From Armatimonadota bacterium (GTDB taxonomy: Bacteria; Armatimonadota; Fimbriimonadia; Fimbriimonadales; Fimbriimonadaceae), in contig JAIUNY010000005.1 of assembly GCA_020161505.1 (NCBI GenBank), positions 72,003-136,002 on the forward strand: a stretch of DNA of 64,000 nucleotides, given 5' to 3'. The notes under the pieces were generated by a model. The model was given only the letters and a program-made list of their open reading frames with translations, was not told the origin of the DNA and did not search any database. Shown here piece by piece: positions 1-64,000 of the stretch. The translations under genes were made by a program, and so were the position numbers. Each line of letters starts with the position of its first letter. Position 1 is the stretch's first letter.

Positions 1-192
1 GTTGAAGTTGATTCGCAAAGCGTTCTATCCTTACGTGTTAAGGATGGACCGGTGGTTGTTCTGGGTTCATCGAGTGATCTTGCCCTGAAGATGGAGGCCT
101 TGTCGCGCATCATCGCGAATGAAGAGGATAAGTTTAAGCGGGCAAAGGTGATTCAATTAACCGCTCCGGATCGACCGACCTATAGCCCCTAA
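1..192 (+). CDS. ftsQ: Cell division protein FtsQ/DivIB, C-terminal fragment
   Basis: The window opens inside this gene; 63 residues and a TAA stop are visible. The fragment reads as the end of the FtsQ/DivIB beta domain: a strand around VVVLGSS, a helix beginning LALKMEALSRII, and a last strand KVIQLTAPDRPTY, which is typical of the FtsQ C-terminus. FtsQ is a single-pass membrane protein that bridges early and late divisome proteins. The identification rests on this short tail plus position: it is followed by DUF881, small basic protein, ftsA and ftsZ, the order known from Bacillus (divIB-ylxW-ylxX-sbp-ftsA-ftsZ). The start lies outside the window. Confidence 0.8.
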   Translation, partial: VEVDSQSVLSLRVKDGPVVVLGSSSDLALKMEALSRIIANEEDKFKRAKVIQLTAPDRPTYSP

Positions 193-207
193 CCCTGCCG
201 CACTGCC

Positions 208-966
208 ATGAACCCCTTTGCCCAGCGAAAGAAGAACCCCTCCCGATGGGTGATCCCAGTCACGATTGTGGCTTTGTTGAGCGGCTTTTTGATCTCGATT
301 GCCTTCACGGCAACGCAAGCGGTGGACTCGCGGATGGGAAATCTTCCGCCGGAGATCATCAATCCGGCCCTTTTGGGATCGCTCGATTTGGCCGATGAGG
401 TCGCAAAACTCCGGAGCGAGGTCTCGAAGTTGCGCGAGGAAAAAGGGCGACTTGAGAGCACTCTGGCGAACCAAGGCAACGCAAGCAGTGAGCTGAACAA
501 GAGCCTGCAAGACGTGAAGAAGTTTGCTGGTTTGACTGATCTGGAGGGGCCAGGGCTCATTGTGACGTTGGATGACTCGAAGAAATCGGCGGACGAAATG
601 CTGATTGCGAACGATGGCGTTGTTCACTTCATCGATGTCCTCAAGACCGTGAACGAGCTTTTTAATGCGGGAGCCGAGGCGATTTCGGTGAATGGCCTGA
701 GGGTCGGGCCGGGAACGGACTTCCGATGCGTGGGGACAACGATTTTGGTTGACTCTCAAAAGATCGCTCCTCCCGTAGTGATTCAGGCGATTGGGGATCA
801 AAAGACGCTCATGGGGGCGATCAACATGCCGGGCGGAATTCTCGAAGACTTGCGCTCCATTGACCCCGCGATGGCCAAAGTTGAACCTGCGGATAAGTTA
901 TACTTGCCCGCCTTTGATGGCACCACGACCGGTCAATTTGGTAAGGTTCCGGAGGTCAAACCTTGA
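208..966 (+). CDS. DUF881 family protein (YlxW/YlxX-like)
   Basis: 252 residues. A short cytoplasmic N-terminus with basic residues is followed by one membrane segment (about residues 12-34) and a predicted coiled coil (about 60-105, heptads in EVAKLRSEVSKLREEKG). The rest is the conserved DUF881 domain, with the typical GPGLIVTLDD and GAEAISVNG stretches. The family sits beside division genes in Bacillus and Actinobacteria; its biochemical role is unknown. The ATG lies 15 bases after the ftsQ stop, and the last bases overlap the next start, so it is part of the division operon. Unlike Bacillus, only one DUF881 copy is present. Confidence 0.88.
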   Translation: MNPFAQRKKNPSRWVIPVTIVALLSGFLISIAFTATQAVDSRMGNLPPEIINPALLGSLDLADEVAKLRSEVSKLREEKGRLESTLANQGNASSELNKSLQDVKKFAGLTDLEGPGLIVTLDDSKKSADEMLIANDGVVHFIDVLKTVNELFNAGAEAISVNGLRVGPGTDFRCVGTTILVDSQKIAPPVVIQAIGDQKTLMGAINMPGGILEDLRSIDPAMAKVEPADKLYLPAFDGTTTGQFGKVPEVKP

Positions 967-1376
967 TTTTGATCCCGATTCTGGCGTTGATCGTTGGCTT
1001 ACTTTTGGGGCTCTCCATCTCGCGTGGCGGGGTCGATCCGACCCTTGCTCCCTATCTGAGCGTTGCGGTCTTGGCCGGGTTGGATTCGATCTGCGGCGGA
1101 TCACGGAGCCACATGGAGGGGAAGTTCCAGACGGACATCTTTGTCACCGGATTTCTTTTCAACATCCTCATTGCAGTGTTCTTTGTATGGTTGGGCTTGG
1201 GAATTGGTATAAATCTCATGCTCGCGGCGGGAGTTGTGTTCGGAATGAGGATATTTACCAACCTGAGTTTGATCAGGCGATTGGTGGTTACCCGCTATAC
1301 TGATGCGAGAAAACGCAAGCAGCTGGAATCAGAACTTGCGACAAGAACCGAGGGCGAAGCCGTTTCTGGTTCGTAG
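963..1376 (+). CDS. sbp: Small basic protein, DUF1290 (Sbp)
   Basis: 137 residues starting at TTG, whose bases overlap the TGA stop of the DUF881 gene, indicating translational coupling. Three or four membrane segments are visible (about 2-20, 30-45, 58-80, 82-95). The central stretch with DSICGGSRSHMEGKF and the following FGMRIFTNLSLIRRL are hallmarks of the DUF1290 family. These proteins are encoded between DUF881 genes and ftsA in Bacillus, and their function is not established. The C-terminal tail is charged and longer than usual. The family assignment is strong; the exact start is less certain because the codon is TTG. Confidence 0.85.
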   Translation: MILIPILALIVGLLLGLSISRGGVDPTLAPYLSVAVLAGLDSICGGSRSHMEGKFQTDIFVTGFLFNILIAVFFVWLGLGIGINLMLAAGVVFGMRIFTNLSLIRRLVVTRYTDARKRKQLESELATRTEGEAVSGS

Positions 1377-1426
1377 AAGTTTGCGCACAAAGGGCGTGAG
1401 AAAAGGATAGGTTTAGTCAAGAAAAG

Positions 1427-2662
1427 ATGAGCACGAACGATCTGGTGATTGCCGTTGAATTGGGTACGGCGAAGATCGCTGCCGTGGCGGCAGTGGTCGA
1501 TGCATCGGGGTGCCTGGAGATCAAATCGCTGGCATACGTTCCGAGCGAGGGTATCCAGAAGGGATCTGTGCGGGATGTGGCCGAAGCGGCGCGTGGCGTG
1601 GACAACGTGCTCGGAAAAATTGAGCGCCATCTGAAGGTACGGGCCAGCGAGATCTGGCTTTCCGCATCCGGATCGAGCCTGACAAGCACTACAGGTCTGG
1701 CGATGATGCCGATCTATCCGGGTGGTCGCGCGATTCGGCGACAGGATATTCACCAGGTGCTCGGCAACAGCCGCAAAGTGACCTTGCCCAGCGGACATGA
1801 GCAAGTTTTGGCGGTTCCTCGTGAATACATCGTCGACGGCCAGCGGGGCATGATGCGCCCAATCGGGCTGGCGGGGAGCCGATTGGAGGTCTCCACGCAC
1901 ATTGTTTCCGGGGCGACCGTCCAGATTCAGAGCGCAGAAAATGTGATTGAGGCCACGGGCCGAAAGGTTTTGGGGATGGTGCCCAGCTCGCTCGGATCGG
2001 GGCTCGGGGTTCTGAGTGAAGAAGCAATGGATCTCGGGTGCGCGGTGCTCGATATAGGCGCGGGAAAAACCGATTTGTCGGTCTTTGTGGACGGAGCCTA
2101 TGTTTATCAGGACGTGATTCCGATCGGTGGTGCCTTGGTCACACGCGATCTGCAGCAGCTCTTGCGTACGACGTTCGATGAAGCCGAGCGGTTGAAACTG
2201 GAGCACGGCTCGGCCCTCGCAGACGCGGCGGATGGCGGGGAGACCGTTCAGGTTCAGCAATTTGATCAAGATCATGCTCGACCGATGCAACGGCGTGTCC
2301 TCTGCGAAATCATCGAGAGCCGGATGAAGGAATTGTTCGACCTTGCGGCCCAATCGTTGGACGAAGCCGATTTGAGCGGCGGAGTGCCGAGAAGTGTGGT
2401 ACTTTCAGGGGGCGGAAGCCTTCTTCCGGGAACTGAGGAGCTTTTGCTCCGAATCTTGCCCAAAGCGCAAGTCAAAGGGGGCCAACCGATGGTTTCCGGT
2501 AGATTTGCGGGACAGGTCGCATCGCCTATGCTTGCCACGGTGGTGGGCGTTGCGCGGTACGCTTTAGAATCTGGTGACGAAGAACTCGCACCGATCTCCG
2601 GCAGCTCCGGTTGGCGGGATCGAATGAGGGCTCTTATTTCTAAGTTTGACCGAAAAGGTTAA
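1427..2662 (+). CDS. ftsA: Cell division protein FtsA
   Basis: 411 residues, normal for FtsA, the actin-fold ATPase that tethers FtsZ rings to the membrane. The N-terminus has the phosphate-1 loop (VELGTAKIAAV). The second phosphate loop is at about 208-220 (CAVLDIGAGKTDLSVF) and the adenosine loop at about 325 (SVVLSGGGSLLPG). The C-terminus ends in a short basic amphipathic segment (WRDRMRALISKF), the expected membrane-targeting helix. ATG is chosen at 1427, preceded by a purine-rich AAGAAAAG and a 50-base gap after sbp. It is followed by ftsZ after 48 bases and is probably cotranscribed with it. Confidence 0.95.
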   Translation: MSTNDLVIAVELGTAKIAAVAAVVDASGCLEIKSLAYVPSEGIQKGSVRDVAEAARGVDNVLGKIERHLKVRASEIWLSASGSSLTSTTGLAMMPIYPGGRAIRRQDIHQVLGNSRKVTLPSGHEQVLAVPREYIVDGQRGMMRPIGLAGSRLEVSTHIVSGATVQIQSAENVIEATGRKVLGMVPSSLGSGLGVLSEEAMDLGCAVLDIGAGKTDLSVFVDGAYVYQDVIPIGGALVTRDLQQLLRTTFDEAERLKLEHGSALADAADGGETVQVQQFDQDHARPMQRRVLCEIIESRMKELFDLAAQSLDEADLSGGVPRSVVLSGGGSLLPGTEELLLRILPKAQVKGGQPMVSGRFAGQVASPMLATVVGVARYALESGDEELAPISGSSGWRDRMRALISKFDRKG

Positions 2663-2710
2663 ACACATTTCATTTCGAGCGGCGGTAGTCGCAACAAAAA
2701 GGATCAGGCG

Positions 2711-3958
2711 ATGGTGAATATCGAAGGTGCAGTGATTAAGGTCGTCGGTGTGGGCGGTGGCGGATGCAACGCAGTCAACCGAATGATCGAGGCAGGAATT
2801 CAGGGCGTCGAGTTCGTGGCGATGAACACGGACACGCAGGTTCTGGATAAGTCGATGGCGAGCCGCAAGGTTCAGTTGGGCGCGAATCTTGCGCGCGGGC
2901 TGGGTGCGGGCGGCGATCCGGAGGTCGGAAAGGCGGCCGCGGAAGAGACCAAGAACGACGTTCGCAAGATTTTGGAAGGCGCCGACATGGTGTTCATCAC
3001 GGCGGGCATGGGCGGCGGTACGGGTACCGGCGCGGCTCCGGTGATCGCCGATCTGGCTCGCGAGCTGGGCGCGCTCACCGTGGCAATTGTCACGCGACCG
3101 TTCGGCTTCGAAGGCCCGCGACGACGACGCATGGCGGACAACGGGGTCACGAGCCTCGTGGGTCGCGTGGACACGATGATTACGATCCCCAACGACCGGC
3201 TTCTGGACGTGGTGGAGCGCCGCACGACGCTGAAGGATGCGTTCGCCGTCGCGGATGACGTTCTGCGACAAGGCGTGCAGGGCATTAGCGACATCATCAC
3301 CGTTCCTGGGCAGATCAACGTGGACTTCGCCGACGTGAAGGCGGTCATGATGGATGCCGGCCCGGCGCTGATGGGAATCGGCTACGGAGTGGGCGAGCAC
3401 CGAGCCCTGCAAGCGGCTCAACAAGCCACGAGCAGCCCGCTGCTAGAGCAAACCATCAATGGTGCCCGTGGCCTGCTTGTCAACGTGACGAGCGGCGAGG
3501 ATCTGACGCTGAGCGAAGTCAGCGAGGCGATGGACTACATCCACCATCTCTGCGACGCGGAAGAGGCGAATATCTTCTTCGGCACGGTCATTGATCCGCG
3601 CCTGGAGGGTGAGGTTCGCATCACCGTTCTGGCTACGGGTTTCGATCCGAATCGCGTGGTGGAAGCCTCGCCGGTGCGTAGCTTCCAAACCGTGACGGCC
3701 CCGCGCGAAATCGAGCGCCCGGTGGTCACGGAGAGCGTGGTTACGACTCCGGTTGAAGAGCCGGTGGTTGAGGCTCCGGAGGCTCCGCGGAGCCAGGCGA
3801 TGACGAATCCGACGGCCAACGCCATCCGAGACATTTGGGATCGCAACCGCGCGGTTCAGCGCGAAGCGGTCACCGAGCCGAGCGAGGTTTACGAGGAGTC
3901 GGATAGCGAAATCGATATCCCGGCGTTCCTGCGCGAGCATCGCAAGCATCGCGACTAA
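2711..3958 (+). CDS. ftsZ: Cell division GTPase FtsZ
   Basis: 415 residues. The tubulin signature [10 protein letters not shown] is at about 100-110, the N-terminal [13 protein letters not shown] glycine loop at 14-27, and the T7 synergy loop near [11 protein letters not shown], so GTP binding and hydrolysis residues are present. A disordered linker rich in Glu, Pro and Val (about 320-395) leads to a C-terminal peptide [14 protein letters not shown], which is the docking site for FtsA and other partners and is unusually basic at its end. AAGGA lies 12 bases before the ATG. A strong terminator follows, so ftsZ closes the operon. Confidence 0.97.
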
Positions 3959-3986
3959 TCGCGGCCCGATTGCTTGATCCTCGAGA

Positions 3987-4020
3987 AGACCCCGGAGCAT
4001 GGCTCTGGGGTCTTTTTTTT
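3987..4020 (+). terminator. Rho-independent terminator after ftsZ
   Basis: A 12-bp stem (AGACCCCGGAGC against GCTCTGGGGTCT, one G-U pair) with a 3-base loop is followed by eight or more T residues. It ends the division operon 28 bases after the ftsZ stop. Confidence 0.93.
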
Positions 4021-4037
4021 GTCAAGAGGCAAGCATC

Positions 4038-4069
4038 AAAAAACACCCCCGGCGCGAGGGCCGGGGGTG
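4038..4069 (-). terminator. Rho-independent terminator after the Spy-like gene
   Basis: A perfect 10-bp stem (CACCCCCGGC / GCCGGGGGTG) with a 6-base loop has an A tract on its left side, i.e. a T tract downstream on the minus strand. It lies 28 bases beyond the stop of the minus-strand gene at 4097. Confidence 0.9.
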
Positions 4070-4096
4070 GGGAGTCAACGCTCGTCGCGAGCGATC

Positions 4097-5185
4097 TTAG
4101 GCGATGAAGCTGGTGGTGGAGGCTTCGGGCGGGATGTTGCCACCGCCACCACCATTGCCTCCGCGTCCCCCGCGACCGCCTTGACCTTGACCTTGGCCTT
4201 GACCGCCGCGGCCTTGTCCGCCTTGCGGCGGCGGGCTGAAGGTGAACTTCGCGCCGAGCATGGATCGCCACTCGCTTCGTTGATTTTCAGTGAGCACGGC
4301 CATGATCTTTTGCTCGATCTGAGCCTTCACCTGCGGGTCGATCATCGGCGGCGGGCCACCAGCTCCCGGGCCGCCTTGTCCGCCGCCACGCGGGCCAGCT
4401 TGACCTTGTCCTCCGCCCTGGCCTTGACCGCCGCCTTGACCACGTCCGCCGCCTTGACCCTGACCTTGTCCGCGTCCGCCTTGGCCACCGGGGCCGCCTT
4501 GGGGTCGGAAGCTGTCGAGAATGGCTCGGATCTGCTCGTTTTGGACTTCGGTGATCTCAAGTTCCTTGGCCACATCCGGTCGGAGAACCGCCGGGGCACC
4601 GATGAACTGGAGTTCGAGCTGGCGCAGTCGCGTGAACTGCTGCGGGGTCAGGATTTCTTGTAGCTTGTTGAGCACCATGCCGTCTTGACCGCCGGGGCCA
4701 CCTGCTCCCGGGCCACCTTGGCCTTGACCGCGTCCTTGTCCCTGTCCGCCGCCTTGGCCTTGACCACGTCCGCCTTGTCCGCCAGCACCGGGGCCGCCTT
4801 GGGGAGGTCGCAGTTCTTCAGCGATTCGATCCAGTTGCTCTTGGGTCAGCTTGAGCTCCTTTTGCACCAGGGGATCGCGCAGAACCATCAGGAGGGGAGG
4901 CGCGCCGCGCATTCCCATTCCCGGGCCGCCCTGACCTCCGGGGCCGGCTTGTCCGCCTTGACCGCGCGGGCCTTGCTGGGCGAACAGGCAACCGGTCTCG
5001 TCATCCGAAGTTACGTCGCTGACGAGCATCATCGGAGTGGTGTTGAGGAGTTCCGTCGCGGCGACGAGAGTGTCGCGGGAAGTCGCGTGGGTTGCTCGGG
5101 TCTCGGTGACTTGCGAGGCAAAGATGCTGCCCGCAGTGGCCACAGTTGCGAGGGCGAGGGTCAAGAGATGGGTTGTGTGTTTCAT
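4097..5185 (-). CDS. Exported Gly/Gln-rich protein with Spy/CpxP-like helices
   Basis: 362 residues with a signal peptide (MKHTTHLLTLALATVATAGS, cleavage near 24-28). Three helical modules of LTxxQ character are seen at about 100-130 (KELKLTQEQLDRIAEEL), 180-240 (KELEITEVQNEQIRAIL) and 285-315 (IEQKIMAVLTENQRSEW). They are separated by long Gly/Gln/Pro linkers built of GQG and GGQ repeats. Spy and CpxP are periplasmic chaperones or stress sensors with such helical hairpins; the assignment here is by motif pattern only. GGAGG lies 5 bases before the ATG. The gene follows the two-component system on the same strand and has its own promoter with a predicted response-regulator site, consistent with an envelope-stress effector. 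A metal- or surface-binding role for the glycine-rich parts is possible. Confidence 0.7.
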   Translation of the reverse strand: MKHTTHLLTLALATVATAGSIFASQVTETRATHATSRDTLVAATELLNTTPMMLVSDVTSDDETGCLFAQQGPRGQGGQAGPGGQGGPGMGMRGAPPLLMVLRDPLVQKELKLTQEQLDRIAEELRPPQGGPGAGGQGGRGQGQGGGQGQGRGQGQGGPGAGGPGGQDGMVLNKLQEILTPQQFTRLRQLELQFIGAPAVLRPDVAKELEITEVQNEQIRAILDSFRPQGGPGGQGGRGQGQGQGGGRGQGGGQGQGGGQGQAGPRGGGQGGPGAGGPPPMIDPQVKAQIEQKIMAVLTENQRSEWRSMLGAKFTFSPPPQGGQGRGGQGQGQGQGGRGGRGGNGGGGGNIPPEASTTSFIA

Positions 5186-5234
5186 CGTTTCCTCCGAGTT
5201 TTCCGAACCACTCGTTTGAGTTCGGTCTGATTGA

Positions 5235-5266
5235 AGATTAGGTTTTTGGTGTGAGGGATTTGTGAG
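5235..5266 (-). promoter_or_regulatory. Predicted response-regulator site and -10 box of the Spy-like gene
   Basis: A direct repeat TGTGAG-N5-TGTGAG (plus-strand reading, 5250-5266; 11-bp period) lies 9 bases upstream of a minus-strand -10 box TAATCT (5235-5240). It therefore covers the place of the -35 element, as expected for an OmpR-type activator. The same arrangement recurs before the response-regulator gene. Confidence 0.6.
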
Positions 5267-5287
5267 GAAACGCGGCTTTTTCTGGAT

Positions 5288-6841
5288 TCAGGCGGTTTGG
5301 GGAAGAAAAACTTCGACGGTGGTTCCCGAGCCGGGTTGGCTGATGATTTGAATCTGTCCGCCGTGGGCACGGGCAAGGGTTTCGACAATGGCAAGCCCCA
5401 GTCCGGTGCCTCCGTCCTGGCGCGTTCGGGCTTTGTCGATTCGGTAGAAGCGTTCGGTGAGATGCGGCAGGTGCTCCGGCGCAATGCCTTCGCCGGTGTC
5501 ACGCACTCCCCAGACCACGCCACCCTCGACCGACCGCAGGAACAGAGTGATCGTGCCTCCGGCAGGGGTGTGCCGATCCGCATTGGTGAGGAGATTCAGG
5601 AGAATCCTCACGAGTGAATCACGATCGGCGCGGAGGTTCGAGACCTCTGAGATGGAGAGCTTGACGCGATCTCCCTCGGACATTCCTGCGAGCATGAGGG
5701 TGCGGCTGACGACATCGTGCGGATTGAGATCCGAAAGCGAGAGGGATAAAGCTCCGGCGTCGGATCGGGCGAGCACGAGCATCTGCTCGATGAGGTGGGA
5801 CATTGCGTCGCTGGCTTGCTCGATGGTGGTGAATCGCTCCTTGGTGTCATCGGGCAGGGAGTCATCGAGTTGGGCAGATTCCGCGACGAGCTTGATCCGC
5901 GTCAGCGGGGTGCGGAGCTCGTGGGAGACGTCGGCGTTGAATCGGCGCTGCTGGTCGAGGAGTTCGGCTTGTTGATCGAGAAATCGCTGCTTGACGGCGG
6001 CGGATTCGCCCAGACGCTCGACCATTTCGTTGAACCTCTGGCTCAGGCGGGCGATTTCGTCATCGCCTCGCACCGGGAGTTTGGTGTTGAGAGTGTCGAG
6101 GTCGATTTTCTCGGCGGCTTGGGTAACGACTTCGATCGGACGCAGGGCGCGTCCGCTCAGGAAGAGCCCTCCGGCGGTCGCAAGAAGAATCGAGCCAGGA
6201 ATGAGGGCAAGGAGGAGGAGTCGCTGGACGCGGCGCAGGTTCTCAAGGGGTTCGAGATTGGTGGCGGCTTGGATGACGCCAATCTGTTGTCCGTTCACCC
6301 GCACGGGCCGCGAGATCACTCGGATCGGCCGCTCTCCTTCCTTGTCGGCCGAGAACGTGAGTTGACCATTTTGCGCGGCGCGCAGGCCAGATTCGCTCCA
6401 AGGATTTTCGGGGGGACGGGCCGAATCGGGGTTGGCGGGGAAGAATCTCGGGCGCAGTAGGTTGAGGAGGTGTGCGGTTTCGGAATCCAGGCCATCTGGA
6501 ATCACGAATGGCGGAGGGGATTGGCCGAAGGTGCCTTGCTCTGCTGGATTGCTTTGGGTTTGGCGCATTCCTCGCAAGCCCGATCCGCGGTTTTCGCCGG
6601 GATTTTGGCCTTGAAGGGGGGGTTGGCCTCGACCCGGGCCGAACCCTCCGCCGCCCGGGCCGCCTTGTCCCCGGGGGCGATCGGGGCCAGCGCGGAGGCT
6701 TCGGGCGAGGAGCTCGCGATCGATCGAATCCAGCATCATGCGCTGGGTGATGAAGATGAGAACCGTGCTGACGATGAGGAGGGCGGCGGCGAGCACCGCA
6801 GCGTTCCAGAGCGAGAGGCGGGCGCGGAGGGAGAGGGTCAT
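5288..6841 (-). CDS. Sensor histidine kinase (CpxA/OmpR-partner type)
   Basis: 517 residues. Membrane segment 1 is at about 11-32. A periplasmic domain (about 35-200) contains a Gly/Pro/Gln-rich stretch at about 52-115. Membrane segment 2 (about 208-230) is followed by a HAMP linker, the phosphoacceptor H-box DVSHELRTPLTR with His307, an N-box (LLNLLTNADRHT), and the G boxes DTGEGIAP and GGTGLGLAI. All catalytic motifs are intact. The ATG overlaps the response-regulator stop by 4 bases, so the pair is translationally coupled. The low-complexity composition of the sensor region matches the Spy-like protein encoded downstream, suggesting the two may interact; that is inference. The ligand is unknown. 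Confidence 0.93.
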   Translation of the reverse strand: MTLSLRARLSLWNAAVLAAALLIVSTVLIFITQRMMLDSIDRELLARSLRAGPDRPRGQGGPGGGGFGPGRGQPPLQGQNPGENRGSGLRGMRQTQSNPAEQGTFGQSPPPFVIPDGLDSETAHLLNLLRPRFFPANPDSARPPENPWSESGLRAAQNGQLTFSADKEGERPIRVISRPVRVNGQQIGVIQAATNLEPLENLRRVQRLLLLALIPGSILLATAGGLFLSGRALRPIEVVTQAAEKIDLDTLNTKLPVRGDDEIARLSQRFNEMVERLGESAAVKQRFLDQQAELLDQQRRFNADVSHELRTPLTRIKLVAESAQLDDSLPDDTKERFTTIEQASDAMSHLIEQMLVLARSDAGALSLSLSDLNPHDVVSRTLMLAGMSEGDRVKLSISEVSNLRADRDSLVRILLNLLTNADRHTPAGGTITLFLRSVEGGVVWGVRDTGEGIAPEHLPHLTERFYRIDKARTRQDGGTGLGLAIVETLARAHGGQIQIISQPGSGTTVEVFLPQTA

Positions 6842-7527
6842 GGCGTCTCCTCGACCGGGTCCGGTGGTCGGAGACTGTAGCCGAGCCCGTGGATGGTGTG
6901 GATGAGGCGCGGAAGGTGAGGCGGGTCTATCTTCTTGCGCAGTGACGACATGTGGAAGTTGACGGTGTTTGGCAAGGCTTCTTCGTTCTGGAAAACACGC
7001 TGGAGGATCATTTCGCGGTCGAGAACGTGGCCCGTGTGCCGGGCAAGGGCGATGAGGAGAGAGAGTTCGCGCTTAGTGAGGGAGATCTCTTGACCGCCCC
7101 GAGTAACGGTGTGATGCGCGGTGTCGATCCGGAGATCGGCGACTTCGATGACTTCGGATTTCTGCTGAGATTCGCGGCGCTCCAGGGCGCGGAGTCGGGC
7201 GAAGAGTTCCTTGAGGGCAAAGGGTTTGGGGAGGTAGTCGTCAGCTCCTGCGTCGAGGCCCTCGACTTTGTCGTCGATGCTGTCCAGGGCGGTGAGCATG
7301 ATGATCGGGGTCGAGATGCTGGCCTTGCGGAGGGCTCGGCAGACTTCGAACCCGGTCATCCCGGGGAGCATCACGTCGAGGAGGATGACGGAGTAGGGTT
7401 TGTCGAAGGCGAAACGGAGGCCAGATTCGCCATCGTGGGCGATATCGGCATGGTGTCCTTGCTGGCGGAGCGCGCGTTCCAGCTCGCTGGCGATGATCAG
7501 ATCATCCTCGACAATCAGGAGTCTCAT
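6838..7527 (-). CDS. OmpR-family response regulator
   Basis: 229 residues. The receiver domain (1-115) has acidic residues in the first loop (IVEDD), phosphoacceptor Asp51 in LLDVMLPG, the Thr of MLTALD and Lys of YLPKPF. The C-terminal winged-helix DNA-binding domain (about 130-222) carries the usual LTKRELSLL and VNFHMSSLRKKID patterns. It is cotranscribed with the kinase. A TGTGAG-N5-TGTGAG repeat upstream predicts autoregulation. No Shine-Dalgarno sequence is visible; the likely -10 (CACAAT, 7539-7544) is 11 bases from the ATG, so the leader should be only a few bases long. Confidence 0.94.
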   Translation of the reverse strand: MRLLIVEDDLIIASELERALRQQGHHADIAHDGESGLRFAFDKPYSVILLDVMLPGMTGFEVCRALRKASISTPIIMLTALDSIDDKVEGLDAGADDYLPKPFALKELFARLRALERRESQQKSEVIEVADLRIDTAHHTVTRGGQEISLTKRELSLLIALARHTGHVLDREMILQRVFQNEEALPNTVNFHMSSLRKKIDPPHLPRLIHTIHGLGYSLRPPDPVEETP

Positions 7528-7538
7528 ACCTTGGGTGT

Positions 7539-7570
7539 ATTGTGGGTCGGAGTTGTGAGTTTTTTGTGAG
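7539..7570 (-). promoter_or_regulatory. Predicted response-regulator site and -10 box of the regulator operon
   Basis: A direct repeat TGTGAG-TTTTT-TGTGAG (7554-7570, plus-strand reading) lies 9 bases from a minus-strand -10-like CACAAT (7539-7544). Spacing and orientation are identical to the site at 5235-5266. The divergent cyclophilin gene starts 93 bases away and could share the site. Confidence 0.55.
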
Positions 7571-7662
7571 GAATGTTCTGTGGAGGTTCAAATAGGACCA
7601 CGTGGATACCTCTGGGGCGTTCCCTCGTCTATAACTCACAGGAGAGAGCGAGAAGAACGAGA

Positions 7663-8217
7663 ATGATCGGACGACTACGGTTGGTGATGGTGGCGATGAT
7701 GCTGGGGCTGCTGCTCGCGATTGCGGGGAGCGCGCCGGTTCCTGCGCCCACAACGATGACGATCAAGATCGCAGGAAAGGGCGACGTAGTGATCGAGCTG
7801 TTCACCAAGGAAGCCCCCAAAACCACCGAGCACATCATGAAGCTCGCGGATTCTGGCTTTTACAACGGTCAGAAGTTCTTTGGCGTGATGAAGGATCCCC
7901 GGCCGTTTTTGGTGCGTTTCGGCGACCCTGGAACCAAGAGCAAGTCGGTGGATGATCAGTCGATTGGCAAAGGTGGATCGGGAGCGCGCATCCCGTATGA
8001 AGAGACCGGCAAGAGCCACGTGAAGGGCGCGGTTGGGCTCTCCACCGAGATTCGCGACCGCGATGGCGGCGACAGTCAGTTCTACATCATGCTGGATGAC
8101 AAGCCGTTTTTGGATAAGCAGTACACGGTATTTGGTCAAGTCGTGCGGGGAATGGAGATCGTGTCGGCAGTAGAGTCCGGCGATCAGGTAACTTCCGTCA
8201 CGATTTCGCGTGGCTGA
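7663..8217 (+). CDS. Exported cyclophilin-type peptidyl-prolyl isomerase
   Basis: 184 residues from the ATG at 7663. This start is chosen over in-frame upstream codons because it gives a signal peptide (MIGRLRLVMVAMMLGLLLAIAG) and is preceded by a -10-like TATAAC and purine-rich AGGAGAGAG. The mature part has the cyclophilin beta-barrel order: IELFTKEAPKTTEH, FYNGQKFFGV, KGAVGLS, SQFYIML, YTVFGQVVRGME. The family's active-site Arg in HRV is replaced by the FFGVMKDPRPF region, so catalysis is plausible but altered. It likely helps proteins fold outside the cytoplasm. Divergent from the CpxR-like regulator, it may belong to the same stress response; its stop overlaps the ABC permease gene. Confidence 0.85.
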   Translation: MIGRLRLVMVAMMLGLLLAIAGSAPVPAPTTMTIKIAGKGDVVIELFTKEAPKTTEHIMKLADSGFYNGQKFFGVMKDPRPFLVRFGDPGTKSKSVDDQSIGKGGSGARIPYEETGKSHVKGAVGLSTEIRDRDGGDSQFYIMLDDKPFLDKQYTVFGQVVRGMEIVSAVESGDQVTSVTISRG

Positions 8218-9220
8218 TTCATCGACTTCAAGCGTTCGCACCAGCAGTGGGGATCGCGCAACCAAACTCACCGGTCGCGCGATTCTTTTGCGCTTGCTCT
8301 ACAGCTTGTTCAGCCTGATCTTCATTTCGTTCATCACCTTCATGGCGGATGAGATCGCTCCGGGTGATGCGGCGACGATCCGTGCCGGGGATAAGGTCAC
8401 GGCGGAGCAGGTGCAGCGGATTCGCCGGGAAATGGGTCTGGATCGGCCCTGGCCGGTTCGGTATGTCGAGTTCATGGGGAATGCGGCGCGGCTCGATTTC
8501 GGGGTGAGCGCGGTGGGGATTCAGGAGCCGATCAACAAGAGGCTCGCGGCGACGATTCCTGTGACCATGCGGATTGCCGTGCTGGCGATTCTCCTTGCGA
8601 GTATTGTCGGGATCACGCTCGGGACAATTGCGGCGATCCGGGAGAATAGGGCGGCGGATCGGGCGATATTGAGCCTGAGTACGCTCGGGGTCACGATTCC
8701 GAACTATGTGTTGCTCCCTGTTCTGGTCTATCTGTTTGCCGTGCAGTGGGATCAGCTCCCTGCGACTTGGCAGCCCGATGGGCGTCGGGTGGCGGGGGAT
8801 ATCTACTATCTCATCATCCCAGTGGTGGTGCTGTCACTTCGTCCGATGGCGACGCTCACGCGCCTCATGCGGGCAAGCATGGTGGAAACGCTGGGTCAGG
8901 AATACGTTCGGCTGGCGGTTGCGAAAGGCGTGCCACGGATTCAGCTTTACTTCAAGCACTGCCTCCGCAACGCCATCATTCCGGTGCTCACCGCGATTGG
9001 GACGAGCTTTGGCTATCTGCTCACGGGATCGTTTGTGGTCGAGAACGCCTACACGATTCCCGGAATTGGGCGAGAGACGATCACCGCGATCACCCAGCGG
9101 GATACGCCGATGATTCTCGCGGCAACCCTGGTGACGGGCGCGATGTTTGTCGCGGTGAATCTTATCGTCGACTTACTTTTGCCGCTGATTGATCCACGGA
9201 TCAGGGAGTCGCAAGTATGA
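8210..9220 (+). CDS. ABC transporter permease, dipeptide/oligopeptide (DppB) type
   Basis: 336 residues from GTG, overlapping the cyclophilin stop by 8 bases. An N-terminal membrane segment (about 25-48) and a periplasmic loop ending RREMGLDRPWPVRYVEFM are typical of DppB/OppB. The transmembrane permease domain (about 115-325) includes the EAA-like cytoplasmic loop (ETLGQEYVRLAVAKGVP) and the C-terminal FVVENAYTIPGIGRET. It would pair with the next gene as inner-membrane channel subunits for a peptide, nickel or sugar importer. No binding protein or ATPase gene lies nearby, so the complex must be completed from elsewhere. Substrate unknown. Confidence 0.9.
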   Translation: MADSSTSSVRTSSGDRATKLTGRAILLRLLYSLFSLIFISFITFMADEIAPGDAATIRAGDKVTAEQVQRIRREMGLDRPWPVRYVEFMGNAARLDFGVSAVGIQEPINKRLAATIPVTMRIAVLAILLASIVGITLGTIAAIRENRAADRAILSLSTLGVTIPNYVLLPVLVYLFAVQWDQLPATWQPDGRRVAGDIYYLIIPVVVLSLRPMATLTRLMRASMVETLGQEYVRLAVAKGVPRIQLYFKHCLRNAIIPVLTAIGTSFGYLLTGSFVVENAYTIPGIGRETITAITQRDTPMILAATLVTGAMFVAVNLIVDLLLPLIDPRIRESQV

Positions 9221-10062
9221 TCGCGGCGGCGGGGAAGGTCGCTAGGACGCGGACGCGCGGGAACGGTTTGTTCTGGTGCGGCGTGGGGTACCTGGTGCTG
9301 CTGGTTTTGTTTGCGATCTTCGGCCCATCGCTGAAGCATCCGTATGATGTGACGGTGGGCGCGCCATTCCTCCCCCCAAGCGGTCAGTTCTGGCTGGGAA
9401 CCGATGAGATTGGGCGCGATATCTTTTCTCGGCTGGCCTACGGGGCGCGGCTTTCGCTGCTCATTGGCGTGGTGGTGCAGGTCATCGCGGTGGCGGTCGG
9501 GATTCTGGTGGGAGTTCTGAGCGTGTTCGGGCCGAAGTGGGTGAGCATTCCCCTGCAGCGGTTCACCGACGGCATGTTTGCTTTCCCTGATTTGCTCCTC
9601 GCGATCATGATCGTCGGGGTTTTCAGCATGGGGGTCGGGCCGGTGATTCTTGGTTTGGCGGTCGGGGCATGGCCTCCGGTGGCGCGTTTGGTGAAGAATC
9701 AGGTGGCAAGCCTCAAGGATCGCGAGTTTGTGACGGCGAGTCGCGCGATGGGGGCTTCGACGTTCTATCTCGTGATCCGGCACATTTTGCCTCACCTCTG
9801 GGGAGTTCTCCTTGCGGTGATGATGGTGGATGTCGCGGCGACAATTCTCGCCGAATCGACACTGAGCTTCTTGGGAATTGGCGTTCAGCCGCCCGAGCCG
9901 AGTTGGGGTCAGATGATTCAGGTGGGGAACCTGAACAAGAACTCGTATCCGCTTCTGTTGCTCTGGCCGTGTCTGATTCTCTCGCTGACGATCTTTGCCC
10001 TGAACTTTGTCGGCGATGGCCTGAGAGCGATGGCGGATCCGAAGAAGTCGGGAACGCACTAG
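9217..10062 (+). CDS. ABC transporter permease, DppC type
   Basis: 281 residues, ATG overlapping the previous stop (ATGA). The N-terminal membrane segment is at about 20-42. The periplasmic motif LGTDEIGRDIFSRLAYGARLS is diagnostic of the DppC/OppC subfamily. Five more membrane segments follow, as does the cytoplasmic loop DREFVTASRAMGAS that contacts the ATPase, then LGIGVQPPEPSWGQMI. It forms the heterodimeric channel with the product of the preceding gene. A gap of 41 bases and a new -10 box separate it from the phosphatase gene, so the operon probably ends here. Confidence 0.92.
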   Translation: MIAAAGKVARTRTRGNGLFWCGVGYLVLLVLFAIFGPSLKHPYDVTVGAPFLPPSGQFWLGTDEIGRDIFSRLAYGARLSLLIGVVVQVIAVAVGILVGVLSVFGPKWVSIPLQRFTDGMFAFPDLLLAIMIVGVFSMGVGPVILGLAVGAWPPVARLVKNQVASLKDREFVTASRAMGASTFYLVIRHILPHLWGVLLAVMMVDVAATILAESTLSFLGIGVQPPEPSWGQMIQVGNLNKNSYPLLLLWPCLILSLTIFALNFVGDGLRAMADPKKSGTH

Positions 10063-10091
10063 TCTTGGGCAAATGTTAATGCCAGTCTCAG

Positions 10092-10097
10092 TAGAAT
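10092..10097 (+). promoter_or_regulatory. -10 box of the alkaline phosphatase gene
   Basis: TAGAAT lies exactly 6 bases before the ATG, with no Shine-Dalgarno sequence apart from AGAGGC in the spacer. Transcription would begin at or next to the start codon. The 13-mer GTAGAATAGAGGC recurs before the DUF433 gene (11616-11628). Confidence 0.55.
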
Positions 10098-10103
10098 AGA
10101 GGC

Positions 10104-11585
10104 ATGGCAGATCGCATTTCTCGTCGTGGTCTTTTGGGTACCGCCGTTGCGGGCGCGGTGAGTGCGCCGCTCCTCGGTCGGGCCTCGATTCCGAGTGCCC
10201 CAAAGAAGCCGAAGAACATCATTCTGATGGTGAGCGACGGGATGATGCCGAGTGTTCCGGTGATGGCGAATCAGTATTCGGAACTCGTTCTCGGCAAGAA
10301 ATCGGTCTGGGCGCAGCTCAAGCGGGCGGATGATGCGGTTCACGGCCTGATGGATCCGCGGATACTCGAGGGCTTTGTCCCGGATTCTGCGGCGGCCGCC
10401 AGCTCATGGGGAAGCGGGACGCACATTCTCAACGGCTACGTGAACGCTTTCCCCGATGGAACCTTCTTGACGCCAATCTGCCGCTTGTTCCGTCAAGCCG
10501 GGATGAAAACCGGTCTCGTGACCACCGCGAGCGCCACCCACGCGACTCCGGCGGGCTTTGCCGCCTACACGATCAGCCGGCGTGGCGAAGAAGAGATTGC
10601 GGTTTGCTATCTGAACGAGGAAGTCGATGTCGTGATGGGCGGCGGCTCGAAGTTCTTCGATGCCTCGGCTCGGTCGGATAAGCGCGATGTTTCGGGTGAT
10701 TTTGCGAAGAAGGGCTATGCGGTGGCCCGTTCGACGAAGGCTCTGAAGGCGGCGAAGGGCCGAGTTCTCGGGCTGTTTGCCGAGAATCAGACTCCGTACG
10801 AGGTGGATCGGGTGAATACCCCGGCTCTGGAGGAGCAGATGCCGAGTCTGCGCGAGATGTCGGTCGAGGCTCTGCGTTTGCTCAAGGGCAGTAAGGAAGG
10901 ATTCTTCCTGATGATCGAGGGGGCCCGGGTGGATCATGCCGCTCACAATAACGACGCGGCAGCGATTGTCGGCGATCAGCTCGCCTTTGAAAGCGCAGTG
11001 GAGGCGGTGTTGGAGTTTGCCCGCAATAATGGCGAGACTCTGGTGGTGGTCACCAGCGACCACGGATGCGGCGGCCCGACGCTGAACTATCAGCTCTTCC
11101 CGGGGAAAGACACCGGACTCTACCTGCTGCCAAAGAGCACGATGAGCTTCGAGGTTTTGTTGCCCTTGCTCAAGGACATCACCAACCCGGATGATTACAT
11201 CGCGAAGGTGACGGAGCACACAGGAGTCACTTTGACGGCCGAGCAGGCGAAGTTTGTGATTCGCAATCGAGACGAGAAGATTCTGGACGGGGTGACCCAG
11301 TACAGCTACCAATATGCCGGCCTGGGCATGGTGATGAGTCGGCACTGGAATGTCGGATGGACGGGCACGAGCCACAACGGGGACTACACATGGATCTCGG
11401 CGGTGGGGCCGGGCAAGGAGCAGTTCGAAGGGATCGTGCTGAACCGGACATTCTTCGAGAAGTTCCTGGCGTTCAAGGGTCTGAAGTTCGTGAACCCGTC
11501 GATCTCGGTGGAGGAGGCGTATCGTCAGAGGGAAGCGGCGAAGACGTCAGCCTGGATGGTCGGTGAAGAGATGGTCGGGTTGTAA
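10104..11585 (+). CDS. Tat-exported alkaline phosphatase
   Basis: 493 residues. The N-terminus has a twin-arginine signal (SRRGLLG, residues 6-12, then a short hydrophobic stretch). Active-site features follow the PhoA superfamily: first metal Asp in MVSDGMM; nucleophile Ser95 in VPDSAAAASSW; metal ligands in MIEGARVDHAAHNND; VVTSDHGCGG; and a late His in GTSHNGD. It would hydrolyse phosphate monoesters outside the cytoplasm in a Zn/Mg-dependent reaction. The gene stands alone, with no visible Pho box, and starts 6 bases after a TAGAAT box. No phosphate transporter genes are adjacent. Confidence 0.92.
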   Translation: MADRISRRGLLGTAVAGAVSAPLLGRASIPSAPKKPKNIILMVSDGMMPSVPVMANQYSELVLGKKSVWAQLKRADDAVHGLMDPRILEGFVPDSAAAASSWGSGTHILNGYVNAFPDGTFLTPICRLFRQAGMKTGLVTTASATHATPAGFAAYTISRRGEEEIAVCYLNEEVDVVMGGGSKFFDASARSDKRDVSGDFAKKGYAVARSTKALKAAKGRVLGLFAENQTPYEVDRVNTPALEEQMPSLREMSVEALRLLKGSKEGFFLMIEGARVDHAAHNNDAAAIVGDQLAFESAVEAVLEFARNNGETLVVVTSDHGCGGPTLNYQLFPGKDTGLYLLPKSTMSFEVLLPLLKDITNPDDYIAKVTEHTGVTLTAEQAKFVIRNRDEKILDGVTQYSYQYAGLGMVMSRHWNVGWTGTSHNGDYTWISAVGPGKEQFEGIVLNRTFFEKFLAFKGLKFVNPSISVEEAYRQREAAKTSAWMVGEEMVGL

Positions 11586-11636
11586 GCCCGCTTTTCGATT
11601 TGCTTGGGCGGTGACGTAGAATAGAGGCGGTAGAAA

Positions 11637-11879
11637 ATGGTTATCCCGACAGGCTTAGAGTCAATCTTGCGCATTGACCCAGACATCATGCACGGCAAAC
11701 TCTGTTTCGCCGGAACCCGGGTTCCCCTATCAATCTTTCTCGATAACTTGGCAGAAGGGATGGGGATTGACGAGTTTTTGGAGAACTATCCGAGCGTGAC
11801 CCGAGAACAAGTCCAGGCGGTGGTGACTTGGGGGAATGGGATCTTACGCGAAGCTGCTGGCTTAGACCGGGCTGGCTGA
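11637..11879 (+). CDS. DUF433 protein, putative antitoxin
   Basis: 80 residues. DUF433 is a winged-helix-like family, recognised here by RIDPDIMHGKLCFAGTRVP followed by LAEGMGIDEFLENYPSVTREQV. Such proteins are usually encoded directly before a DUF5615 PIN-like protein and are thought to act as antitoxins and DNA binders. The TGA stop overlaps the next ATG (TGATG... arrangement), so the pair is coupled. GAGGCGG about 8-14 bases upstream can serve as a Shine-Dalgarno sequence; a TAGAAT box lies 14 bases upstream. Confidence 0.85.
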   Translation: MVIPTGLESILRIDPDIMHGKLCFAGTRVPLSIFLDNLAEGMGIDEFLENYPSVTREQVQAVVTWGNGILREAAGLDRAG

Positions 11880-12226
11880 TGAGAATTCTTCTTGACGAGA
11901 ACTTTCCCCTTCCTCTGAGGAAAGAATTTCATGGACACGACTGTGACCATGTGATTCTTCTTGGCTGGGCAGGAACCAAGAACGGCGAACTGCTGGCAAG
12001 GGCGGAGGAGGAGGGCTACCAGGTGCTCATCACCTTCGATGAGGGAATCCCACAAGATCACGATATTTCTCGCCGCAGGCTAGCAGTTTATGTCGTTCAA
12101 CCGGAGGGGCAGGGTGTCGCGAACACACGCGCGCTGGTCGACCAGATTTTGCTTGCACTCGTATCCTGTCAACCTGGGGATGGACGCGTCTTCACAAATC
12201 GGAAGAAGCTGCGGCAACAAGAGTGA
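11879..12226 (+). CDS. DUF5615 PIN-like protein, putative toxin
   Basis: 115 residues from the ATG at 11879, which shares its A with the antitoxin stop; a longer upstream reading is rejected because it lies inside the partner gene. The start MRILLDENFPLPL, the central GTKNGELLARAEEEGYQVLITFDEGIPQ and a later hydrophobic stretch match DUF5615, a PIN-domain relative with acidic residues (Asp7, Glu8, the Asp of TFDEG) placed for metal binding. It probably acts as a ribonuclease toxin in a VapBC-like pair. Activity is inferred from family and context only. Confidence 0.82.
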   Translation: MRILLDENFPLPLRKEFHGHDCDHVILLGWAGTKNGELLARAEEEGYQVLITFDEGIPQDHDISRRRLAVYVVQPEGQGVANTRALVDQILLALVSCQPGDGRVFTNRKKLRQQE

Positions 12227-12238
12227 TCACTTTTCCAC

Positions 12239-12664
12239 TCAGTTGAAGGGCTTCCGAGCGTGCTTCAGGGCGAATGACCAGAAGGCGGGCCACCAGATGA
12301 GGTCGTTGAAGAGGAACACCCAGGCGAAGCCGAGGGGGAGTTCGCCGGTCAGGTATCCGTACACAAACCCGATTGGTCCGAAGGTTTTGCCGAGGAGTCC
12401 GATCCAGACGAAGTTGCCATACCGCTCCGGGTCTTTGGCGATGAAATAGTAGCCCAGCGCATACACCGCGACCATCATGCCGACGCCTTGGAACACGCTG
12501 GGGTAGTTAAGCGGATTCATGCCAGAGAGCTCAAAAACCAGGCTCGGGAAGAGAATCGCGAGCCCGCCCCAGATCGCGTTGTAAGCCGCCGCGGCATAGA
12601 ACCAAGGTCGGTAGGCGCGGTAAGGATCGGCAGAAACGTGGGCAGTTGTCTCGCGAAGGGCCAT
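12239..12664 (-). CDS. Small four-helix membrane protein, unknown
   Basis: 141 residues. Four membrane segments are visible at about 21-40, 56-76, 83-103 and 112-132, with many aromatic residues. I recognise no named family; the overall pattern resembles small DoxX/DUF4345-like membrane proteins but lacks clear motifs. It is transcribed divergently from the gene at 12692. Both share a palindromic -10 region at 12675-12681, 11 bases from each start codon. The 3' end is 12 bases from the toxin gene end (convergent). Confidence 0.7.
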   Translation of the reverse strand: MALRETTAHVSADPYRAYRPWFYAAAAYNAIWGGLAILFPSLVFELSGMNPLNYPSVFQGVGMMVAVYALGYYFIAKDPERYGNFVWIGLLGKTFGPIGFVYGYLTGELPLGFAWVFLFNDLIWWPAFWSFALKHARKPFN

Positions 12665-12674
12665 CGAGATGGTC

Positions 12675-12681
12675 TACGATA
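12675..12681. promoter_or_regulatory. Shared bidirectional -10 element
   Basis: TACGATA reads TACGAT on the plus strand and TATCGT on the minus strand, both TAnnnT boxes. Each is 11 bases from its ATG (12692 plus, 12664 minus). The exact symmetry suggests one opened region serving two divergent genes. Confidence 0.45.
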
Positions 12682-12691
12682 GGGAAGAGCA

Positions 12692-13336
12692 ATGATTCCC
12701 GAGCGTCCTACTCCCGAACGGCCTCAGGTGGCGTGGTCTCGATCCAAAAATGGTCTGGAAACTCCACTGAGCGGGCGTATTTGGCGCGAGACGCGACTGA
12801 TTTTCGCCCCTCCGACGTGGTACGACATCCTCACCATCGGGTGCTTGGTGTTTGGGGCCGTGGTGTTTTTCTTGAGCTTCACGAGCACGGTGATCGGAGG
12901 CTTCGGGCCATGGATTTTCATCTGGCTTGGTCCGGTGGTCTTCCTCGCCGGGCTGTGGGGTCAGCTGAGCAGCGAGCGGATGACCTGCGATCTGAGAGGG
13001 CGACGGTACACGCGCCGAGAGGGTCAGGGGGTATTCAAAAGGTTCGCAGCCGGGGGGCTGGATGAGCTCGATGCGCTGGTGCTGATGGCAGAACTCGGGC
13101 CTTCGGTGCTTGGGGCTGGGGCGACGGTGACCTACCGGCTCGTTCTGCATTGGAAGGGAAATCGGATGCCGCTCCTGATTGTCGAGCAGGGCACCTATTC
13201 GATCATGCACGGCTCTCCGATCAATTCCTCGGCCGGGAAGCTGGCGCAACAGGGCGCTCTCTATGCACGCCTGCTGCAGATTCCGTTTTACGACAATTCT
13301 TACTATCATTCACCCGAACCTCTGCGGGCGGTGTGA
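12692..13336 (+). CDS. Membrane protein of unknown function
   Basis: 214 residues. A Pro/Arg-rich cytoplasmic head (1-45) is followed by two closely spaced membrane segments (about 48-70 and 73-92). A soluble tail of about 120 residues has beta-strand character (MTCDLRGRRYTRREGQG, VTYRLVLHWKGNRMPLL). The layout, two helices then a conserved beta domain, resembles small PH-like membrane proteins, but I cannot name a family. It ends 34 bases before a 53-residue gene on the same strand. Confidence 0.7.
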   Translation: MIPERPTPERPQVAWSRSKNGLETPLSGRIWRETRLIFAPPTWYDILTIGCLVFGAVVFFLSFTSTVIGGFGPWIFIWLGPVVFLAGLWGQLSSERMTCDLRGRRYTRREGQGVFKRFAAGGLDELDALVLMAELGPSVLGAGATVTYRLVLHWKGNRMPLLIVEQGTYSIMHGSPINSSAGKLAQQGALYARLLQIPFYDNSYYHSPEPLRAV

Positions 13337-13370
13337 AACCGGCGGGGGCGGTTGCGAGTAAACTGGAATC

Positions 13371-13532
13371 GTGAAAGGTTTAGGATTCCTGCTTGTCGGC
13401 GTTGCGGCGGGATTTGTTCTCGCGAATGTGCTCCGCAAGGCTCAGGAGGAGCGCGATCGAGATGCGGATTCGCTGGCAGAGTCGATTGATCGTCAGCTGG
13501 GCAGTCTGGAGAATCAGCTCGCGCAGGCATAG
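13371..13532 (+). CDS. Small membrane-anchored coiled-coil protein (53 aa)
   Basis: A short gene, GTG to TAG. Residues 5-20 form a hydrophobic anchor (LGFLLVGVAAGFVLAN). The remainder is charged and helical (RKAQEERDRDADSLAESIDRQLG), a likely short coiled coil or amphipathic helix on the cytoplasmic face. The -10 box TAAACT (13359-13364) lies exactly 6 bases before the GTG, with no Shine-Dalgarno sequence. A run of seven T follows the stop at once. Codon use and the anchor-plus-helix organisation support a real gene; function unknown. Confidence 0.62.
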   Translation: MKGLGFLLVGVAAGFVLANVLRKAQEERDRDADSLAESIDRQLGSLENQLAQA

Positions 13533-13580
13533 TTTTTTTGTGCTCTCGGATCCCGATTCCTTTAGGCTCGGGTGGTTTTC

Positions 13581-13638
13581 CGCCCCTCCCGGCCTTTGGC
13601 CACCCTCCCCGAGGCAAGCTCGGAGAGGGCGAGTCCAA
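13581..13638. repeat. 58-bp intergenic repeat, copy 1
   Basis: Identical to 13735-13792 except for one base. It contains GGCC-TTT-GGCC and an 11-bp hairpin with one mismatch (CCCTCCCCGAG-GCAAG-CTCGGAGAGGG). Both copies lie in the 279-base gene-free stretch 13533-13811. Confidence 0.85.
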
Positions 13639-13734
13639 TACTTTGGCGCACGGTTCATGGCGTGGCATCTCCGGAGTTCTGTTGCCTCTCTCCGCTTTGG
13701 CTACTTCGGCTAATTTTGTGAGAAGGCGGGGTGC

Positions 13735-13792
13735 CGCCCCTCCCGGCCTTTGGCCACCCTCCCCGAGGCAAGCTCGGAGAGGGCAAGTCCAA
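13735..13792. repeat. 58-bp intergenic repeat, copy 2
   Basis: Direct repeat of 13581-13638, 154 bases further on, with G to A near the right end. It ends 20 bases before the stop of the ExoD-like gene, so its hairpin could act as that gene's 3' terminator-like structure. Confidence 0.85.
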
Positions 13793-13811
13793 GACGCTCA
13801 CGCGGGGTCTT

Positions 13812-14513
13812 TTAAAACACTGTATGAATGATGGGAATGGGGTCGAGCCAGAGGTGGCCGGAGCCTTTGATCATCTTCGTGAACATCTCGACCCCCTGCG
13901 GGCCGTAGGTGATGATGAAATAGAGAGCGACGACGGCCAGGGCAATTCCGGCGAAAGCGATGGCGAGGCCCCCGAAGCCAAAGAGGCCGTCCTCCTCCAG
14001 CATTCCGAGCCCAATCAGCAGAACCGCGATTCCCGCTACCGAGTTGATCACGGGCAGCGGAATCGCGATGGCAAGCCCGCTGATGACGAGGATCGGAGCC
14101 ACGAACCAGCGAAACGGCACATGGTGGTAGAGCCAGGAAAATCGAGGGTGGAGGAAGCGCTCCAGCTTCTTCAGAAGCTTGGCGGTGGCGTTCAACATCG
14201 CCCTCATTGACTTGCCAATCTTCTTGCTAAGAACCCACTGGGGCAGCCACGGCTCATCGCGGCCGAACACCATTTGCAGCGAGAGGAGGGCGATGAGGAT
14301 GCCGAAAGGCGTCGCGACACCGGAGGTGCCGGGGACGGCGGGCGGGATCGCGAGGATGACAAGAAGGAACCCAAATCCACGGTGCTGAATCTGGTGGAAG
14401 AGGTCGTGCATCGTCGCTTCTTCGCCGATCTTGGCGAAGACATCGAGGATTTCTTGGGAGAGCGGGAGCGGTTCCGCCTCGTGCCCTTCCGTGGGTGGGG
14501 TGACCTCTGTCAT
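13812..14513 (-). CDS. ExoD-family exopolysaccharide-synthesis membrane protein
   Basis: 233 residues from the ATG at 14513; a TTG 54 bases upstream would add 18 residues, but a TACAAT box 10 bases before the ATG argues for the shorter form. ExoD features: an N-terminal helix (LSQEILDVFAKIGEEATMHD), HRGFGFLLVILAIPPAVP, FGRDEPWLPQWVL, a basic loop (KLLKKLERFLHPR), then paired hydrophobic segments ending LLIGLGMLEEDGLFGF. ExoD proteins affect exopolysaccharide production and alkali tolerance in rhizobia by an unknown mechanism. Five or six membrane segments are visible. It is monocistronic. Confidence 0.85.
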   Translation of the reverse strand: MTEVTPPTEGHEAEPLPLSQEILDVFAKIGEEATMHDLFHQIQHRGFGFLLVILAIPPAVPGTSGVATPFGILIALLSLQMVFGRDEPWLPQWVLSKKIGKSMRAMLNATAKLLKKLERFLHPRFSWLYHHVPFRWFVAPILVISGLAIAIPLPVINSVAGIAVLLIGLGMLEEDGLFGFGGLAIAFAGIALAVVALYFIITYGPQGVEMFTKMIKGSGHLWLDPIPIIHTVF

Positions 14514-14627
14514 TCGTGGGGAGATTGTATCTTCCAAGCGTCGTGACCTCCCGGGAAGTTTTGGCAAAGAATCGACCCGAGAGCAGGTGTCTCGGGCCGA
14601 TTTCCTAGTTGTATCAGAGTGGTGAGG

Positions 14628-15239
14628 CTACGCCTTCTTGCGTCGTCGGGCGGCGAGGGCACCGAGAGCGAGAAGGGTCATCGTGGCTGGCTCCGGCACG
14701 GCCTCGATGTCGTCGATGAAGGTGTTGCCGTTGCCCGCATTGGCGGGGTCGGAATAGAACTTCAGGAGATCGCTGCCAACCACACCGGTGAAGACCTCAG
14801 AATACTGCGCCCAGGTTCCGGTGATGTTCACCGTGCGAACGTCCGTGCCGAGGGCCAGGTTGACGATGTTGTTCAGTCCGCCGGTGCCCTTCGCCCAGAA
14901 GCTGACGGTGTAGGTTCCGCCGGCGGTGGTGGCGAGGGTTTGCTCGACGCCACCGGGGCCAGGGGTTCCAACCAGGTCGAGGGCGGCGAGTCCGGAGTTG
15001 ACATCCACGCCGACACCGCTTTCGACGATATCAACGCTGGTTGCGCTGATCGTCCAGTCGTTGATGCCGAGGTTGGCGCCAGGGAAGACATAGTAATTTC
15101 CACCGGAATAGGTTCCGCTGGAGGTAGCCATGCTGGTGGTGTAGCTTTCAAAGCCACCGTTGGTGACGAGATTTGCCGAGGCGACGCCCGCGCAGACCAG
15201 AAGGACTGACGACGCCACCACGAAACGGGTGATCTTCAT
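14628..15239 (-). CDS. PEP-CTERM sorted exported protein
   Basis: 203 residues from the ATG at 15239, preceded by GAGAGGAG. A signal peptide (1-23, ending AGVASA) precedes a beta-rich domain starting LVTNGGFE, typical of choice-of-anchor C/DUF642-like carbohydrate-associated domains. The C-terminus has VPEPATM, a hydrophobic helix and an RRRKK tail: the PEP-CTERM signal handled by an exosortase. The protein should be delivered to the outer surface or exopolysaccharide matrix. The leader contains a 6-bp hairpin overlapping the Shine-Dalgarno sequence. No exosortase gene is in the window. Confidence 0.88.
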   Translation of the reverse strand: MKITRFVVASSVLLVCAGVASANLVTNGGFESYTTSMATSSGTYSGGNYYVFPGANLGINDWTISATSVDIVESGVGVDVNSGLAALDLVGTPGPGGVEQTLATTAGGTYTVSFWAKGTGGLNNIVNLALGTDVRTVNITGTWAQYSEVFTGVVGSDLLKFYSDPANAGNGNTFIDDIEAVPEPATMTLLALGALAARRRKKA

Positions 15240-15250
15240 GTATGTGCTCC

Positions 15251-15265
15251 TCTCAAATGTTGAGA
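15251..15265 (-). promoter_or_regulatory. Leader hairpin overlapping the Shine-Dalgarno sequence of a PEP-CTERM gene
   Basis: On the minus strand TCTCAA-CAT-TTGAGA forms a perfect 6-bp stem whose 3' arm is the start of TTGAGAGGAG, the ribosome-binding site. A related element precedes the second PEP-CTERM gene at 25177-25194. Confidence 0.5.
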
Positions 15266-15357
15266 AATGCCCGCGCCAATGCGCTGACGACTCCATGATA
15301 CAGGAATTCACGGGGAGGTGGGGGTTTCTGGGCCGGTATTTGTACGGGACATTGCGT

Positions 15358-15471
15358 TAAGAATTTCTTATATGCTCAGCCGCCTGTTCGGGTATCCCGT
15401 GGTGGGGAAAGCACTTAAGAAAGTAGTCCCAGGGTGAAACGTGCGAGTTGCTCTGATACGTTACTTAAGTG
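15358..15471 (+). promoter_or_regulatory. Upstream region of clpB with palindromic elements
   Basis: TAAGAA-T-TTCTTA (15358-15370) is a 13-base perfect palindrome. CACTTAAG (15412-15419) and CTTAAGTG (15464-15471) form a second inverted pair. No CIRCE element (TTAGCACTC-N9-GAGTGCTAA) is present. These could be regulator sites for the chaperone gene. Confidence 0.35.
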
Positions 15472-15484
15472 TAGGTGACTCAAG

Positions 15485-18079
15485 ATGAGATTTGATAAGC
15501 TGACCATCAAGGCGCAAGAGGCGTTTCAAGCGGCTCAGCAAGCTGCTGTTCGGTATCAGAATCAGGCGGTTGAGCCGGAGCACATGGCGCTCGGGCTTCT
15601 CGCGGATTCGGAAGGGCTACCCCTGACTCTGCTCGAAAAGAGCGGAGCCCCGGTGGGGGCGATTCGCGCCGATAGTGAAGCGGCCCTTGAGCGGGCGGCG
15701 AAGGTCACAGGCGCGGCCTCGTTTGGCAGCAATCTGGGCACTCGCTTGCAGAGCGTTTTCAACGCCGCCTTCTCGGTGGCGGAGTCTATGGGGGATGAAT
15801 ACGTGAGCACCGAGCATGTTCTGCTTGCTCTCACCGAAGACAAGGGATCGGCGGGCAAGATCCTGGTGAGCCATGGCGTCACAAAGCCCACGCTGATGAA
15901 GGCCATCGAGAGCATTCGTGCCGGAAGAAAGGTCAGCGACGCGGGCGGAGAATCGAATTTCCAAGCCCTCGAGAAGTACGGAATCGACCTCACGGAGAGG
16001 GCGCGGCAGGGCAAACTTGACCCTGTCATCGGCCGCGACGATGAGATCCGACGGGCGATCCAAGTTCTGAGCCGACGAACAAAGAACAACCCGGTTCTGA
16101 TTGGCGAACCAGGGGTGGGGAAGACGGCGGTCGTGGAAGGATTGGCCCAGCGCGTTGTCAACGGCGATGTCCCCGAGGGCCTCCGAGGCAAGCGAGTGGT
16201 GGCCTTGGACATGGGCGCACTCGTGGCGGGAGCCAAGTTCAGGGGCGAGTTTGAAGAACGGCTCAAGGCGGTGCTGGATGAGATCAAACAGGCCAGCGGG
16301 CAGATCATTCTGTTCATCGACGAGATGCACACTCTGGTGGGGGCAGGCAAGGCCGAAGGCTCACTGGATGCGGCGAACATGCTCAAACCGATGCTTGCCC
16401 GCGGGGAACTCCGGTGTATCGGCGCGACAACCCTGAACGAATACCGCCTTCATGTAGAGAAGGACAAGGCGCTGGAGCGTCGATTCCAGACCGTGCTGGT
16501 AGATGAGCCGACGGTGGATGAGGCGATCTCGATTTTGCGGGGCCTCAAGGAACGATATGAGATTCACCACGGCGTGCGAATCACGGACTCGGCGATCATT
16601 GCGGCAGCGACGCTGAGCAGTCGGTACATCAGCGACCGGCAACTCCCCGACAAGGCGATCGACCTGGTGGATGAAGCGGCGAGTCGGCTGAAGATCGAGA
16701 TTGACAGCGTGCCGCACGAGCTCGATGTGCTGGAGCGTCAGATTCGACAGCTGGAAATCGACCGTGAGGCGTTGCGCAAGGAAGACGACGAGGCGAGCAA
16801 GATGCGTCTGGATGAAGCCGAGAGGAAGTTGGCGGAGCTCAGCGAGCAGGCGGATGCTCTGCGATCGCGCTGGCAGGCTGAGAAGGACAAGATTGAAGAT
16901 CTGCGCGGACTGAAGGAGCAGATTGAGTCTCTGCGGAACGACTTGCAGAACGCGGAGCGGGATCTGGACTGGGCAAAGGCCGCCGAGATCCAGCACGGTC
17001 AGTTGCCAAGGCTGGAGAAGCAACTCCAGGAAGCCGCCGAGGCGAGTGAGCAAGGTCGATTGCTGAAGGAGCAAGTGGACGCGGAAGATATCGCGGAAAT
17101 TGTCAGTCGCTGGACAGGGGTTCCGGTGAGCAAGCTGATGGAGGGCGAGATCGACAAGCTCGTCCACATGGAGGACTTTCTCGGCAAGCGCGTGGTTGGT
17201 CAAGACGAAGCCCTGCGGCTTTTGAGCGATGCGATTCGCCGAAGCCGCGCGGGGATCTCGGATCCTAATCGCCCGATTGGCTCGTTCCTCTTCCTCGGCC
17301 CGACGGGCGTCGGCAAGACGGAAACGGCCAAAGCACTCGCCGATTTGATGTTTGATGACGAGCGCGCGATGGTGCGGATCGACATGAGCGAATACGGAGA
17401 GCGCCACTCGGTGGCAAGGCTGATCGGGGCTCCTCCGGGATATGTCGGCTACGAAGAGGGAGGCCAACTCACGGAGGTCGTGCGCCGCCGTCCTTACTCG
17501 GTTGTGCTGCTGGATGAAGTCGAAAAAGCGCATCCGGAGGTGTTCAACGTTCTGCTTCAACTGCTGGACGATGGGCGCTTAACGGATGGACAAGGGCGCA
17601 CGGTGGACTTCAAGAACACGGTGGTGATTCTGACGAGCAACATCGGAAGCCACCGCTACGGCGAAGGAATCCTTGAAGGCGCTGGCTTCGAGGAGGTGAA
17701 GGGCAAGGTGCTGGAGGAGTTACGGCTCCACTTCCGGCCCGAGTTCATCAACCGGCTCGATGACATTGTGGTCTTCCGATCCTTGGGCGTGGGTGAGATC
17801 AAGCGGATCGTGGAGATCCAGCTCGGGCTCTTGATTGGTCGGTTGAAAGATCGACGCATCACGTTGCAGCTCACCGATGTGGCGAAGACTCAGATTGCCA
17901 CGGCGGGCTACGATCCGGTATACGGCGCGCGTCCTCTGAAGCGGGCGATTCAGAAAGAGGTGATGAATCCTCTGGCGATGAAGCTCCTGAGCGGTGAAGT
18001 CCGCGATGGTCAGGATGTGGTTGTGGACGTGAGTGGTGGCGAATTCGTGTTCACTGGTCGCGAGCCGAGCCGGGCGTAA
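15485..18079 (+). CDS. clpB: Protein disaggregase ClpB (Hsp100)
   Basis: 864 residues, the usual length. The N-terminal Clp-N repeats (1-150) are followed by nucleotide-binding domain 1 with Walker A GEPGVGKT (Lys213), a coiled-coil middle domain (about 400-525, [18 protein letters not shown]), and domain 2 with Walker A GPTGVGKT (Lys611) and pore loop GYVGYEEGG. The C-terminal domain is complete. With DnaK it extracts and refolds aggregated proteins. AGGTG lies about 8 bases before the ATG. The 245-base upstream gap carries palindromes but no CIRCE. Monocistronic, ending near a stem that reaches into the coding end. Confidence 0.97.
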
Positions 18080-18110
18080 GAGGGACTCTGCTCCTCACCA
18101 CCTGGCTCGG
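18065..18110. terminator. Possible stem between clpB and a convergent gene
   Basis: CCGAGCCGGG (in the last clpB codons) can pair with CCTGGCTCGG over 10 bp with one G-U pair on the plus strand, with a 26-base loop. There is no T tract. A weak candidate for a 3' end. Confidence 0.3.
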
Positions 18111-18121
18111 GCCATGGCTTC

Positions 18122-19084
18122 TCATTTGCCGGTTCGGGTGAATTGGGCCAGGCGGTCTCGGTTCACCTTCCCTTTGAGGGCAAGCAAAGCGCGAGGAACG
18201 TAGCCCACAACTCCCGTCGGGATGACGAAACTACCGCTACAGGGGCACTTTTTGATGATGATATCGACCCCAGGGACGGTCGATCCAGGATACGCTGGCG
18301 CGGTTGAGGCAAGCAGATCGAACTCTCGCTCCTGCCAGAGGATCGGCGGCGGCCAGGCGGGCAGACGCTCGCCCTGGAACTTCTCGATTTGCCCAAGAGG
18401 ATTGACCGCGTAGGCTTCTCCCACGACTAACCACGGGATCTCGTTTTCGAGGCCGTTGGTGAGCGACTTCACGGGCGTTCCCATTTGAACTCGGTTTGGA
18501 TTCAAGTTACCTTGCTGGGGAGTCGTGCTCAGAAGTCGGAGACGCTCGGCGACGGTATCAAGGGTCTCAAATGCAGCGTCTTCGGCACCCGTTGCCGAGA
18601 AAAGCAAGGTTTTGGAATCGCTGGGAAATCCTTCGCCTTTGGTGAGAGCACGAACCACCGTGCCGACATCGACAAAGTCGCGTCCGCGCCACCGCCAGGC
18701 GTAGAGAATTGGCTTTCCGTTTGAGTCGAAAACGACATGACAGAGGACTCCGATCTGAGCCTGCCGATCCGGATCAGCGGCGAAACCCCGGTTGGAGAAG
18801 GTGTAGACGGACGGCACCGCGAGATCAAACTGCCACACCAGCTCTTCGGTTCCACGAGACGCCGAGAACTCGGAGGCGCGGAATCCAGCCATCGTCGGGT
18901 CGAGGGTCGGCTTGCCCCAGGTTTTGATGAGATCGTCCTTGGCGATGCTGAGAGAATCACTCGGTTTCATTCCAAGGCTGACATCGACGTCTTTCACGGG
19001 ATCGCCTTTCTTTTGTGCCCAAGTGAACGCGCTGAGCGCGAAGAGCACGAGCGGTGTGATGATTCGGAGGGGAGGTATTTTCAT
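18122..19084 (-). CDS. Exported protein of unknown function
   Basis: 320 residues from the ATG at 19084, preceded by AGAGG at 6-10 bases. A signal peptide (MKIPPLRIITPLVLFALSAF, cleavage after TWA) is followed by a mixed alpha/beta domain starting DVDVSLGMKPSDSLSIAKDDLIKTWGKP. This resembles the opening of SmpA/OmlA-like modules, where a helix after SxxDLxxxWGKP recurs. A Cys-x-Cys (KKCPCSG) lies near the end. I cannot name a family. It is divergent from the glycan gene pair and convergent with clpB. Confidence 0.7.
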   Translation of the reverse strand: MKIPPLRIITPLVLFALSAFTWAQKKGDPVKDVDVSLGMKPSDSLSIAKDDLIKTWGKPTLDPTMAGFRASEFSASRGTEELVWQFDLAVPSVYTFSNRGFAADPDRQAQIGVLCHVVFDSNGKPILYAWRWRGRDFVDVGTVVRALTKGEGFPSDSKTLLFSATGAEDAAFETLDTVAERLRLLSTTPQQGNLNPNRVQMGTPVKSLTNGLENEIPWLVVGEAYAVNPLGQIEKFQGERLPAWPPPILWQEREFDLLASTAPAYPGSTVPGVDIIIKKCPCSGSFVIPTGVVGYVPRALLALKGKVNRDRLAQFTRTGK

Positions 19085-19258
19085 GTTGCCTCTTGGTTCG
19101 GCGGCTTTCGGTTTGGATCCGGACCGGATTGATGCTGACCCTCTGGCATCCCGAAAAGCTGTGATCTCTGTCACTCGGGCTGAGATTGCACGTGGCCAGA
19201 GAGCGAGCCGGGGCTTTGCGGATCCTGTAATTGATGCTGGGTAGACTCGGGATCTCCC

Positions 19259-21172
19259 ATGCCAAAGGTTTTGACGGTTGTTGGTGCGCGGCCCCAGTTT
19301 GTGAAAGCAGGCGTCCTCGCGAAAGTGCTTGCCCAGCTCGGCGATGCGGCTCCTTTTGAGGAAGTGATGGTGCACACCGGGCAGCACTACGACGCCAACA
19401 TGAGCGACGTGTTCTTCCAAGACTTGGGGATTCCTGCACCGAAGCACGCTCTGGGAGTCGGCTCGGGCACCAGCGGGTACCAGGTTGGCAAGATCATGGA
19501 AGGGCTCCAGGAGATTGTGGGAGCCGAGAAACCGACGGCGATTTTGGGCTATGGGGACACAAATTCGACGCTGGCGGCGGCGCTGACCGCGACCCACTTG
19601 AACATACCGTTCATTCACCTCGAGTCCGGGGAGCGTGTGTTTCGCCGGTTTGAGGTGCCCGAGGAGATCAACCGGGTGATTGCCGACAATGCGGCGCACC
19701 TGTGCCTCACCAGCACCCGCAGAGCGCAGCGTTATCTGATGCGAGAGGGATTCCACCCGGATCGTGTTCGGTTTGTGGGTGACACGATGTACGACCTTTT
19801 CTTGCAAGGAAAGGCGGTTTATCGCGACCGGGCGACTATGCATCCGGCCGACTTTGGGGTCGAGGAGGGCGGATATCACCTCGCGACGATCCACCGGGCG
19901 CAGAACACGACCAGTCCGGCGGTGCTGCTCCCGATTCTGGAGGCCATGGATCGTTCCGACTTGCCCGTTCTTTTCCCGATCCATCCACGAACGCGAAAGG
20001 TTGCCGAGGAAGCTGGCTGGACGCCGAAGCAGTCGCTGAAGTTCATTGATCCGCTTGGCTATTACGAGTTCCTGAGTGTGCTGCTCGGATGCGTTCGGGT
20101 TGTCACCGATTCGGGCGGCGTGACGCGCGAGAGTTTCTTTGCCCTAAAGCCCTGCATCATCCCGATGGAGAATAGCTGGTGGGTTGAGATTGTGGAATCC
20201 GGTTGGGCGGTGGAAGTGGGCACCGACGCCGACGTGCTCGGGGATGCGCTGAACTCGTTTGTGCCGGCGAATCCCGCTCCGGTTGGGCTGTTTGGTGATG
20301 GCGAAAGCGGTCAGCGGATGGTGGAGGAGATTGGGAAGTTTGTGGGGCAGGAGTCGATTGGGGATGGGCGATGGCATCGGATGGGGTCTCTTCCTGAGCT
20401 TCCGGTAGCGGCTTCGACGACCTTAACCAATACGCGATACCGGGAAATTCTGCGCGGCTTGAAGAGTGATGGGTATGAATTCGTTGCTTTTCCTGACCTG
20501 GAAGCGGCAAGGTCTCAGTCGAGAAAGGTCGCTTTGATGCGGCACGATATTGACTTCGATCTTGGTGCTGCTCTGCAAATGGCTTTGATCGAAAAGGAAG
20601 AGGGGGTTCATGCCACATACTTCCTGATGGTGAGGACAGACCATTACAATGTGTTCTCGGAGAACGGTGCCAGCATGGTTCGGCAGATTTTGGACGCGGG
20701 TCATTCGCTAGCGTTGCACTTTGATTGCGCATCTTATCCCTTAAGCATGAGTCGGGAAGAACTGGCGGAAGCGTGTGATCGCGAAGCGAAGATGTTGGAA
20801 AGCTGGCTCTCGCGCCCGGTTGAAGTGGTGAGTTACCATCGCCCGGCGGCGGATGTCCTGACAGGAGATCCTGCCTTTTCTGCTCCGAGACCTCATACCT
20901 ACATGAAGACATTTACGGAAGGCGATATTGCCTACATGTCGGATTCTCGCGGGGTGTGGGCCAAGGGCGATCCCTTAGATTCTGTTGCTCGTCAGGAAGG
21001 GAAGCATCTTCATATTTTGGTTCACCCCATTTGGTGGCAAGATATTGCAACCTCACCCTTTGAGGTGTTGCAGCAGTATGCGGATCGTAAGAGTGAGACT
21101 TTGGCTCGCTCGATGGCGGCGAACTGCAAGGTCTATCAAGTTGGCTGGCTGGCCTCGGAGGGTTCCAAGTGA
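19259..21172 (+). CDS. UDP-GlcNAc 2-epimerase fused to a deacetylase-like domain
   Basis: 637 residues, about 260 longer than a stand-alone WecB. Residues 1-370 form a non-hydrolysing UDP-N-acetylglucosamine 2-epimerase: VVGARPQFVKAG, HTGQHYDANMSD, YGDTNSTLAAAL, VPEEINRVIADN, HRAQNT, TDSGGVTRESF. This reversibly makes UDP-ManNAc. Residues about 395-637 form a NodB-like polysaccharide-deacetylase fold of the RHDxD kind: RHDID (428-432) supplies metal-binding Asp, His482 and His487 follow, then VVSYHRP and HPIWW. The two activities joined suggest making and deacetylating a sugar precursor or glycan. The next gene, a formyltransferase, overlaps its stop. A TAGACT box lies 11 bases before the ATG. 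Confidence 0.85.
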   Translation: MPKVLTVVGARPQFVKAGVLAKVLAQLGDAAPFEEVMVHTGQHYDANMSDVFFQDLGIPAPKHALGVGSGTSGYQVGKIMEGLQEIVGAEKPTAILGYGDTNSTLAAALTATHLNIPFIHLESGERVFRRFEVPEEINRVIADNAAHLCLTSTRRAQRYLMREGFHPDRVRFVGDTMYDLFLQGKAVYRDRATMHPADFGVEEGGYHLATIHRAQNTTSPAVLLPILEAMDRSDLPVLFPIHPRTRKVAEEAGWTPKQSLKFIDPLGYYEFLSVLLGCVRVVTDSGGVTRESFFALKPCIIPMENSWWVEIVESGWAVEVGTDADVLGDALNSFVPANPAPVGLFGDGESGQRMVEEIGKFVGQESIGDGRWHRMGSLPELPVAASTTLTNTRYREILRGLKSDGYEFVAFPDLEAARSQSRKVALMRHDIDFDLGAALQMALIEKEEGVHATYFLMVRTDHYNVFSENGASMVRQILDAGHSLALHFDCASYPLSMSREELAEACDREAKMLESWLSRPVEVVSYHRPAADVLTGDPAFSAPRPHTYMKTFTEGDIAYMSDSRGVWAKGDPLDSVARQEGKHLHILVHPIWWQDIATSPFEVLQQYADRKSETLARSMAANCKVYQVGWLASEGSK

Positions 21173-22167
21173 GACGACAAGAAGGCTATAGCAAGCGGAT
21201 TGGAGTCGCTGGCTGCAAGCATACGACTCAAGAGTTTATTTCGGCTCTCATTCGGCACGGATGGACACCGGATCATGTGGTGACGATCTCGCCGGAGAAA
21301 GGAGCGAAGGAGAGCGTCGCCGGATACCACGACCTCCGTCCGTTCTTGACGGAATCTTCAATCGATCACACATGGGCGCACCGCTATAGCCTCAAATCGG
21401 AGGAAGATCAGACGGCTTTGTTGGGGCTGAACTTGGATATCCTCTTTGTTATTGGGTGGCAACGGCTGATCCCGGATTGGTGGCTGGAATCGCTTCCGAT
21501 CGGAGCGTTTGGGATGCACGGCTCAAGCCGTCATCTTCCGTATGGTCGGGGCCGGAGTCCGATGAACTGGTCTCTCTTACAGAATAAGACCGCATTCTTC
21601 ACCCATCTCTTCCGCTATAAACCAGGGGTAGATGATGGTGATGTGGTTGGATTCAAGGCTTTTGATATCACGCCTTACGACACGGCGCTCACATTGCACT
21701 ATAAGAACACAGTGTCCATGATGCAGTTAGTGGTCGAGCACCTTCCTTCTCTCCTCGAAGGATCGGTCACTTATACGCCTCAGGATGAGCACGGAGCTAC
21801 TTACTATCCCAAGCGTACCCACGAAGACGGAATGATCTTCTGGACGGACGCGACCATGGACATTGTCAACTTAGTCAGAGCGGTGACCGATCCATTTCCA
21901 GGGGCCTTTACGTACTTAGATGGCGACGCGAACCGTCCGATTTCGATCTGGTCGGCGATTCCTTTCGACTCTCAGTTAGTGTTCCCGAATGCGGTTCCCG
22001 GCGAGATTGTGGAGGTGTTCACGGAAGGACACTTCATTGTGAAGACTGGTACGAGTTCCGTTCTCGTTCTGCACCACGAGGGATGCGAGTTTACGTCCAA
22101 AGATGTGGGTCGGGTGCTGGGGCCGGGTTCGACGATCCGGAAGATTTACGAGAACATTCCCCTTTAA
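21169..22167 (+). CDS. ArnA-like sugar formyltransferase with altered active site
   Basis: 332 residues from GTG, overlapping the upstream stop (GTGA). The formyl-transferase N domain (20-200) and C domain (about 215-310) closely follow ArnA/Fmt order, including GAFxxHGS, RGRSPMNWSLL, TALTLHYKN and VRAVTDPFPGAFTYL. Such enzymes transfer formyl from 10-formyl-tetrahydrofolate to an amino group, often of a nucleotide amino sugar. The catalytic triad is Asn-His-Asp in the family. His117 and Asp155 are present, but Gly115 sits where Asn is expected (GAFGMHGS instead of GAFNLHGS). Coupling to an epimerase/deacetylase predicts a formamido-sugar. Reduced or different activity is possible. Confidence 0.85.
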   Translation: MRRQEGYSKRIGVAGCKHTTQEFISALIRHGWTPDHVVTISPEKGAKESVAGYHDLRPFLTESSIDHTWAHRYSLKSEEDQTALLGLNLDILFVIGWQRLIPDWWLESLPIGAFGMHGSSRHLPYGRGRSPMNWSLLQNKTAFFTHLFRYKPGVDDGDVVGFKAFDITPYDTALTLHYKNTVSMMQLVVEHLPSLLEGSVTYTPQDEHGATYYPKRTHEDGMIFWTDATMDIVNLVRAVTDPFPGAFTYLDGDANRPISIWSAIPFDSQLVFPNAVPGEIVEVFTEGHFIVKTGTSSVLVLHHEGCEFTSKDVGRVLGPGSTIRKIYENIPL

Positions 22168-22174
22168 GATCTAT

Positions 22175-22208
22175 GTTCTGCTCCTTGGCTGAGCCAAAGG
22201 AGCAGAAC
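22175..22208. terminator. Strong hairpin between convergent genes
   Basis: GTTCTGCTCCTTGGC pairs with GCCAA-A-GGAGCAGAAC over 15 bp with one bulged A and a TGA loop. There is no T tract on either side. A probable 3'-end structure for the formyltransferase and the facing YHS gene. Confidence 0.6.
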
Positions 22209-22221
22209 ACAAGTCGAAGCC

Positions 22222-22773
22222 TTAATGAACCTTAGGAGCGGTCGGAGTGACGTTTTTGGCGTACTTGGCCGGATCGGTCTTCATGGGCTTGACGCAGCCG
22301 GCGCAGCAAATGTAGTAGCGCACATCCTTGTAGTCCACGTAGGAGTCAGCTTTGCTGTAGGTCTCGATGGTTTCCTTCATCACCGGGCAGACCAGAGACT
22401 CCTTCGCCGGGATGGCACTGAACTTCTTCGGATCCTTGTTGAAGGCATCCATGTTATCCTTGCTGGCAAAGAAGTATCGAACTCCCTTGTAGTCCACAGT
22501 CCCGCGGGCCTTGTCGGACTTGATGCGCTTGCCAGAGATGGGGTCGAACAGGAATTCTCCCACCGGAGCCTTGAGGTCGGCGGCACCCTTCATGTACTTG
22601 GCTGGCTCGGCCTTGAATTTGGGCACGCAGTCTTCGCAGCAGAAGTAGTTCTTCACGCCCGCGTATTCCAGGCTGAGCTCCAAATCGGCATCGTGGCCAG
22701 GGTTGACGGTGCAGACAATCGCGGGGGAGGATTGTCCGATGACGAGAGATGCAACAAGAGTAGACAGAATCAT
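22222..22773 (-). CDS. Exported protein with three YHS-type metal-binding modules
   Basis: 183 residues. A short signal sequence (MILSTLVASLVIGQ) precedes three repeats ending in FxxxPxKY-like helices: YFCCEDCVPKFKAEPAKY (about 42-60), YFFASKDNMDAFNKDPKKF (about 98-117, no Cys) and YICCAGCVKPMKTDPAKY (about 152-170). The last is preceded by CPVMK. YHS/TRASH domains bind heavy metals through such Cys clusters. The middle module has lost its Cys and is probably structural. Shine-Dalgarno AGAGG lies 6 bases before the ATG. A paralogue lies 66 bases upstream on the same strand, so they probably form an operon. Confidence 0.75.
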   Translation of the reverse strand: MILSTLVASLVIGQSSPAIVCTVNPGHDADLELSLEYAGVKNYFCCEDCVPKFKAEPAKYMKGAADLKAPVGEFLFDPISGKRIKSDKARGTVDYKGVRYFFASKDNMDAFNKDPKKFSAIPAKESLVCPVMKETIETYSKADSYVDYKDVRYYICCAGCVKPMKTDPAKYAKNVTPTAPKVH

Positions 22774-22838
22774 GAGTTACCTCTGATTTCCATTGTGCCT
22801 GATCTTTGCGCGGGGTGGGGTGACAGTTCTGCCGAGCG

Positions 22839-23438
22839 TTACTCAAACTTGACGCCAGGCACCGGCATCGCCCGAGCCTTCAGCGGCTGCGCCGATTTCT
22901 GAGCGGCGGCTTGCCAATCTTTGGATGTTCCTGCCTCGGAGAAGGCTTCGGGGGTGGCAAAGTAGACGCGAAGCCCTTCAAGATCGAGGTATCCGGCGGC
23001 TTGACCGCTGCACGCCAGTTCCTTACCTGTGATCGGGCACGTCAGACACTCCTGCCTCGGGATGACTTCCCAAGAGAGGAGGGAAGAATCGACATCCGGC
23101 ATTCCGGATTTGAGCGGGGCGAAGAAGCTGCCGAGTTCTTGGAAACGGTTGGCCGCCTTGGGATCGAGCCGCTCTCCGGTCTTTGGGTGGAACAAGATGA
23201 TGCCCACCTTGGTGCCTTGTCGACCGGCTTGTTCCATATATCGACCGGGGCTGTCTCGAAACGTCCGGACGCAGGTGTCGCAGCAGACGTAGGTTCGGAA
23301 GGGGCCATAGTCCACCGCGAACCTCGACGTCGTCGGGCGACCTTTCATCACCGGGCACATGGTTTCCGGCATCTTGGCGATCTCGCTCGTTTGGGCAGGG
23401 AGCGAGATCGCGAGTCCGAGAAGCGCCGTGAGGATCAT
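22839..23438 (-). CDS. Exported YHS-type metal-binding protein
   Basis: 199 residues from the ATG at 23438. A TTG at 23465 would give a more basic signal-peptide start (MRPSRVQAT) and cannot be excluded. After a signal peptide (MILTALLGLAISLPA) come three YHS-like modules: CPVMK...YVCCDTCVRTF (about 27-66), a Cys-free central one (FHPKTGERLDP), and CPITGKELAC...VYFATPEAF (about 130-165). It is clearly related to the neighbouring gene at 22222. A role in periplasmic copper or heavy-metal handling is inferred from the Cys motifs only. It starts just after yajQ ends. Confidence 0.72.
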   Translation of the reverse strand: MILTALLGLAISLPAQTSEIAKMPETMCPVMKGRPTTSRFAVDYGPFRTYVCCDTCVRTFRDSPGRYMEQAGRQGTKVGIILFHPKTGERLDPKAANRFQELGSFFAPLKSGMPDVDSSLLSWEVIPRQECLTCPITGKELACSGQAAGYLDLEGLRVYFATPEAFSEAGTSKDWQAAAQKSAQPLKARAMPVPGVKFE

Positions 23439-23469
23439 GGTGGCTTGGACGCGGCTGGGCCGCAATGGT

Positions 23470-23964
23470 TCAGCGGTAGTTGGTGAAGTTGATCGCGTAG
23501 GGAAGATCGAGGCCCTTCACGAACTGCATGGTCTTCTGAAGATCGTCCTTGCTTTTGCTGCTCACGCGAACCTGTTCGCCTTGGATCTGGGCGTTCACCT
23601 TGATCTTGCTGTCCTTAATCTGCTTGACGAGCGCCTTCGCTTGATCTTGAGGGATACCTTGCTTGAAGCTGACCTTTTGCTTCACGGTCATGCCGCCAGC
23701 GGCTTCAATCTTGCCGGTTTCGATCATCTTGGCGTCGATGTTGCGCTTGATGAGCTTGCTGAAGACGATGTCGTAGAGCTGGCCCATGCGGAATTCATCG
23801 TCGGCGGTGAGATCAATGGCGGAATCGTCGGCGAGCTCCATCTCCGCCTTGGTGCCCTTGAAGTCGTAGCGGTTCTGGAGCTCCTTTTCCGCCTGATTGA
23901 AGGCATTCTTGACCTCCATCTTGTCGACTTCGCTGACGATATCGAACGAAAATTCTCCTGACAT
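23470..23964 (-). CDS. yajQ: YajQ-family nucleotide-binding protein
   Basis: 164 residues, normal length for UPF0234/YajQ. The start SGEFSFDIVSEVDKMEVKNA, NRYDFKG, MTVKQKVSFKQGI, IKDSKIKVNAQIQG and the end LPYAINFTNYR are characteristic of this two-ferredoxin-fold protein. YajQ binds nucleic acid or nucleotides, and one homologue binds cyclic di-GMP. A TAGAAT box (23971-23976) sits exactly 6 bases before the ATG with no Shine-Dalgarno sequence, suggesting a leaderless message. A promoter and terminator unit lies immediately upstream. The gene may be cotranscribed with the two YHS genes. Confidence 0.93.
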   Translation of the reverse strand: MSGEFSFDIVSEVDKMEVKNAFNQAEKELQNRYDFKGTKAEMELADDSAIDLTADDEFRMGQLYDIVFSKLIKRNIDAKMIETGKIEAAGGMTVKQKVSFKQGIPQDQAKALVKQIKDSKIKVNAQIQGEQVRVSSKSKDDLQKTMQFVKGLDLPYAINFTNYR

Positions 23965-23970
23965 ACCCCT

Positions 23971-23976
23971 ATTCTA
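23971..23976 (-). promoter_or_regulatory. -10 box of yajQ
   Basis: TAGAAT on the minus strand, spacer AGGGGT (6 bases), then ATG. Transcription is predicted to start at the start codon. Confidence 0.5.
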
Positions 23977-24002
23977 TCCCTCGGCGGGGGTGGGGTCTGA
24001 GG

Positions 24003-24086
24003 CACGAAAAAGCCCCGCGATGAAGCGGGGCGATTCAATGGCATATATGTGGTGTACGAGTTTGATCGATTTTTGGAGGAACGATC
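24003..24086 (-). ncRNA. Candidate small RNA or attenuator upstream of yajQ
   Basis: A minus-strand unit bounded by a good promoter (24093-24121) and an intrinsic terminator (GCCCCGC-GATGAA-GCGGGGC read on the plus strand, 24012-24031, with an A tract at 24007-24011). The predicted transcript is about 84 nt and has no convincing reading frame; an ATG at about 24047 would run through the terminator. It could be an independent small RNA or an attenuated leader of yajQ. It does not resemble tRNA, 4.5S, 6S or tmRNA. Confidence 0.5.
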
Positions 24087-24092
24087 TTGTCC

Positions 24093-24121
24093 AGTATAGC
24101 AAAGGGTGGCCTGGATACCAA
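24093..24121 (-). promoter_or_regulatory. Sigma-70-type promoter of the candidate small RNA
   Basis: Minus-strand -35 TTGGTA (24116-24121) and -10 TATACT (24093-24098), separated by exactly 17 bases. This is the best consensus promoter I see in the window. The predicted start is near 24086. Confidence 0.65.
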
Positions 24122-24159
24122 GGAGAATTTTTCGAGACTGTAGGATTTGCTACGAAAAC

Positions 24160-24192
24160 ACAAAACCCCGCCCGACTGGAAGCCGGACGGGG
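24160..24192 (-). terminator. Terminator after the second PEP-CTERM gene
   Basis: CCCCG...CGGGG plus an inner CCG/CGG stem around CTGGAAG, with AAAA on the left side (TTTTG downstream on the minus strand). It lies 22 bases after the stop. Confidence 0.75.
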
Positions 24193-24214
24193 TGGATGGA
24201 GGATCCCGGGGGGA

Positions 24215-25159
24215 TTAGGCGTTCTTCTTGGCCTTGCGACGCTTGAGAGCGGCGGCAAGGGCGAGGATGCTCATCGTAGCCGGCTCTGGAACGGCTTCGA
24301 AGTTGTAGGTGGCGTTCAGCGCAGGAAGCGCGCCAGCCGCGATGTTGATGCGGTAGTTGTCGACCGCGCCATCGAAGTACTGGTTGCTGTGGCTGCCCAC
24401 ACCCGCGTTGAACTGGCTCATGAACGTGCTAAGGCCGAGATCGGCTTGCCACTCGCTGAGTCGTCGGTAGCTGAACGCGCTGAAAGTCGTAGCGCCGATG
24501 GTCAGGGCTCGCGAGTTGGCGAGATAGCCGTCGATGGCAAAGATGTCGATCGTGTGCCAGGTGTCGTCAGCCAGAGTGCCAACGAGGCTCACGTTTTGCG
24601 CGGCATCCGGGATGAAGATCAGGTTGCCGAGGTAGCCGGAAGCGGAACCGAAGCCGCCTGCCGCAGTGAAAAGCTCCACGCGAGCGACCATTTGCAGGGA
24701 CGCCGGTAAGTTGTTGTTGTCGTAGGCTTCGTTTCGGTAGATGTCGTATCCCCATCCGGTGAGCGAGCCGAAAGTGGCGAAGGAACCGCCAAATCCCTTG
24801 TCGCCGGGGTTGGTGACGCTGTCGGTCGGGTTGGCCGTGAAAGCGATGCTCGCTTGGGTCGAACTGCCGATCGGCGTGGTGATTCGGGCCGAGCCATTGC
24901 CGCTTCGAGCATAGGTGGTGTCAATGCCCACCGTGCCGCTGTTGCGGACGTCGTCGTACTGCCATCGGGCGACGGCGGGTTGGCCCTGGAGGTTGACGAC
25001 CGGAGCCGTCGGAGAGTTCACCAGGTCTTGCGACTGCGTGTTGATGCCAGCGTGGGTGAAGGAATCGCCCCCAACATTGTTCGAGAAAACGGTCTGGGCG
25101 AAAGCCGGAACGACGACGATGGCGGCAAAAGCCACTGCGATGAGACGCTTGATATTCAT
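24215..25159 (-). CDS. PEP-CTERM sorted exported protein
   Basis: 314 residues from the ATG at 25159, with AGAGGAG at 5-11 bases. A signal peptide (1-22, ending VPAFA) precedes a large beta-rich domain without Cys, which I cannot assign to a named family. The C-terminus has VPEPATM, a hydrophobic segment and KRRKAKK, the PEP-CTERM sorting signal. It is probably a surface or matrix protein. Its leader has two competing hairpins near the ribosome-binding site, like the other PEP-CTERM gene at 14628. Divergent from trpA. Confidence 0.86.
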   Translation of the reverse strand: MNIKRLIAVAFAAIVVVPAFAQTVFSNNVGGDSFTHAGINTQSQDLVNSPTAPVVNLQGQPAVARWQYDDVRNSGTVGIDTTYARSGNGSARITTPIGSSTQASIAFTANPTDSVTNPGDKGFGGSFATFGSLTGWGYDIYRNEAYDNNNLPASLQMVARVELFTAAGGFGSASGYLGNLIFIPDAAQNVSLVGTLADDTWHTIDIFAIDGYLANSRALTIGATTFSAFSYRRLSEWQADLGLSTFMSQFNAGVGSHSNQYFDGAVDNYRINIAAGALPALNATYNFEAVPEPATMSILALAAALKRRKAKKNA

Positions 25160-25176
25160 ATTGCTCCTCTCGAAAA

Positions 25177-25194
25177 TTGAGACCAGTGTCTCAA
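25177..25194 (-). promoter_or_regulatory. Leader hairpin of the second PEP-CTERM gene
   Basis: TTGAGAC-CAGT-GTCTCAA is a perfect 7-bp stem (plus-strand reading) just upstream of CGAGAGGAG on the minus strand. The TCTC arm can instead pair with GAGA of the Shine-Dalgarno region. Confidence 0.5.
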
Positions 25195-25369
25195 AACGCC
25201 CCAATGGGAACGTCGAGCGAAGGCAGTATGCACGATTCATCCTGGCGATTGGGTAGGAGGGCGAATAAACGGCCCGCCGTGTCACGGAAACTCGTAGAAT
25301 TACTTGCCGGATCAATGAGAATCCTCGGCAGGCACGGGACGGGTCGAGGCTCCGGGTACCTTGGAACCA

Positions 25370-26158
25370 ATGACGATTGCCGAGAAGTTCGCCCAGCTGC
25401 GCTCCCGTGATGAGAAGGCTCTGATTGCCTTCATCACAGCAGGCGATCCTTCTCTGGAGGATCTTCCCGGGATCATTTCGATGCTGGTAGAAGCCGGAGT
25501 GGACATCCTGGAGATCGGCGTACCGTTCAGCGATCCGATCGCCGACGGCCCGACCATCCAGGCGAGCAGTCAGCGCGCGCTCGACCGAGGAGTTCGACCG
25601 GGTGCGATCTTGGAGACCCTCAAGGGGATGGAGGTTCCGATCCCGATTGTGCTGATGGGCTACTACAACACGGCGCATCGGCGCGGGCTCGCGGCCTATG
25701 CCCAAGAACTCCGCTTCGCCGGAGCGAGCGGAACCATCATGTGTGATCTCATTCCGGAGGAGGGCGACGACTGGATTGCTGCCTCCCATTCGGCTGGTCT
25801 CGACACCGTCTTTTTGGCTGCCCCGACCTCGACGCCGGACCGGGTCGCACAAGTATGCCGAGTCTCCACCGGGTTCCTCTATGCGGTCTCTCGCACAGGG
25901 GTGACGGGGGCCCAGTCTCAGACATCGAGCGACGCCAGGGGCCTGGTCACGAGTTTGAAAGCGATGACCGAGGTTCCGGTATGCGTTGGTTTCGGAATCA
26001 GCAGTCCGGATCAGGTGCGGGAGGTCTGCGAATACGCAGACGGGGCAGTGGTCGGGAGCTGGCTCGTGGATCTACTTGCCCGGGAGTGGAAATCGGGCGA
26101 GGGAGCGGCCGCCATTGGGGCGCAGGTTGCTGCTTTGAAGTCAGCGACCAGGAGCTAA
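25370..26158 (+). CDS. trpA: Tryptophan synthase alpha chain
   Basis: 262 residues from the ATG at 25370; a TTG three codons upstream is also possible. The TIM-barrel enzyme cleaves indole-3-glycerol phosphate to indole and glyceraldehyde 3-phosphate. Signatures: the AFITAGDPSLE opening, catalytic Glu in ILEIGVPFSDPIADGPTIQ (with Asp of FSDP), MGYYNT, MCDLIPEE, YAVSRTGVTGAQ and VCVGFGISSPDQV. No trpB is adjacent, so the pathway is dispersed. It is followed after 5 bases by an aminotransferase gene. The upstream region has a TAGAAT box and a leader of about 60 bases. Confidence 0.95.
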   Translation: MTIAEKFAQLRSRDEKALIAFITAGDPSLEDLPGIISMLVEAGVDILEIGVPFSDPIADGPTIQASSQRALDRGVRPGAILETLKGMEVPIPIVLMGYYNTAHRRGLAAYAQELRFAGASGTIMCDLIPEEGDDWIAASHSAGLDTVFLAAPTSTPDRVAQVCRVSTGFLYAVSRTGVTGAQSQTSSDARGLVTSLKAMTEVPVCVGFGISSPDQVREVCEYADGAVVGSWLVDLLAREWKSGEGAAAIGAQVAALKSATRS

Positions 26159-26163
26159 GATCC

Positions 26164-27186
26164 ATGATCCTCCTGACTCCTGGCCCCTGCATGACATCGG
26201 AGGCCGTGCGTCAGGCGGCGGCGTGCGAGGATCTGAACCACCGAGATCCGGCCTTTCTGGAATTGATCGGGGTGATTCGGGGGCATCTCCGCGATCTCAG
26301 CGGAGGCATGATCCCGACTCTCATCTCCGGTAGCGGATCAATGGCGATGGAAGCCATGGCGACCTCGTTGGTCGCCCGGGGTCCGGTCTTGATCCTCGCC
26401 GATGGCTACTACAGTGAGCGCATGGCGGATATCTTCGCCATCCACGGCATCCCCGCCAAGGTTCTCTCGTTCGACTGGATGTCGGGATGGGATTTGGATC
26501 AGGTGCGGTCAGCCCTTGATGAGGCTGAATATGAGTGGGTGGCGGCTTGTCATCACGAAACGACCACCGGGCGGCTCAATCCGGTGGGGGAGTTGGCGGA
26601 CTTGGTGCATCAGACGGGCGCGAAGCTCATGGTGGATGCGATGAGCAGTCTCGGGGCGGATGAGGTTCCGTTTGCCAAGCTCGACGCCGTGGTCGCGAGC
26701 GCGAATAAGTGTTTGCACGGGTTGCCTGGAGTTGGATTCGTCTTGACCCGCGACCCTGTGCCCGTCCTCCAGAAACCTCGAACCTACACTCTGGACTTGA
26801 GTCGCTACCAGGGAGAACTTCCTCCCATGACCGCACCGGTTCCCACTCTGCGAGCATTTCGCCAAGCGTTGCGAGAGTTCGTCGCTCGAGGCGGACAGGC
26901 GGGGCGGCATCGTGAGTATTCCGAGAAGAAGCAGATCATGCTCCATGGGCTGACGGCAAAGGGATATCCGCTGGCCCTGGAGGAATCCCAGCAGAGCGTC
27001 ACCCTGATCATGGCGGGGCTCCCGAAGCCTTATCCGGTCTGGTTCCGGGAGAACTATGAGAAGGGCTTCGTGATCTATGGCTGCAAAGGCGAGCTGGCCG
27101 ATCGGTTCTTCCAGGTGAGTCCAATGGGCGAATCGACGCCGGAGATGATTTCGGCTTGGGTCGACTCTCTCCCGCGTTTTGCCTGA
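26164..27186 (+). CDS. Class V aminotransferase, PhnW-like
   Basis: 340 residues, starting ATG 5 bases after trpA. Fold-type I PLP enzyme: LLTPGPCMTSEAV, substrate loop LNHRDPAF, SGSGSMAMEA, CHHETTTGRLNP, Asp of MVDAMSSLGA, and the PLP Lys in VASANKCLHGLPGVGFVL. The sequence order is closest to 2-aminoethylphosphonate-pyruvate transaminase (PhnW), with serine/alanine-glyoxylate transaminases as the alternative. No phosphonate genes are near, so substrate is undecided. Sharing an operon with trpA is unusual. A strong bidirectional terminator follows. Confidence 0.85.
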   Translation: MILLTPGPCMTSEAVRQAAACEDLNHRDPAFLELIGVIRGHLRDLSGGMIPTLISGSGSMAMEAMATSLVARGPVLILADGYYSERMADIFAIHGIPAKVLSFDWMSGWDLDQVRSALDEAEYEWVAACHHETTTGRLNPVGELADLVHQTGAKLMVDAMSSLGADEVPFAKLDAVVASANKCLHGLPGVGFVLTRDPVPVLQKPRTYTLDLSRYQGELPPMTAPVPTLRAFRQALREFVARGGQAGRHREYSEKKQIMLHGLTAKGYPLALEESQQSVTLIMAGLPKPYPVWFRENYEKGFVIYGCKGELADRFFQVSPMGESTPEMISAWVDSLPRFA

Positions 27187-27207
27187 GCGGCGATCCCTCG
27201 AAAAAGT

Positions 27208-27241
27208 AAGAACCCCGAGAGTCTCTGACCTCGGGGTTCTT
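27208..27241. terminator. Bidirectional terminator
   Basis: A perfect 12-bp stem AAGAACCCCGAG / CTCGGGGTTCTT with a 10-base loop, T-rich on the right and A-rich (CGAAAAAGT) on the left. It serves the aminotransferase gene (+) and rpsD (-). Confidence 0.9.
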
Positions 27242-27265
27242 TGTTGACTTGTGCTGCGCCAGGTT

Positions 27266-27874
27266 TTAGCGGGCGTAGAATTCGACGACTTGCAGCTCTT
27301 GGAAGAAGTCGGGGAAGTCTTCGCGCTCCGGCAGAGCGACGATCTTTCCGGCCATGTTCGGCACATCGGGGGTGATGTAAGCCGGAACCGGAGCACCTTC
27401 GTAGGCATTGCTTCGGGCGATGCCCTTGCTCGCGTCGTTATCGCGGACGCTGATCACGTCGCCGACCTTGCATTGATAGCTGGCGATGTTCACCGGCTTA
27501 CCGTTGACGAAAACGTGACCGTGGCTGACGAATTGTCGAGCTTGGAAGATTGTGCGGGCATAGCCGAGTCGATAGACTTGGGTTTGCAGTCGCATTTCCA
27601 GCAGTCGCAGGAAGTTCAGACCGGTGTTGCCGTGCATGTTGCTCGCCTTCTCGAAGGTGCGGCGGAACTGCTTTTCCAGCATGCCGTAGTATCGTCGGAT
27701 GACTTGCTTGGCCAGAAGCTGCTCGCCGTACTCGGACATTCGTCCGTCGCGTCGGTTGGGGCCGTGTTGTCCTGGCGGGTACGGTCGCTTGGTCGAGGGG
27801 CACTTTGCGTTGCCCCAAATGTTAAAGCCGACTTTGCGGCAGATATCTGTTTTTCGTCCTCGATAGGTCGCCAT
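27266..27874 (-). CDS. rpsD: 30S ribosomal protein S4
   Basis: 202 residues from the ATG at 27874; a longer in-frame reading upstream is rejected because S4 begins MATYRG or MARY. S4 features: the N-terminal helical region with YPPGQHG and [10 protein letters not shown], the S4 RNA-binding domain (about 92-155, [24 protein letters not shown]), and the conserved C-terminal EFYAR. It nucleates assembly of the small subunit. Only two Cys are present in the N-terminal zinc region, so this is the zinc-free type. The gene stands alone rather than with rpoA. The 270-base upstream region contains hairpins that could be an autoregulatory leader. Confidence 0.95.
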
Positions 27875-27905
27875 GCTGTTTGAGCCTTTTCCTTTGGTTT
27901 CACGT

Positions 27906-27934
27906 CGTGCTCTGGCACGAAAGTGCCGGGCACG
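27906..27934 (+). other. Hairpin with GNRA loop in the rpsD/PilZ intergenic region
   Basis: A 12-bp stem closed by a GAAA tetraloop, with two G-U pairs and one bulge; the wobble pairs exist only on the plus strand. A second inverted repeat CCGCCCT/AGGGCGG lies at 27984-28017, and GTCATC-CAGT-GATGAC at 28120-28135. No gene is seen in 27875-28146. Confidence 0.4.
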
Positions 27935-28146
27935 CGTGGGCGCAACCAAGGAGTATGACAGAGAGGCCACTTTGAATGTGGGACCGCCCTTTGCTCGGCG
28001 ATTCGACGACAGGGCGGCCCCATTTCACCCTATATTCACCGGGAAGGAATCGAAATTGCGCGAGAATGCACAAAGAATCTGCATACCGGAAAAAAGTTAG
28101 GCCCGAAGATATTTCCCAAGTCATCCAGTGATGACGTGGGGAAAAG

Positions 28147-28743
28147 ATGTTATCAGCTATCGTCGGCCGGAAGATTACGGTGGTCAGGCTCCGAGACAAG
28201 AGCGCGTATGTAGGGGAAGTCATCACGGCAAAGAGTCCGGTATTCCAGATCGACTTTAGCGGCGGAACCGATCTTCATCCAGATGATGAGCTGGAATGTG
28301 GCGTCGGCGATGGTATGAATTACGTGAAGATCACGGCAACGGTCGTCACGGTCAACCATAACTCTGCCGATCTTTGGGTGACCGCCCAGTCTCTGGTTCC
28401 CGGAATGGAGAGAGCCCCGCGTGTGATCGCTCCAGGGGTCATTGCCGACGTTTCCAATGGCGAATCTTCCGCCACGGTCTCGGTCTGTGACGTCTCGGAA
28501 TCAGGTCTGCTGATCAGTAGCCACACCGCGTTTGCGGTCGGGTCGCAGGTTGAGGTCAAGATGGATTTCAACGGGGCCTCACTGAAACTGGTGGCAAAAG
28601 TGGTGCGCACCAATCAAGCGGTGAAGAAGGAAGCCTGCGAGCTGGGCTTGCAGATTCTGGATGCCGACCGGCTCAGCCGGGCCAGATGGAATCACCTGGT
28701 CGCCTCACTCCTGCGGCGGTACGGACTCAGTCGCGCCGCGTAA
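28147..28743 (+). CDS. PilZ-like domain protein
   Basis: 198 residues. An N-terminal beta domain (about 1-85; ITVVRLRDKSAYVGEV) resembles the YcgR-type barrel. The C-terminal half (about 95-190) has the PilZ DxSxxG motif (DVSESGLLI) and the following strands VGSQVEVKMDF and LVAKVVRTN. PilZ domains bind cyclic di-GMP through RxxxR plus DxSxxG. Here the RxxxR is not evident (the region reads MERAPRVIAPG), so ligand binding may be lost or altered. GGGGAAAAG directly precedes the ATG. A terminator follows. Function beyond c-di-GMP signalling cannot be stated. Confidence 0.75.
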   Translation: MLSAIVGRKITVVRLRDKSAYVGEVITAKSPVFQIDFSGGTDLHPDDELECGVGDGMNYVKITATVVTVNHNSADLWVTAQSLVPGMERAPRVIAPGVIADVSNGESSATVSVCDVSESGLLISSHTAFAVGSQVEVKMDFNGASLKLVAKVVRTNQAVKKEACELGLQILDADRLSRARWNHLVASLLRRYGLSRAA

Positions 28744-28788
28744 AGACGATTTTCTGGCCAGTCCTCTCCTTTGTTGCCCATTCCTTCG

Positions 28789-28821
28789 CCGGGTTGCTGC
28801 TGCAGCCCGGTGCCTTTTTTT
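28789..28821 (+). terminator. Terminator after the PilZ-like gene
   Basis: CCGGGTTGC-TGCT-GCAGCCCGG (9 bp, one G-U) followed by TGCC and seven T. Confidence 0.88.
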
Positions 28822-28832
28822 GCAAGAAGATG

Positions 28833-29105
28833 CTATTGGGCTAAACGCATAAAAATGAGAGCAATAATCATAAAGAACCCAACCCGGATCATCCGGATTG
28901 TGTTCATCATCTTCATTCTCTCGCTGGGCTTAGTGGCGAAGAAAGCCATAAACGCTCCGGGAAGATAGATGAAGCCTCCCACGAAAAGTGGCCACGGGAA
29001 GTCAGTTGGCCCGACGACTCCCGGGATCAGGCTGGCGACGGCAATCAGCAGTCCCAAGATGCAAAGCCCGAATCCGAGCTTGGGGATGGTTGTCGAAGGC
29101 ACCAC
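28833..29105 (-). CDS. Small three-helix membrane protein, unknown
   Basis: 90 residues starting at the first of two adjacent GTG codons; a much longer in-frame reading to 29303 would overlap rsmG antisense and is rejected. Hydrophobic segments are at about 9-30, 37-58 and 72-88, with a basic loop KPSERMKMMNTIRMIR between the last two. No family recognised. A CAGAAT box lies exactly 6 bases before the GTG, fitting the leaderless pattern of this genome. Divergent from rsmG with start codons 39 bases apart. Confidence 0.6.
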   Translation of the reverse strand: MVPSTTIPKLGFGLCILGLLIAVASLIPGVVGPTDFPWPLFVGGFIYLPGAFMAFFATKPSERMKMMNTIRMIRVGFFMIIALIFMRLAQ

Positions 29106-29144
29106 GCGTGCATTCTGGCAGAGGGGTAGAGTGAGGCGCAGACG

Positions 29145-29834
29145 ATGGACCTCTCGCCGCTCATGCCGATTCTCGAAGCCCAGGGGGCGAGTGCCTCCCC
29201 GGAGCAACTTGAGCAGTTGGCAGGGTATCTGCAGGCCCTTTACGAAACCAACTCCCACACCAATCTCACCCGGATTCCCTTGGAGGATGCGGTGATCAAG
29301 CACCTTGGCGACTCGCTGCTCCTCCTCAGGTTCCTACCTGAAAGCGGCAGCGTGATCGACTTAGGCACCGGGCCAGGGGTTCCCGCGTGGCCACTCGCTT
29401 GCCTGCGACCCGAGCTCACAGTCCACGCACTGGATGCGACGGCCAAGGTTCACCGGTTCTTGCAGACCGTCCCGCTCAAGAACCTGATTCTCCGAGAGCA
29501 GAGGGCGGAGGATGTCACCCGTCGAGAAGGATTTGATGTCGTGACCGGCCGGGCTCTCGCCCCATTCGCTATCCAAGCCGAACTCTCGGCCGCCTGGGTG
29601 AAAGTTGGCGGGCTCTTTGTCCCGTTCCGCACTCCGGCAGAGCGCGAGGAGATCGCCGCGACGAACATCGGGGTTCTTGGCCTCAAACTGGAGGACTTCG
29701 TTGAGGTGCCTCTCCTGGGCACAGATGTCGTCCGGCTTTTCCCAGTGTTCCGCAAGGTTCGGGAAACCCAAGAGACGTACCCTCGCACCTGGGCGAGGAT
29801 CAAGGCGAAGCCGCTTGGGATGAAGGGAAGTTAA
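29145..29834 (+). CDS. rsmG: 16S rRNA (guanine527-N7)-methyltransferase
   Basis: 229 residues. RsmG (GidB) methylates N7 of G527 in 16S rRNA using S-adenosylmethionine. Visible: NLTRIPLEDAVIKHLGDSL, the SAM-binding glycine motif VIDLGTGPGVPAWPLA, DVVTGRALAP, and the C-terminal YPRTWARIKAKPLG, which is diagnostic. A TAGAGT box lies 12 bases before the ATG. It stands alone here, not beside parA/parB or mnmG as in many genomes. Confidence 0.95.
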   Translation: MDLSPLMPILEAQGASASPEQLEQLAGYLQALYETNSHTNLTRIPLEDAVIKHLGDSLLLLRFLPESGSVIDLGTGPGVPAWPLACLRPELTVHALDATAKVHRFLQTVPLKNLILREQRAEDVTRREGFDVVTGRALAPFAIQAELSAAWVKVGGLFVPFRTPAEREEIAATNIGVLGLKLEDFVEVPLLGTDVVRLFPVFRKVRETQETYPRTWARIKAKPLGMKGS

Positions 29835-29841
29835 AGCCCGC

Positions 29842-30474
29842 TCAGGGTGACTGACGACCCTTGAGCACCATGTTCAAGAGCGTGCGCGCGTTCGTGTTTT
29901 GTGAATCCAAAGAGAGGGCATCGACGGCATTTTGCTCGGCTTTGGCCTTGTCTCCGGCGTACCAATAGGATCGCCCCAGCAGGGCCCGGAGTTCGGCAGC
30001 CTCTCCATCCAGAGCAACCGCCGCCTCCAAGGCCGCTATCGACTCGGGGAGCTGATTCAGCCGGTAATGATGCCGACCGATCTCGCCCAGGACATCGGCC
30101 CGAACCCGGCGATCCTCGTCGGTTCGAGGTTGAAGCGAGAGGGCGATGCCATCTTTGAACGCCCGGAACGATTCTTCCTGCTTCCCCGTGACCCGGAGCA
30201 CCTTTCCCTGGAGGGAGTAGATGTTCAGATCGGTCGGCCGGTACTGCCGCATCTGTGCGAGGAGGGGAAGGGCGGTGGCGACCTTTTTGACCTCATCGGC
30301 GGTCAGATTGCTCCCTTGTGCATCCCGGCTCAGCGGCGGGATGGTGAGGGCCGAAACCTGCTTGTTGATCTCGGCGAACTCCATTTCGCTCCGGATGATG
30401 CCCTGCTCCAGCCCGCTGCATCCCACCAGAAGCAGCGAGCCGATCAGAGTCAGGACGGGGGCGCTAGTTCGCAA
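29842..30474 (-). CDS. TPR-containing lipoprotein
   Basis: 210 residues from TTG, overlapping the leuS stop by 11 bases. The signal ends in a lipobox LLVGC with Cys19. A first helical region is followed by at least three tetratricopeptide units (about 85-200: YSLQGKVLRVTGKQEESFRAF, VLGEIGRHHYRLNQLPESIAAL, LRALLGRSYWYAGDKAKAEQ). TPR lipoproteins scaffold envelope complexes. The coupling with leuS is positional and says nothing about function. Start codon confidence is moderate. Confidence 0.75.
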   Translation of the reverse strand: MRTSAPVLTLIGSLLLVGCSGLEQGIIRSEMEFAEINKQVSALTIPPLSRDAQGSNLTADEVKKVATALPLLAQMRQYRPTDLNIYSLQGKVLRVTGKQEESFRAFKDGIALSLQPRTDEDRRVRADVLGEIGRHHYRLNQLPESIAALEAAVALDGEAAELRALLGRSYWYAGDKAKAEQNAVDALSLDSQNTNARTLLNMVLKGRQSP

Positions 30475-33160
30475 CGATATTCACAAGTTTGCCAGGAATC
30501 ACGATGACTTTGCGCACGGTTTTGCCCTCGGTGTGCACTTTCACGCGCTCGCTGGAGAGAGCGGCTTCCTGCATCGCTTCCTGCGAGGCGTCGGCGGGCA
30601 TTTCCAAGGTGTCCCGGAGCTTGCCGTTGACTTGGATCGCCATCGTGATGGTGTCGTCTTGGGCGAGTTCGGCTTGGAACTTCGGCCAGTCCAGATGGTA
30701 GGTGGAATCCTGACCACCCAGCTGCTCCCAGATCTCATCGGAAGTATGGGGAGCGGCGGGGCTGAGGACGAGCACAAGGCTCTGGATCGCCTCGCTCAGG
30801 GCGAGTCGCTCGGATGGATTGGGCTCTCCCAGGCTCTTCAGGAGATCGTTGTAGTCGTTCACCGCCGTCATCGTCGCCGAGATGTAGGTGTTGAAGGCGA
30901 ATCGCTCGATATCCTCGGTGGCTTTGCGAATCAGCTTGTGGGTGATCCGGCGGATGTCCTTCGCTTTGCCTTCCATCGCGGTCGCGTTGATGCTGAGCTT
31001 CCAGGATTCGTCCCAGTGCGTGCTCATGTCGCTGACCAGCCGGAACACGCGAGAGAGGAACCGAACGGCGCCTTGCATGCCGTCGTTCGACCACTGGACC
31101 GCTTGCTCAAAAGGAGCGACAAAGAGTTCGTAGACGCGCAGGGCATCCGCGCCGAATTGCTCGACCGCTTCATCCGGCGTGACGACATTGCCCTTGCTCT
31201 TGGACATGCGTACCCACTTGTAAGTCAGTTCATCGGGCTGATAGTTGGGGACATCCTTGAAGGCGACGAGAATGCCATCTTCGCCGACACCGAGGGATTC
31301 GCCGTCCTTAGGTTGGCGATAGGGGGTCTGGGCGAGCACCTGGCCTTGATTCATCAGGCGAGCGAACGGCTCCTTGACATCTACAAGTCCGGCATCATAG
31401 AGCACTTTTGTCCAGAACCGGGCGTAAAGCAGGTGCATGACCGCGTGCTCGGCTCCTCCGACGTAGCAGTCCACGGGCATCCAATACTTCACCCGCTCGG
31501 GATCCCAGGCTTTCTGTTCGTTGTGCGGGTCGCAGAAGCGGAGGAAGTACCAGCTGGAACACGCGAATCCACCCAGGGTGTCGGTTTCGCGGTGACCGAG
31601 AGCACCGTCGCGGGTCGTCGTGTTCACCCAGTCGGTGATTCGGCTCAGCGGGCTGGAGCCGTCGTCGCTCGGCTCGTAGTTGTCCACGTCGGGGAGTTCG
31701 ACCGGCAGAAGGTCGTCGATGACGGTTTCTGGATTGCCTTCTTTGTCGTAAATGATCGGAATGGGACATCCCCAATATCGCTGGCGGGAGATCAGCCAGT
31801 CGCGGAGCTTGTAGTTGACCTTCTTCTCGCCGATCCCCAGAGCCACGATCCACTCTGCCATGGCGGCGCTGCCTTCGGCATAGCCCATGCCCGAGTACTC
31901 GCCGCTGTTGACGAGAATGCCGTCTTTGGTTTCGAAGACCTTCTTGAACTGCTTGGGATCCGCGAGGTAGTCGGCTTCCGAGGTGTTGTTTTCGCTCAGA
32001 TACGCCGTATCTGGTTTGAAAACCGGCACGACATCCAGGCCGAACTTGACCGCGAAGTCAAAGTCGCGCTGGTCGTGGGCGGGCACCGCCATGATTGCTC
32101 CGGTGCCGTAGCCCATCATTACGTAATCGGCAATGAAGATCGGCACCTTCTTGCCAGTCGCGGGGTTGATCGCGTGGGCTCCTGTGTCCACGCCGGTTTT
32201 TTCGCGGCCTTCGGCTTGGCGGTCGATGTCGCTGAGGGCCTTGGCTTTGCCTTGATATTCGTCAATCTCAGCCTTCTTGGCGTCGTTGGAGTGCTTCTTG
32301 ATCTCCGCGATCAGGGGGTGCTCCGGCGCGAGGACGCAGAACGTCATCCCGAAAATCGTGTCGATTCGAGTGGTGAAGACGCGGAACGTATGGGGTTTCT
32401 CGATGACCTCAAAGCCGTTTTCGTCCGGCCCCGAAGCTGCGCCGGGCAAGACGACCTTCATCTCGAACTCCACGCCCTCGGATCGACCGATCCAGTTGCG
32501 TTGTTGCTGCTTGATCCCCTCGGGCCAGTCGAGCTCGTCGAGATCGTCGATCAGTTGCTGAGCGTAGTTCGTGATCTTGAAGATCCATTGCGGGATCAGC
32601 TTCTTCTCGACGAGGGCTCCGGATCGCTCCGCGCGGCCCCCGATGATCTCCTCGGCGGCAAGCACGGTTTTGTCGATGGGATCCCAGTTGACTTCGATCA
32701 TCTTGCGCTCGGCAAGACCTCGATCATAAAGGAGCTTGAAGATCCACTGCGTCCACTTGTAGTAGCTCGGATCGCTGGATTTGAACTCGCGCGACCAGTC
32801 GTAGCTGATGCCGATGAGTTCCATCTGACGCTGGTAGGTACCAGCGTATTTGTCGATCATTGGGGCGGGGTGGATTTTGTTTTTGATTGCCTCGTTTTCG
32901 GCAGGAAGGCCGAAGGCATCGAACCCCATCGGGTGCAGCACGTTGAAGCCTTGCATGTACTTCATGCGGCACAGAACGTCGGTGGGGATGTAGTTTCGGC
33001 AGTGACCAACGCTGAGCCCGGCTCCGCTGGGGTAGGGGAAAAAGTCAAGGCCGTAGAACTTCTCGCGGCCATCCTCTTCGCGGGTGCGGAAGAGGTCTTG
33101 TTCCTTCCAGCGATCGCGCCACTTCTGCTCAAACAGGGCGGGCTCGTATCGGTCGTGCAT
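30464..33160 (-). CDS. leuS: Leucyl-tRNA synthetase
   Basis: 898 residues, class I synthetase. The HIGH motif is in FPYPSGAGLSVGHCRN (about 41-56), the KMSKS motif reads RMSKSKGN (about 655), and between them lie the CP1 editing domain (about 220-430, with the threonine-rich and GTGAIMAVPAHDQRD editing motifs) and a zinc-less insertion. The anticodon-binding domain (about 700-840) is complete. TAAAAC lies exactly 6 bases before the ATG with no Shine-Dalgarno sequence, another leaderless candidate. A long plus-strand open frame covering this gene is a composition shadow. Confidence 0.97.
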   Translation of the reverse strand: MHDRYEPALFEQKWRDRWKEQDLFRTREEDGREKFYGLDFFPYPSGAGLSVGHCRNYIPTDVLCRMKYMQGFNVLHPMGFDAFGLPAENEAIKNKIHPAPMIDKYAGTYQRQMELIGISYDWSREFKSSDPSYYKWTQWIFKLLYDRGLAERKMIEVNWDPIDKTVLAAEEIIGGRAERSGALVEKKLIPQWIFKITNYAQQLIDDLDELDWPEGIKQQQRNWIGRSEGVEFEMKVVLPGAASGPDENGFEVIEKPHTFRVFTTRIDTIFGMTFCVLAPEHPLIAEIKKHSNDAKKAEIDEYQGKAKALSDIDRQAEGREKTGVDTGAHAINPATGKKVPIFIADYVMMGYGTGAIMAVPAHDQRDFDFAVKFGLDVVPVFKPDTAYLSENNTSEADYLADPKQFKKVFETKDGILVNSGEYSGMGYAEGSAAMAEWIVALGIGEKKVNYKLRDWLISRQRYWGCPIPIIYDKEGNPETVIDDLLPVELPDVDNYEPSDDGSSPLSRITDWVNTTTRDGALGHRETDTLGGFACSSWYFLRFCDPHNEQKAWDPERVKYWMPVDCYVGGAEHAVMHLLYARFWTKVLYDAGLVDVKEPFARLMNQGQVLAQTPYRQPKDGESLGVGEDGILVAFKDVPNYQPDELTYKWVRMSKSKGNVVTPDEAVEQFGADALRVYELFVAPFEQAVQWSNDGMQGAVRFLSRVFRLVSDMSTHWDESWKLSINATAMEGKAKDIRRITHKLIRKATEDIERFAFNTYISATMTAVNDYNDLLKSLGEPNPSERLALSEAIQSLVLVLSPAAPHTSDEIWEQLGGQDSTYHLDWPKFQAELAQDDTITMAIQVNGKLRDTLEMPADASQEAMQEAALSSERVKVHTEGKTVRKVIVIPGKLVNIVAN

Positions 33161-33215
33161 CCTTCGGTTTTACCCGCGAGCCACGAGGTTTCCCGGGCGT
33201 GCGCGGAGGCGGCCC

Positions 33216-33260
33216 GAAAAAGAAAAATGCCAGCCGGATCCGCGAGGATGATCGGCTGGC
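33216..33260 (-). terminator. Terminator after the large exported protein gene
   Basis: GCCAGCCG / CGGCTGGC (8 bp plus an inner GAT/ATC extension) with AAAAAGAAAAAT on the left, i.e. a T-rich run downstream on the minus strand. Confidence 0.88.
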
Positions 33261-33294
33261 GATTGGCTTTTACCCTGATATTCTCGTGTTGGGT

Positions 33295-35424
33295 TTAAGT
33301 TGGGGGGACTTCGCGCGGGCGACGCTCGTTGCGTCGGTTGGCGAACTCTTGCATGCGAGCCATCACGGCCTGGACGTTCTCTCGAAACTCGGTCGGAAGC
33401 GACTCGTAGGAGCCGAACTTTTGCGCTTGGGTGATTCCGTCGGCGCGCCGCTGGATCACCGTATTGTCAGCCCAAGTGACGGTGAATCGGTACTCAACTT
33501 CGTTGACAGGCGCGTATTCGTTGAACTGACTCAAGTCGAATTGATCCCCTCGCTGGCGTCCTTGAATCTGCACCGTCGACATCGCCATCCCCACTTGCTC
33601 AGCCGACAGCGTGACGGTGTGCCCGGTTCGTGAGTTGCGCGCAATCACGCGTTGGTCAACATCCAAGCTCACCGTGATTTGGCCTTGATTCGCGAGTCCA
33701 TCCTTGAGGAGTTCGGTGCGTTCCTGCGCGAACATGCCCCCTCTGCCCATGCCTTGCGGGCCACCGCGCTGTCGTTCGTTGGCCTCTCCTCGACCATCCT
33801 GTTGCGTGATCCTCGCCGGGCCTTGGGGTGAGTTAAACACGGTCCAGTCGAGCCAGGATTTGCTCAAGGCGTTCAGGGGAAGACTCGTCGTCTCGGTGTT
33901 GCCGATCTTGCCTTTGAGCGCGGCGTACATGATGAGACCCTCGTTGTTGGGAGAATACAGATCCCGGAGTTCTCCCTCGGTGGATCCGCCCGCGAGGAGC
34001 CGAAGACTACGGAACTCCCAGCCGGTCGGGCGTGCCCAATCGGTGAGAGTGCTCGCGAACTTGGCCTTGGTGTCGAGAGTCAGGCCAGGATTGGCCCCGG
34101 TAAACGCGGCGAAGACCGACTTGACCTCTCCGCGGTCACGCCGCGTGTTCCAGGAGTGCCACCTGACGGCGGGGGAAATCGTGATCCAGCCGTTCTCTTG
34201 GGTTGTGGCAAATTGAGGGTTGCTCAGAGCGGAATTCACTTCGCCACGACCAAGGAGACCTGCGATCTGCGTGAAGACCTCGTCGGGGAAGCTGATGACC
34301 ACGTTTTGTCCTTGCGGAAGCGCGCCGAGGATGACTTCTCCAGCCGGAGCCCAGGGCTCGTGGGTGACCGGATCATTGAGCTTGGCTCGCACCTCGGGCG
34401 TGACCATATTGATGTCGGGCCGATCGCTGCCCATGAGAGCCAAGATCGTGGCGTTCGGCGAGTTGGTCGCCCCGGGGCTGACATCGAATGGAACGTTGGT
34501 CGTAAGGCCACGACTGAGATCGAGGAATGTGCCACGTCCGCCCATGTTCATGCCGTTTTGGTCGAGCATTTGCACCTGGATCGAGTAGGTGAGGAGTCCG
34601 TTCCGGGTGACGACGACGAGGTATTTCGCGACTTCTCGATCCGCCATCTGGGCCAGGCCTTGGAGTCGCTCCGACATTCCTCGTGGAGAGTTCCCGCTTG
34701 CTTCAGCTTGCTTGAGTGCGTCCTGCGCTTGCTTCAGCGCCGACTGCATGCCGGACTTGTACTGGCTGCCCAGCACGGCCAGAACCTTTTGTGTCGCATT
34801 GGGGGCGAGCTTCTGGTAGCGATTCGGGCGGTTGCTGAACACCACGCGCTGACCGAGATCCATTTGAGCCAGCTGGGCGGCAGGAAGCGAGGCCGCGATC
34901 TGCTGATACTGATCGTCGGATCCCATGATTTGGGCGAAAGCTCCGCCTGGTCCGCGCCCTCCCGGGCCTCCGCCGGGGCCACCCTGTCCGGGGCCACCTT
35001 GGATGGTCACGCCCGGCGGAAGACTCTGTCCTCCCCCCGCGCTCTGCTGCGTCGGGGCCGGGGCTTGTTGGGCCTTGACGATCAGATCTGCCGTCCACTT
35101 TTGCATCTGTTGCTTGGCGGCGGCATCGACATCTTGGCCTCGGGTGAGGATGTAACCCGTCTGCCCGGGAATCCACTTGAAACCGGTGGCGGCAGCGATC
35201 TGCGCCATCAGATCTTGGAGTTCAACACCGTTTGCCCGAAGACCAACCACTTCATTGGCGATGGCGGGCGAAACGGCCAGCGGAGTGCCGGCTTGCTGCC
35301 CAATCGCGGGGATCACATCCCCCAGGGTGTCCGCGCCGATGGTGAGGGAAATGCTTTGCGCTTGAACCCAAGCGACGCATCCCAAGGCCGCAATCAGGCC
35401 AGCGGTGCGCGAGAACGTCTTCAT
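33295..35424 (-). CDS. Large exported protein with an STN-like N-terminal domain
   Basis: 709 residues. A signal peptide (1-22, ending VQAQ) precedes an STN/secretin-N-like domain at about 24-95 (LTIGADTLGDVIPAIGQQAG...LQDLMAQIAAATGFKW), the fold seen at the start of secretins and TonB receptors. Next comes a Gly/Gln/Pro-rich linker (about 118-165). The rest is a long region without recognised motifs and with a second Gly/Arg-rich patch (about 560-585). There is no secretin or beta-barrel signature, so the STN domain may act alone in binding. Function unknown. The linker composition matches the Spy-like protein and histidine kinase elsewhere in the window. Confidence 0.65.
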   Translation of the reverse strand: MKTFSRTAGLIAALGCVAWVQAQSISLTIGADTLGDVIPAIGQQAGTPLAVSPAIANEVVGLRANGVELQDLMAQIAAATGFKWIPGQTGYILTRGQDVDAAAKQQMQKWTADLIVKAQQAPAPTQQSAGGGQSLPPGVTIQGGPGQGGPGGGPGGRGPGGAFAQIMGSDDQYQQIAASLPAAQLAQMDLGQRVVFSNRPNRYQKLAPNATQKVLAVLGSQYKSGMQSALKQAQDALKQAEASGNSPRGMSERLQGLAQMADREVAKYLVVVTRNGLLTYSIQVQMLDQNGMNMGGRGTFLDLSRGLTTNVPFDVSPGATNSPNATILALMGSDRPDINMVTPEVRAKLNDPVTHEPWAPAGEVILGALPQGQNVVISFPDEVFTQIAGLLGRGEVNSALSNPQFATTQENGWITISPAVRWHSWNTRRDRGEVKSVFAAFTGANPGLTLDTKAKFASTLTDWARPTGWEFRSLRLLAGGSTEGELRDLYSPNNEGLIMYAALKGKIGNTETTSLPLNALSKSWLDWTVFNSPQGPARITQQDGRGEANERQRGGPQGMGRGGMFAQERTELLKDGLANQGQITVSLDVDQRVIARNSRTGHTVTLSAEQVGMAMSTVQIQGRQRGDQFDLSQFNEYAPVNEVEYRFTVTWADNTVIQRRADGITQAQKFGSYESLPTEFRENVQAVMARMQEFANRRNERRPREVPPT

Positions 35425-35498
35425 GCCCGTTCTGACGCGCCGCAGCCGGAAGAGTTTAATGACGTCCCGAAATCGCTCGAAAAAAGACTGGGGCTAGG

Positions 35499-35504
35499 TA
35501 GATT
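35499..35504 (+). promoter_or_regulatory. -10 box of rluD
   Basis: TAGATT, spacer CGGGGG (6 bases), then ATG. Confidence 0.5.
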
Positions 35505-35510
35505 CGGGGG

Positions 35511-36425
35511 ATGAAATACGTGGCAGAAGGCAAAGAGAGGCTGGATCGCTTTCTGTCGAGAAAGCTCCCGGATCACAGCCGGAGCAAGATTGTGAAGTGC
35601 ATCGAAGACGGGTCGGTGCTGGTGGAAGGCGAAGTCGCCACGAAGTCTGGGTTCCAGCTCAAGCCGGGCTGGGAAGTCGAGATCGGGGAGATTCCTGAGA
35701 CCGCTCCCCACGATATGACCCCGGTTCCCATGGACTTGGAGATCGTGTATGAAGACGAGGCTCTGCTTGTGGTGAACAAGCCACGCGGACTCGCGGTTCA
35801 TCCCGCCGATAGCCACACCGGCCCGACACTCGTTCACGGCCTGCTCGCGCGGGCACATGGGCTCAGTGAGATGGGGGGATCGTTCCGCCCCGGCATCGTC
35901 CACCGACTGGACAAAGAGACCACGGGTCTCATGATTGTCGCGAAGAGCGACGCTTCGCATCGAGAGCTCAGCGAGCAGATTCAGGCTCGATCCGTGCAGC
36001 GGCGATATGTGGCCCTGGCAAGAGGATTTCCCGCGCATCAGCGGTTCACGATCGATGCCCCGATCGGGCGTCATCAGGGGATTCCCACGCGGATGACGGT
36101 GAAGAACACCGGGAAGGCGGCCGTGACCCATGTGCGAGTCATCGGGGTCGCTCCGGAAGACAAAGGGAGCCTGCTCGCCTGCCGACTCGAAACGGGCCGA
36201 ACGCACCAGATCCGGGTGCACCTGAGTCACTTTGGTTTCCCCGTGCTGGGGGATGCGATCTATGCGCCGGATGACTGGAAGTCGGGCCCGATGCACCTGC
36301 ATGCAGCGGCTCTTAAGTTCCTGCATCCGTTTTCGGGAGAGGAAATTGCGGCCTACGCGGCGCCGCCGGAGGATTTCCTCGGCCGCGAACTCATCACGGA
36401 ATCCCTAGTGGTGGGGTGGGAATGA
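35511..36425 (+). CDS. rluD: 23S rRNA pseudouridine synthase, RluD family
   Basis: 304 residues. The N-terminal S4 RNA-binding domain (about 10-65, RLDRFLSRKLPDHSRSKI) is followed by the RluA/RluD catalytic domain. Catalytic Asp134 lies in HRLDKETTGLMIVAKS; ALARG, RTHQIRVHL and PVLGDAIY are also present. RluD converts uridines of 23S helix 69 to pseudouridine; distinguishing RluD from close paralogues rests on the S4 domain and length. The -10 box is 6 bases before the ATG. The RadC-like gene starts inside its last codons. Confidence 0.92.
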   Translation: MKYVAEGKERLDRFLSRKLPDHSRSKIVKCIEDGSVLVEGEVATKSGFQLKPGWEVEIGEIPETAPHDMTPVPMDLEIVYEDEALLVVNKPRGLAVHPADSHTGPTLVHGLLARAHGLSEMGGSFRPGIVHRLDKETTGLMIVAKSDASHRELSEQIQARSVQRRYVALARGFPAHQRFTIDAPIGRHQGIPTRMTVKNTGKAAVTHVRVIGVAPEDKGSLLACRLETGRTHQIRVHLSHFGFPVLGDAIYAPDDWKSGPMHLHAAALKFLHPFSGEEIAAYAAPPEDFLGRELITESLVVGWE

Positions 36426-37075
36426 GCGTGGGGGACGCTTACCGCCGGATTCAGCAGCACGGGCTCAAAGCGGTCTCGACGGCGGATCTGATGTGCATGA
36501 TCCTGAGCCGGGAAGAGCGGGATATCGAAGCCAATGAGCGGGCCGCGATGGACATCGTGCGCCGCTACCCAGGCTCTCGGCTGATGGACCTCAGTCAGGC
36601 TGAGCTTCATTCAGTCGCTGGGATCGAGGGATACGAAGGTCTTCGGCTTCTCGCCGCGATGGAACTCGGGCGTCGAGTGGCGGGGCAGGGGAAGCAGCTG
36701 GTCGAGAGCATTTCTGATCAGGAGCAGGCGTATCAGGTTTTTCGGTGGTTGGAAAACGAGGCGCAAGAGCACTTTTGCGCGGCATTCTTGAATACCAAGG
36801 CCGCGATTCTCTCCACAAAAGTGATCCATATCGGAACGCTGAACATGAGCGTCGTGGGGGCACGGGAGTTGTTTAGGGAAGCCGTTCGTGAAAATGCAGC
36901 GAGTGTGATCGTGGCCCACAATCATCCGAGTGGCGATCCCACCCCGTCTCCGGAGGATCTGGCCATTACGAGAAAGCTGGCTGAAGTCGGAGAGCTCCTG
37001 GATGTTCCCGTTCTCGATCACATCATCATCGGGCAAGGAAAGTACGTCAGCTTGCACCAGATGGGCGCGATTTAG
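36422..37075 (+). CDS. radC: RadC/JAB-domain protein
   Basis: 217 residues from the ATG at 36422, overlapping the rluD stop (ATGA). The N-terminal helix-hairpin-helix-like part (about 1-85) is followed by the JAB metalloprotease-fold domain with HIGTLNMS, HNHPSGDPTPSPEDLAITRKL and a catalytic-type Asp in PVLDHIIIGQG. The metal-binding His-x-His and Asp are all present. RadC proteins are annotated as DNA-repair factors, but the role is unproven. The product is complete. Convergent with the serpin-like gene. Confidence 0.9.
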   Translation: MSVGDAYRRIQQHGLKAVSTADLMCMILSREERDIEANERAAMDIVRRYPGSRLMDLSQAELHSVAGIEGYEGLRLLAAMELGRRVAGQGKQLVESISDQEQAYQVFRWLENEAQEHFCAAFLNTKAAILSTKVIHIGTLNMSVVGARELFREAVRENAASVIVAHNHPSGDPTPSPEDLAITRKLAEVGELLDVPVLDHIIIGQGKYVSLHQMGAI

Positions 37076-37116
37076 AGTCGATTAGCTCCCGGTCAGGGCC
37101 CCCCGAGGAGGGGTTA

Positions 37117-38169
37117 TTATGGCACGTAGGCGAGGACAAGCGGAAGCTCTTCTTCCGAATCCCAGAGAACAAACCAGGTGGACGTGGTGGATTTTTCCCC
37201 GGGGACTTGGAGGTTCATGTGTTGCCAGATCGGGCCAAGCTTGTAGTCACCGGTGATCTCGACGGACATGTTTCGGAAGTCGTTTTGACCTTCAAAAATG
37301 CTTGCCGCGCCATGTTGTTCGATCAGTGATTCCAGATCGAACTTGGCAGGGAGGGTCAACGAAGGAATGGTGAATTTTTCGCCAGACTTCGATGTGTCGG
37401 GCAACCCATTGAGCATCGACTGCGCGGTCGCTCCTTGAGCGGGCCAGGCAAAGAGCTTCAGTCCCGGACCGTTGATCGGAATCTCCGCTCCGGTGACGTT
37501 TCCGATCTGGAAAAAGGTGGCGCGATCAGGTTCGGGGTTGATGGTGAGGGCGGTCACGGCAACACCGAGGCTCATCACACGCTTGCTGAACGGCTTGGGA
37601 TGAACGGCGGCAGGATCTCCGGTGGCGCGTTTCATCCACGTATCGACGGCACGCTCGGCGGTGAGACCGACGCTGCCCAGGCGGATGATGTCAACGTCGT
37701 TATGCTCCGCCATGTCTTTGACAAAGGGCTCTTCGAGCTTCATCGGCCAGATCATCCACATGGACGACCGCACCCGGATGGCATCGGAGCCGCGCAAACG
37801 GCCGAGCCAGTCGCTGAATCCCTGATTGAGCGAGAACTCATCCGCTTGGTCTGAGGCGAGGAGGGAAGTCACCGCGCCAAAACTCTGGCTCTCGGCTCCG
37901 CTGAGCAGAGCGAGCCCGATCTGGTATGTCCCGACGAGACTGATCGCGACCGGCTTCTTTCCCGCGATTTTCGGAAGGGAATCCGCGGTTTTGGCGGCGA
38001 AGGAAAGGTAGTTGCGGCGGAAGATCTCGACGTCGTTATCAACCGGTTCTCTGGCCCGGAAGGTGTACTTTTCGGTGGGGGAGACGTAGGTGCTTGAGGG
38101 GCACCCGGCGAGAGCCAGCACGCAAAAAACGAGACCCGCCCCTTTGGCCAGAGCGATCCACCGAATCAT
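37117..38169 (-). CDS. Divergent serpin-like lipoprotein
   Basis: 350 residues from the ATG at 38169; upstream in-frame sequence is rejected because this start gives a lipoprotein signal (LAGC, Cys23). The body follows serpin order: NYLSFAAKTADSLPK, then ISLVGTYQIGLALLSGAESQSFGAV (the SPxSI...LGA region), SSMWMIWPMKLEEPFVKDM, AVDTWMKRATG (the NxWVxxxT region), then IPSLTLPAKFDLESLIEQHGAASIF and DFRNMS. The reactive-centre region is short and degenerate, and the F-W-K/F core motifs are missing, so inhibitory activity is doubtful. The family call is by pattern and moderate. A CACAAT box lies 6 bases before the ATG. Confidence 0.55.
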   Translation of the reverse strand: MIRWIALAKGAGLVFCVLALAGCPSSTYVSPTEKYTFRAREPVDNDVEIFRRNYLSFAAKTADSLPKIAGKKPVAISLVGTYQIGLALLSGAESQSFGAVTSLLASDQADEFSLNQGFSDWLGRLRGSDAIRVRSSMWMIWPMKLEEPFVKDMAEHNDVDIIRLGSVGLTAERAVDTWMKRATGDPAAVHPKPFSKRVMSLGVAVTALTINPEPDRATFFQIGNVTGAEIPINGPGLKLFAWPAQGATAQSMLNGLPDTSKSGEKFTIPSLTLPAKFDLESLIEQHGAASIFEGQNDFRNMSVEITGDYKLGPIWQHMNLQVPGEKSTTSTWFVLWDSEEELPLVLAYVP

Positions 38170-38362
38170 GGATTGATTGTGCGCGAAGTAGCGCCTTCCG
38201 GCACGGGTCACACCAGGCACCAGGCGAGAGCTTCCGCGATCCTTCACGAAAGGGTGCATCTTCTGATCATTTCCGGTATGCTCTTGCGGTTCTACAGCCC
38301 CGGTATTCGCACGAGTGGAGGGCCACTGGCGACAAGACGCGCGGCGATGGAGTTTGAAATCG

Positions 38363-39607
38363 ATGATTCGGAACAGCTTGTTACAAATCGGAGCCTGCGC
38401 CATGGCGCTGGCAAGCCTCGCGTGGTTGGGCGGATGTAAGGATACTGCAGCGAGCGGCGGCGACACAAAAGAGCCCGCCGCCAGCGGGGGCGGTGCCACA
38501 GCCACGGGCGATGTGATCAAGATTGGTCTTGTCGCCAGCCAAGGCGGCGACCTGCGTCCCTGGGGGCAGGACTGCATCGCCGGAGCGCGGCTTGCGGAGG
38601 CAGAAATCAACGCAGCCGGTGGGATCGGCGGCAAGAAGATCCAGCTGATCGTCGAAGACAGCAACTCGAAGCCCGAAGAGGGCAAGAGCGCGGCGGAAAA
38701 GCTCGCAAGTGAAGGCGTTATCGGTCTGGTCGGTGAAGTCGCGAGCGGCATCACCCTGCAAATGAAGACGGTGGCGATGGATCGAGGCCTGCCTCTGATC
38801 GCGGTCGGCGCTACGAACCCGGATGTCACGAAGGACTCCAATGGTCTCGTGAGCCGCGTGTGCTACACCGACGACGTGCAGGGCCCGGTCATGGCTTTCT
38901 TTGCCTACAATGACCTGAAACTCCGCAAGGTCGCGATCATGACGGACAACAAGCAGCCTTACTCCCAAGGCCTGTCCGCCTCCTTCGCCAAGCGATTCAA
39001 GGAGCTCGGCGGCGAGATCGTTGGGGAAGAGTTCTATCAATCCGGCGAGAACCAGTTCGGCGGGCAGCTGACCAGTATCAAGTCGAAGAACCCGGACGGA
39101 ATCTTCATGAGCGGCTACTTCACCGAAGTCGGCCCTATGGCGCGACAGATTCGCCAGCAAGGCATGACCAATGTGAAGCTGATGGGTGGCGACGGCTGGG
39201 ACAGCACGGAACTCACTTCCAGCGGCGGCGACGCGATTGTCGGCGGTTACTTCTGCAACCACTACAACAACGCCGAGGATCGCCCGGAAGTCCAAGACTT
39301 CCTGAAGAAGTTCCGCGAAGCCAACAACGGAAACGATCCGGGAACGACGATGGCTGCGCTTGGGTACGACGCCACCATGCTGATGATCGATGCTCTGAAG
39401 CGGATGGACGCAGCTAAGGCAACGATGGACAGCGCGACTCTGGCGAAGACGATTTCCGAAACCGTGGACTTCCCAGGGGTGAGCGGAAAGATCACTCTCC
39501 AGGGCATGAACGGCGACCCGGAGAAGCGCGCGCTTGTGGTGCAAGTGACCAAGACCGGTCAAGAGTTTGTGAAGGCTTACGAGCCCTCTGAAGTCGTCGC
39601 GAAGTAA
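38363..39607 (+). CDS. Branched-chain amino-acid ABC transporter binding lipoprotein
   Basis: 414 residues from the ATG at 38363. The signal ends in a lipobox LGGC (Cys25), followed by a Gly/Ala/Ser linker. The rest is a type I periplasmic binding protein of the LivJ/LivK kind: IKIGLVASQGGDLRPWGQD, LIVEDSNSKPEEGKSAAEKL, AVGATNPDVTK, a C-lobe with QIRQQGMTNVKLMGGDGWDS and YDATMLMIDAL. It captures the substrate outside the membrane for LivHMG. GGAG lies 11-14 bases before the ATG. First gene of the liv operon; 9 bases to livH. Confidence 0.92.
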   Translation: MIRNSLLQIGACAMALASLAWLGGCKDTAASGGDTKEPAASGGGATATGDVIKIGLVASQGGDLRPWGQDCIAGARLAEAEINAAGGIGGKKIQLIVEDSNSKPEEGKSAAEKLASEGVIGLVGEVASGITLQMKTVAMDRGLPLIAVGATNPDVTKDSNGLVSRVCYTDDVQGPVMAFFAYNDLKLRKVAIMTDNKQPYSQGLSASFAKRFKELGGEIVGEEFYQSGENQFGGQLTSIKSKNPDGIFMSGYFTEVGPMARQIRQQGMTNVKLMGGDGWDSTELTSSGGDAIVGGYFCNHYNNAEDRPEVQDFLKKFREANNGNDPGTTMAALGYDATMLMIDALKRMDAAKATMDSATLAKTISETVDFPGVSGKITLQGMNGDPEKRALVVQVTKTGQEFVKAYEPSEVVAK

Positions 39608-39615
39608 TCCTCCGC

Positions 39616-40797
39616 ATGGACGCTCTGTTCTACACGTTGGTAGGGATTGACCTTAACTGGTCGTCCCTACCGCAACAACTTGTAAACGGCCTGGTTGTCG
39701 GGTCGATTTACGCGCTGATCGCCCTGGGCTACACAATGGTCTATGGCGTGCTGCGCTTGATTAACTTCGCGCATGGCGAAGTGTTTATGCTTGGTGCTTA
39801 CACGGCGCTGCTCAGTAGCTGGGTGATGGGCTTCAGCCCAGATGCCATTCGGAAGTTCTACGAGTCGGAGGCGGCGAAGAAACTGGCCGATCCGAGTTAC
39901 GTCGAGCGCTCCATTCCGGCAGATCCCTTCAATCTGGTGATCATGATTTTGCTCGCGATGGCGGTCTGCGCGGTCATCGGGGCAGTGATCGAGTTCTTTG
40001 CCTACCGACCGATGCGGAATCAGTCACGCACGGCGGCGTTGATCACCGCGATTGGGGTTTCTCTGCTCCTGCAATACGCTGGTTCGCTCTTCCTGCCTGC
40101 TTCTCCACCGCCGAGCGTGGCGATGGAGGTGAATCCTTACCAAACCAACGTTTCCGTCACACTGGTGCCCGCCCCGAAGGAGATTCGGGATAAGTTTGAC
40201 GACTCTGTCTCTGCTCTTGAAGCCGCCAAGGAATCGGGGGCCGATGCGGAGACGATCGGCGACCTGGAGCGGAAAAAGAACGATCTAGAAGGCCAGGTAG
40301 CGGCGACCGCCACCGCGATCACGATGACTCAGGGCAAGATCGTGATGCTCCTGACCGTGCTCGTGCTGATGGCGGCCCTGAGATTTCTTGTTCTGAAAAC
40401 CCCGGCCGGACGCTCGATGCGCGCGGCCTCCCACGATTTTGACTCCGCATCCCTCATGGGGATCAACGTGAACCGCGTGGTGACCTTCACCTTCATGCTC
40501 GGTTCGGCACTTGCCGGGGCGGGTGCCATGATGCTCGTCACCTTTGAAGGAACCTCGATGCAGCCGTTCTTCGGCATGGCCCCGGGGGTGAAGGCGTTCG
40601 TCGCGGCGGTGCTTGGCGGGATTGGGAATATCCCCGGAGCTGTTCTCGGGGGCATTCTCATGGGGCTTGCTGAAACTCTGGTCACGTGGCTCGGGTTCAG
40701 CAACTACAAAGACGCGGTGGCGTTTGTCATCTTGTTCATCGTGCTGATGTTCCGTCCGGGTGGTCTTCTTGGCTCCTCGAAGGTGGAGAAGGTATGA
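39616..40797 (+). CDS. livH: Branched-chain amino-acid ABC permease LivH with insertions
   Basis: 393 residues, about 90 more than usual. The start QQLVNGLVVGSIYALIALGYTMVYGVLRLINFAHGE is typical LivH. Two insertions stand out: residues about 73-110 (DAIRKFYESEAAKKL...), and a charged helical segment at about 182-235 (KFDDSVSALEAAKESGADAETIGDLERKKNDLEGQ) that looks like a coiled coil between membrane segments. The C-terminal part with MGINVNRVVTFTFMLGSALAGAGAM and the GIGNIPGAVLGG EAA-like loop is conventional. It forms the channel with LivM. Confidence 0.92.
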   Translation: MDALFYTLVGIDLNWSSLPQQLVNGLVVGSIYALIALGYTMVYGVLRLINFAHGEVFMLGAYTALLSSWVMGFSPDAIRKFYESEAAKKLADPSYVERSIPADPFNLVIMILLAMAVCAVIGAVIEFFAYRPMRNQSRTAALITAIGVSLLLQYAGSLFLPASPPPSVAMEVNPYQTNVSVTLVPAPKEIRDKFDDSVSALEAAKESGADAETIGDLERKKNDLEGQVAATATAITMTQGKIVMLLTVLVLMAALRFLVLKTPAGRSMRAASHDFDSASLMGINVNRVVTFTFMLGSALAGAGAMMLVTFEGTSMQPFFGMAPGVKAFVAAVLGGIGNIPGAVLGGILMGLAETLVTWLGFSNYKDAVAFVILFIVLMFRPGGLLGSSKVEKV

Positions 40798-42002
40798 ACC
40801 TGGGCAAATTCTTTGCCGTGCGGGGATTCTCGGTCGCGGTCGCGATTCTCGGGTGCCTTGCCCTGGACTATGCCGCGCAGACGTACCTGCAGGACTACAT
40901 CGTCCGACTGGTCTTTTTGGCGGGGATTTACATCACGCTCGCCGTGAGTCTGAACCTGATCAACGGGATCACCGGGCAGTTTTCCATCGGGCATGCTGCG
41001 TTCTACATGGTCGGAGCCTACACGGGCGGAACCCTGACAAAGTTCTTCTATGATGCGAGCCCGCTGGGCGCGGTCGCCTGGCTGATCGCGATGATTCTGG
41101 CGGGAGCCGCCCTCGCTGGGGTTGCCGGGCTTCTCGTCGGACTCCCGTCCTTGCGGTTGCGCGGGGACTACTTGGCGATTGTCACCCTAGGATTCGGGGA
41201 AATCATCCGGATCATCGTGATAAATCAGCCGGAGCTGGGTGGATCGAGCGGCCTGGGATTTGCCCCGAAGGTGCAAGGCCTGTGGCTCGTTTGGCTTCTG
41301 GCGGTGATCTGCGTGGCGGTTTGCCGGAACCTCCTCAAAACCTCTCACGGCCTCGCCTTTCTGGCGGTGCGCGAGGATGAAGTTGCGGCTCAGGCGATGG
41401 GGATTAACCTCACCAAGACCAAAGTGACGGCGTTTGTGATTGGCGCGGCGTTCGCGGGGGCCGCCGGTGCGTTGCTCGCAATGAACGAAGGCTACATCAA
41501 CCCCGACCTCTTCAAGATGGACGTGAGCTTCCTCATCCTGACGATGGTGGTTTTGGGCGGTGCGGGATCGATCACCGGATCGGTGCTGGCCGCGCTCACC
41601 CTTTTCGCGATTCCGGAACTCCCGAGACTCCTCAAAATCGACGTGAGCCTGGCCTACTTGATCGGCCTGACCGCGGGGGCGATCGGATTTGTGAGTCTGC
41701 TCCGCCACCATCAGCAGCGATACCATGGCCCGAAGGCGAAGGGGCGGATGATCACCGTGGCGACGGTCGTCGGCGTGCCTCTGGCGGGGCTCGGGCTCGG
41801 CTGGCTTTTGCACACCTTCACGTATCTGAGCGACCAAACGTATGAGCTCAACAACCTGCGATACGTGATCCTCGCGGTGACGCTGATCGTCGTCATGCTC
41901 CTGCGTCCGGAGGGCGTGATGGGGCACCACGAGTTCAGCTGGAAGTGGGTTCAAAAGGTTCTGACGGGTCGCAAGCCGGTGGCTGAGGAGTCGATCTCGT
42001 GA
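40794..42002 (+). CDS. livM: Branched-chain amino-acid ABC permease LivM
   Basis: 402 residues from the ATG at 40794, overlapping livH by 4 bases; in-frame codons farther upstream lie inside livH. About ten membrane segments. LivM signatures: LAVSLNLINGITGQFSIGHAAFYMVGAY, GLPSLRLRGDYLAIVTLGFGEIIRI, and the cytoplasmic loop VREDEVAAQAMGINLTKTK that contacts the ATPase, followed by VVLGGAGSITGSVL. A C-terminal pair of helices after a short basic segment (HHQQRYHGPKAKG) is slightly longer than the family average. Its stop overlaps livG. Confidence 0.94.
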   Translation: MNLGKFFAVRGFSVAVAILGCLALDYAAQTYLQDYIVRLVFLAGIYITLAVSLNLINGITGQFSIGHAAFYMVGAYTGGTLTKFFYDASPLGAVAWLIAMILAGAALAGVAGLLVGLPSLRLRGDYLAIVTLGFGEIIRIIVINQPELGGSSGLGFAPKVQGLWLVWLLAVICVAVCRNLLKTSHGLAFLAVREDEVAAQAMGINLTKTKVTAFVIGAAFAGAAGALLAMNEGYINPDLFKMDVSFLILTMVVLGGAGSITGSVLAALTLFAIPELPRLLKIDVSLAYLIGLTAGAIGFVSLLRHHQQRYHGPKAKGRMITVATVVGVPLAGLGLGWLLHTFTYLSDQTYELNNLRYVILAVTLIVVMLLRPEGVMGHHEFSWKWVQKVLTGRKPVAEESIS

Positions 42003-42820
42003 GCGAGCATTTGGATCTCTCGCAGGTCAATGTGGATGAGCTGCCCGTTGTGCCCAACCCCCTGCTGAAGCTCGAAGGAGCGACGATTCAGTTCGGCGGC
42101 TTGATTGCCGTGAACCAGGTGAGTTTTGAGATCATGCCCGGCGACTTGTTCGGACTCATTGGACCGAACGGAGCGGGGAAGACAACCTGCTTCAACCTGA
42201 TCACCGGGGTCTACAAGCCAACCGGTGGCTCAATCAAGTTCGAGGGGAACGAGATTGCCGGGTTCAATCCGAGCAAGATCGCACGGGCCGGGATCTGCCG
42301 AACCTTCCAAAATATCCGATTGTTCGGCGCGCTTTCGGCTCTCGAAAACGTGATGGTGGGAGGCTATCTGCGCCACAAAACGAGCTTGCTGAGCGGACTG
42401 GCCCTGTGGCCAAGCGCTATTCGGGAGACCGAGGAGCTGAAAGAGCAAGCGATGCAGCTGCTCGAAGTGGTGAACCTCACCGACGTCGCCCATGCTCGCG
42501 CGCGCGACCTGCCCTATGGCAAGCAGCGACGCCTGGAAATCGCCCGGGCGATGGCGACAAATCCTCGTCTAATTCTGCTGGACGAGCCCGCTGCGGGCAT
42601 GAATCCGCAGGAGAAAGAAGAACTCAAGGAAGTGGTTCTGCGGATCCGCGACGAGTTTGGCAAAACCGTGCTGCTGATTGAGCACGACATGAAGTTTGTG
42701 ATGGGGCTGTGCGAGAAGATCGTGGTGCTGGATCACGGCGAGGAGATCGCAGCAGGCCCACCGAGCGAGATCCGAAGCAATCCCAAGGTCATCGAGGCGT
42801 ACCTCGGCGAGCCGGTTTGA
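41999..42820 (+). CDS. livG: Branched-chain amino-acid ABC ATPase LivG
   Basis: 273 residues from GTG, overlapping the livM stop (GTGA). The first 20 residues are an unusual acidic extension before [12 protein letters not shown]. Walker [10 protein letters not shown], the LivG-type FQNIRLF, the degenerate signature [16 protein letters not shown], Walker [14 protein letters not shown] and the switch His of IEHDMKFVM are all present. It hydrolyses ATP for the LivHM channel. The usual partner livF does not follow; the next gene encodes an acetyltransferase. Confidence 0.94.
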
Positions 42821-42828
42821 GGTGAGGC

Positions 42829-43347
42829 GTGGAGATTCGCCGCGCTACCCCCGATGATGTCCCGGCGATTCTGGAGATTCTTCGCCGCACGTTCGAGGAA
42901 TACGGCTTCAAGTGGGTGCCCGAGTATGAGATGCGCGACCTGCTCGACTTTGTCTATGACGGCGAGGAGGCGGCGCTCTGGGTGGCAGTCGAGGGAGACA
43001 CAGTGCTCGCGTGCGGCGGGCTGGATTGGAGTTCGCCGGTGCCGGGGGAGCCGGGTTCGATGGTGGCGTTTGAAGGGGATTTAAGGGTGAGCGGGTGCCC
43101 CGCCGAACTCGTTCGTCTCTACGTGGATCCTGGGCTGAGGCGGGGAGGTCTGGGCCGGGCTCTGTGTGAGGTGATCCGGGCGGAGGCGCTCGCGCGTGGG
43201 TTTGAGCTCCTGGAGATTTGGTCCGACATCGAATTCACCCTGGCGCACGCGTTCTACGAAAAACTCGGGGCGGAGAAGGTGGGATTACGATCAATTTCCG
43301 AGGGGCCACTGGAGTACGACGAGTTCGGGTTTATGTGGCGGTTGTGA
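42829..43347 (+). CDS. GNAT-family N-acetyltransferase
   Basis: 172 residues from GTG, 8 bases after livG. The GNAT fold is shown by MEIRRATPDDVPAILEIL, the acetyl-CoA pyrophosphate loop VDPGLRRGGLGRAL (R/QxxGxG/A type), and LAHAFYEKLGAEKVG near the end. The acceptor substrate is not predictable. Occupying the position where livF normally lies, it is probably expressed with the transporter. A nearby TAAAAT box begins the next transcription unit. Confidence 0.88.
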   Translation: MEIRRATPDDVPAILEILRRTFEEYGFKWVPEYEMRDLLDFVYDGEEAALWVAVEGDTVLACGGLDWSSPVPGEPGSMVAFEGDLRVSGCPAELVRLYVDPGLRRGGLGRALCEVIRAEALARGFELLEIWSDIEFTLAHAFYEKLGAEKVGLRSISEGPLEYDEFGFMWRL

Positions 43348-43366
43348 CCGTCGGGAACGCTTGAGC

Positions 43367-43372
43367 TAAAAT
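43367..43372 (+). promoter_or_regulatory. -10 box of the zinc-ribbon-like gene
   Basis: TAAAAT, spacer CAGTAC (6 bases), then GTG; no Shine-Dalgarno sequence. Confidence 0.5.
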
Positions 43373-43378
43373 CAGTAC

Positions 43379-43693
43379 GTGAATTCGGGGAGCGGTCGTG
43401 GGATGCGCCGAGAGGGAGAGACCAGTTCCGGAAGTTGGGACAACCGGCCCGGGGCCCCGTTTTCGTGGCGCGAGATCGAGACCTACTTCTCAGAAAACCC
43501 GGGCAAGAAGTCGCCATTTCCCTCTCATCCAGCAAGGCCGAAGAAGTGTCAATATTGCGGCAATGAGTGCTCACGGGACTGGTGGAGTAGCAGCTCGGTG
43601 ACCTGGAAACACCTCTGCGGCTGCGCCGGTTTCCTGGAGTACTGTTGGGATTGCAAGGCGTGGTACGAGGTCGAAATCGTCATTCTGAATTGA
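43379..43693 (+). CDS. Small Cys-rich, zinc-ribbon-like protein
   Basis: 104 residues from GTG. A polar N-terminal half (GSGRGMRREGETSSGSWD...) is followed by a cysteine cluster: CQYCGNEC, LCGCAG and YCWDC (about 57-95), i.e. three Cys pairs with His82, plausible as a two-site zinc ribbon. No known family recognised. A TAAAAT box sits 6 bases before the start, so the gene likely has its own leaderless message. It faces the clpS pair; two hairpins separate them. Confidence 0.65.
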   Translation: MNSGSGRGMRREGETSSGSWDNRPGAPFSWREIETYFSENPGKKSPFPSHPARPKKCQYCGNECSRDWWSSSSVTWKHLCGCAGFLEYCWDCKAWYEVEIVILN

Positions 43694-43699
43694 ATGAGG

Positions 43700-43758
43700 T
43701 CGGCGAATGGGCGAGTCGCCGCCCTTTCGCCGATCGGTCGTTACCGTGTTTTCACGGT
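43700..43758. terminator. Two hairpins between convergent genes
   Basis: The first stem, TCGGCGAA-T-GGGCG against CGCCC-T-TTCGCCGA with a 6-base loop (43700-43733), is followed by ACCGTG-TTTT-CACGGT (43743-43758). They probably define the 3' ends of both facing transcripts, although no long T tract is present. Confidence 0.55.
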
Positions 43759-43775
43759 CAAATGATCTCTTGCCC

Positions 43776-44135
43776 TCACTCCCATTCAGGAGTGACTTCG
43801 ACCCGGATTCCGATGGTGGAGATCACGGCGGCGGCGTGGCGGCATTCGGCTTCACCAGCTCGATGAACCATGGATTGGCCGAAGTGGTCGATCTCCCAGG
43901 CCTCGATGTATGCCTCTTCCACCGTGCACTGAGTGGCCAGAACCAGGATGGCAATGACCTCTTGGTAGGTGTTGACATCGTTGTTGAACACGGTGACCGC
44001 CCAGCCCGCGCCTCCGCCTTCCAGCTTTTCGTCGAGCTCCGGCTCCAAGACGGGGGATTGGGTGTTGTGCCAATCCGGTGCCTCCACCAAAGCCCAGCGA
44101 GGAATGTCACGCGTTGCGGTGGCAAAGCCCAGCAT
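43776..44135 (-). CDS. ClpS-like adaptor, copy 1
   Basis: 119 residues from the ATG at 44135; GGAGG lies 8-12 bases upstream, inside the end of the other clpS-like gene. After an N-terminal extension of about 45 residues comes the ClpS fold: WAVTVFNNDVNTYQEVIAIL, EEAYIEAWEIDHFGQ, ECRHAAAVISTIGIRVEV. ClpS delivers N-degron proteins to ClpA/ClpC-ClpP. The ligand-binding NDD loop reads NND here, so the residue matching E. coli Asp35 is Asn; the binding His (HFGQ) is kept. The tandem paralogue has diverged further. Substrate choice may differ from classical ClpS. Confidence 0.8.
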   Translation of the reverse strand: MLGFATATRDIPRWALVEAPDWHNTQSPVLEPELDEKLEGGGAGWAVTVFNNDVNTYQEVIAILVLATQCTVEEAYIEAWEIDHFGQSMVHRAGEAECRHAAAVISTIGIRVEVTPEWE

Positions 44136-44137
44136 GG

Positions 44138-44422
44138 TCAGTCCTCCCATTCTTTGCGAACCTCCGTCTCCACGCCAATCGAGGAAATCACCAGAGCGAC
44201 CGAGGCGCACTCATCCTGGCTGGCAAAGTGAACCGGGGCTTTGCCGTAGTGGTGGGCTTCCCAGGCCTCGATGGATGCCTCTTCGAGATCGCAGCCAGTC
44301 GCGCGCATCAGCACAAAGACCACTTCATCAAACGAGTTGTGTGCGTTGTTGAAGATCAAGGTCATGTAGCGTCCAGAACCTGTTTCCTGGTGAGATTCTG
44401 GCAAGAGCTCGGGGCGGGACAT
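44138..44422 (-). CDS. ClpS-like adaptor, copy 2
   Basis: 94 residues from the ATG at 44422; a TTG three codons upstream is in frame. It follows the ClpS pattern YMTLIFNNAHNSFDEVVFVL, EEASIEAWEAHHYGKAPVHF, ECASVALVISSIGVETEV. The NDD loop has become NNA, losing both acidic residues, while the His of HHYGKA stays. Only 2 bases separate its stop from the next ATG, so the two paralogues are cotranscribed. The predicted leader begins with a 7-bp hairpin (44431-44449). It may be a ClpS regulator or an adaptor for other degrons. Confidence 0.78.
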   Translation of the reverse strand: MSRPELLPESHQETGSGRYMTLIFNNAHNSFDEVVFVLMRATGCDLEEASIEAWEAHHYGKAPVHFASQDECASVALVISSIGVETEVRKEWED

Positions 44423-44430
44423 AGCAATCA

Positions 44431-44461
44431 AGGCGACCCCACGTCGCCTGCCTTCATTCTA
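44431..44461 (-). promoter_or_regulatory. -10 box and 5' hairpin of the clpS-like operon
   Basis: TAGAAT (44456-44461) lies about 7 bases upstream of a perfect 7-bp hairpin AGGCGAC-CCCAC-GTCGCCT (44431-44449, plus-strand reading). The stem would sit at the very 5' end of the message, which typically slows mRNA decay. Confidence 0.45.
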
Positions 44462-46736
44462 CGACGTTTTGCTCCGGAAGGATGCCCTTCGCGGGTCGTT
44501 TTCGGAGGGAACCCGCGAGGACGCCGAGGCAGATGAGCAGGGAAACAAGGCTGAGCATCATGCCGGTGGAATATCCCGGCGGATCGAATCGAAGGATCAC
44601 CTTTCCGGCCTGATCGGCCTTCACCCTCAGCCACCGGTCTTCGGGAGTCGAAACCAGGGTTCCGCCCGAATCCACGCGCCAACCGGGGAGATTCCGGAAT
44701 CGCACGGTGAACTCGCCGGGCTCTTCAACGAGGAGGTCGATCCCCTGGGCCCGAACGTCGCCCAGGGTTGCTGCTCCGCCCTCCGAACTCACCAGCCCTG
44801 GCCCCGGAAGGGAATAGCGCAAGAATCCCTCCTGCTCCTCCGCCGGGGCAACCCCGTCAAGCGCACCGCGTGACCAAACCTCAGTCACGCCTGCTTCTGC
44901 CAGCGCATCTGGGCTGAATCCGGGCTTCACAAACATCATGTTCCCGTTGATCGGGGGAGCCGGGTCGTTGCCGCCGTTGATCTCCTTGAGCATCTCCACC
45001 GTGCCGAGCGCGAGCAGTGAATCGTAACCGGCGATATCCATGCCGCCTTTCCAGGCACTGAGATTCGGGGGCATCAGAGCCGTGGTGGGGCGCAGGAAAT
45101 CCCAGTTTTGGTTGAGATAGGCGGTGCGAACAAGTGGCCTCTCCTGCCACTTGGCGGGAGGCGTTCCGAAGGGAAGAAACTGCGTGGGAATCGCGGCTAA
45201 GTGTCCGGCGGCAAGAAGCGCACAGCCGAGCAAAATTTGCCCTTTCTTCACCCAGAAGAACCAAGCCCCGGCCACGAGCAGACATCCGAGAATGAGAATC
45301 GGCACGGTTTCCACCATGCGCCGAGCCACGGGAACCCCGACGGGCTCTTGTGTGATCCAGTTCGTGAGCCCACCGAGCGAGTTGATCCCGAGAATGAAAA
45401 CCACCGCGATGATGAAAAGCGCAATCACGGCATAGGCTTTCGCCTTGGGATTTGGCTCTTCTGTGGCATTGGGCCAAGCGACCGCGCTCACCACACCGAG
45501 TGCGACCACAAAGAGCACAATCGCGCGCCCAGGTGATCCGGTGGAAGCAAATCCGGGAATCCCGAAGTAGAGCCCCGCAGCAAGCGGCGTCCCCAGCGCA
45601 AGCAGTAACCCGACCACTCCAAGTCCGAGCAGGGGCCACAGGCTCCGGTTTTTCAGCCGAGATCCCGTCAGCATCAAGAGTCCGAGCAAGATGGCGGGGC
45701 CAATTGAAACCGCAGACTCGGCGAAGTTCGCGCCCGGCTTCACCAGACTGGGCCAGTAGGTGGGCACACGAAAACCTTCTGGCGAATCTTCTTCCGATCC
45801 GCCGGGGAGCCCGACGAATCCTGGCGTGACGAGGGAAATCAACTCCCAGGGCTTCACCGCGCTTCCGGCGTAAGCCTGGAATCCCTCGCTCGTCGCCTCC
45901 GTTTTGCGGTGGCTCAACTTGCTGAATTCGAGTGTTGGCATCACCTGCACCGCAGAGAGCATCGCGCCGAGGGCGAGTCCGGTGACGAGCACACCCCCCG
46001 AAGCGACGATCTTCGCCGGTCGCTCTGTCCACAGCCAGAGAGCGGCACAGAACAACACCGCGATGAGGCCATAGAAGGCGAACTGGAGGTGACCCCCCAA
46101 GAACATACAACCCGTGACGAGCCCGAGTAGGGCGCCGGGCTTGAGCGATGGCTCCCGGACCGCGCGCCAGGTCAGGTTGAGCGCAACAGGAATCCAGCAT
46201 GCGGTTGTTGTCACGCTGGGCAGGGCGCTCCACGCGACAAAGAACGGGGAGAGGGAGACGAAGATCCCCGCCAGAACGGCAGCTTCCTCACGCGCTCCAA
46301 GGCGCAAGGCAAGCGCGCGGATGCCCATGCCGGCGACAAAGAGGTGGATCCATCCGAGCCAAATGATCGCGGTGAGAGTGCCGACGCCCATCACCCCGAA
46401 GAGGATGTGCAGTGGATAAAAGGGTGCGGACTGCGAGTTACCGACTAATGTCGTGCCGGCGAGTTGCCAGGGGTTCCAGAGGGGGGCTTCCCCCGATTTC
46501 CAAGCCGAAAAGACAAGGTCACGCCAAACCGTGAACTGCAGGGCCCCATCCGCCTGGAGAACATCCCAGGCCCGCTTCGAATCTTGAACCCCGTTGCCCG
46601 CCATTGGAGAGATGTGCCCCCACGGCCCGAGCGCTTGTCCCGAGAAAGCGGGCCAGAAAACAACCGCCGGAACCAAAAAGAGGATCAGGATGGGGAGCCA
46701 AAACGAGGGCTGTTTGAGTCGCGAGAGGCCATCCAT
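44454..46736 (-). CDS. YfhO-type multi-pass membrane protein
   Basis: 760 residues with about a dozen membrane segments between 13 and 560, an N-terminal extracytoplasmic loop (FSGQALGPWGHISPMAG), WRDLVFSAWKSGEAPLWNPWQLAGTTLVGNSQ and YPLHILFGVMG, all typical of the YfhO/GT-C-like family. A soluble beta domain (about 590-725) comes before a last membrane helix (MMLSLVSLLICLGVLAGSL). YfhO proteins are implicated in transferring sugars onto envelope polymers. No catalytic residues can be assigned. The gene is monocistronic; its 3' end overlaps the clpS promoter. Confidence 0.82.
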   Translation of the reverse strand: MDGLSRLKQPSFWLPILILFLVPAVVFWPAFSGQALGPWGHISPMAGNGVQDSKRAWDVLQADGALQFTVWRDLVFSAWKSGEAPLWNPWQLAGTTLVGNSQSAPFYPLHILFGVMGVGTLTAIIWLGWIHLFVAGMGIRALALRLGAREEAAVLAGIFVSLSPFFVAWSALPSVTTTACWIPVALNLTWRAVREPSLKPGALLGLVTGCMFLGGHLQFAFYGLIAVLFCAALWLWTERPAKIVASGGVLVTGLALGAMLSAVQVMPTLEFSKLSHRKTEATSEGFQAYAGSAVKPWELISLVTPGFVGLPGGSEEDSPEGFRVPTYWPSLVKPGANFAESAVSIGPAILLGLLMLTGSRLKNRSLWPLLGLGVVGLLLALGTPLAAGLYFGIPGFASTGSPGRAIVLFVVALGVVSAVAWPNATEEPNPKAKAYAVIALFIIAVVFILGINSLGGLTNWITQEPVGVPVARRMVETVPILILGCLLVAGAWFFWVKKGQILLGCALLAAGHLAAIPTQFLPFGTPPAKWQERPLVRTAYLNQNWDFLRPTTALMPPNLSAWKGGMDIAGYDSLLALGTVEMLKEINGGNDPAPPINGNMMFVKPGFSPDALAEAGVTEVWSRGALDGVAPAEEQEGFLRYSLPGPGLVSSEGGAATLGDVRAQGIDLLVEEPGEFTVRFRNLPGWRVDSGGTLVSTPEDRWLRVKADQAGKVILRFDPPGYSTGMMLSLVSLLICLGVLAGSLRKRPAKGILPEQNVVE

Positions 46737-46788
46737 TGCGGCGCAAGCTTACCGCGCACAGGTGGAGACTAGCAGTGAGAGCCGCAGA

Positions 46789-47133
46789 TCAGCGGCAGTA
46801 GATCATCTGCTGATGAGCCTTCTCATGATCTGGCTCTCGTCGCAGAACTTCTTGGAACTGCGCGCAGGCTTCCTCTTGCATACCCAGCATCATCATGGTC
46901 ATGCCCAGATCGTAGCGGGCATTGTTGTGATCGGGGTTGGCATCAACGATCTGTTGCAGGGTCGCGATGCTTCCATCGAAATCACCCTCGAAGCCGAGAA
47001 CCAAACCGTACTGCCACTTGGCATCGGAGTGATTCGGGTTGGCCGCGAGAACTGCCTCGAAATACATCTTGGCTTCGCGGTATCGGCCGTCGCATCGGGC
47101 ATCAAAGCCCTTTTGATAGAGATCGTCGCTCAT
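46789..47133 (-). CDS. Small TPR protein
   Basis: 114 residues made of three tetratricopeptide repeats (about 4-37, 38-71, 72-105: YQKGFDARCDGRYREAKMYF, WQYGLVLGFEGDFDGSIATL, YDLGMTMMMLGMQEEACAQF) with no signal peptide. A cytoplasmic protein-protein interaction module of unknown partner. A TATGAT box lies about 30 bases upstream. It sits between ftsH and the YfhO-type gene on the same strand, with gaps of 86 and 52 bases. Confidence 0.75.
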   Translation of the reverse strand: MSDDLYQKGFDARCDGRYREAKMYFEAVLAANPNHSDAKWQYGLVLGFEGDFDGSIATLQQIVDANPDHNNARYDLGMTMMMLGMQEEACAQFQEVLRREPDHEKAHQQMIYCR

Positions 47134-47219
47134 CGGAGAAAAGAAACCGTGCCCGTCATCATACCAAACTTATCCCGGGGATGTTTGGTGTTGGCAACGA
47201 ACACGGCTTTTAGATTTCT

Positions 47220-49139
47220 TTACGCCGGGCCTGGTTCCAGTTTTCCGGTGATGGGCGGCGTGGAGGTTTCGCTTGTTTCGCTCGGCGTGGTCGGCGGAGC
47301 GATTTCGCGCGGTCGGAGTTCTTCGCCTTTCAGAAGAGCGAGGAGATCTTCGCGATCAATCGTCTCGTGGATGAGAAGCGCGTCGGCAATCGCATCCAGC
47401 TTCGGACGATTCTCCTCAATGATCGTGCGAGCCCGCTGGTTGCAGTGATCCACAATTCGGCGAACTTCTTCGTCAATTTGGCGAGCGACGTCCTCGCTGT
47501 AATCTCGATCCGCTTGCATCTCGCGGCCCAGGAACGGATTGCTGACGTTGCGACCGATCGCCAGGGTGCCGAGCTTGTCGCTCATGCCGAATCTCGTGAC
47601 CATCGCCCGAGCAATGCGGGTGACTCGCTCCAGGTCGTTCGACGCTCCCGTCCAGCGCTCGCCAAAGACGAGTTCTTCTGCGAGCAAGCCTGAGAGCAGG
47701 ACGCTGATATCGTCCATCAGTTCTTGCCGAGAGGTGTGGTAGCTGTCGTTCTCCGGCAGTTGCCAGGTGGAACCAAGCGACATGCCTCGCGGGAGAATCG
47801 TGACTTTGTGAACCGGGTCGCTGTGCTCCAGAAGCTCGCCGACGAGAGCGTGACCAGCTTCGTGATACGCGGTGATCTTGCGCTCCTTTTCATCCATGAC
47901 TCGGCTCTTCCGCGCTGGGCCAGCGATGACGCGATCCAGCGCTTCCTCAAGGTCGTCCTGCGCGACCTTGGGGTGATTGCGCCGTGCGGCGAGCAAGGCT
48001 GCTTCGTTCAGCGTGTTGGCCAGATCCGCACCAGTGAAGCCTGGGCTCCTCTTTGCGAGGGCGCGCAGGTCAATGTCGGCAGCCAGCGGCTTGCCCTTAG
48101 AGTGAATCTTCAGGATTGCCTCGCGACCGTCGATGTCGGGGGCGTCGACCATGATCTTGCGGTCGAAGCGTCCGGGACGGAGCAGCGCCTCATCGAGAAC
48201 GTCGGATCGGTTGGTCGCGGCGATCACCACGACACCGGAGTTGGTCTCGAAGCCGTCCATTTCGACGAGGAGCTGGTTGAGGGTCTGCTCACGCTCGTCG
48301 TTGCCGCCTCCGACACCAGTGCCGCGTTGACGACCCACCGCGTCGATTTCGTCGACAAAGATCAGACAGGGGCGATGGGCTTTGGCGGTTTCGAACAGAT
48401 CGCGAACCCGTGCCGCACCGACGCCCACGAACATTTCGACGAATTCCGAACCAGAGATGTGGAAGAAGGGCACGCCCGCTTCGCCAGCGATCGCCCGGGC
48501 GAGGTGAGTTTTTCCAACGCCTGGAGGGCCGACAAGCAGCACGCCCTTCGGAATCTTGGCTCCGAGCGCGACATACTTCTTCGTGTTGCGCAGGAAGTCA
48601 ACAACTTCGAAAAGCTCTTCCCGAGCTTCGTCGATCCCCGCAACATCTTCAAAAGTGACTTTGGGAGTGTTTTCCCCGGCCCGCCGAGCACGGCTTCGGC
48701 CGAAGCTCATCGCCTGATTCCCGCTGGCTTGCGCCTGGCGGGAGAAGATGAACCAGATGAACCCAATCATCAGGAAGGTGAACAGAACGTAGCCGAGGAT
48801 CGGCATCATCGCCGCGGCCGCCGATGGCCCGGGCGTCTCGTACTGGACGTTTTTCTCTCGCAGGAACCCCGCGAGATCGGCTCCCAGTTGCGTATCCGGG
48901 CCAACGGTCTCGACAATGAACTCTTCGTTCTTGTCCTTGAACTTACCGGTGATGACCGTGCCTTCCCACTTCACCGGGCTTGCAATCTGACCATCCACGA
49001 TCTCCTGTCGGAATGAGCTCTCGTTGAGCTTTTTCGGAGCATTCGCGACGAAGTTGGGATTGCTACCGAGAGCATTCATAAGGAGGATCAGCAGCAACAC
49101 ACTGCCAACCGCAACGAGCAATAATCGAGCGCCCTTCAA
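47220..49139 (-). CDS. ftsH: ATP-dependent zinc metalloprotease FtsH
   Basis: 639 residues from TTG. Two membrane segments (about 5-24 and 112-135) enclose a periplasmic domain. The AAA domain has Walker A GPPGVGKT (Lys210), Walker [12 protein letters not shown] and the second region of homology [18 protein letters not shown]. The protease domain has the zinc motif HEAGH (His426, His430). FtsH degrades unneeded membrane and regulatory proteins. It follows tilS after 67 bases, the common tilS-ftsH order. The C-terminal tail is Thr/Pro/Glu-rich. Confidence 0.95.
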
Positions 49140-49206
49140 ATCTGCACACCTAAGCGGGTTTCCGCTCCCCCTTTGTACGTCCGAGGGCGGTTATCCGTTC
49201 CTATCA

Positions 49207-50598
49207 TTATGACCAGGATGGGTCTTGAAGCGGGCCGAACGAGAGCTTTAGCCCGCGTTTTGTCCGATCTGTCACCTTGACCCGATCCGACATCCTGACT
49301 CCAGGCACCCAGATCGGTCCAGCCATATCGCAAATGATCGGCAATCTTCGCCGCGCAGCCAGGGTGAGTCCGGCTTCATTGAGCAAATCGCTGACAAGCT
49401 TGGTGCCCTCCATCCCGAGCGGCTCCATGCGATCGCCCGGCTCCAGGGAGCGGAAGTGGAGGTTTTTGGCGGAGGCATCCGGGTCAATGACCACTTCCAG
49501 ACTCCCGGGCTGCTGCCTAAAATCGCCTGGATCCCAGCTCTGAGCCGTGAGTTTCCATCCGAAGTGGTCGCTCTCAGTGTCCCCTGGCACGGTGAGAGGG
49601 AAGCGGAACACTTCATCCACCAGCAGTTGCCGCAAGTGGATCGTGTCACCCAAGATCTCGGTCACGACTTCGCCTTCTTCGAATGTGATGCTGCCGGAGC
49701 CGTCCTCCCCCAGGGCCTTGACAATTAGAGCGATCTGGTCGAAGCTCGGCTCGGCTCCCAGGTACTGGGCGATCAAGCGCAGGCAACGTTTCTGAACCAC
49801 AGCGGGGAGGGCAGTCAGGCCTCCCCGGGAAAGAATGACCTCGCAGTCGCGGGTCAAAAAGGCCAGATTCCCGTTTGGCAACTGCTCGATTCCTTCCAGC
49901 GAGTTGGCGGCGATTCCGTTGAGAAAGGCATCCTCCTCCGCGGCGATCTCGCTCAGTCGGATGAGGCTTTGGCGGAAACCAGGATGAACCGACTCAAATT
50001 CAGGGATCACTCGGTGGCGGAGACGGACGCGCGCAAACTCGATCTCCTGGTTCGCTGGGTCATCGTGGAACCAGAGGCCGTGCGCCACACAATAGGAACG
50101 CGTCTCCTCACGGCTGATAGAGAGCATCGGATGGCAGATCCCGTCCTCGCGTCCCGGAATCCCAATCAGGCCGTGCAGCCCGGTGCCGCGCGCAATGTGG
50201 AAGAGCACCGTCTCGATCTGGTCGTCTTCAGTGTGGGCGAGGGCCGTCCAGGGGGCTTCCACTTGATGCATGACCTGACGGAAGAACTGTCGCCGCGCCC
50301 ACCTCCCAGCCTCCTCCAGCCCGACCCGAAGGTCGCGAGCCATTTGCGGAACATCGGCTTTTCCGCTCAGGAAAGGAATCCCGCGTTCCTCGCAGAACTT
50401 CTCGCATTGGAGGAGCTCTTCGTCCGCCTCCGCGCGCATTCCATGGTGGAGATGAGCGGCGATGACATCAACCTCAAGCTTGCGGAGCAGATCGAGAAGA
50501 CACGCAGAATCCGCCCCGCCCGAGTAGCCGACGACAAGCGGACGTCCGGGAACAATCACGCCCAGACGGTCGAGTTCGGCTCGCAGACGGTCAATCAC
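49207..50598 (-). CDS. tilS: tRNA(Ile)-lysidine synthase
   Basis: 463 residues from GTG. The N-terminal PP-loop ATPase has SGGADSACLL (about 26-35) and HLHHGMRAEADEE; the substrate-binding and C-terminal domains (about 210-460) are present, including LEPGDRMEPLGMEGTKLVSDLLNEA. TilS modifies C34 of the minor isoleucine tRNA to lysidine using lysine and ATP. A TAAGAT box lies exactly 6 bases before the GTG (50605-50610), a leaderless candidate. Divergent from mgtE. Confidence 0.95.
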   Translation of the reverse strand: MIDRLRAELDRLGVIVPGRPLVVGYSGGADSACLLDLLRKLEVDVIAAHLHHGMRAEADEELLQCEKFCEERGIPFLSGKADVPQMARDLRVGLEEAGRWARRQFFRQVMHQVEAPWTALAHTEDDQIETVLFHIARGTGLHGLIGIPGREDGICHPMLSISREETRSYCVAHGLWFHDDPANQEIEFARVRLRHRVIPEFESVHPGFRQSLIRLSEIAAEEDAFLNGIAANSLEGIEQLPNGNLAFLTRDCEVILSRGGLTALPAVVQKRCLRLIAQYLGAEPSFDQIALIVKALGEDGSGSITFEEGEVVTEILGDTIHLRQLLVDEVFRFPLTVPGDTESDHFGWKLTAQSWDPGDFRQQPGSLEVVIDPDASAKNLHFRSLEPGDRMEPLGMEGTKLVSDLLNEAGLTLAARRRLPIICDMAGPIWVPGVRMSDRVKVTDRTKRGLKLSFGPLQDPSWS

Positions 50599-50604
50599 GG
50601 CTGA

Positions 50605-50610
50605 ATCTTA
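50605..50610 (-). promoter_or_regulatory. -10 box of tilS
   Basis: TAAGAT on the minus strand, spacer TCAGCC (6 bases), then GTG; no Shine-Dalgarno sequence. Confidence 0.5.
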
Positions 50611-50687
50611 CTGCGGCAACCGTCCCTGGCATCGGGCCAGACTTGCCTGGCCTCGGTACACTTCGGCAACCGGAGGTTGGGGCATAA

Positions 50688-52067
50688 ATGAACTCATTGC
50701 AAGAAAAGATCGCCCAGCTTCTGCACCTCCGAGAGCGCCTCAGTCGCCCGAGCGAATCGCAGGCCGCCAAAGAAGAGCTCCAAAAAGTCCGACCTGAAGA
50801 TCTTGCCGAGCAGGTCGTCCACATCGAGCCCGAGCACGCGGCAGAAATTCTCCAGGAAATGGAGCCGATCCAGGCCGCTAACGTATTGGTCGAGGCCCCC
50901 ACGGAAACGGTCCGCGCGATTGTCCGCGAGCTTCCTGACGATGTTCTTGCCGCGTACCTCGACGTTCTGCCAATGGACGACGCGATGGATTTGCGCGAGG
51001 AACTCGGGGATGACCGATTTGAATCGCTCCTGAACGTCATTCCGAAGGAAGACGCGCAAGAAATCCGCCGCCTGATGGCGTATCCGGAGGAATCGGTTGG
51101 GCGCTTGATGACGGAGCGCTTCTTCTGGGTCAAGCCGGAGGCCACGGTCAAGGAGATCCTTGCCGATATCCGCATTGCTCCGGATGAAAAGTATGAGATG
51201 GTCAATGACCTCTACGTGCTCGATGAAAACGAGCATGTGATCGGGGTGACCAGTCTGCGTAAGGTTCTCCGAGTTCCCACGACGACCACCGCCGCGGCTC
51301 TGATGAAGGGCGATGTCGTCACGGTTCGGGCCTCTGAAGACGAAGAATCCGCCGCTCGTCTCATGGCTCGGTACGGTTTCTATGCACTCCCCGTCGTGGA
51401 CGATCGCGGGAAGATGGTCGGAATCTTCACCGGCGATGACGCCCAGGCGATCCTGCGCGAAGCGGAAACCGAAGACGTTCTTGCGGTTGGCGCTGTCTCG
51501 GGTGACGCCGAGCCGTACATGTCGCTGAGTGTGTGGCAACTCTACAAACGACGTTTTCCCTGGCTCCTGGCCCTGTTCGTCGCGGAGACGCTCACCGGTC
51601 AAGTGATGCGCCACTATTTCCCATCGGACGGAGCCGCCGCGACGGCGGCTTCCATGATGCTGTTCCTTCCGCTGATTCTGGGCGCGGGTGGAAACAGTGG
51701 CTCGCAGGTCACCACCACGATCACTCGCGCGCTTGCGCTGGGAGAAGTCGTGCCAGGTGACTGGCTTCGGGTCATCCGCCGGGAGTTTGCCACCGCACTC
51801 CTCGTCGGAGGCTCGCTCGGACTCATTGGTTTTGCGCGCGCCTTGTTCGGTTGGAACACTGGCATGGGGCTGAGCCTGGTTGTCGGCCTGGCTCTCCCTG
51901 CCATCGTCTTATGGGCCACCAGCGTCGGGAGCTTGCTTCCCATCGCCGCGAAGCGCCTGAAAATTGACCCGGCGGTGATGAGCGCTCCCTTTATCACCAC
52001 CTTCGTGGATGCCACCGGGCTCATCATCTACTTCGAGATCGCCCTGCGGATTTTGCCGAAATCATAG
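50688..52067 (+). CDS. mgtE: Magnesium transporter MgtE
   Basis: 459 residues. Cytoplasmic N domain of helical repeats (1-130: EDLAEQVVHIEPEHAAEILQEM), paired CBS domains (about 135-260: MTERFFWVKPEATVKEIL, MKGDVVTVRASEDEESAARLM), then five membrane segments (about 285-455) with the MgtE motifs LPLILGAGGNSGSQVTTTITRALALGE and VVGLALPAIVLWATSVGS. It is a Mg2+-gated channel whose CBS part closes at high Mg2+. GGAGG lies 12-16 bases before the ATG. No Mg-sensing riboswitch is visible in the 90-base gap to tilS. Confidence 0.95.
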   Translation: MNSLQEKIAQLLHLRERLSRPSESQAAKEELQKVRPEDLAEQVVHIEPEHAAEILQEMEPIQAANVLVEAPTETVRAIVRELPDDVLAAYLDVLPMDDAMDLREELGDDRFESLLNVIPKEDAQEIRRLMAYPEESVGRLMTERFFWVKPEATVKEILADIRIAPDEKYEMVNDLYVLDENEHVIGVTSLRKVLRVPTTTTAAALMKGDVVTVRASEDEESAARLMARYGFYALPVVDDRGKMVGIFTGDDAQAILREAETEDVLAVGAVSGDAEPYMSLSVWQLYKRRFPWLLALFVAETLTGQVMRHYFPSDGAAATAASMMLFLPLILGAGGNSGSQVTTTITRALALGEVVPGDWLRVIRREFATALLVGGSLGLIGFARALFGWNTGMGLSLVVGLALPAIVLWATSVGSLLPIAAKRLKIDPAVMSAPFITTFVDATGLIIYFEIALRILPKS

Positions 52068-52108
52068 AGCGCGACCTACAGAAAACTAGGCGAATCCCCG
52101 GATTTGCG

Positions 52109-52151
52109 CGTCTGAACAAAAGATATGGCACTCGCGATCTTGGTTCAGACG
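52109..52151. repeat. Long inverted repeat upstream of the S41 peptidase gene
   Basis: CGTCTGAAC (52109-52117) and GTTCAGACG (52143-52151) are perfect complements. An inner AAGAT/ATCTT pair (52120-52124 with 52137-52141) extends the stem to 14 bp around a 12-base loop. There is no T tract. It is either an operator or a structured leader. Confidence 0.6.
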
Positions 52152-52185
52152 TAGAGAGGTCATACTCACGAGAATATTCCTCACC

Positions 52186-53460
52186 ATGAACGTGCTCTCA
52201 TCACTCAAACGGGGCCTCGCCCTCGGGGTTGCCACTCTCGCCCTGATCGGTGCGGGAACGGCGCAATCGTCAGATGCGCAGGCCATGACCGCCGATGCCA
52301 AAGAAGCGGCCCTCAAGTCGTTGGAAGAAGTGCTCCTTCGCGATGCTTTTGTGCCCGGAGTCAGCTTTGCACGGTGGCCGGAAATGGTCAAGAAACGCGC
52401 GGCTGAATTCGAAAAGGCCAAGACTCGGGGTCAGTTCGCCGATGTGGTGAACGGCGCGATGGAAGAGTTTGGCTTCAGCCATATTGTGCTTTTCCCGCCG
52501 AGCTACGGCGAGCAGAGGGTCACGCAACGCCGATCAGGCATCGGGATTCGCATCACCCTTGAATCGAAAGGCATTCGGGTCATGGATGTTTTCCCGGACA
52601 GCCCCGCCACGGATGCCGGTCTCCAGCCGGGCGATTTGATCATCGAGTGCGACGGTAAACCGACTCGTGTGGTAGCTGACCTGCAGGGCGACAAGGGGCA
52701 GAAATCCACGATCGTTTTTGTTCGAGGAACCGAGCAGATTTCCAAAGAAGTCACCCGCCGGGATTACAAAACCGTGATCCCCGAGAGCGTGACGTGGCAA
52801 GGAAAGACCGCTGTGGTGCGCGTCCCGACATTCGATATGGGCTATAGCCGAGAGAATGTCGAGAACATCATGGCCGAGGTTGCGGCGAAGTCAGAGAGCG
52901 TGGTGCTCGATCTTCGTGGCAATCCGGGTGGGCGAGTGCCCAACCTTCAGCACCTGGCCTCGTTCTTCCTGGATTCTCGAGCCGAGCCGATGGGAACGTT
53001 CATCGGCAAGATGCAGGTTTTGGCCTACGAGCAAAAGCATGGCCCGACGACCGATCTCCAAGCCATCGCCGACGCTTCTCCTCTCAAGACACGGGCGAGT
53101 AGCAATGGGCTGAAGCTTCTGCTGAAGCAGCCGGTCGCGGTTTTGATTGATGGCGGTTCGGGATCGGCGAGCGAGATTCTGGCCGCTGCTCTCGGTGAGA
53201 TCAAGTCGGCGCCGCTGGTGGGCACTCAGACGGCGGGCGCGGTGCTCGCTTCGGTGGTGGTTCCCTTGGCGGGCGATGAAGGCTTCTGGATTCAGTACCC
53301 CCTCACCGACTACCTGACGATCAAAGGCAAGCGACTGGAAGGCAACGGGGTCGAACCCACCCACCGGGCCAAACTCCGCACGTTCGAGCACGATGAGCCG
53401 CTGGAGACCGCGATCAAGCTGCTGCAGAAGCCGATTACTCCGGCGAAAAGAGCTGGTTAA
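52186..53460 (+). CDS. S41-family (C-terminal processing) peptidase with PDZ domain
   Basis: 424 residues. A signal peptide (1-26, ending AGTAQ) is followed by a helical prodomain, a PDZ domain (about 105-185; GIGIRITLESKGIRVMDVFPDSPATDAGLQPGD) and the TSPc protease fold with LDLRGNPGGRVP and nucleophile Ser327 in GSGSASEIL. In tail-specific proteases the partner Lys lies 25 residues after the Ser; here that position is Ala352 (TAGA for FGKG), so either another residue serves or the enzyme is of the Lys-less S41 type. It ends inside the 3' end of a convergent gene. Confidence 0.85.
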   Translation: MNVLSSLKRGLALGVATLALIGAGTAQSSDAQAMTADAKEAALKSLEEVLLRDAFVPGVSFARWPEMVKKRAAEFEKAKTRGQFADVVNGAMEEFGFSHIVLFPPSYGEQRVTQRRSGIGIRITLESKGIRVMDVFPDSPATDAGLQPGDLIIECDGKPTRVVADLQGDKGQKSTIVFVRGTEQISKEVTRRDYKTVIPESVTWQGKTAVVRVPTFDMGYSRENVENIMAEVAAKSESVVLDLRGNPGGRVPNLQHLASFFLDSRAEPMGTFIGKMQVLAYEQKHGPTTDLQAIADASPLKTRASSNGLKLLLKQPVAVLIDGGSGSASEILAAALGEIKSAPLVGTQTAGAVLASVVVPLAGDEGFWIQYPLTDYLTIKGKRLEGNGVEPTHRAKLRTFEHDEPLETAIKLLQKPITPAKRAG

Positions 53461-54682
53461 TCGGCTTCGCCGGTGAGGTTGATTCCACGCCGGGCTTCCA
53501 CGAGGAGTCCGGCGTGAGTTTTCTGGAGGACTGCGTCAGGAGTGCCCCGGTCGCATCCTTGATCACGGTCATGATTTCAAGCACTTGCCCATCGGCTTGC
53601 GACGTGATTCGGAAGGTCGTGGTCTCCACTTTTGCGGTGGTCACAAACTTCGATCCTTGTCGAGAGGTGACAACCGACGACCCGCCTTGTTCCAACATGC
53701 CCCGGAACGGATTGATCTCGAGGAGAACATCCCTGAGAATCGGATCGACCCGGCTCCCTGCGTTCGCGACCGCATCAATCACCTGGCTCGCACTGGCTTT
53801 GCCTCGGTAGACCGCCTTCGACTTCAGGTTCCGAATCGTGAGCATCCCGTTGGAGTAGGTCCAGAGCAGAACCCCGTCGTCCTGGGCGACGATGTTGGGG
53901 GTCGAAAGGATCTTCACTCGTTCGCCTTCGTCATCCACCAGGTAGCCGAAGCTCTGCCCCGGCTCATGCCGGTCGAAGATCTTGGTCATCGCCTCGTTCC
54001 GATTGATGGGCGCGTTGGGTTTGGCGAGAGTCTCGTTGAAGTTCTTGACGGCAAATGCTCCCTTGACATTCGCCGGATCGGGTCGGTTTTTGAGCGGGGA
54101 ATAGGTGATTTTCCACTCGACCCTGCCCTTGTCGTTGGCGATGAGCGCATTGACGAGCCTCCCCGTCTTGGGATCCATCGTCAGCTCCATGATGTTGAGC
54201 TTTTCGATGTAGTTCAGCTTGATCGGCTTGCCGTTTCCAGAGGTTTCCGTCCATTTCCCTGCGGCTTTGAAAGCGGCGAGAAAATCGGCCATCCCGTTGG
54301 GATCGAGCAGCGCTCCGAGGAAGGAATCGTAACTCGGCGTGGCCGTCCGCACCATTTCGGCGAAGGTGGTGATCTGCGGATACTCCTGCGTGATGTACTG
54401 CCCCAGATCCGAGCGAAAAACGGTGGCCTTGGGCTCGTCGCCGAGGACGTAGTAGGCGATCTCGTCGAATGGTCGGAAGTCCGAGTCAACAAGAAGATGG
54501 ACTCGTTTGCCACGAACCACATCCATCTCGTGCCGCGTCTTCGCGGCGGTTTGAGGTGTGATCACCGCACTCACCGCCACGATATGCTCCTGAGTCACCG
54601 CAGCGTGGCGGGTCGCAAGCACCTTCGAGAAGAAGTCCACGTTTCGGGTGGTGGAAATGGCGGCAAGAGCGGCGAGAAGCAT
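53435..54682 (-). CDS. Exported protein of unknown function
   Basis: 415 residues. The first residues MLLAALAAISTT make a minimal signal or anchor. The rest is a mixed alpha/beta protein with repeated strands (KLNYIEKLNIMELTMDPKTGRLVNALI) recalling LolA/outer-membrane-lipoprotein-carrier-like sheets, but without decisive motifs. I do not recognise a named family. The last 26 bases overlap the S41 gene tail-to-tail. It lies 9 bases downstream of an ABC permease gene on the same strand and could be the last gene of that operon. Confidence 0.65.
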   Translation of the reverse strand: MLLAALAAISTTRNVDFFSKVLATRHAAVTQEHIVAVSAVITPQTAAKTRHEMDVVRGKRVHLLVDSDFRPFDEIAYYVLGDEPKATVFRSDLGQYITQEYPQITTFAEMVRTATPSYDSFLGALLDPNGMADFLAAFKAAGKWTETSGNGKPIKLNYIEKLNIMELTMDPKTGRLVNALIANDKGRVEWKITYSPLKNRPDPANVKGAFAVKNFNETLAKPNAPINRNEAMTKIFDRHEPGQSFGYLVDDEGERVKILSTPNIVAQDDGVLLWTYSNGMLTIRNLKSKAVYRGKASASQVIDAVANAGSRVDPILRDVLLEINPFRGMLEQGGSSVVTSRQGSKFVTTAKVETTTFRITSQADGQVLEIMTVIKDATGALLTQSSRKLTPDSSWKPGVESTSPAKPINQLFSPE

Positions 54683-54691
54683 AGGCTGATA

Positions 54692-55576
54692 TTAAGGACG
54701 TCCGAGACCGCTGGGGGGCTTGTTCTTGCCAAGGAATCCCGCGAGTGCGACCAGAGTGACCAGATAGGGAAGGGACTGCCAGAACTCGCGCGGGATGGTT
54801 TGCCCGAAGAATGACTGGCCCTGCATCTGCAAGTTGATCGCCTCGAAAAATCCAAAAGCCAGACAAGCAAGCAGAGTCGGGATAGGCCGCCATCCGCCAA
54901 GAATCAGAGCGGCAAGCGCGATGTAGCCTCGGCCGGCGGTCATCTCGTCGCTGAAACTCCCGGCGTTGGTGACGATGAGGGTTCCTCCCAGCCCGCAAAA
55001 GATTCCTGTCCAGAGCAAAGCGAAGAGTCGCACGTGAACCGGGTTCACCCCCATCTGGCGAGCCTTATCCGGGTCGTTTCCGACCGCATTGAGCCGCAAT
55101 CCACCCCGCGTCGACTTGAGATACCACCAAATCCCGACGACCGCCGTCCAGGCGGCCACCCAGTAGATGAAGATCGGGAAGCTCGCCATGCGCCCGCTGA
55201 GTTGGTTGCTCAGAGTTTTGGCGATCAGCGAGGTTCCTCCCACCGCCAGGGCATTGATTCCCATGCCGCTGATGATGTGATCCATCCGGAAGGTTTGCGT
55301 GAGCAGCGCATGCAGAAGACTGAGGGCCGTTCCGACCCCGATCCCAGCAAGCACCGCGAGCACCGGATTCCCGCTGAGCTGGCCGACGATCCCTGCCGCA
55401 CAGGCCGCGCCGAGCATCTTGCCCTCCAGACCGATGTTGACGACGCCAGATCGCTCGCTGCAGAGCCCACCGAGCGCGGCGAGAATGAGCGGTGAGCTCA
55501 GGGTGAGAGCGCTGGTGAGAAGGGTTAGCCCTTGAATGCTCGCCAGGCCGAACAGAATGACCAGCGGATCAATCAC
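54692..55576 (-). CDS. ABC permease, nucleoside/BMP type (NupQ-like)
   Basis: 294 residues from GTG, overlapping the previous permease gene by 8 bases. Eight or nine membrane segments; SPLILAALGGLCSERSGVVNIGLEGKMLGAA is diagnostic of the second permease of BMP-type nucleoside or simple-sugar importers. GNDPDKARQMGVNP is the cytoplasmic loop that contacts the ATPase. It pairs with the 331-residue permease. The substrate is probably a nucleoside or related compound, by family. Confidence 0.9.
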   Translation of the reverse strand: MIDPLVILFGLASIQGLTLLTSALTLSSPLILAALGGLCSERSGVVNIGLEGKMLGAACAAGIVGQLSGNPVLAVLAGIGVGTALSLLHALLTQTFRMDHIISGMGINALAVGGTSLIAKTLSNQLSGRMASFPIFIYWVAAWTAVVGIWWYLKSTRGGLRLNAVGNDPDKARQMGVNPVHVRLFALLWTGIFCGLGGTLIVTNAGSFSDEMTAGRGYIALAALILGGWRPIPTLLACLAFGFFEAINLQMQGQSFFGQTIPREFWQSLPYLVTLVALAGFLGKNKPPSGLGRP

Positions 55577-56564
55577 GGGCGGCCTCCTTGCGGTAGCGGT
55601 ACGCGGCGAAGACGATGATCAGCACACCCAGGAGGATCCCCGACATGCCTTTGGGCACCCCGTCGAGGCTGAGAGCCGTGGTTCCCTGGGCGATGATGCC
55701 AAAGAGGAGCGCACTAGGCAGCAGAGCGATCGGCGAACCTGCTGCGAGTAAGGCGACACCCAGCGCATCAAAACCAACGCCACCAGAGAATCCGCCGTAG
55801 AACCGTTCTTCGTACGCAAGAACCTGGAGGGCTCCCGCGAACCCCGCGAGGGCACCGGAGAGGCACATCGCCTTGAGAGTGACCTGCTTGACCGCGATCC
55901 CGGCAAAGCGCGCCGCCGTCGGATTCCCGCCCGTGGCTTCGAGTTCGTAGCCGCTCACCGTCTTTTTGAGATAGAACCAAAGCCCGATCACGGCGGCAAT
56001 CCCGAGGAGGAGGGCGAGGTTAATCTGCAGGGCTTTCTCTCGGTAGATCAGGGGGAGCAAGGTCTCCGTGGGGAGATACTTGGTCGTCGCCGCTTGCTCA
56101 TCCGGGTCTTTCATGATCCCCGTGACCATCCAGAGGCTGAGCACCCGGGCGATGTTGTTCAGCATGATCGTCGTGATGACTTCGTGACCACCTCGATACG
56201 CCTTGATCCAGCCCGCCGGAAGTGCCCAAAGTGCGCCCACAAGTGCCCCAGACACCATGCCGAGAACCATCCCGACTGGGCCAGGATTCGCGAGGGCGAC
56301 CGCCGTGCCCGACATCGCCCCCATGACAAACTGTCCATCCGCGCCGATGTTAAAGAGTCCTGCGCGAAGCGCCACGAAAACGGCTGCTCCAAGGATGAGG
56401 AGCGGAGTCGCTTGCCGAAGGGTGTTCCGCCATCCGGCCGGAGATCCGACCGCGCTTTGGATCATTTTCGCGAGAGATTCCAACGGCACCACGCCGCAGA
56501 CGACCAGCGCGAAATAGACCACGGCGAATCCGCCGAGGGCCAGGAGAGCAAAACGCCAGTTCAT
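55569..56564 (-). CDS. ABC permease, nucleoside/BMP type (NupP-like)
   Basis: 331 residues, ATG overlapping the ATPase stop (ATGA). Membrane segments begin at about 5. LRQATPLLILGAAVFVALRAGLFNIGADGQFVMGA is the family signature of the first permease; ATGGNPTAARFAGIAVKQV is its coupling loop. It forms the heterodimeric channel with the next gene product. Gene order ATPase-permease-permease matches nupOPQ of Bacillus, but the binding lipoprotein gene (nupN/bmp) is not in this operon. Confidence 0.9.
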   Translation of the reverse strand: MNWRFALLALGGFAVVYFALVVCGVVPLESLAKMIQSAVGSPAGWRNTLRQATPLLILGAAVFVALRAGLFNIGADGQFVMGAMSGTAVALANPGPVGMVLGMVSGALVGALWALPAGWIKAYRGGHEVITTIMLNNIARVLSLWMVTGIMKDPDEQAATTKYLPTETLLPLIYREKALQINLALLLGIAAVIGLWFYLKKTVSGYELEATGGNPTAARFAGIAVKQVTLKAMCLSGALAGFAGALQVLAYEERFYGGFSGGVGFDALGVALLAAGSPIALLPSALLFGIIAQGTTALSLDGVPKGMSGILLGVLIIVFAAYRYRKEAARD

Positions 56565-58060
56565 TCTGCCCCCACCATCAGACGTCCGATGGCCTGTCGA
56601 TCCCCGCGCAGATGCTCGGGCGGCTCGTTGATCTCGCCATGATTGATGACGAGCACCCGGTCGCAGTGCTCCAGAATCTCATCAATATCAAAGCTGACGA
56701 GGAGCACGGCGCTGCCCGCTCTGGCTTGCTCTTTGAGGGCCTGAAACACGAGCGCGCTGACATGGATATCGATCCCGCGTGTTGGTTGGAAGGCGAGGAT
56801 GAGCCGGGGGTTTTGCTGGAAGGCCCGCGCCGTCACGACTTTCTGCTGATTCCCTCCGCTGAGATCGCCGAAACGCTGTCCGACTCGGTCGAACTTGGTG
56901 GGGAATCGGTTGGTGACGGCTTCGCCGATTTCCTTCCGGGCGTTGGCGGAGACCAGCATCCCTCGTCGAATCGGCTCGGTGTGATGCAGCCCGAGCACGC
57001 CGTTGAGCTCGATGCTCCAATCTTCGATCACCGCCTCGTGGTGGCGATCTTCCGCAATCAGTCGAATGCCTGCGACGAGGCGATCTTTCGTCGATTTCTT
57101 GGTGAGGTCAACGCCATCGAGCGCCACCGATCCGGAAAAGGGAAGCAAGCCGAGAATGGCTTGGAACAGCTCGCGCTGACCGTTGCCATCTACTCCAGCG
57201 AGTCCGGTCAGTTCGCCGCCGCGAAGCTCGAAGCTTACGTTCTTGACCGCATCGTCGCCACGCTCGCCCTTGACCGTGAGTCCGGAGACCCCGAGAATCA
57301 CCGCACCTGGAGTGGCGGGAGTCGGAGCCGGGATATCGACGGAATGGCCGACGATCATCTCGGTGAGCTCCTCAGGGTTCGTCTCACTGACCGGCTTGCT
57401 CGCGATGAGCTTGCCTCCACGGAGCACCGTGACGTCATCGCAGTGATCCATGACCTCGGGGAGGCGGTGGGTGACCACAATGATCGTGGTGCCGGAATCA
57501 GCGAGCTCGTGAAGCTTGGCAAAGAGCAGATCCGCATCGGTTGGGGAAAGCATCGCGGTGGGCTCATCGAGGATCATGATCCTCGCGCCCCGCCAGAGCA
57601 GTTTCAGGATCTCTAGCTTCTGAGCCTGGGCGGGCCCGATTCCTTCGGCGAGGGCATCCCAGTCAAAACTGAAGCCCATCTGAGTCGCAAGTTCGGTGGC
57701 TTTGGTTCGGGCGTTGGCGAAGGGAATCGTCCAGCCTGGCTCGGCGCCGAGCATGAGATTCTCCAGGCATGTGAGCTCGCCAATGATGCTGTAGTGCTGG
57801 CTCACCATGCCGATTCCGGCGGCGAGAGCATCCTGTGGTTTGGTGAAATGCCGCTCCTGACCCTCCACGATGACCTTGCCTTCGGTGGGTTTGAGTGCTC
57901 CGTAAAGCACTTTCATCAGGGTTGTTTTGCCCGCGCCGTTCTCGCCGACCAAAGCGTGAATCGTCTGCTTACGCACGGTGAGGGCGACGCCATCGAGCGC
58001 GGTGACGCGACCAAATTTCTGAACGATTCCGCTCAGATCGACCACAGATTCCGCGCTCAT
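56561..58060 (-). CDS. ABC ATPase with two nucleotide-binding domains (NupO-like)
   Basis: 499 residues with tandem ATPase domains as in sugar/nucleoside importers. Domain 1: Walker A GENGAGKTT (about 38-46) and Walker B IMILDEPTAMLSP, but the signature is degenerate (EGIGPAQAQKLEIL instead of LSVGxxQRVEI). Domain 2: the degenerate Walker A VDGNGQRELF common in this family, signature LSGGNQQKVVTA, and FQPTRGID replacing the usual Walker B DEPTRG. It energises the two downstream permeases. Start ATG overlaps the dehydrogenase stop (ATGA). Confidence 0.9.
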   Translation of the reverse strand: MSAESVVDLSGIVQKFGRVTALDGVALTVRKQTIHALVGENGAGKTTLMKVLYGALKPTEGKVIVEGQERHFTKPQDALAAGIGMVSQHYSIIGELTCLENLMLGAEPGWTIPFANARTKATELATQMGFSFDWDALAEGIGPAQAQKLEILKLLWRGARIMILDEPTAMLSPTDADLLFAKLHELADSGTTIIVVTHRLPEVMDHCDDVTVLRGGKLIASKPVSETNPEELTEMIVGHSVDIPAPTPATPGAVILGVSGLTVKGERGDDAVKNVSFELRGGELTGLAGVDGNGQRELFQAILGLLPFSGSVALDGVDLTKKSTKDRLVAGIRLIAEDRHHEAVIEDWSIELNGVLGLHHTEPIRRGMLVSANARKEIGEAVTNRFPTKFDRVGQRFGDLSGGNQQKVVTARAFQQNPRLILAFQPTRGIDIHVSALVFQALKEQARAGSAVLLVSFDIDEILEHCDRVLVINHGEINEPPEHLRGDRQAIGRLMVGAE

Positions 58061-58935
58061 TCCTGGGGCACTCTCCCGGAGAGAACGTCGAACAGGGCCG
58101 CTGTGGTGTCGCCGCTTCGCCCGACGCGGTCAAGGGCGCTCAGGAGTTCATCGGTGAGGGCGGTTGCGGGGATCGCGATGCCGAGCTGATCGGCGGCTTC
58201 GAGGCAGTAGCCAAAGTCTTTACGCTGGTGATCCACGCGGAATCCGGGTGTCCAGTCGCGATTGAGGATCTTGGGGCCATAGTTGTCGAACGCCCAGCTT
58301 CCGGCGGCGCCTCCGCTGAGAAGCTCTCGGGTGAGGGCCAGGTCGAGTCCAGCTTTCTCGGCAAAGGCGAGGCTTTCGCAGAGTCCAATCAGAGCCCCGC
58401 CGACGGCGATTTGATTCGCCATCTTCATCATCTGCCCCGCGCCGGCCCTTCCGACATGAGCGGTGCGCTTGGCGTAGGGAGTCATCACGGGAAGGGCTCT
58501 GGCGTAGCTCTCCTCCGTGCCGCCGCAGAAAATGGTGAGGGTTCCGGCCTGGGCTCCCATCGAGCCGCCGGTGATGGGGGCATCGAGAAAAGCGCAGTCA
58601 TGCGCCTGACAGGTCTGATGAAACTCCATCGCCGCGCCCGGAGAAGTCGTCGAGTGGTCGATGAAGAGAGTTCCGGGCTGAACCACCGGCAGGAGGGAAG
58701 CCAGCACCGCGCGGACATCTTCATCGCGCGAAATGCACAGCACGATGACGCCACAGTTTGCAAGTTCTTCGATGGAGTCGGCGAGGGTGACGCCGTGTTC
58801 TTGCAGCGAGTCACCCTTGCCCGGGGTGCGTGACCACACCATCATCCATGAATCCGAACCGGCGAGGCTCTTGGCCAGGTGGCCCGCCATGGGCAACCCC
58901 ATCGTGCCCATTCCGATCATTCCGATTCCATTCAT
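58057..58935 (-). CDS. 3-hydroxyisobutyrate dehydrogenase-family oxidoreductase
   Basis: 292 residues. N-terminal Rossmann glycine motif GMIGMGTMGLPMA (residues 4-16), then DHSTTSPGAA, substrate-binding DAPITGGSMGAQAGTL, catalytic Lys in GAGQMMKMANQI, and the helical C-domain. The family reduces or oxidises 3-hydroxyisobutyrate, tartronate semialdehyde or similar beta-hydroxyacids with NAD(P). It is the first gene of the ABC operon, which suggests, without proving it, that its substrate is related to the imported compound. A TAAAAC box lies 12 bases before the ATG. Confidence 0.88.
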   Translation of the reverse strand: MNGIGMIGMGTMGLPMAGHLAKSLAGSDSWMMVWSRTPGKGDSLQEHGVTLADSIEELANCGVIVLCISRDEDVRAVLASLLPVVQPGTLFIDHSTTSPGAAMEFHQTCQAHDCAFLDAPITGGSMGAQAGTLTIFCGGTEESYARALPVMTPYAKRTAHVGRAGAGQMMKMANQIAVGGALIGLCESLAFAEKAGLDLALTRELLSGGAAGSWAFDNYGPKILNRDWTPGFRVDHQRKDFGYCLEAADQLGIAIPATALTDELLSALDRVGRSGDTTAALFDVLSGRVPQE

Positions 58936-58982
58936 CTGCGCCCTGTGGTTTTACCCGAGCGACCGGCATCCGCTGGTTCGGC

Positions 58983-58988
58983 TAGAAT
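58983..58988 (+). promoter_or_regulatory. -10 box of the VOC gene
   Basis: TAGAAT, 5-base spacer GGGGC, then ATG; GGGG overlaps the usual Shine-Dalgarno position. Confidence 0.45.
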
Positions 58989-58993
58989 GGGGC

Positions 58994-59365
58994 ATGACAC
59001 CAAAATCGGGAATCATCGGCTGGTACGAGCATCATTCGGGGGATGCGAGCGAGAGCAAAGACTTCTACCAAAAGGTCTGCAACTGGACGATGGAGCCGAC
59101 CGAGATGGACGATCACGACGATTGGACGGCGGTTCAGGATGGAATTCCCGTGTTCGGTTTGATCCAAGATTTCCCTGGTTTTGAGGGATATCGAGGCTGG
59201 CTGCCGTACTTCATGGTTGATGATCTGGCGGGGGCTCGGGAGAGAGCTCTCGCGGCGGGAGCATCGGAGATTCATCCCGTGGTCGAAAATGAAGGCGAAG
59301 GGGCCTGGTGCGCTCTTTCCGACCCCGACGGCGTACCTTTCGCGCTGTATCAGGCGGCGGTGTAG
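58994..59365 (+). CDS. VOC/glyoxalase-fold protein
   Basis: 123 residues from the ATG at 58994; in-frame sequence upstream is rejected because it overlaps the divergent dehydrogenase. The vicinal-oxygen-chelate fold is suggested by GIIGWYEHHSGDASESKDFYQKV, VFGLIQDF, YFMVDDLAGARERALAAGA and LSDPDGVPFALYQA. This pattern, a single paired repeat, is common in resistance-like and glyoxalase-like proteins. Metal ligands cannot be assigned with confidence. It is followed after 3 bases by a hydrolase gene. Confidence 0.85.
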   Translation: MTPKSGIIGWYEHHSGDASESKDFYQKVCNWTMEPTEMDDHDDWTAVQDGIPVFGLIQDFPGFEGYRGWLPYFMVDDLAGARERALAAGASEIHPVVENEGEGAWCALSDPDGVPFALYQAAV

Positions 59366-59368
59366 CGG

Positions 59369-60601
59369 ATGATGGTGTGCCTGGTTTCTCTCTCTTTGGT
59401 TCTGGGCGGGCAAGTCGCTCAGCCGAAGTTTCCGATGCCGGATCGCCTGGATGCCGCGTTGCGGGTTCGGAGGGTTGAGGAGGCGTGGCTCAAGGCAAGC
59501 GATGCGGAAAAGCAAGCCGCGATTCCCCATATCAACAACTCGGTGATGGGATTCTTCTCGGGGATTTTTGGGGAAGTGTCCGGACACTTGGATGCGGCCC
59601 ACACCTCGCTCACCGGACAGAAGAAGTCGGAATGGGATCGATTTGGCTTCCGAGTCTTCCCCACTATCTTCGCTCCTGGGCAGAAGGTGTATCTCGAGGC
59701 TTATCGCCTTTACGGCGAGCCGTGGCGTGACGATCTGGTCGTGACGTTTGAAGGGCAGCAGGTTCGATTCAGCGCAGGTGGTTCATATGGTCAGGAGGTT
59801 CAGACAATCGAGCGGAAGGCCAGCAAACCAGGAGCCTTTGGCCAGGCATTCGTGACGATCGAAGGCAAGGATTTCCCGATCAATGCTTACTGGTCGAATC
59901 ATGCCGACAAGAGGGATTATCCCAACCTGAGTGACCCTCTTCTCAAAGCGCAGATGGAGCCGGGATTCTTCTTCGGCAGAGAGGCGTTGGGGAGTTTGCT
60001 GGCGTTCGTTTCGCGCCCAGCGGCCAAGCCTGGCGACCCCGCCCCGTGGTATGCGAGCGAAAAGAACACGACGATCTTCCGTATCAACACCAAGAAGCTG
60101 ATTTCAGGCAAAGTGAAGGTGCTCATCGCCCTGCACGGCGCGGGAGGATCCGAGAACATGTTTCCGGAAGGATACGGAGCGGGTCGATTTGTCCAAGGCG
60201 CGGCGGATCGTGGCTGGGTGGTTTTGAGCCCCCGGGCGACCCCCAGCGCGGTGCGCGATTGTCTGGAGTGGCTGGTCAGCGATCGGAAAGTGGAGATCGA
60301 GAAGCTCGTGGTGGCGGGTCACAGCATGGGCGGCGGACTGGCGCTCAACGCCGCCCGGGCACAGAAGCTTGATGGCCTCATCATGTTCGCCCCAGCCGGG
60401 CAGGGTTCGGTGCCGGAGATTCCGACGTTCCTCGCGGTGGGGGCGAAGGAGATCGCGATGCTCAAAGCCTCAGCGGATCGCATGGGGGCGACTCTCGCGG
60501 ATCGGAAGGACTCGACGTTCAAGGTCTACCCGAACGCCGAGCACCTGATGATCGTCGCCGAGGCAACCACCGACGCGCTCAAGTTCCTCGAAGGGATTTA
60601 G
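59369..60601 (+). CDS. Exported alpha/beta hydrolase
   Basis: 410 residues. A short signal sequence (MMVCLVSLSLVLGG) leads to an N-terminal region of about 220 residues with helical (DAALRVRRVEEAWLKASDAEKQ) and beta parts. A C-terminal alpha/beta hydrolase follows: LIALHGAGGSENMFPEG with oxyanion-hole HG, nucleophile elbow VAGHSMGGGLALN, acid in VGAKE or nearby, and His in NAEHLMIV. It resembles PHB-depolymerase/dienelactone-type esterases. Substrate unknown. Coupled to the VOC gene; its stop overlaps the convergent M50 gene by 4 bases. Confidence 0.82.
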   Translation: MMVCLVSLSLVLGGQVAQPKFPMPDRLDAALRVRRVEEAWLKASDAEKQAAIPHINNSVMGFFSGIFGEVSGHLDAAHTSLTGQKKSEWDRFGFRVFPTIFAPGQKVYLEAYRLYGEPWRDDLVVTFEGQQVRFSAGGSYGQEVQTIERKASKPGAFGQAFVTIEGKDFPINAYWSNHADKRDYPNLSDPLLKAQMEPGFFFGREALGSLLAFVSRPAAKPGDPAPWYASEKNTTIFRINTKKLISGKVKVLIALHGAGGSENMFPEGYGAGRFVQGAADRGWVVLSPRATPSAVRDCLEWLVSDRKVEIEKLVVAGHSMGGGLALNAARAQKLDGLIMFAPAGQGSVPEIPTFLAVGAKEIAMLKASADRMGATLADRKDSTFKVYPNAEHLMIVAEATTDALKFLEGI

Positions 60602-61269
60602 ACTCCGAGGAGGAATCTCACAACGAAAGAGGAAGGCAGGTCGATCAGGGTGAACAGGCTGAAACCGATGGCACTTCCCATCAACTGGCTTCCGATCACG
60701 AGCACGAGTAAGACGACGCCCCCATAAGCGCGGTGCCACTGGAACCATCTCACGCGTTGAGGTTCTGGCATCAACAGGCCGAGCAGCCACTGTCCGTCCA
60801 GCGGGCCAATCGGAATCAAGTTGAAGAAGAACAACCGAATGTTGATCAGAACCCCGCTCAGCAGTAGAAGGTACAGGAAGGATTCGCCCATGAGCAGGGT
60901 CGGCGAGGTCATCGCGACAATCCGGAAAATCAAAGCCCAGACTGCGGCTTGAATCAAGTTGGAGACCGGCCCGGCAAGCACCGCCGTGAAGTAATCCCAG
61001 CGAGGGTTCTTCATGAGTCCCGGGTTCATGGGCACCGGCTTGCCCCAACCGATCCCGAATCCGACCAGGGCGGTGAGCACCATCATCATCGTGCCAACAG
61101 GTTCGAAATGATTGGTGAGGTTCAGGGTCACGCGGCCTTGGTTGCGCGGTGTCGGGTCTCCGGCGAGATCCGCGAACTTTGCGTGGCAGTACTCGTGGAT
61201 TCCGATGGCAAGGAAGATCACGATGATGATCGCGATAATTTGATTTGCATTGATCGCAGCGAAGTCCAT
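60598..61269 (-). CDS. Site-2-protease (M50) family membrane protein
   Basis: 223 residues from the ATG at 61269, which shares a base with the lysA stop (TAATG). The first membrane segment contains the zinc motif HEYCH (His25, Glu26, His29). The third metal ligand is in NLIPIGPLDG near residue 155. Five or six membrane segments in total. Short M50 proteins of this kind lack a PDZ domain and are of unknown substrate; they are often annotated as rhomboid-unrelated regulators of membrane protein turnover. It is translationally coupled to lysA. Confidence 0.88.
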   Translation of the reverse strand: MDFAAINANQIIAIIIVIFLAIGIHEYCHAKFADLAGDPTPRNQGRVTLNLTNHFEPVGTMMMVLTALVGFGIGWGKPVPMNPGLMKNPRWDYFTAVLAGPVSNLIQAAVWALIFRIVAMTSPTLLMGESFLYLLLLSGVLINIRLFFFNLIPIGPLDGQWLLGLLMPEPQRVRWFQWHRAYGGVVLLVLVIGSQLMGSAIGFSLFTLIDLPSSFVVRFLLGV

Positions 61270-62558
61270 TAGACCAAATCCTCCGGCAGAGCCTCGCGGC
61301 CCAAAACCTGTTCCCACGTCTCTGCTCGCTGGATCTCGCTCACTGAGCCATCCAGACGGATCAGAACCGTTGCCGGACGCGGGTAGCGGTTGTAATTGCT
61401 CGCCATCGAACTGTTATACGCGCCGGTTCCGAAAACCTGCACCCAGTCCCCCGCCCTCACACATCCGGGGAGAGGAACATCTTCGAACAGCTTGTCGGTT
61501 TCGCAGTGCCGTCCGCTGATGGTGCTCGCCTGCGTTTCCGCCAGTTTTCGAGGTTCCGAAGGCGTGAGAGCAAGCTCATACTTTGCTCCGTACAGAGCGG
61601 GCCGGGGGTTGTCGGCGAGGCCGCCATCCACGGCAACGTAGCGCCGCGTGCCATGAGAACGGCTCGGCACATCCTTGACATTTCCCACGGAATACAGCGT
61701 GACCCCAGCCTCGGCGACCAAGGATCTCCCTGGCTCGTGCATCAGGATCACCTGGTCGCTCACCACGGCGCGAATGGCGTCGGCCACGCGCTGGCAATAC
61801 TCCTGAATCGCAAGGGGAGACTCGCCGGAATGGCGCACGCCGAGTCCGCCCCCGACATTCACGAGCTGCAGCTCGAATCCAAACGCAGGGAAGACCTCTT
61901 GGCCAAATTGCGCAATCACCTCGCCGCCTGTGATCTGCGCGGTGGGATCCAGAAGCTGCGAGCCCACGTGGCAGTGCACGCCGATCAGGTTCAGACCGGC
62001 GTCCCGGCACGCTTCGACCGCGCGTCGGCCGGAGCCATCGCTGACGTTAAAGCCGAACTTTGTATCGTCTTGCCCGGTGCTGATTTTGCCATGAGTTTTG
62101 GGATCCACCCCGGGGGCGAGACGCAGGAGCAGAGGTGTTTTGGATCCCAAAGACGCAAGCAAGGAAATCTCCTCAAAACTATCCGCGACGATCATTCCGA
62201 TGCCCTGGGCGAGGGCGAATTCCAGTTCGACTCGAGACTTGTTGTTCCCGTGGGCGTAGCACTGAGCCGGATCAATCCCGGCGAGGAGTGCGGCTCGGAA
62301 CTCTCCCTCGCTCGCCACATCAATCCAGCAACCCTCGCTCGCGGCAATCTTCAGGACGGCGGAGGTGGAGTTGGCTTTGCTGGCGTACCCCAGTCGGGTG
62401 GAGTTCCAGCTCAGGGCCAGGGCATCGCGGTACTGGGCGATCTTCGCCCGAATGATCGCTTCATCGAGGACATAGATCGGGGTTCCCCATTGGGCGATCT
62501 CCCGAACGCGCTCGTCGGAGAGCCGCAACGAATCGGGAAGCGAGGCATCCATCACCAC
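61269..62558 (-). CDS. lysA: Diaminopimelate decarboxylase
   Basis: 429 residues. The start is either GTG at 62558 or ATG at 62552. The alanine-racemase-like barrel has the PLP Lys in FGYASKANS-like LGYASKANSTSAVL; also GCWIDVASEGEF, HCHVGSQ, GGGLGVRH and the phosphate-binding EPGRSLVA. The C-terminal domain has the active-site Cys in GRHCETDKLFE and FGTGAYNSSMASNYN. It converts meso-diaminopimelate to lysine. CATAAT lies 7 bases before the GTG. A structured RNA and terminator precede it, 50 bases upstream. Confidence 0.94.
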   Translation of the reverse strand: MVMDASLPDSLRLSDERVREIAQWGTPIYVLDEAIIRAKIAQYRDALALSWNSTRLGYASKANSTSAVLKIAASEGCWIDVASEGEFRAALLAGIDPAQCYAHGNNKSRVELEFALAQGIGMIVADSFEEISLLASLGSKTPLLLRLAPGVDPKTHGKISTGQDDTKFGFNVSDGSGRRAVEACRDAGLNLIGVHCHVGSQLLDPTAQITGGEVIAQFGQEVFPAFGFELQLVNVGGGLGVRHSGESPLAIQEYCQRVADAIRAVVSDQVILMHEPGRSLVAEAGVTLYSVGNVKDVPSRSHGTRRYVAVDGGLADNPRPALYGAKYELALTPSEPRKLAETQASTISGRHCETDKLFEDVPLPGCVRAGDWVQVFGTGAYNSSMASNYNRYPRPATVLIRLDGSVSEIQRAETWEQVLGREALPEDLV

Positions 62559-62609
62559 GCTTGGAATTATGGCTGAGTGAGGGGCCCGGCTCGAATTTGA
62601 CCCGGGATC

Positions 62610-62652
62610 AAAAACAACCCCCGGAGCCGAGGTGGCCCGGGGTGTTGTTTTT
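62610..62652. terminator. Strong bidirectional terminator
   Basis: AAAAACAAC pairs with GTTGTTTTT (9 bp), followed by CCCCGG/CCGGGG and GCC/GGC around a 5-base loop, 18 bp with two bulges. On the minus strand it ends the structured RNA just upstream of lysA. Confidence 0.9.
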
Positions 62653-62776
62653 CAGGTTTTCACCTGGAAGACCGGAGTTCATGACAAACCCCGTGTCCGT
62701 AGTCACGGGTTGCTAAAACCCACGACCTCCCAGGTGGTTCCGTTTACTGTTACTCATGTGCTAGGCACCACCTCCT
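62653..62776 (-). ncRNA. Candidate structured RNA (three-way junction, possible switch)
   Basis: Minus strand. A closing stem ACCTGGGAG (62727-62735) with CTTCCAGGT (62662-62670) encloses two hairpins with almost no unpaired bases between them. One is a 10-bp stem with loop TTAGC (62702-62726). The other is ACGGA...TCCGGT with an inner GTTT/GAAC stem (62671-62700). Three G-U pairs occur that would be A-C mismatches on the plus strand, so the RNA is minus-strand. Competing helices exist: AGGTGGT (62767-62773) with ACCACCT (62732-62738), and CAGGT-GAAA-ACCTG (62653-62666). A strong Shine-Dalgarno AGGAGG (62771-62776) heads a mini-ORF. A terminator follows. It matches no riboswitch consensus I know. 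Confidence 0.6.
62713..62757 (-). CDS. Possible 14-residue leader peptide
   Basis: ATG to TAG, product MSNSKRNHLGGRGF. AGGAGG lies 13 bases upstream; a small GTGC-CTA-GCAC hairpin in the spacer would bring it closer. The stop codon lies in the apical loop of the first hairpin of the structured RNA, so translation would unfold that structure. Only one Lys codon is present, so classical lysine attenuation is unlikely. Confidence 0.35.
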   Translation of the reverse strand: MSNSKRNHLGGRGF

Positions 62777-62810
62777 GTTTGGTTTGATTTCTCCGCCAAA
62801 GCGAAGATAC

Positions 62811-63509
62811 TTATTCGGACGCACTCGGCGCGCCATCTGTTGCATTGTTTTCGATGCGCGGGTTCAGAAGTGTCTCTGCGGAGGCAGAATCGCGTTGGGC
62901 CGAGCCAGCATCCATGCGAAGACGGTCCATCAGCGTGGTGAGCCCGAGAGCCTTGGTGACAGTCGCAGGTTTTTCCTTTTGACGATAGATGCAGAGCATC
63001 AGGCGCACGCCCTGACGTTCCCAGAACAGGTATTCGCTATGCTCCGTCTTCACGGAGGAACTCGGAACGCCGAAGTTGCCCCGGTACTTCTCAATCATCT
63101 CGTTGACCGGCGCGGCGTCGAGAGCCTCATTCATGTCGAGCGCGAGCACAACATTGCCATCGGAGGTCACGAGGCTGACCGTGCGAGTCGGGGTTTCCCA
63201 TCCTGCCGCTCCAAAACTCTCGTCGAACATCGGGGGGAGTTCGCTGAGCTTCACGCTGCGCGCGGGAGCCCGAAAATCGCCCACCATGGCGGAATCATGC
63301 TTCTGTCCGATGCGGATCACCGATTCTTCGGCAAGAATCGCCAGATCGCAGCTCAAGTGGGCAGAGGTGAGCTTGACGTCGCTCGCCGTGAGGGTGTCAG
63401 TCTCGCCTTGATTCAAGGCCAGGCCAGAGGGATCGCAGCCTGCCAGCGCTCCACCAAGGAGCAAAACCAGGCTACTTAACTTCCAGAATCTTGTACTTTT
63501 GCGTTCCAC
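62811..63509 (-). CDS. Lipoprotein of unknown function
   Basis: 232 residues from GTG, chosen because it gives a basic n-region and lipobox LAGC (Cys25); this start lies 38 bases inside the end of greA in another frame. The mature protein is Ser/Asp-rich, with a central domain (about 55-200: AHLSCDLAILAEESVIRIGQKHD, VSLVTSDGNVVLALDMNEALDAAPVNEMIEKY). I recognise no family. It is likely cotranscribed with greA and anchored in the envelope. The start codon is moderately certain. Confidence 0.62.
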   Translation of the reverse strand: MERKSTRFWKLSSLVLLLGGALAGCDPSGLALNQGETDTLTASDVKLTSAHLSCDLAILAEESVIRIGQKHDSAMVGDFRAPARSVKLSELPPMFDESFGAAGWETPTRTVSLVTSDGNVVLALDMNEALDAAPVNEMIEKYRGNFGVPSSSVKTEHSEYLFWERQGVRLMLCIYRQKEKPATVTKALGLTTLMDRLRMDAGSAQRDSASAETLLNPRIENNATDGAPSASE

Positions 63510-63939
63510 CGGGGGCCTCCACTTCAACGACCGATCCCGCTGACTGATCGAGCAACGCATTGCCGAGCGGGGAGGAAATGGAAATCTTGTCGTTTGCCGG
63601 ATCCGCTTCAAAAGCGCCGACAAGTTCGATGGTGAGCTTGTCGCCCCATTCCACATCTTCGAGCAGAACCGTCGAGCCGAGATGCGCCTCGCCCGCGTTT
63701 TTAGGGCCGGAGACAATTTTGGCGTTCATCAGCACGCGCTCAAGTTCCGCAATGCGCGCTTCGAGGCGGGTTTGATTCAGCTTGGCCTCGTGGTACATCG
63801 CATTTTCGCGCAGGTCACCGTGTGACTTCGCTTCGCGGATGTTCTCGGCAATCCGCGCCCGCTCCGAGCCTTTCAGCTCTTCCAGCTCATGTTTGAGCTT
63901 TTCAAATCCCTCTTGCGAGAGGAGCACATCGTTGGACAT
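63472..63939 (-). CDS. greA: Transcription elongation factor GreA
   Basis: 155 residues. The N-terminal antiparallel coiled coil (about 1-75; LSQEGFEKLKHELEELKGSERARI, GDLRENAMYHEAK) carries the acidic tip residues Asp and Glu that reach the RNA polymerase active site. The C-terminal FKBP-like domain (about 80-155) has ISSPLGNALLDQSAGSVVEVEAPGG. GreA stimulates transcript cleavage to rescue backtracked polymerase. The ATG is 12 bases after the stop of an upstream gene, and the 3' end overlaps the lipoprotein gene. Confidence 0.96.
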   Translation of the reverse strand: MSNDVLLSQEGFEKLKHELEELKGSERARIAENIREAKSHGDLRENAMYHEAKLNQTRLEARIAELERVLMNAKIVSGPKNAGEAHLGSTVLLEDVEWGDKLTIELVGAFEADPANDKISISSPLGNALLDQSAGSVVEVEAPGGTQKYKILEVK

Positions 63940-63951
63940 AGACGTTTGAGT

Positions 63952-64000
63952 TTACTCGGCATCGGTCGTGCCGGTTTCGGATGAAACGAGAAGTGTCTCG
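63952..64000 (-). CDS. C-terminal tail of an upstream gene
   Basis: A minus-strand frame enters the window and ends at TAA (63952-63954). Fifteen residues ETLLVSSETGTTDAE are visible, an acidic Ser/Thr-rich tail. No family can be assigned. The position 12 bases before greA suggests one operon. Confidence 0.4.
   Translation of the reverse strand, partial: ETLLVSSETGTTDAE

Follow-up and report, generated by a model that had tools for sequence, protein, structure and literature searches.

What does the compact RNA encoded on the minus strand between a lipoprotein-like gene and lysA do, and does it control lysA at all? The first-pass annotation of the window (the whole 64,000-nucleotide stretch of Armatimonadota bacterium DNA analysed here) had described a three-way junction whose mutually exclusive helices, followed directly by a terminator and lysA, have the layout of a riboswitch or translation-coupled switch. 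The element, at 62610–62776 of the minus strand, comprises a tiny open reading frame (sORF), a closing stem (P1), a hairpin (hairpin 1) and a terminator; read 5' to 3' along minus-strand positions 62844–62610, the order is promoter-like sequence, 5' hairpin, Shine-Dalgarno sequence, sORF, structured region and terminator. That annotation did not include the sORF (62757–62713), a rod-shaped alternative fold, the ECF-like promoter or the occurrence of one copy per genome across the phylum, all described below. The features are as follows.

62818–62844, minus strand: ECF-sigma-type promoter-like sequence TGCAAC-N17-CGTC, within the 3' end of the upstream ORF (N17 spacing from alignments)
62790–62807, minus strand: 5'-UTR hairpin CUUCGC/GCGGAG (predicted fold)
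62766–62776, minus strand: Shine-Dalgarno sequence AGGAGGUGGUG, almost invariant across the RNA family (alignments)
62713–62757, minus strand: sORF MSNSKRNHLGGRGF, 14 codons plus UAG (stop at 62715–62713); start and frame in 78/78 members
62723–62736, minus strand: 5' arm of P1 (closing stem, base of the rod), within the sORF (covariation; swap test z = -11.1)
62661–62674, minus strand: 3' arm of P1 (covariation, swap test and fold energies)
62701–62727, minus strand: hairpin 1, the early, stop-codon hairpin, pairing 62717–62727 with 62701–62711 around the loop UUAGC; excludes the rod (swap test z = -7.2)
62712–62719, minus strand: 5' strand of the rod core, GUUU[UA]GC, invariant or nearly so across families; pairs with 62677–62685
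62677–62685, minus strand: 3' strand of the rod core, GU[CAU]GAAC (alignments across families and consensus fold)
62686–62711, minus strand: apical helix of the rod, AACCCGUG...CACGGGGUU, pairing 62704–62711 with 62686–62695 (swap tests)
62669–62698, minus strand: hairpin 2 of the three-way-junction state, pairing 62686–62698 with 62669–62680 around the loop GUCAU (predicted folds)
62732–62773, minus strand: helix masking the Shine-Dalgarno sequence, pairing 62767–62773 with 62732–62738, lineage-specific at best (fold of the window copy only)
62610–62649, minus strand: intrinsic terminator, a GC-rich hairpin followed by U5, the same in both fold states

The surroundings of the RNA bear directly on the proposed link to lysA. 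Throughout the Fimbriimonadaceae the gene order is greA, lipoprotein, RNA and then a variable downstream gene, which is lysA in the window and, in relatives, kdsB or a convergent lysS, dtd, phosphoesterase, O-antigen ligase or other gene; in other families the RNA sits at other sites, for example before greA-lysS or near mraZ-rsmH. (The lipoprotein-like ORF that separates greA from the RNA, at 62811–63479 of the window, is kept in most Fimbriimonadaceae and has no Pfam match.) In the window copy the terminator pairs are identical in both fold states and have no bases in common with the switch helices. Because the downstream genes vary, are often convergent, and the terminator is independent of the switch, control of lysA by attenuation or as a riboswitch is largely refuted and now appears most improbable, although in the window lysA does come next after the element, beyond the terminator. 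Nor does the sORF suggest a lysine response, as its single Lys codon is not conserved, and an Rfam scan around the element returned no known riboswitch, the lysine riboswitch included.

The promoter and terminator regions instead suggest an independent transcript. Sequences of the form RAAC-N16/18-CGT[CTA], as expected for ECF-type promoters, were found upstream in 28 of the 49 members from the window's order (3.6 expected from shuffles), and sigma70-like promoters, 12–19 nt before the Shine-Dalgarno sequence, in 13 of the 29 members from other orders (0.2 expected). The promoter type thus follows lineage, RAAC-N17-CGTC in the window's order (62818–62844 in the window) and TTGAC-TATAAT elsewhere (upstream regions of L105–L168), and this difference suggests, as far as motifs can tell, that one RNA gene has changed its control. 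Terminator-like hairpins follow the RNA in 37/49 and 11/29 members of the two groups, against ~8% of shuffled sequences. A possible counterpart of the 5'-UTR hairpin, as a hairpin or inverted repeat, was seen in several Fimbriimonadaceae, and family f36 (L109, L110 and L168) carries an additional hairpin, CUAUCC/GGGUAGG, between rod and terminator. Taken together with the reading frame described below, the element is very probably a free-standing gene for a translated, structured RNA.

We next consider how widely this gene occurs. Diverged relatives were recovered by DNA search within the window's family, and the relatives named here belong to the Fimbriimonadaceae and other Armatimonadota. 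Of 291 Armatimonadota genomes searched with two covariance models, 121 gave a match (E<=0.05), always exactly one, a count in which a few matches near 25 bits are as doubtful as the noise-level scores from other phyla. The RNA is present in at least a dozen families of the phylum and as a single match in 50 of the 85 genomes of the window's own family; more than half of the 291 genomes gave no covariance-model match, so that the RNA is either not universal or missed by the model in some of them. Bacteroidota, Pseudomonadota, Nitrospirota and Firmicutes yielded pattern matches that do not rise above noise (<=26 bits) and are about as numerous as estimated by chance, none of 199 Firmicutes genomes matches at E<=0.001, and none of 23 pattern matches in viral contigs exceeds 22 bits. 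Elsewhere in RNA-carrying genomes the core motif recurs only as scattered pattern matches at about the control level. One such match lies in the window's own genome (G000:C19:132560-132608, minus strand; GTTTTAGC...GTCATGAA); its apical region has no obvious complementarity and it is probably a chance occurrence.

Comparison with Rfam 15 yielded no family at gathering score anywhere in the window (lysine riboswitch, T-box and 6S included); near the element the only hit was His_leader, whose 22 bits fall short of its cut-off of 49, and 15 distant loci of the family gave no match of note. The open literature that we searched describes no such RNA in Armatimonadota, an absence that is not in itself proof. 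Judged by its sequence, the element is a new RNA family absent from Rfam 15. A diverged housekeeping RNA, such as 6S, tmRNA or SRP, would also be a single-copy RNA of ~200 nt with its own predicted promoter, and 6S went undetected in the window's genome. Yet that genome has a separate tmRNA, near and distant members alike lack Rfam matches, and 6S, tmRNA and SRP RNAs do not combine a Shine-Dalgarno sequence with a conserved sORF; moreover, genomes with the RNA also have 6S, at a different locus (for example G093, G223, G226, G242, G245 and G148), on which ground we rejected the element as the genome's 6S RNA (RF00013). We therefore consider a housekeeping origin highly unlikely. As a separate observation, Rfam did not detect 6S in the sampled Fimbriimonadaceae and in several other families (f8, f12 and f17), while it is clear in f10, f36 and others.

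All 78 non-redundant members possess a Shine-Dalgarno sequence, a start codon (77 ATG and one TTG, 13–20 nt from the start of the Shine-Dalgarno sequence) and an in-frame stop after 10–15 codons, an arrangement that arises in 17% of shuffled sequences. Within the Fimbriimonadales, where the sORF varies between 12 and 15 codons, the core (landmark UUUUA) lies a multiple of three nucleotides from the start codon in all 49 members, at several different distances, while the core-to-core and Shine-Dalgarno-to-ATG spacings are out of phase. In other orders the sORF stays at 10–13 codons and the stop-to-core distance varies without keeping phase (-3 to -9 nt). No conserved run of codons was found in the sORFs.

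These regularities could also be explained if the product itself mattered, that is, if the locus were a micro-gene whose peptide (MSNSKRNHLGGRGF in the window, MDxSQRGDxxG in other families) is functional and whose rod only stabilises a short mRNA or limits its translation. The start, strong Shine-Dalgarno sequence and frame retained in every member would fit, as would an S-[QL]-R-G motif that recurs in other orders with switched codons (Ser AGT/TCT; Arg CGA/AGA; Leu CTA/TTA/CTT/CTC) and the replacement of ATG by TTG in one member. Against it, pN/pS is ~0.7–1.0 and little different from shifted frames, which lends no support to strong selection on the peptide; within the window's order the N-terminal half of the peptide shows no conservation; and the most invariant part, the core loop, lies outside the ORF. 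A functional micro-gene is accordingly a doubtful explanation. The ORF is kept although its amino acids are only weakly constrained, and it seems from these alignments that being translated has been preserved to a greater extent than the peptide sequence.

How, then, does the frame relate to the structure? The claim that the closing stem, hairpin 1 and hairpin 2 form on the minus strand holds, with conservation of the closing stem and hairpin 1 far beyond chance, and the G-U pairs that had been used to assign the strand are borne out by a more stable minus-strand fold in 76/78 members. The fold energy is lower than that of shuffled sequences (z = -2.7 over 127 nt; z = -4.4 over 181 nt; 0/200 shuffles as good for each length). 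The proposed geometry needs some adjustment: hairpin 1 keeps its predicted loop and has 11 bp rather than 10 when G-U pairs are counted, and the three-way junction can be folded, with 0, 3 and 0 unpaired bases according to ViennaRNA instead of the 0–1 first proposed. Two of the helices on which the original switch was built fared less well, since the helix masking the Shine-Dalgarno sequence is present in the window and unsupported across the order (z = -1.0; 147/1000), and the GAAA-capped hairpin is not conserved in aligned relatives. Conserved, mutually exclusive helices nevertheless do exist.

The alternative to hairpin 1 is a rod made up of P1, an internal loop and an apical helix, which unguided RNAalifold predicts. 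For P1, 0/500 shuffles equalled the observed covariation, swap tests gave z = -11 and -9, and the stem also outperformed swaps with nearest relatives. Covariation of the apical helix extends to the two groups alike (z = -7.2 and -8.6; p = 0.003 and 0.0004 against nearest relatives). Arm-swapped controls of this kind leave part of the phylogenetic signal in place. In the window's order hairpin 1 is likewise supported (z = -7.2, 0/1000; p = 0.017 against nearest relatives), with two pairs showing 8 and 11 double changes; in other orders an equivalent, GGCUA/UAGCC, is visible by eye and not significant (104/1000). Covariation in hairpin 2 is weaker than in the rod and includes no double changes. 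(A start-codon hairpin, GACUA/UAGUC, was set aside, being supported outside the window's order only.) Compensatory changes in the alignments thus support both hairpin 1 and the rod, which are mutually exclusive.

Energetically the two states are close. Over the same 127 nt the enforced three-way junction reaches -45.7 kcal/mol and the rod -46.7, which is isoenergetic within model error; with flanks, the window copy favours the hairpin 1 state (-56.5 against -54.0 for the rod) by at least 2.5 kcal/mol, an exception among members, most of which have the rod as their minimum-free-energy fold. Of 47 RNAs, 39 fold hairpin 1 when truncated and 35 adopt the rod at full length. Within the rod lies GUUU[UA]GC / GU[CAU]GAAC, the most invariant segment apart from the Shine-Dalgarno sequence, at whose centre the asymmetric UA/CAU loop is invariant and flanked by U.G and G.U pairs; in several families the core is closed directly by a UUCG tetraloop. 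Family f8 (L123 2001-2133; L165 and L166) has a second, strand-swapped core loop, GCCAUGAACGGU...ACCGUUUUAGCA, nested within the first, and this near-symmetric double site might, to judge from its sequence, suit a dimeric partner.

An invariant asymmetric loop between wobble pairs, in an RNA with two exclusive folds, is also what a riboswitch-like RNA would offer if a metabolite bound at UA/CAU stabilised the rod and thereby controlled sORF translation or RNA stability. We regard such ligand binding as unlikely, given that no target gene or operon is conserved and that masking of the Shine-Dalgarno sequence is not conserved either. What survives of the initial proposal is a selected, structured minus-strand RNA with the layout of a translation-coupled switch: the covariation expected among relatives is there, and no known non-regulatory RNA family was matched.

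The layout of the sORF indicates how translation could act on such a switch. P1, hairpin 1 and the rod core all draw their 5' arms from its last codons and stop, and from what is established about ribosome footprints, a ribosome at the stop codon must cover all three arms. With moderate confidence, we propose as the best explanation overall a free-standing RNA gene of ~200 nt with a dual function, in which ribosomes moving along the sORF determine which fold is adopted, with the rod as the functional state. The transcript would begin at its own predicted promoter and end at its own terminator. Ribosomes would load at the very strong Shine-Dalgarno sequence and make a peptide of 10–15 residues. 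Hairpin 1 could form early, once the stop-codon region is transcribed, while the rod would form only when the 3' half has been made and the ribosome has gone; translating or terminating ribosomes would prevent P1 and the rod core from closing, and slow initiation, or a gap between ribosomes, would let hairpin 1 rearrange into the rod. This gating by ribosomes is a plausible if tentative component of the model. The rod would then present its invariant internal loop to a putative partner; since there is no gene in cis to regulate, it would most likely act in trans, via that loop. Comparison of relatives carries the sORF frame, both folds, the single copy, the spread through the phylum and, by way of sequence signals, the boundaries of the gene; expression, gating by ribosomes, trans output and partner are proposals. 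More speculatively, the RNA may be a trans-acting gauge of translation, whose sORF is translated for the act and not for the peptide and whose rod, under ribosome scarcity, offers its invariant loop to a protein partner, a possibility that we put forward with caution.

In attenuators, translation of a leader ORF switches RNA folds in cis. The Armatimonadota RNA resembles the leader attenuators of amino-acid operons in having a leader ORF, exclusive helices and a terminator, and differs from ribosome-dependent attenuators in that no terminator competes with an antiterminator, no cognate operon follows and no stall codons occur; neither a conserved regulated downstream gene, nor a competing terminator (judged on the window copy), nor regulatory codons were found. 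The conserved small ORF with a ribosome-binding site that characterises dual-function sRNAs is, by contrast, present in all 78 members. Like VcdRP (PMC8672173) and SR1/SR1P (PMC8501984), the RNA would be a small free-standing transcript in which a Shine-Dalgarno sequence and a small ORF accompany structured RNA. Unlike in those systems, its 10–15 codons overlap the switch, its peptide drifts, its core loop is invariant across the phylum and its trans function is one that we infer; the small proteins of known dual-function sRNAs are also longer (VcdP has 29 aa; PMC8672173). The open papers that we searched contain no work on regulatory RNA in Armatimonadota, to which the element would add a single-copy RNA with clear hypotheses.

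On analogy, the closest system in its way of working is rnTrpL/peTrpL of Sinorhizobium meliloti, an attenuator-derived sRNA from upstream of trpE(G) whose RNA and peptide both act in trans (PMC7298713). The Armatimonadota RNA is likewise a predicted short, terminator-ended transcript with a sORF (14 codons in the window copy, as in rnTrpL) over exclusive structures (PMC7298713). However, rnTrpL alone uses Trp codons together with an antiterminator and is a by-product of attenuation at trpE(G) (PMC7298713), whereas the Armatimonadota RNA has no conserved downstream gene and no regulatory codon run, and its terminator lies outside the switch. If our reading is true, it would be a detached version of such a device: with no gene to attenuate, the ribosome-flipped RNA switch would itself be the regulator.
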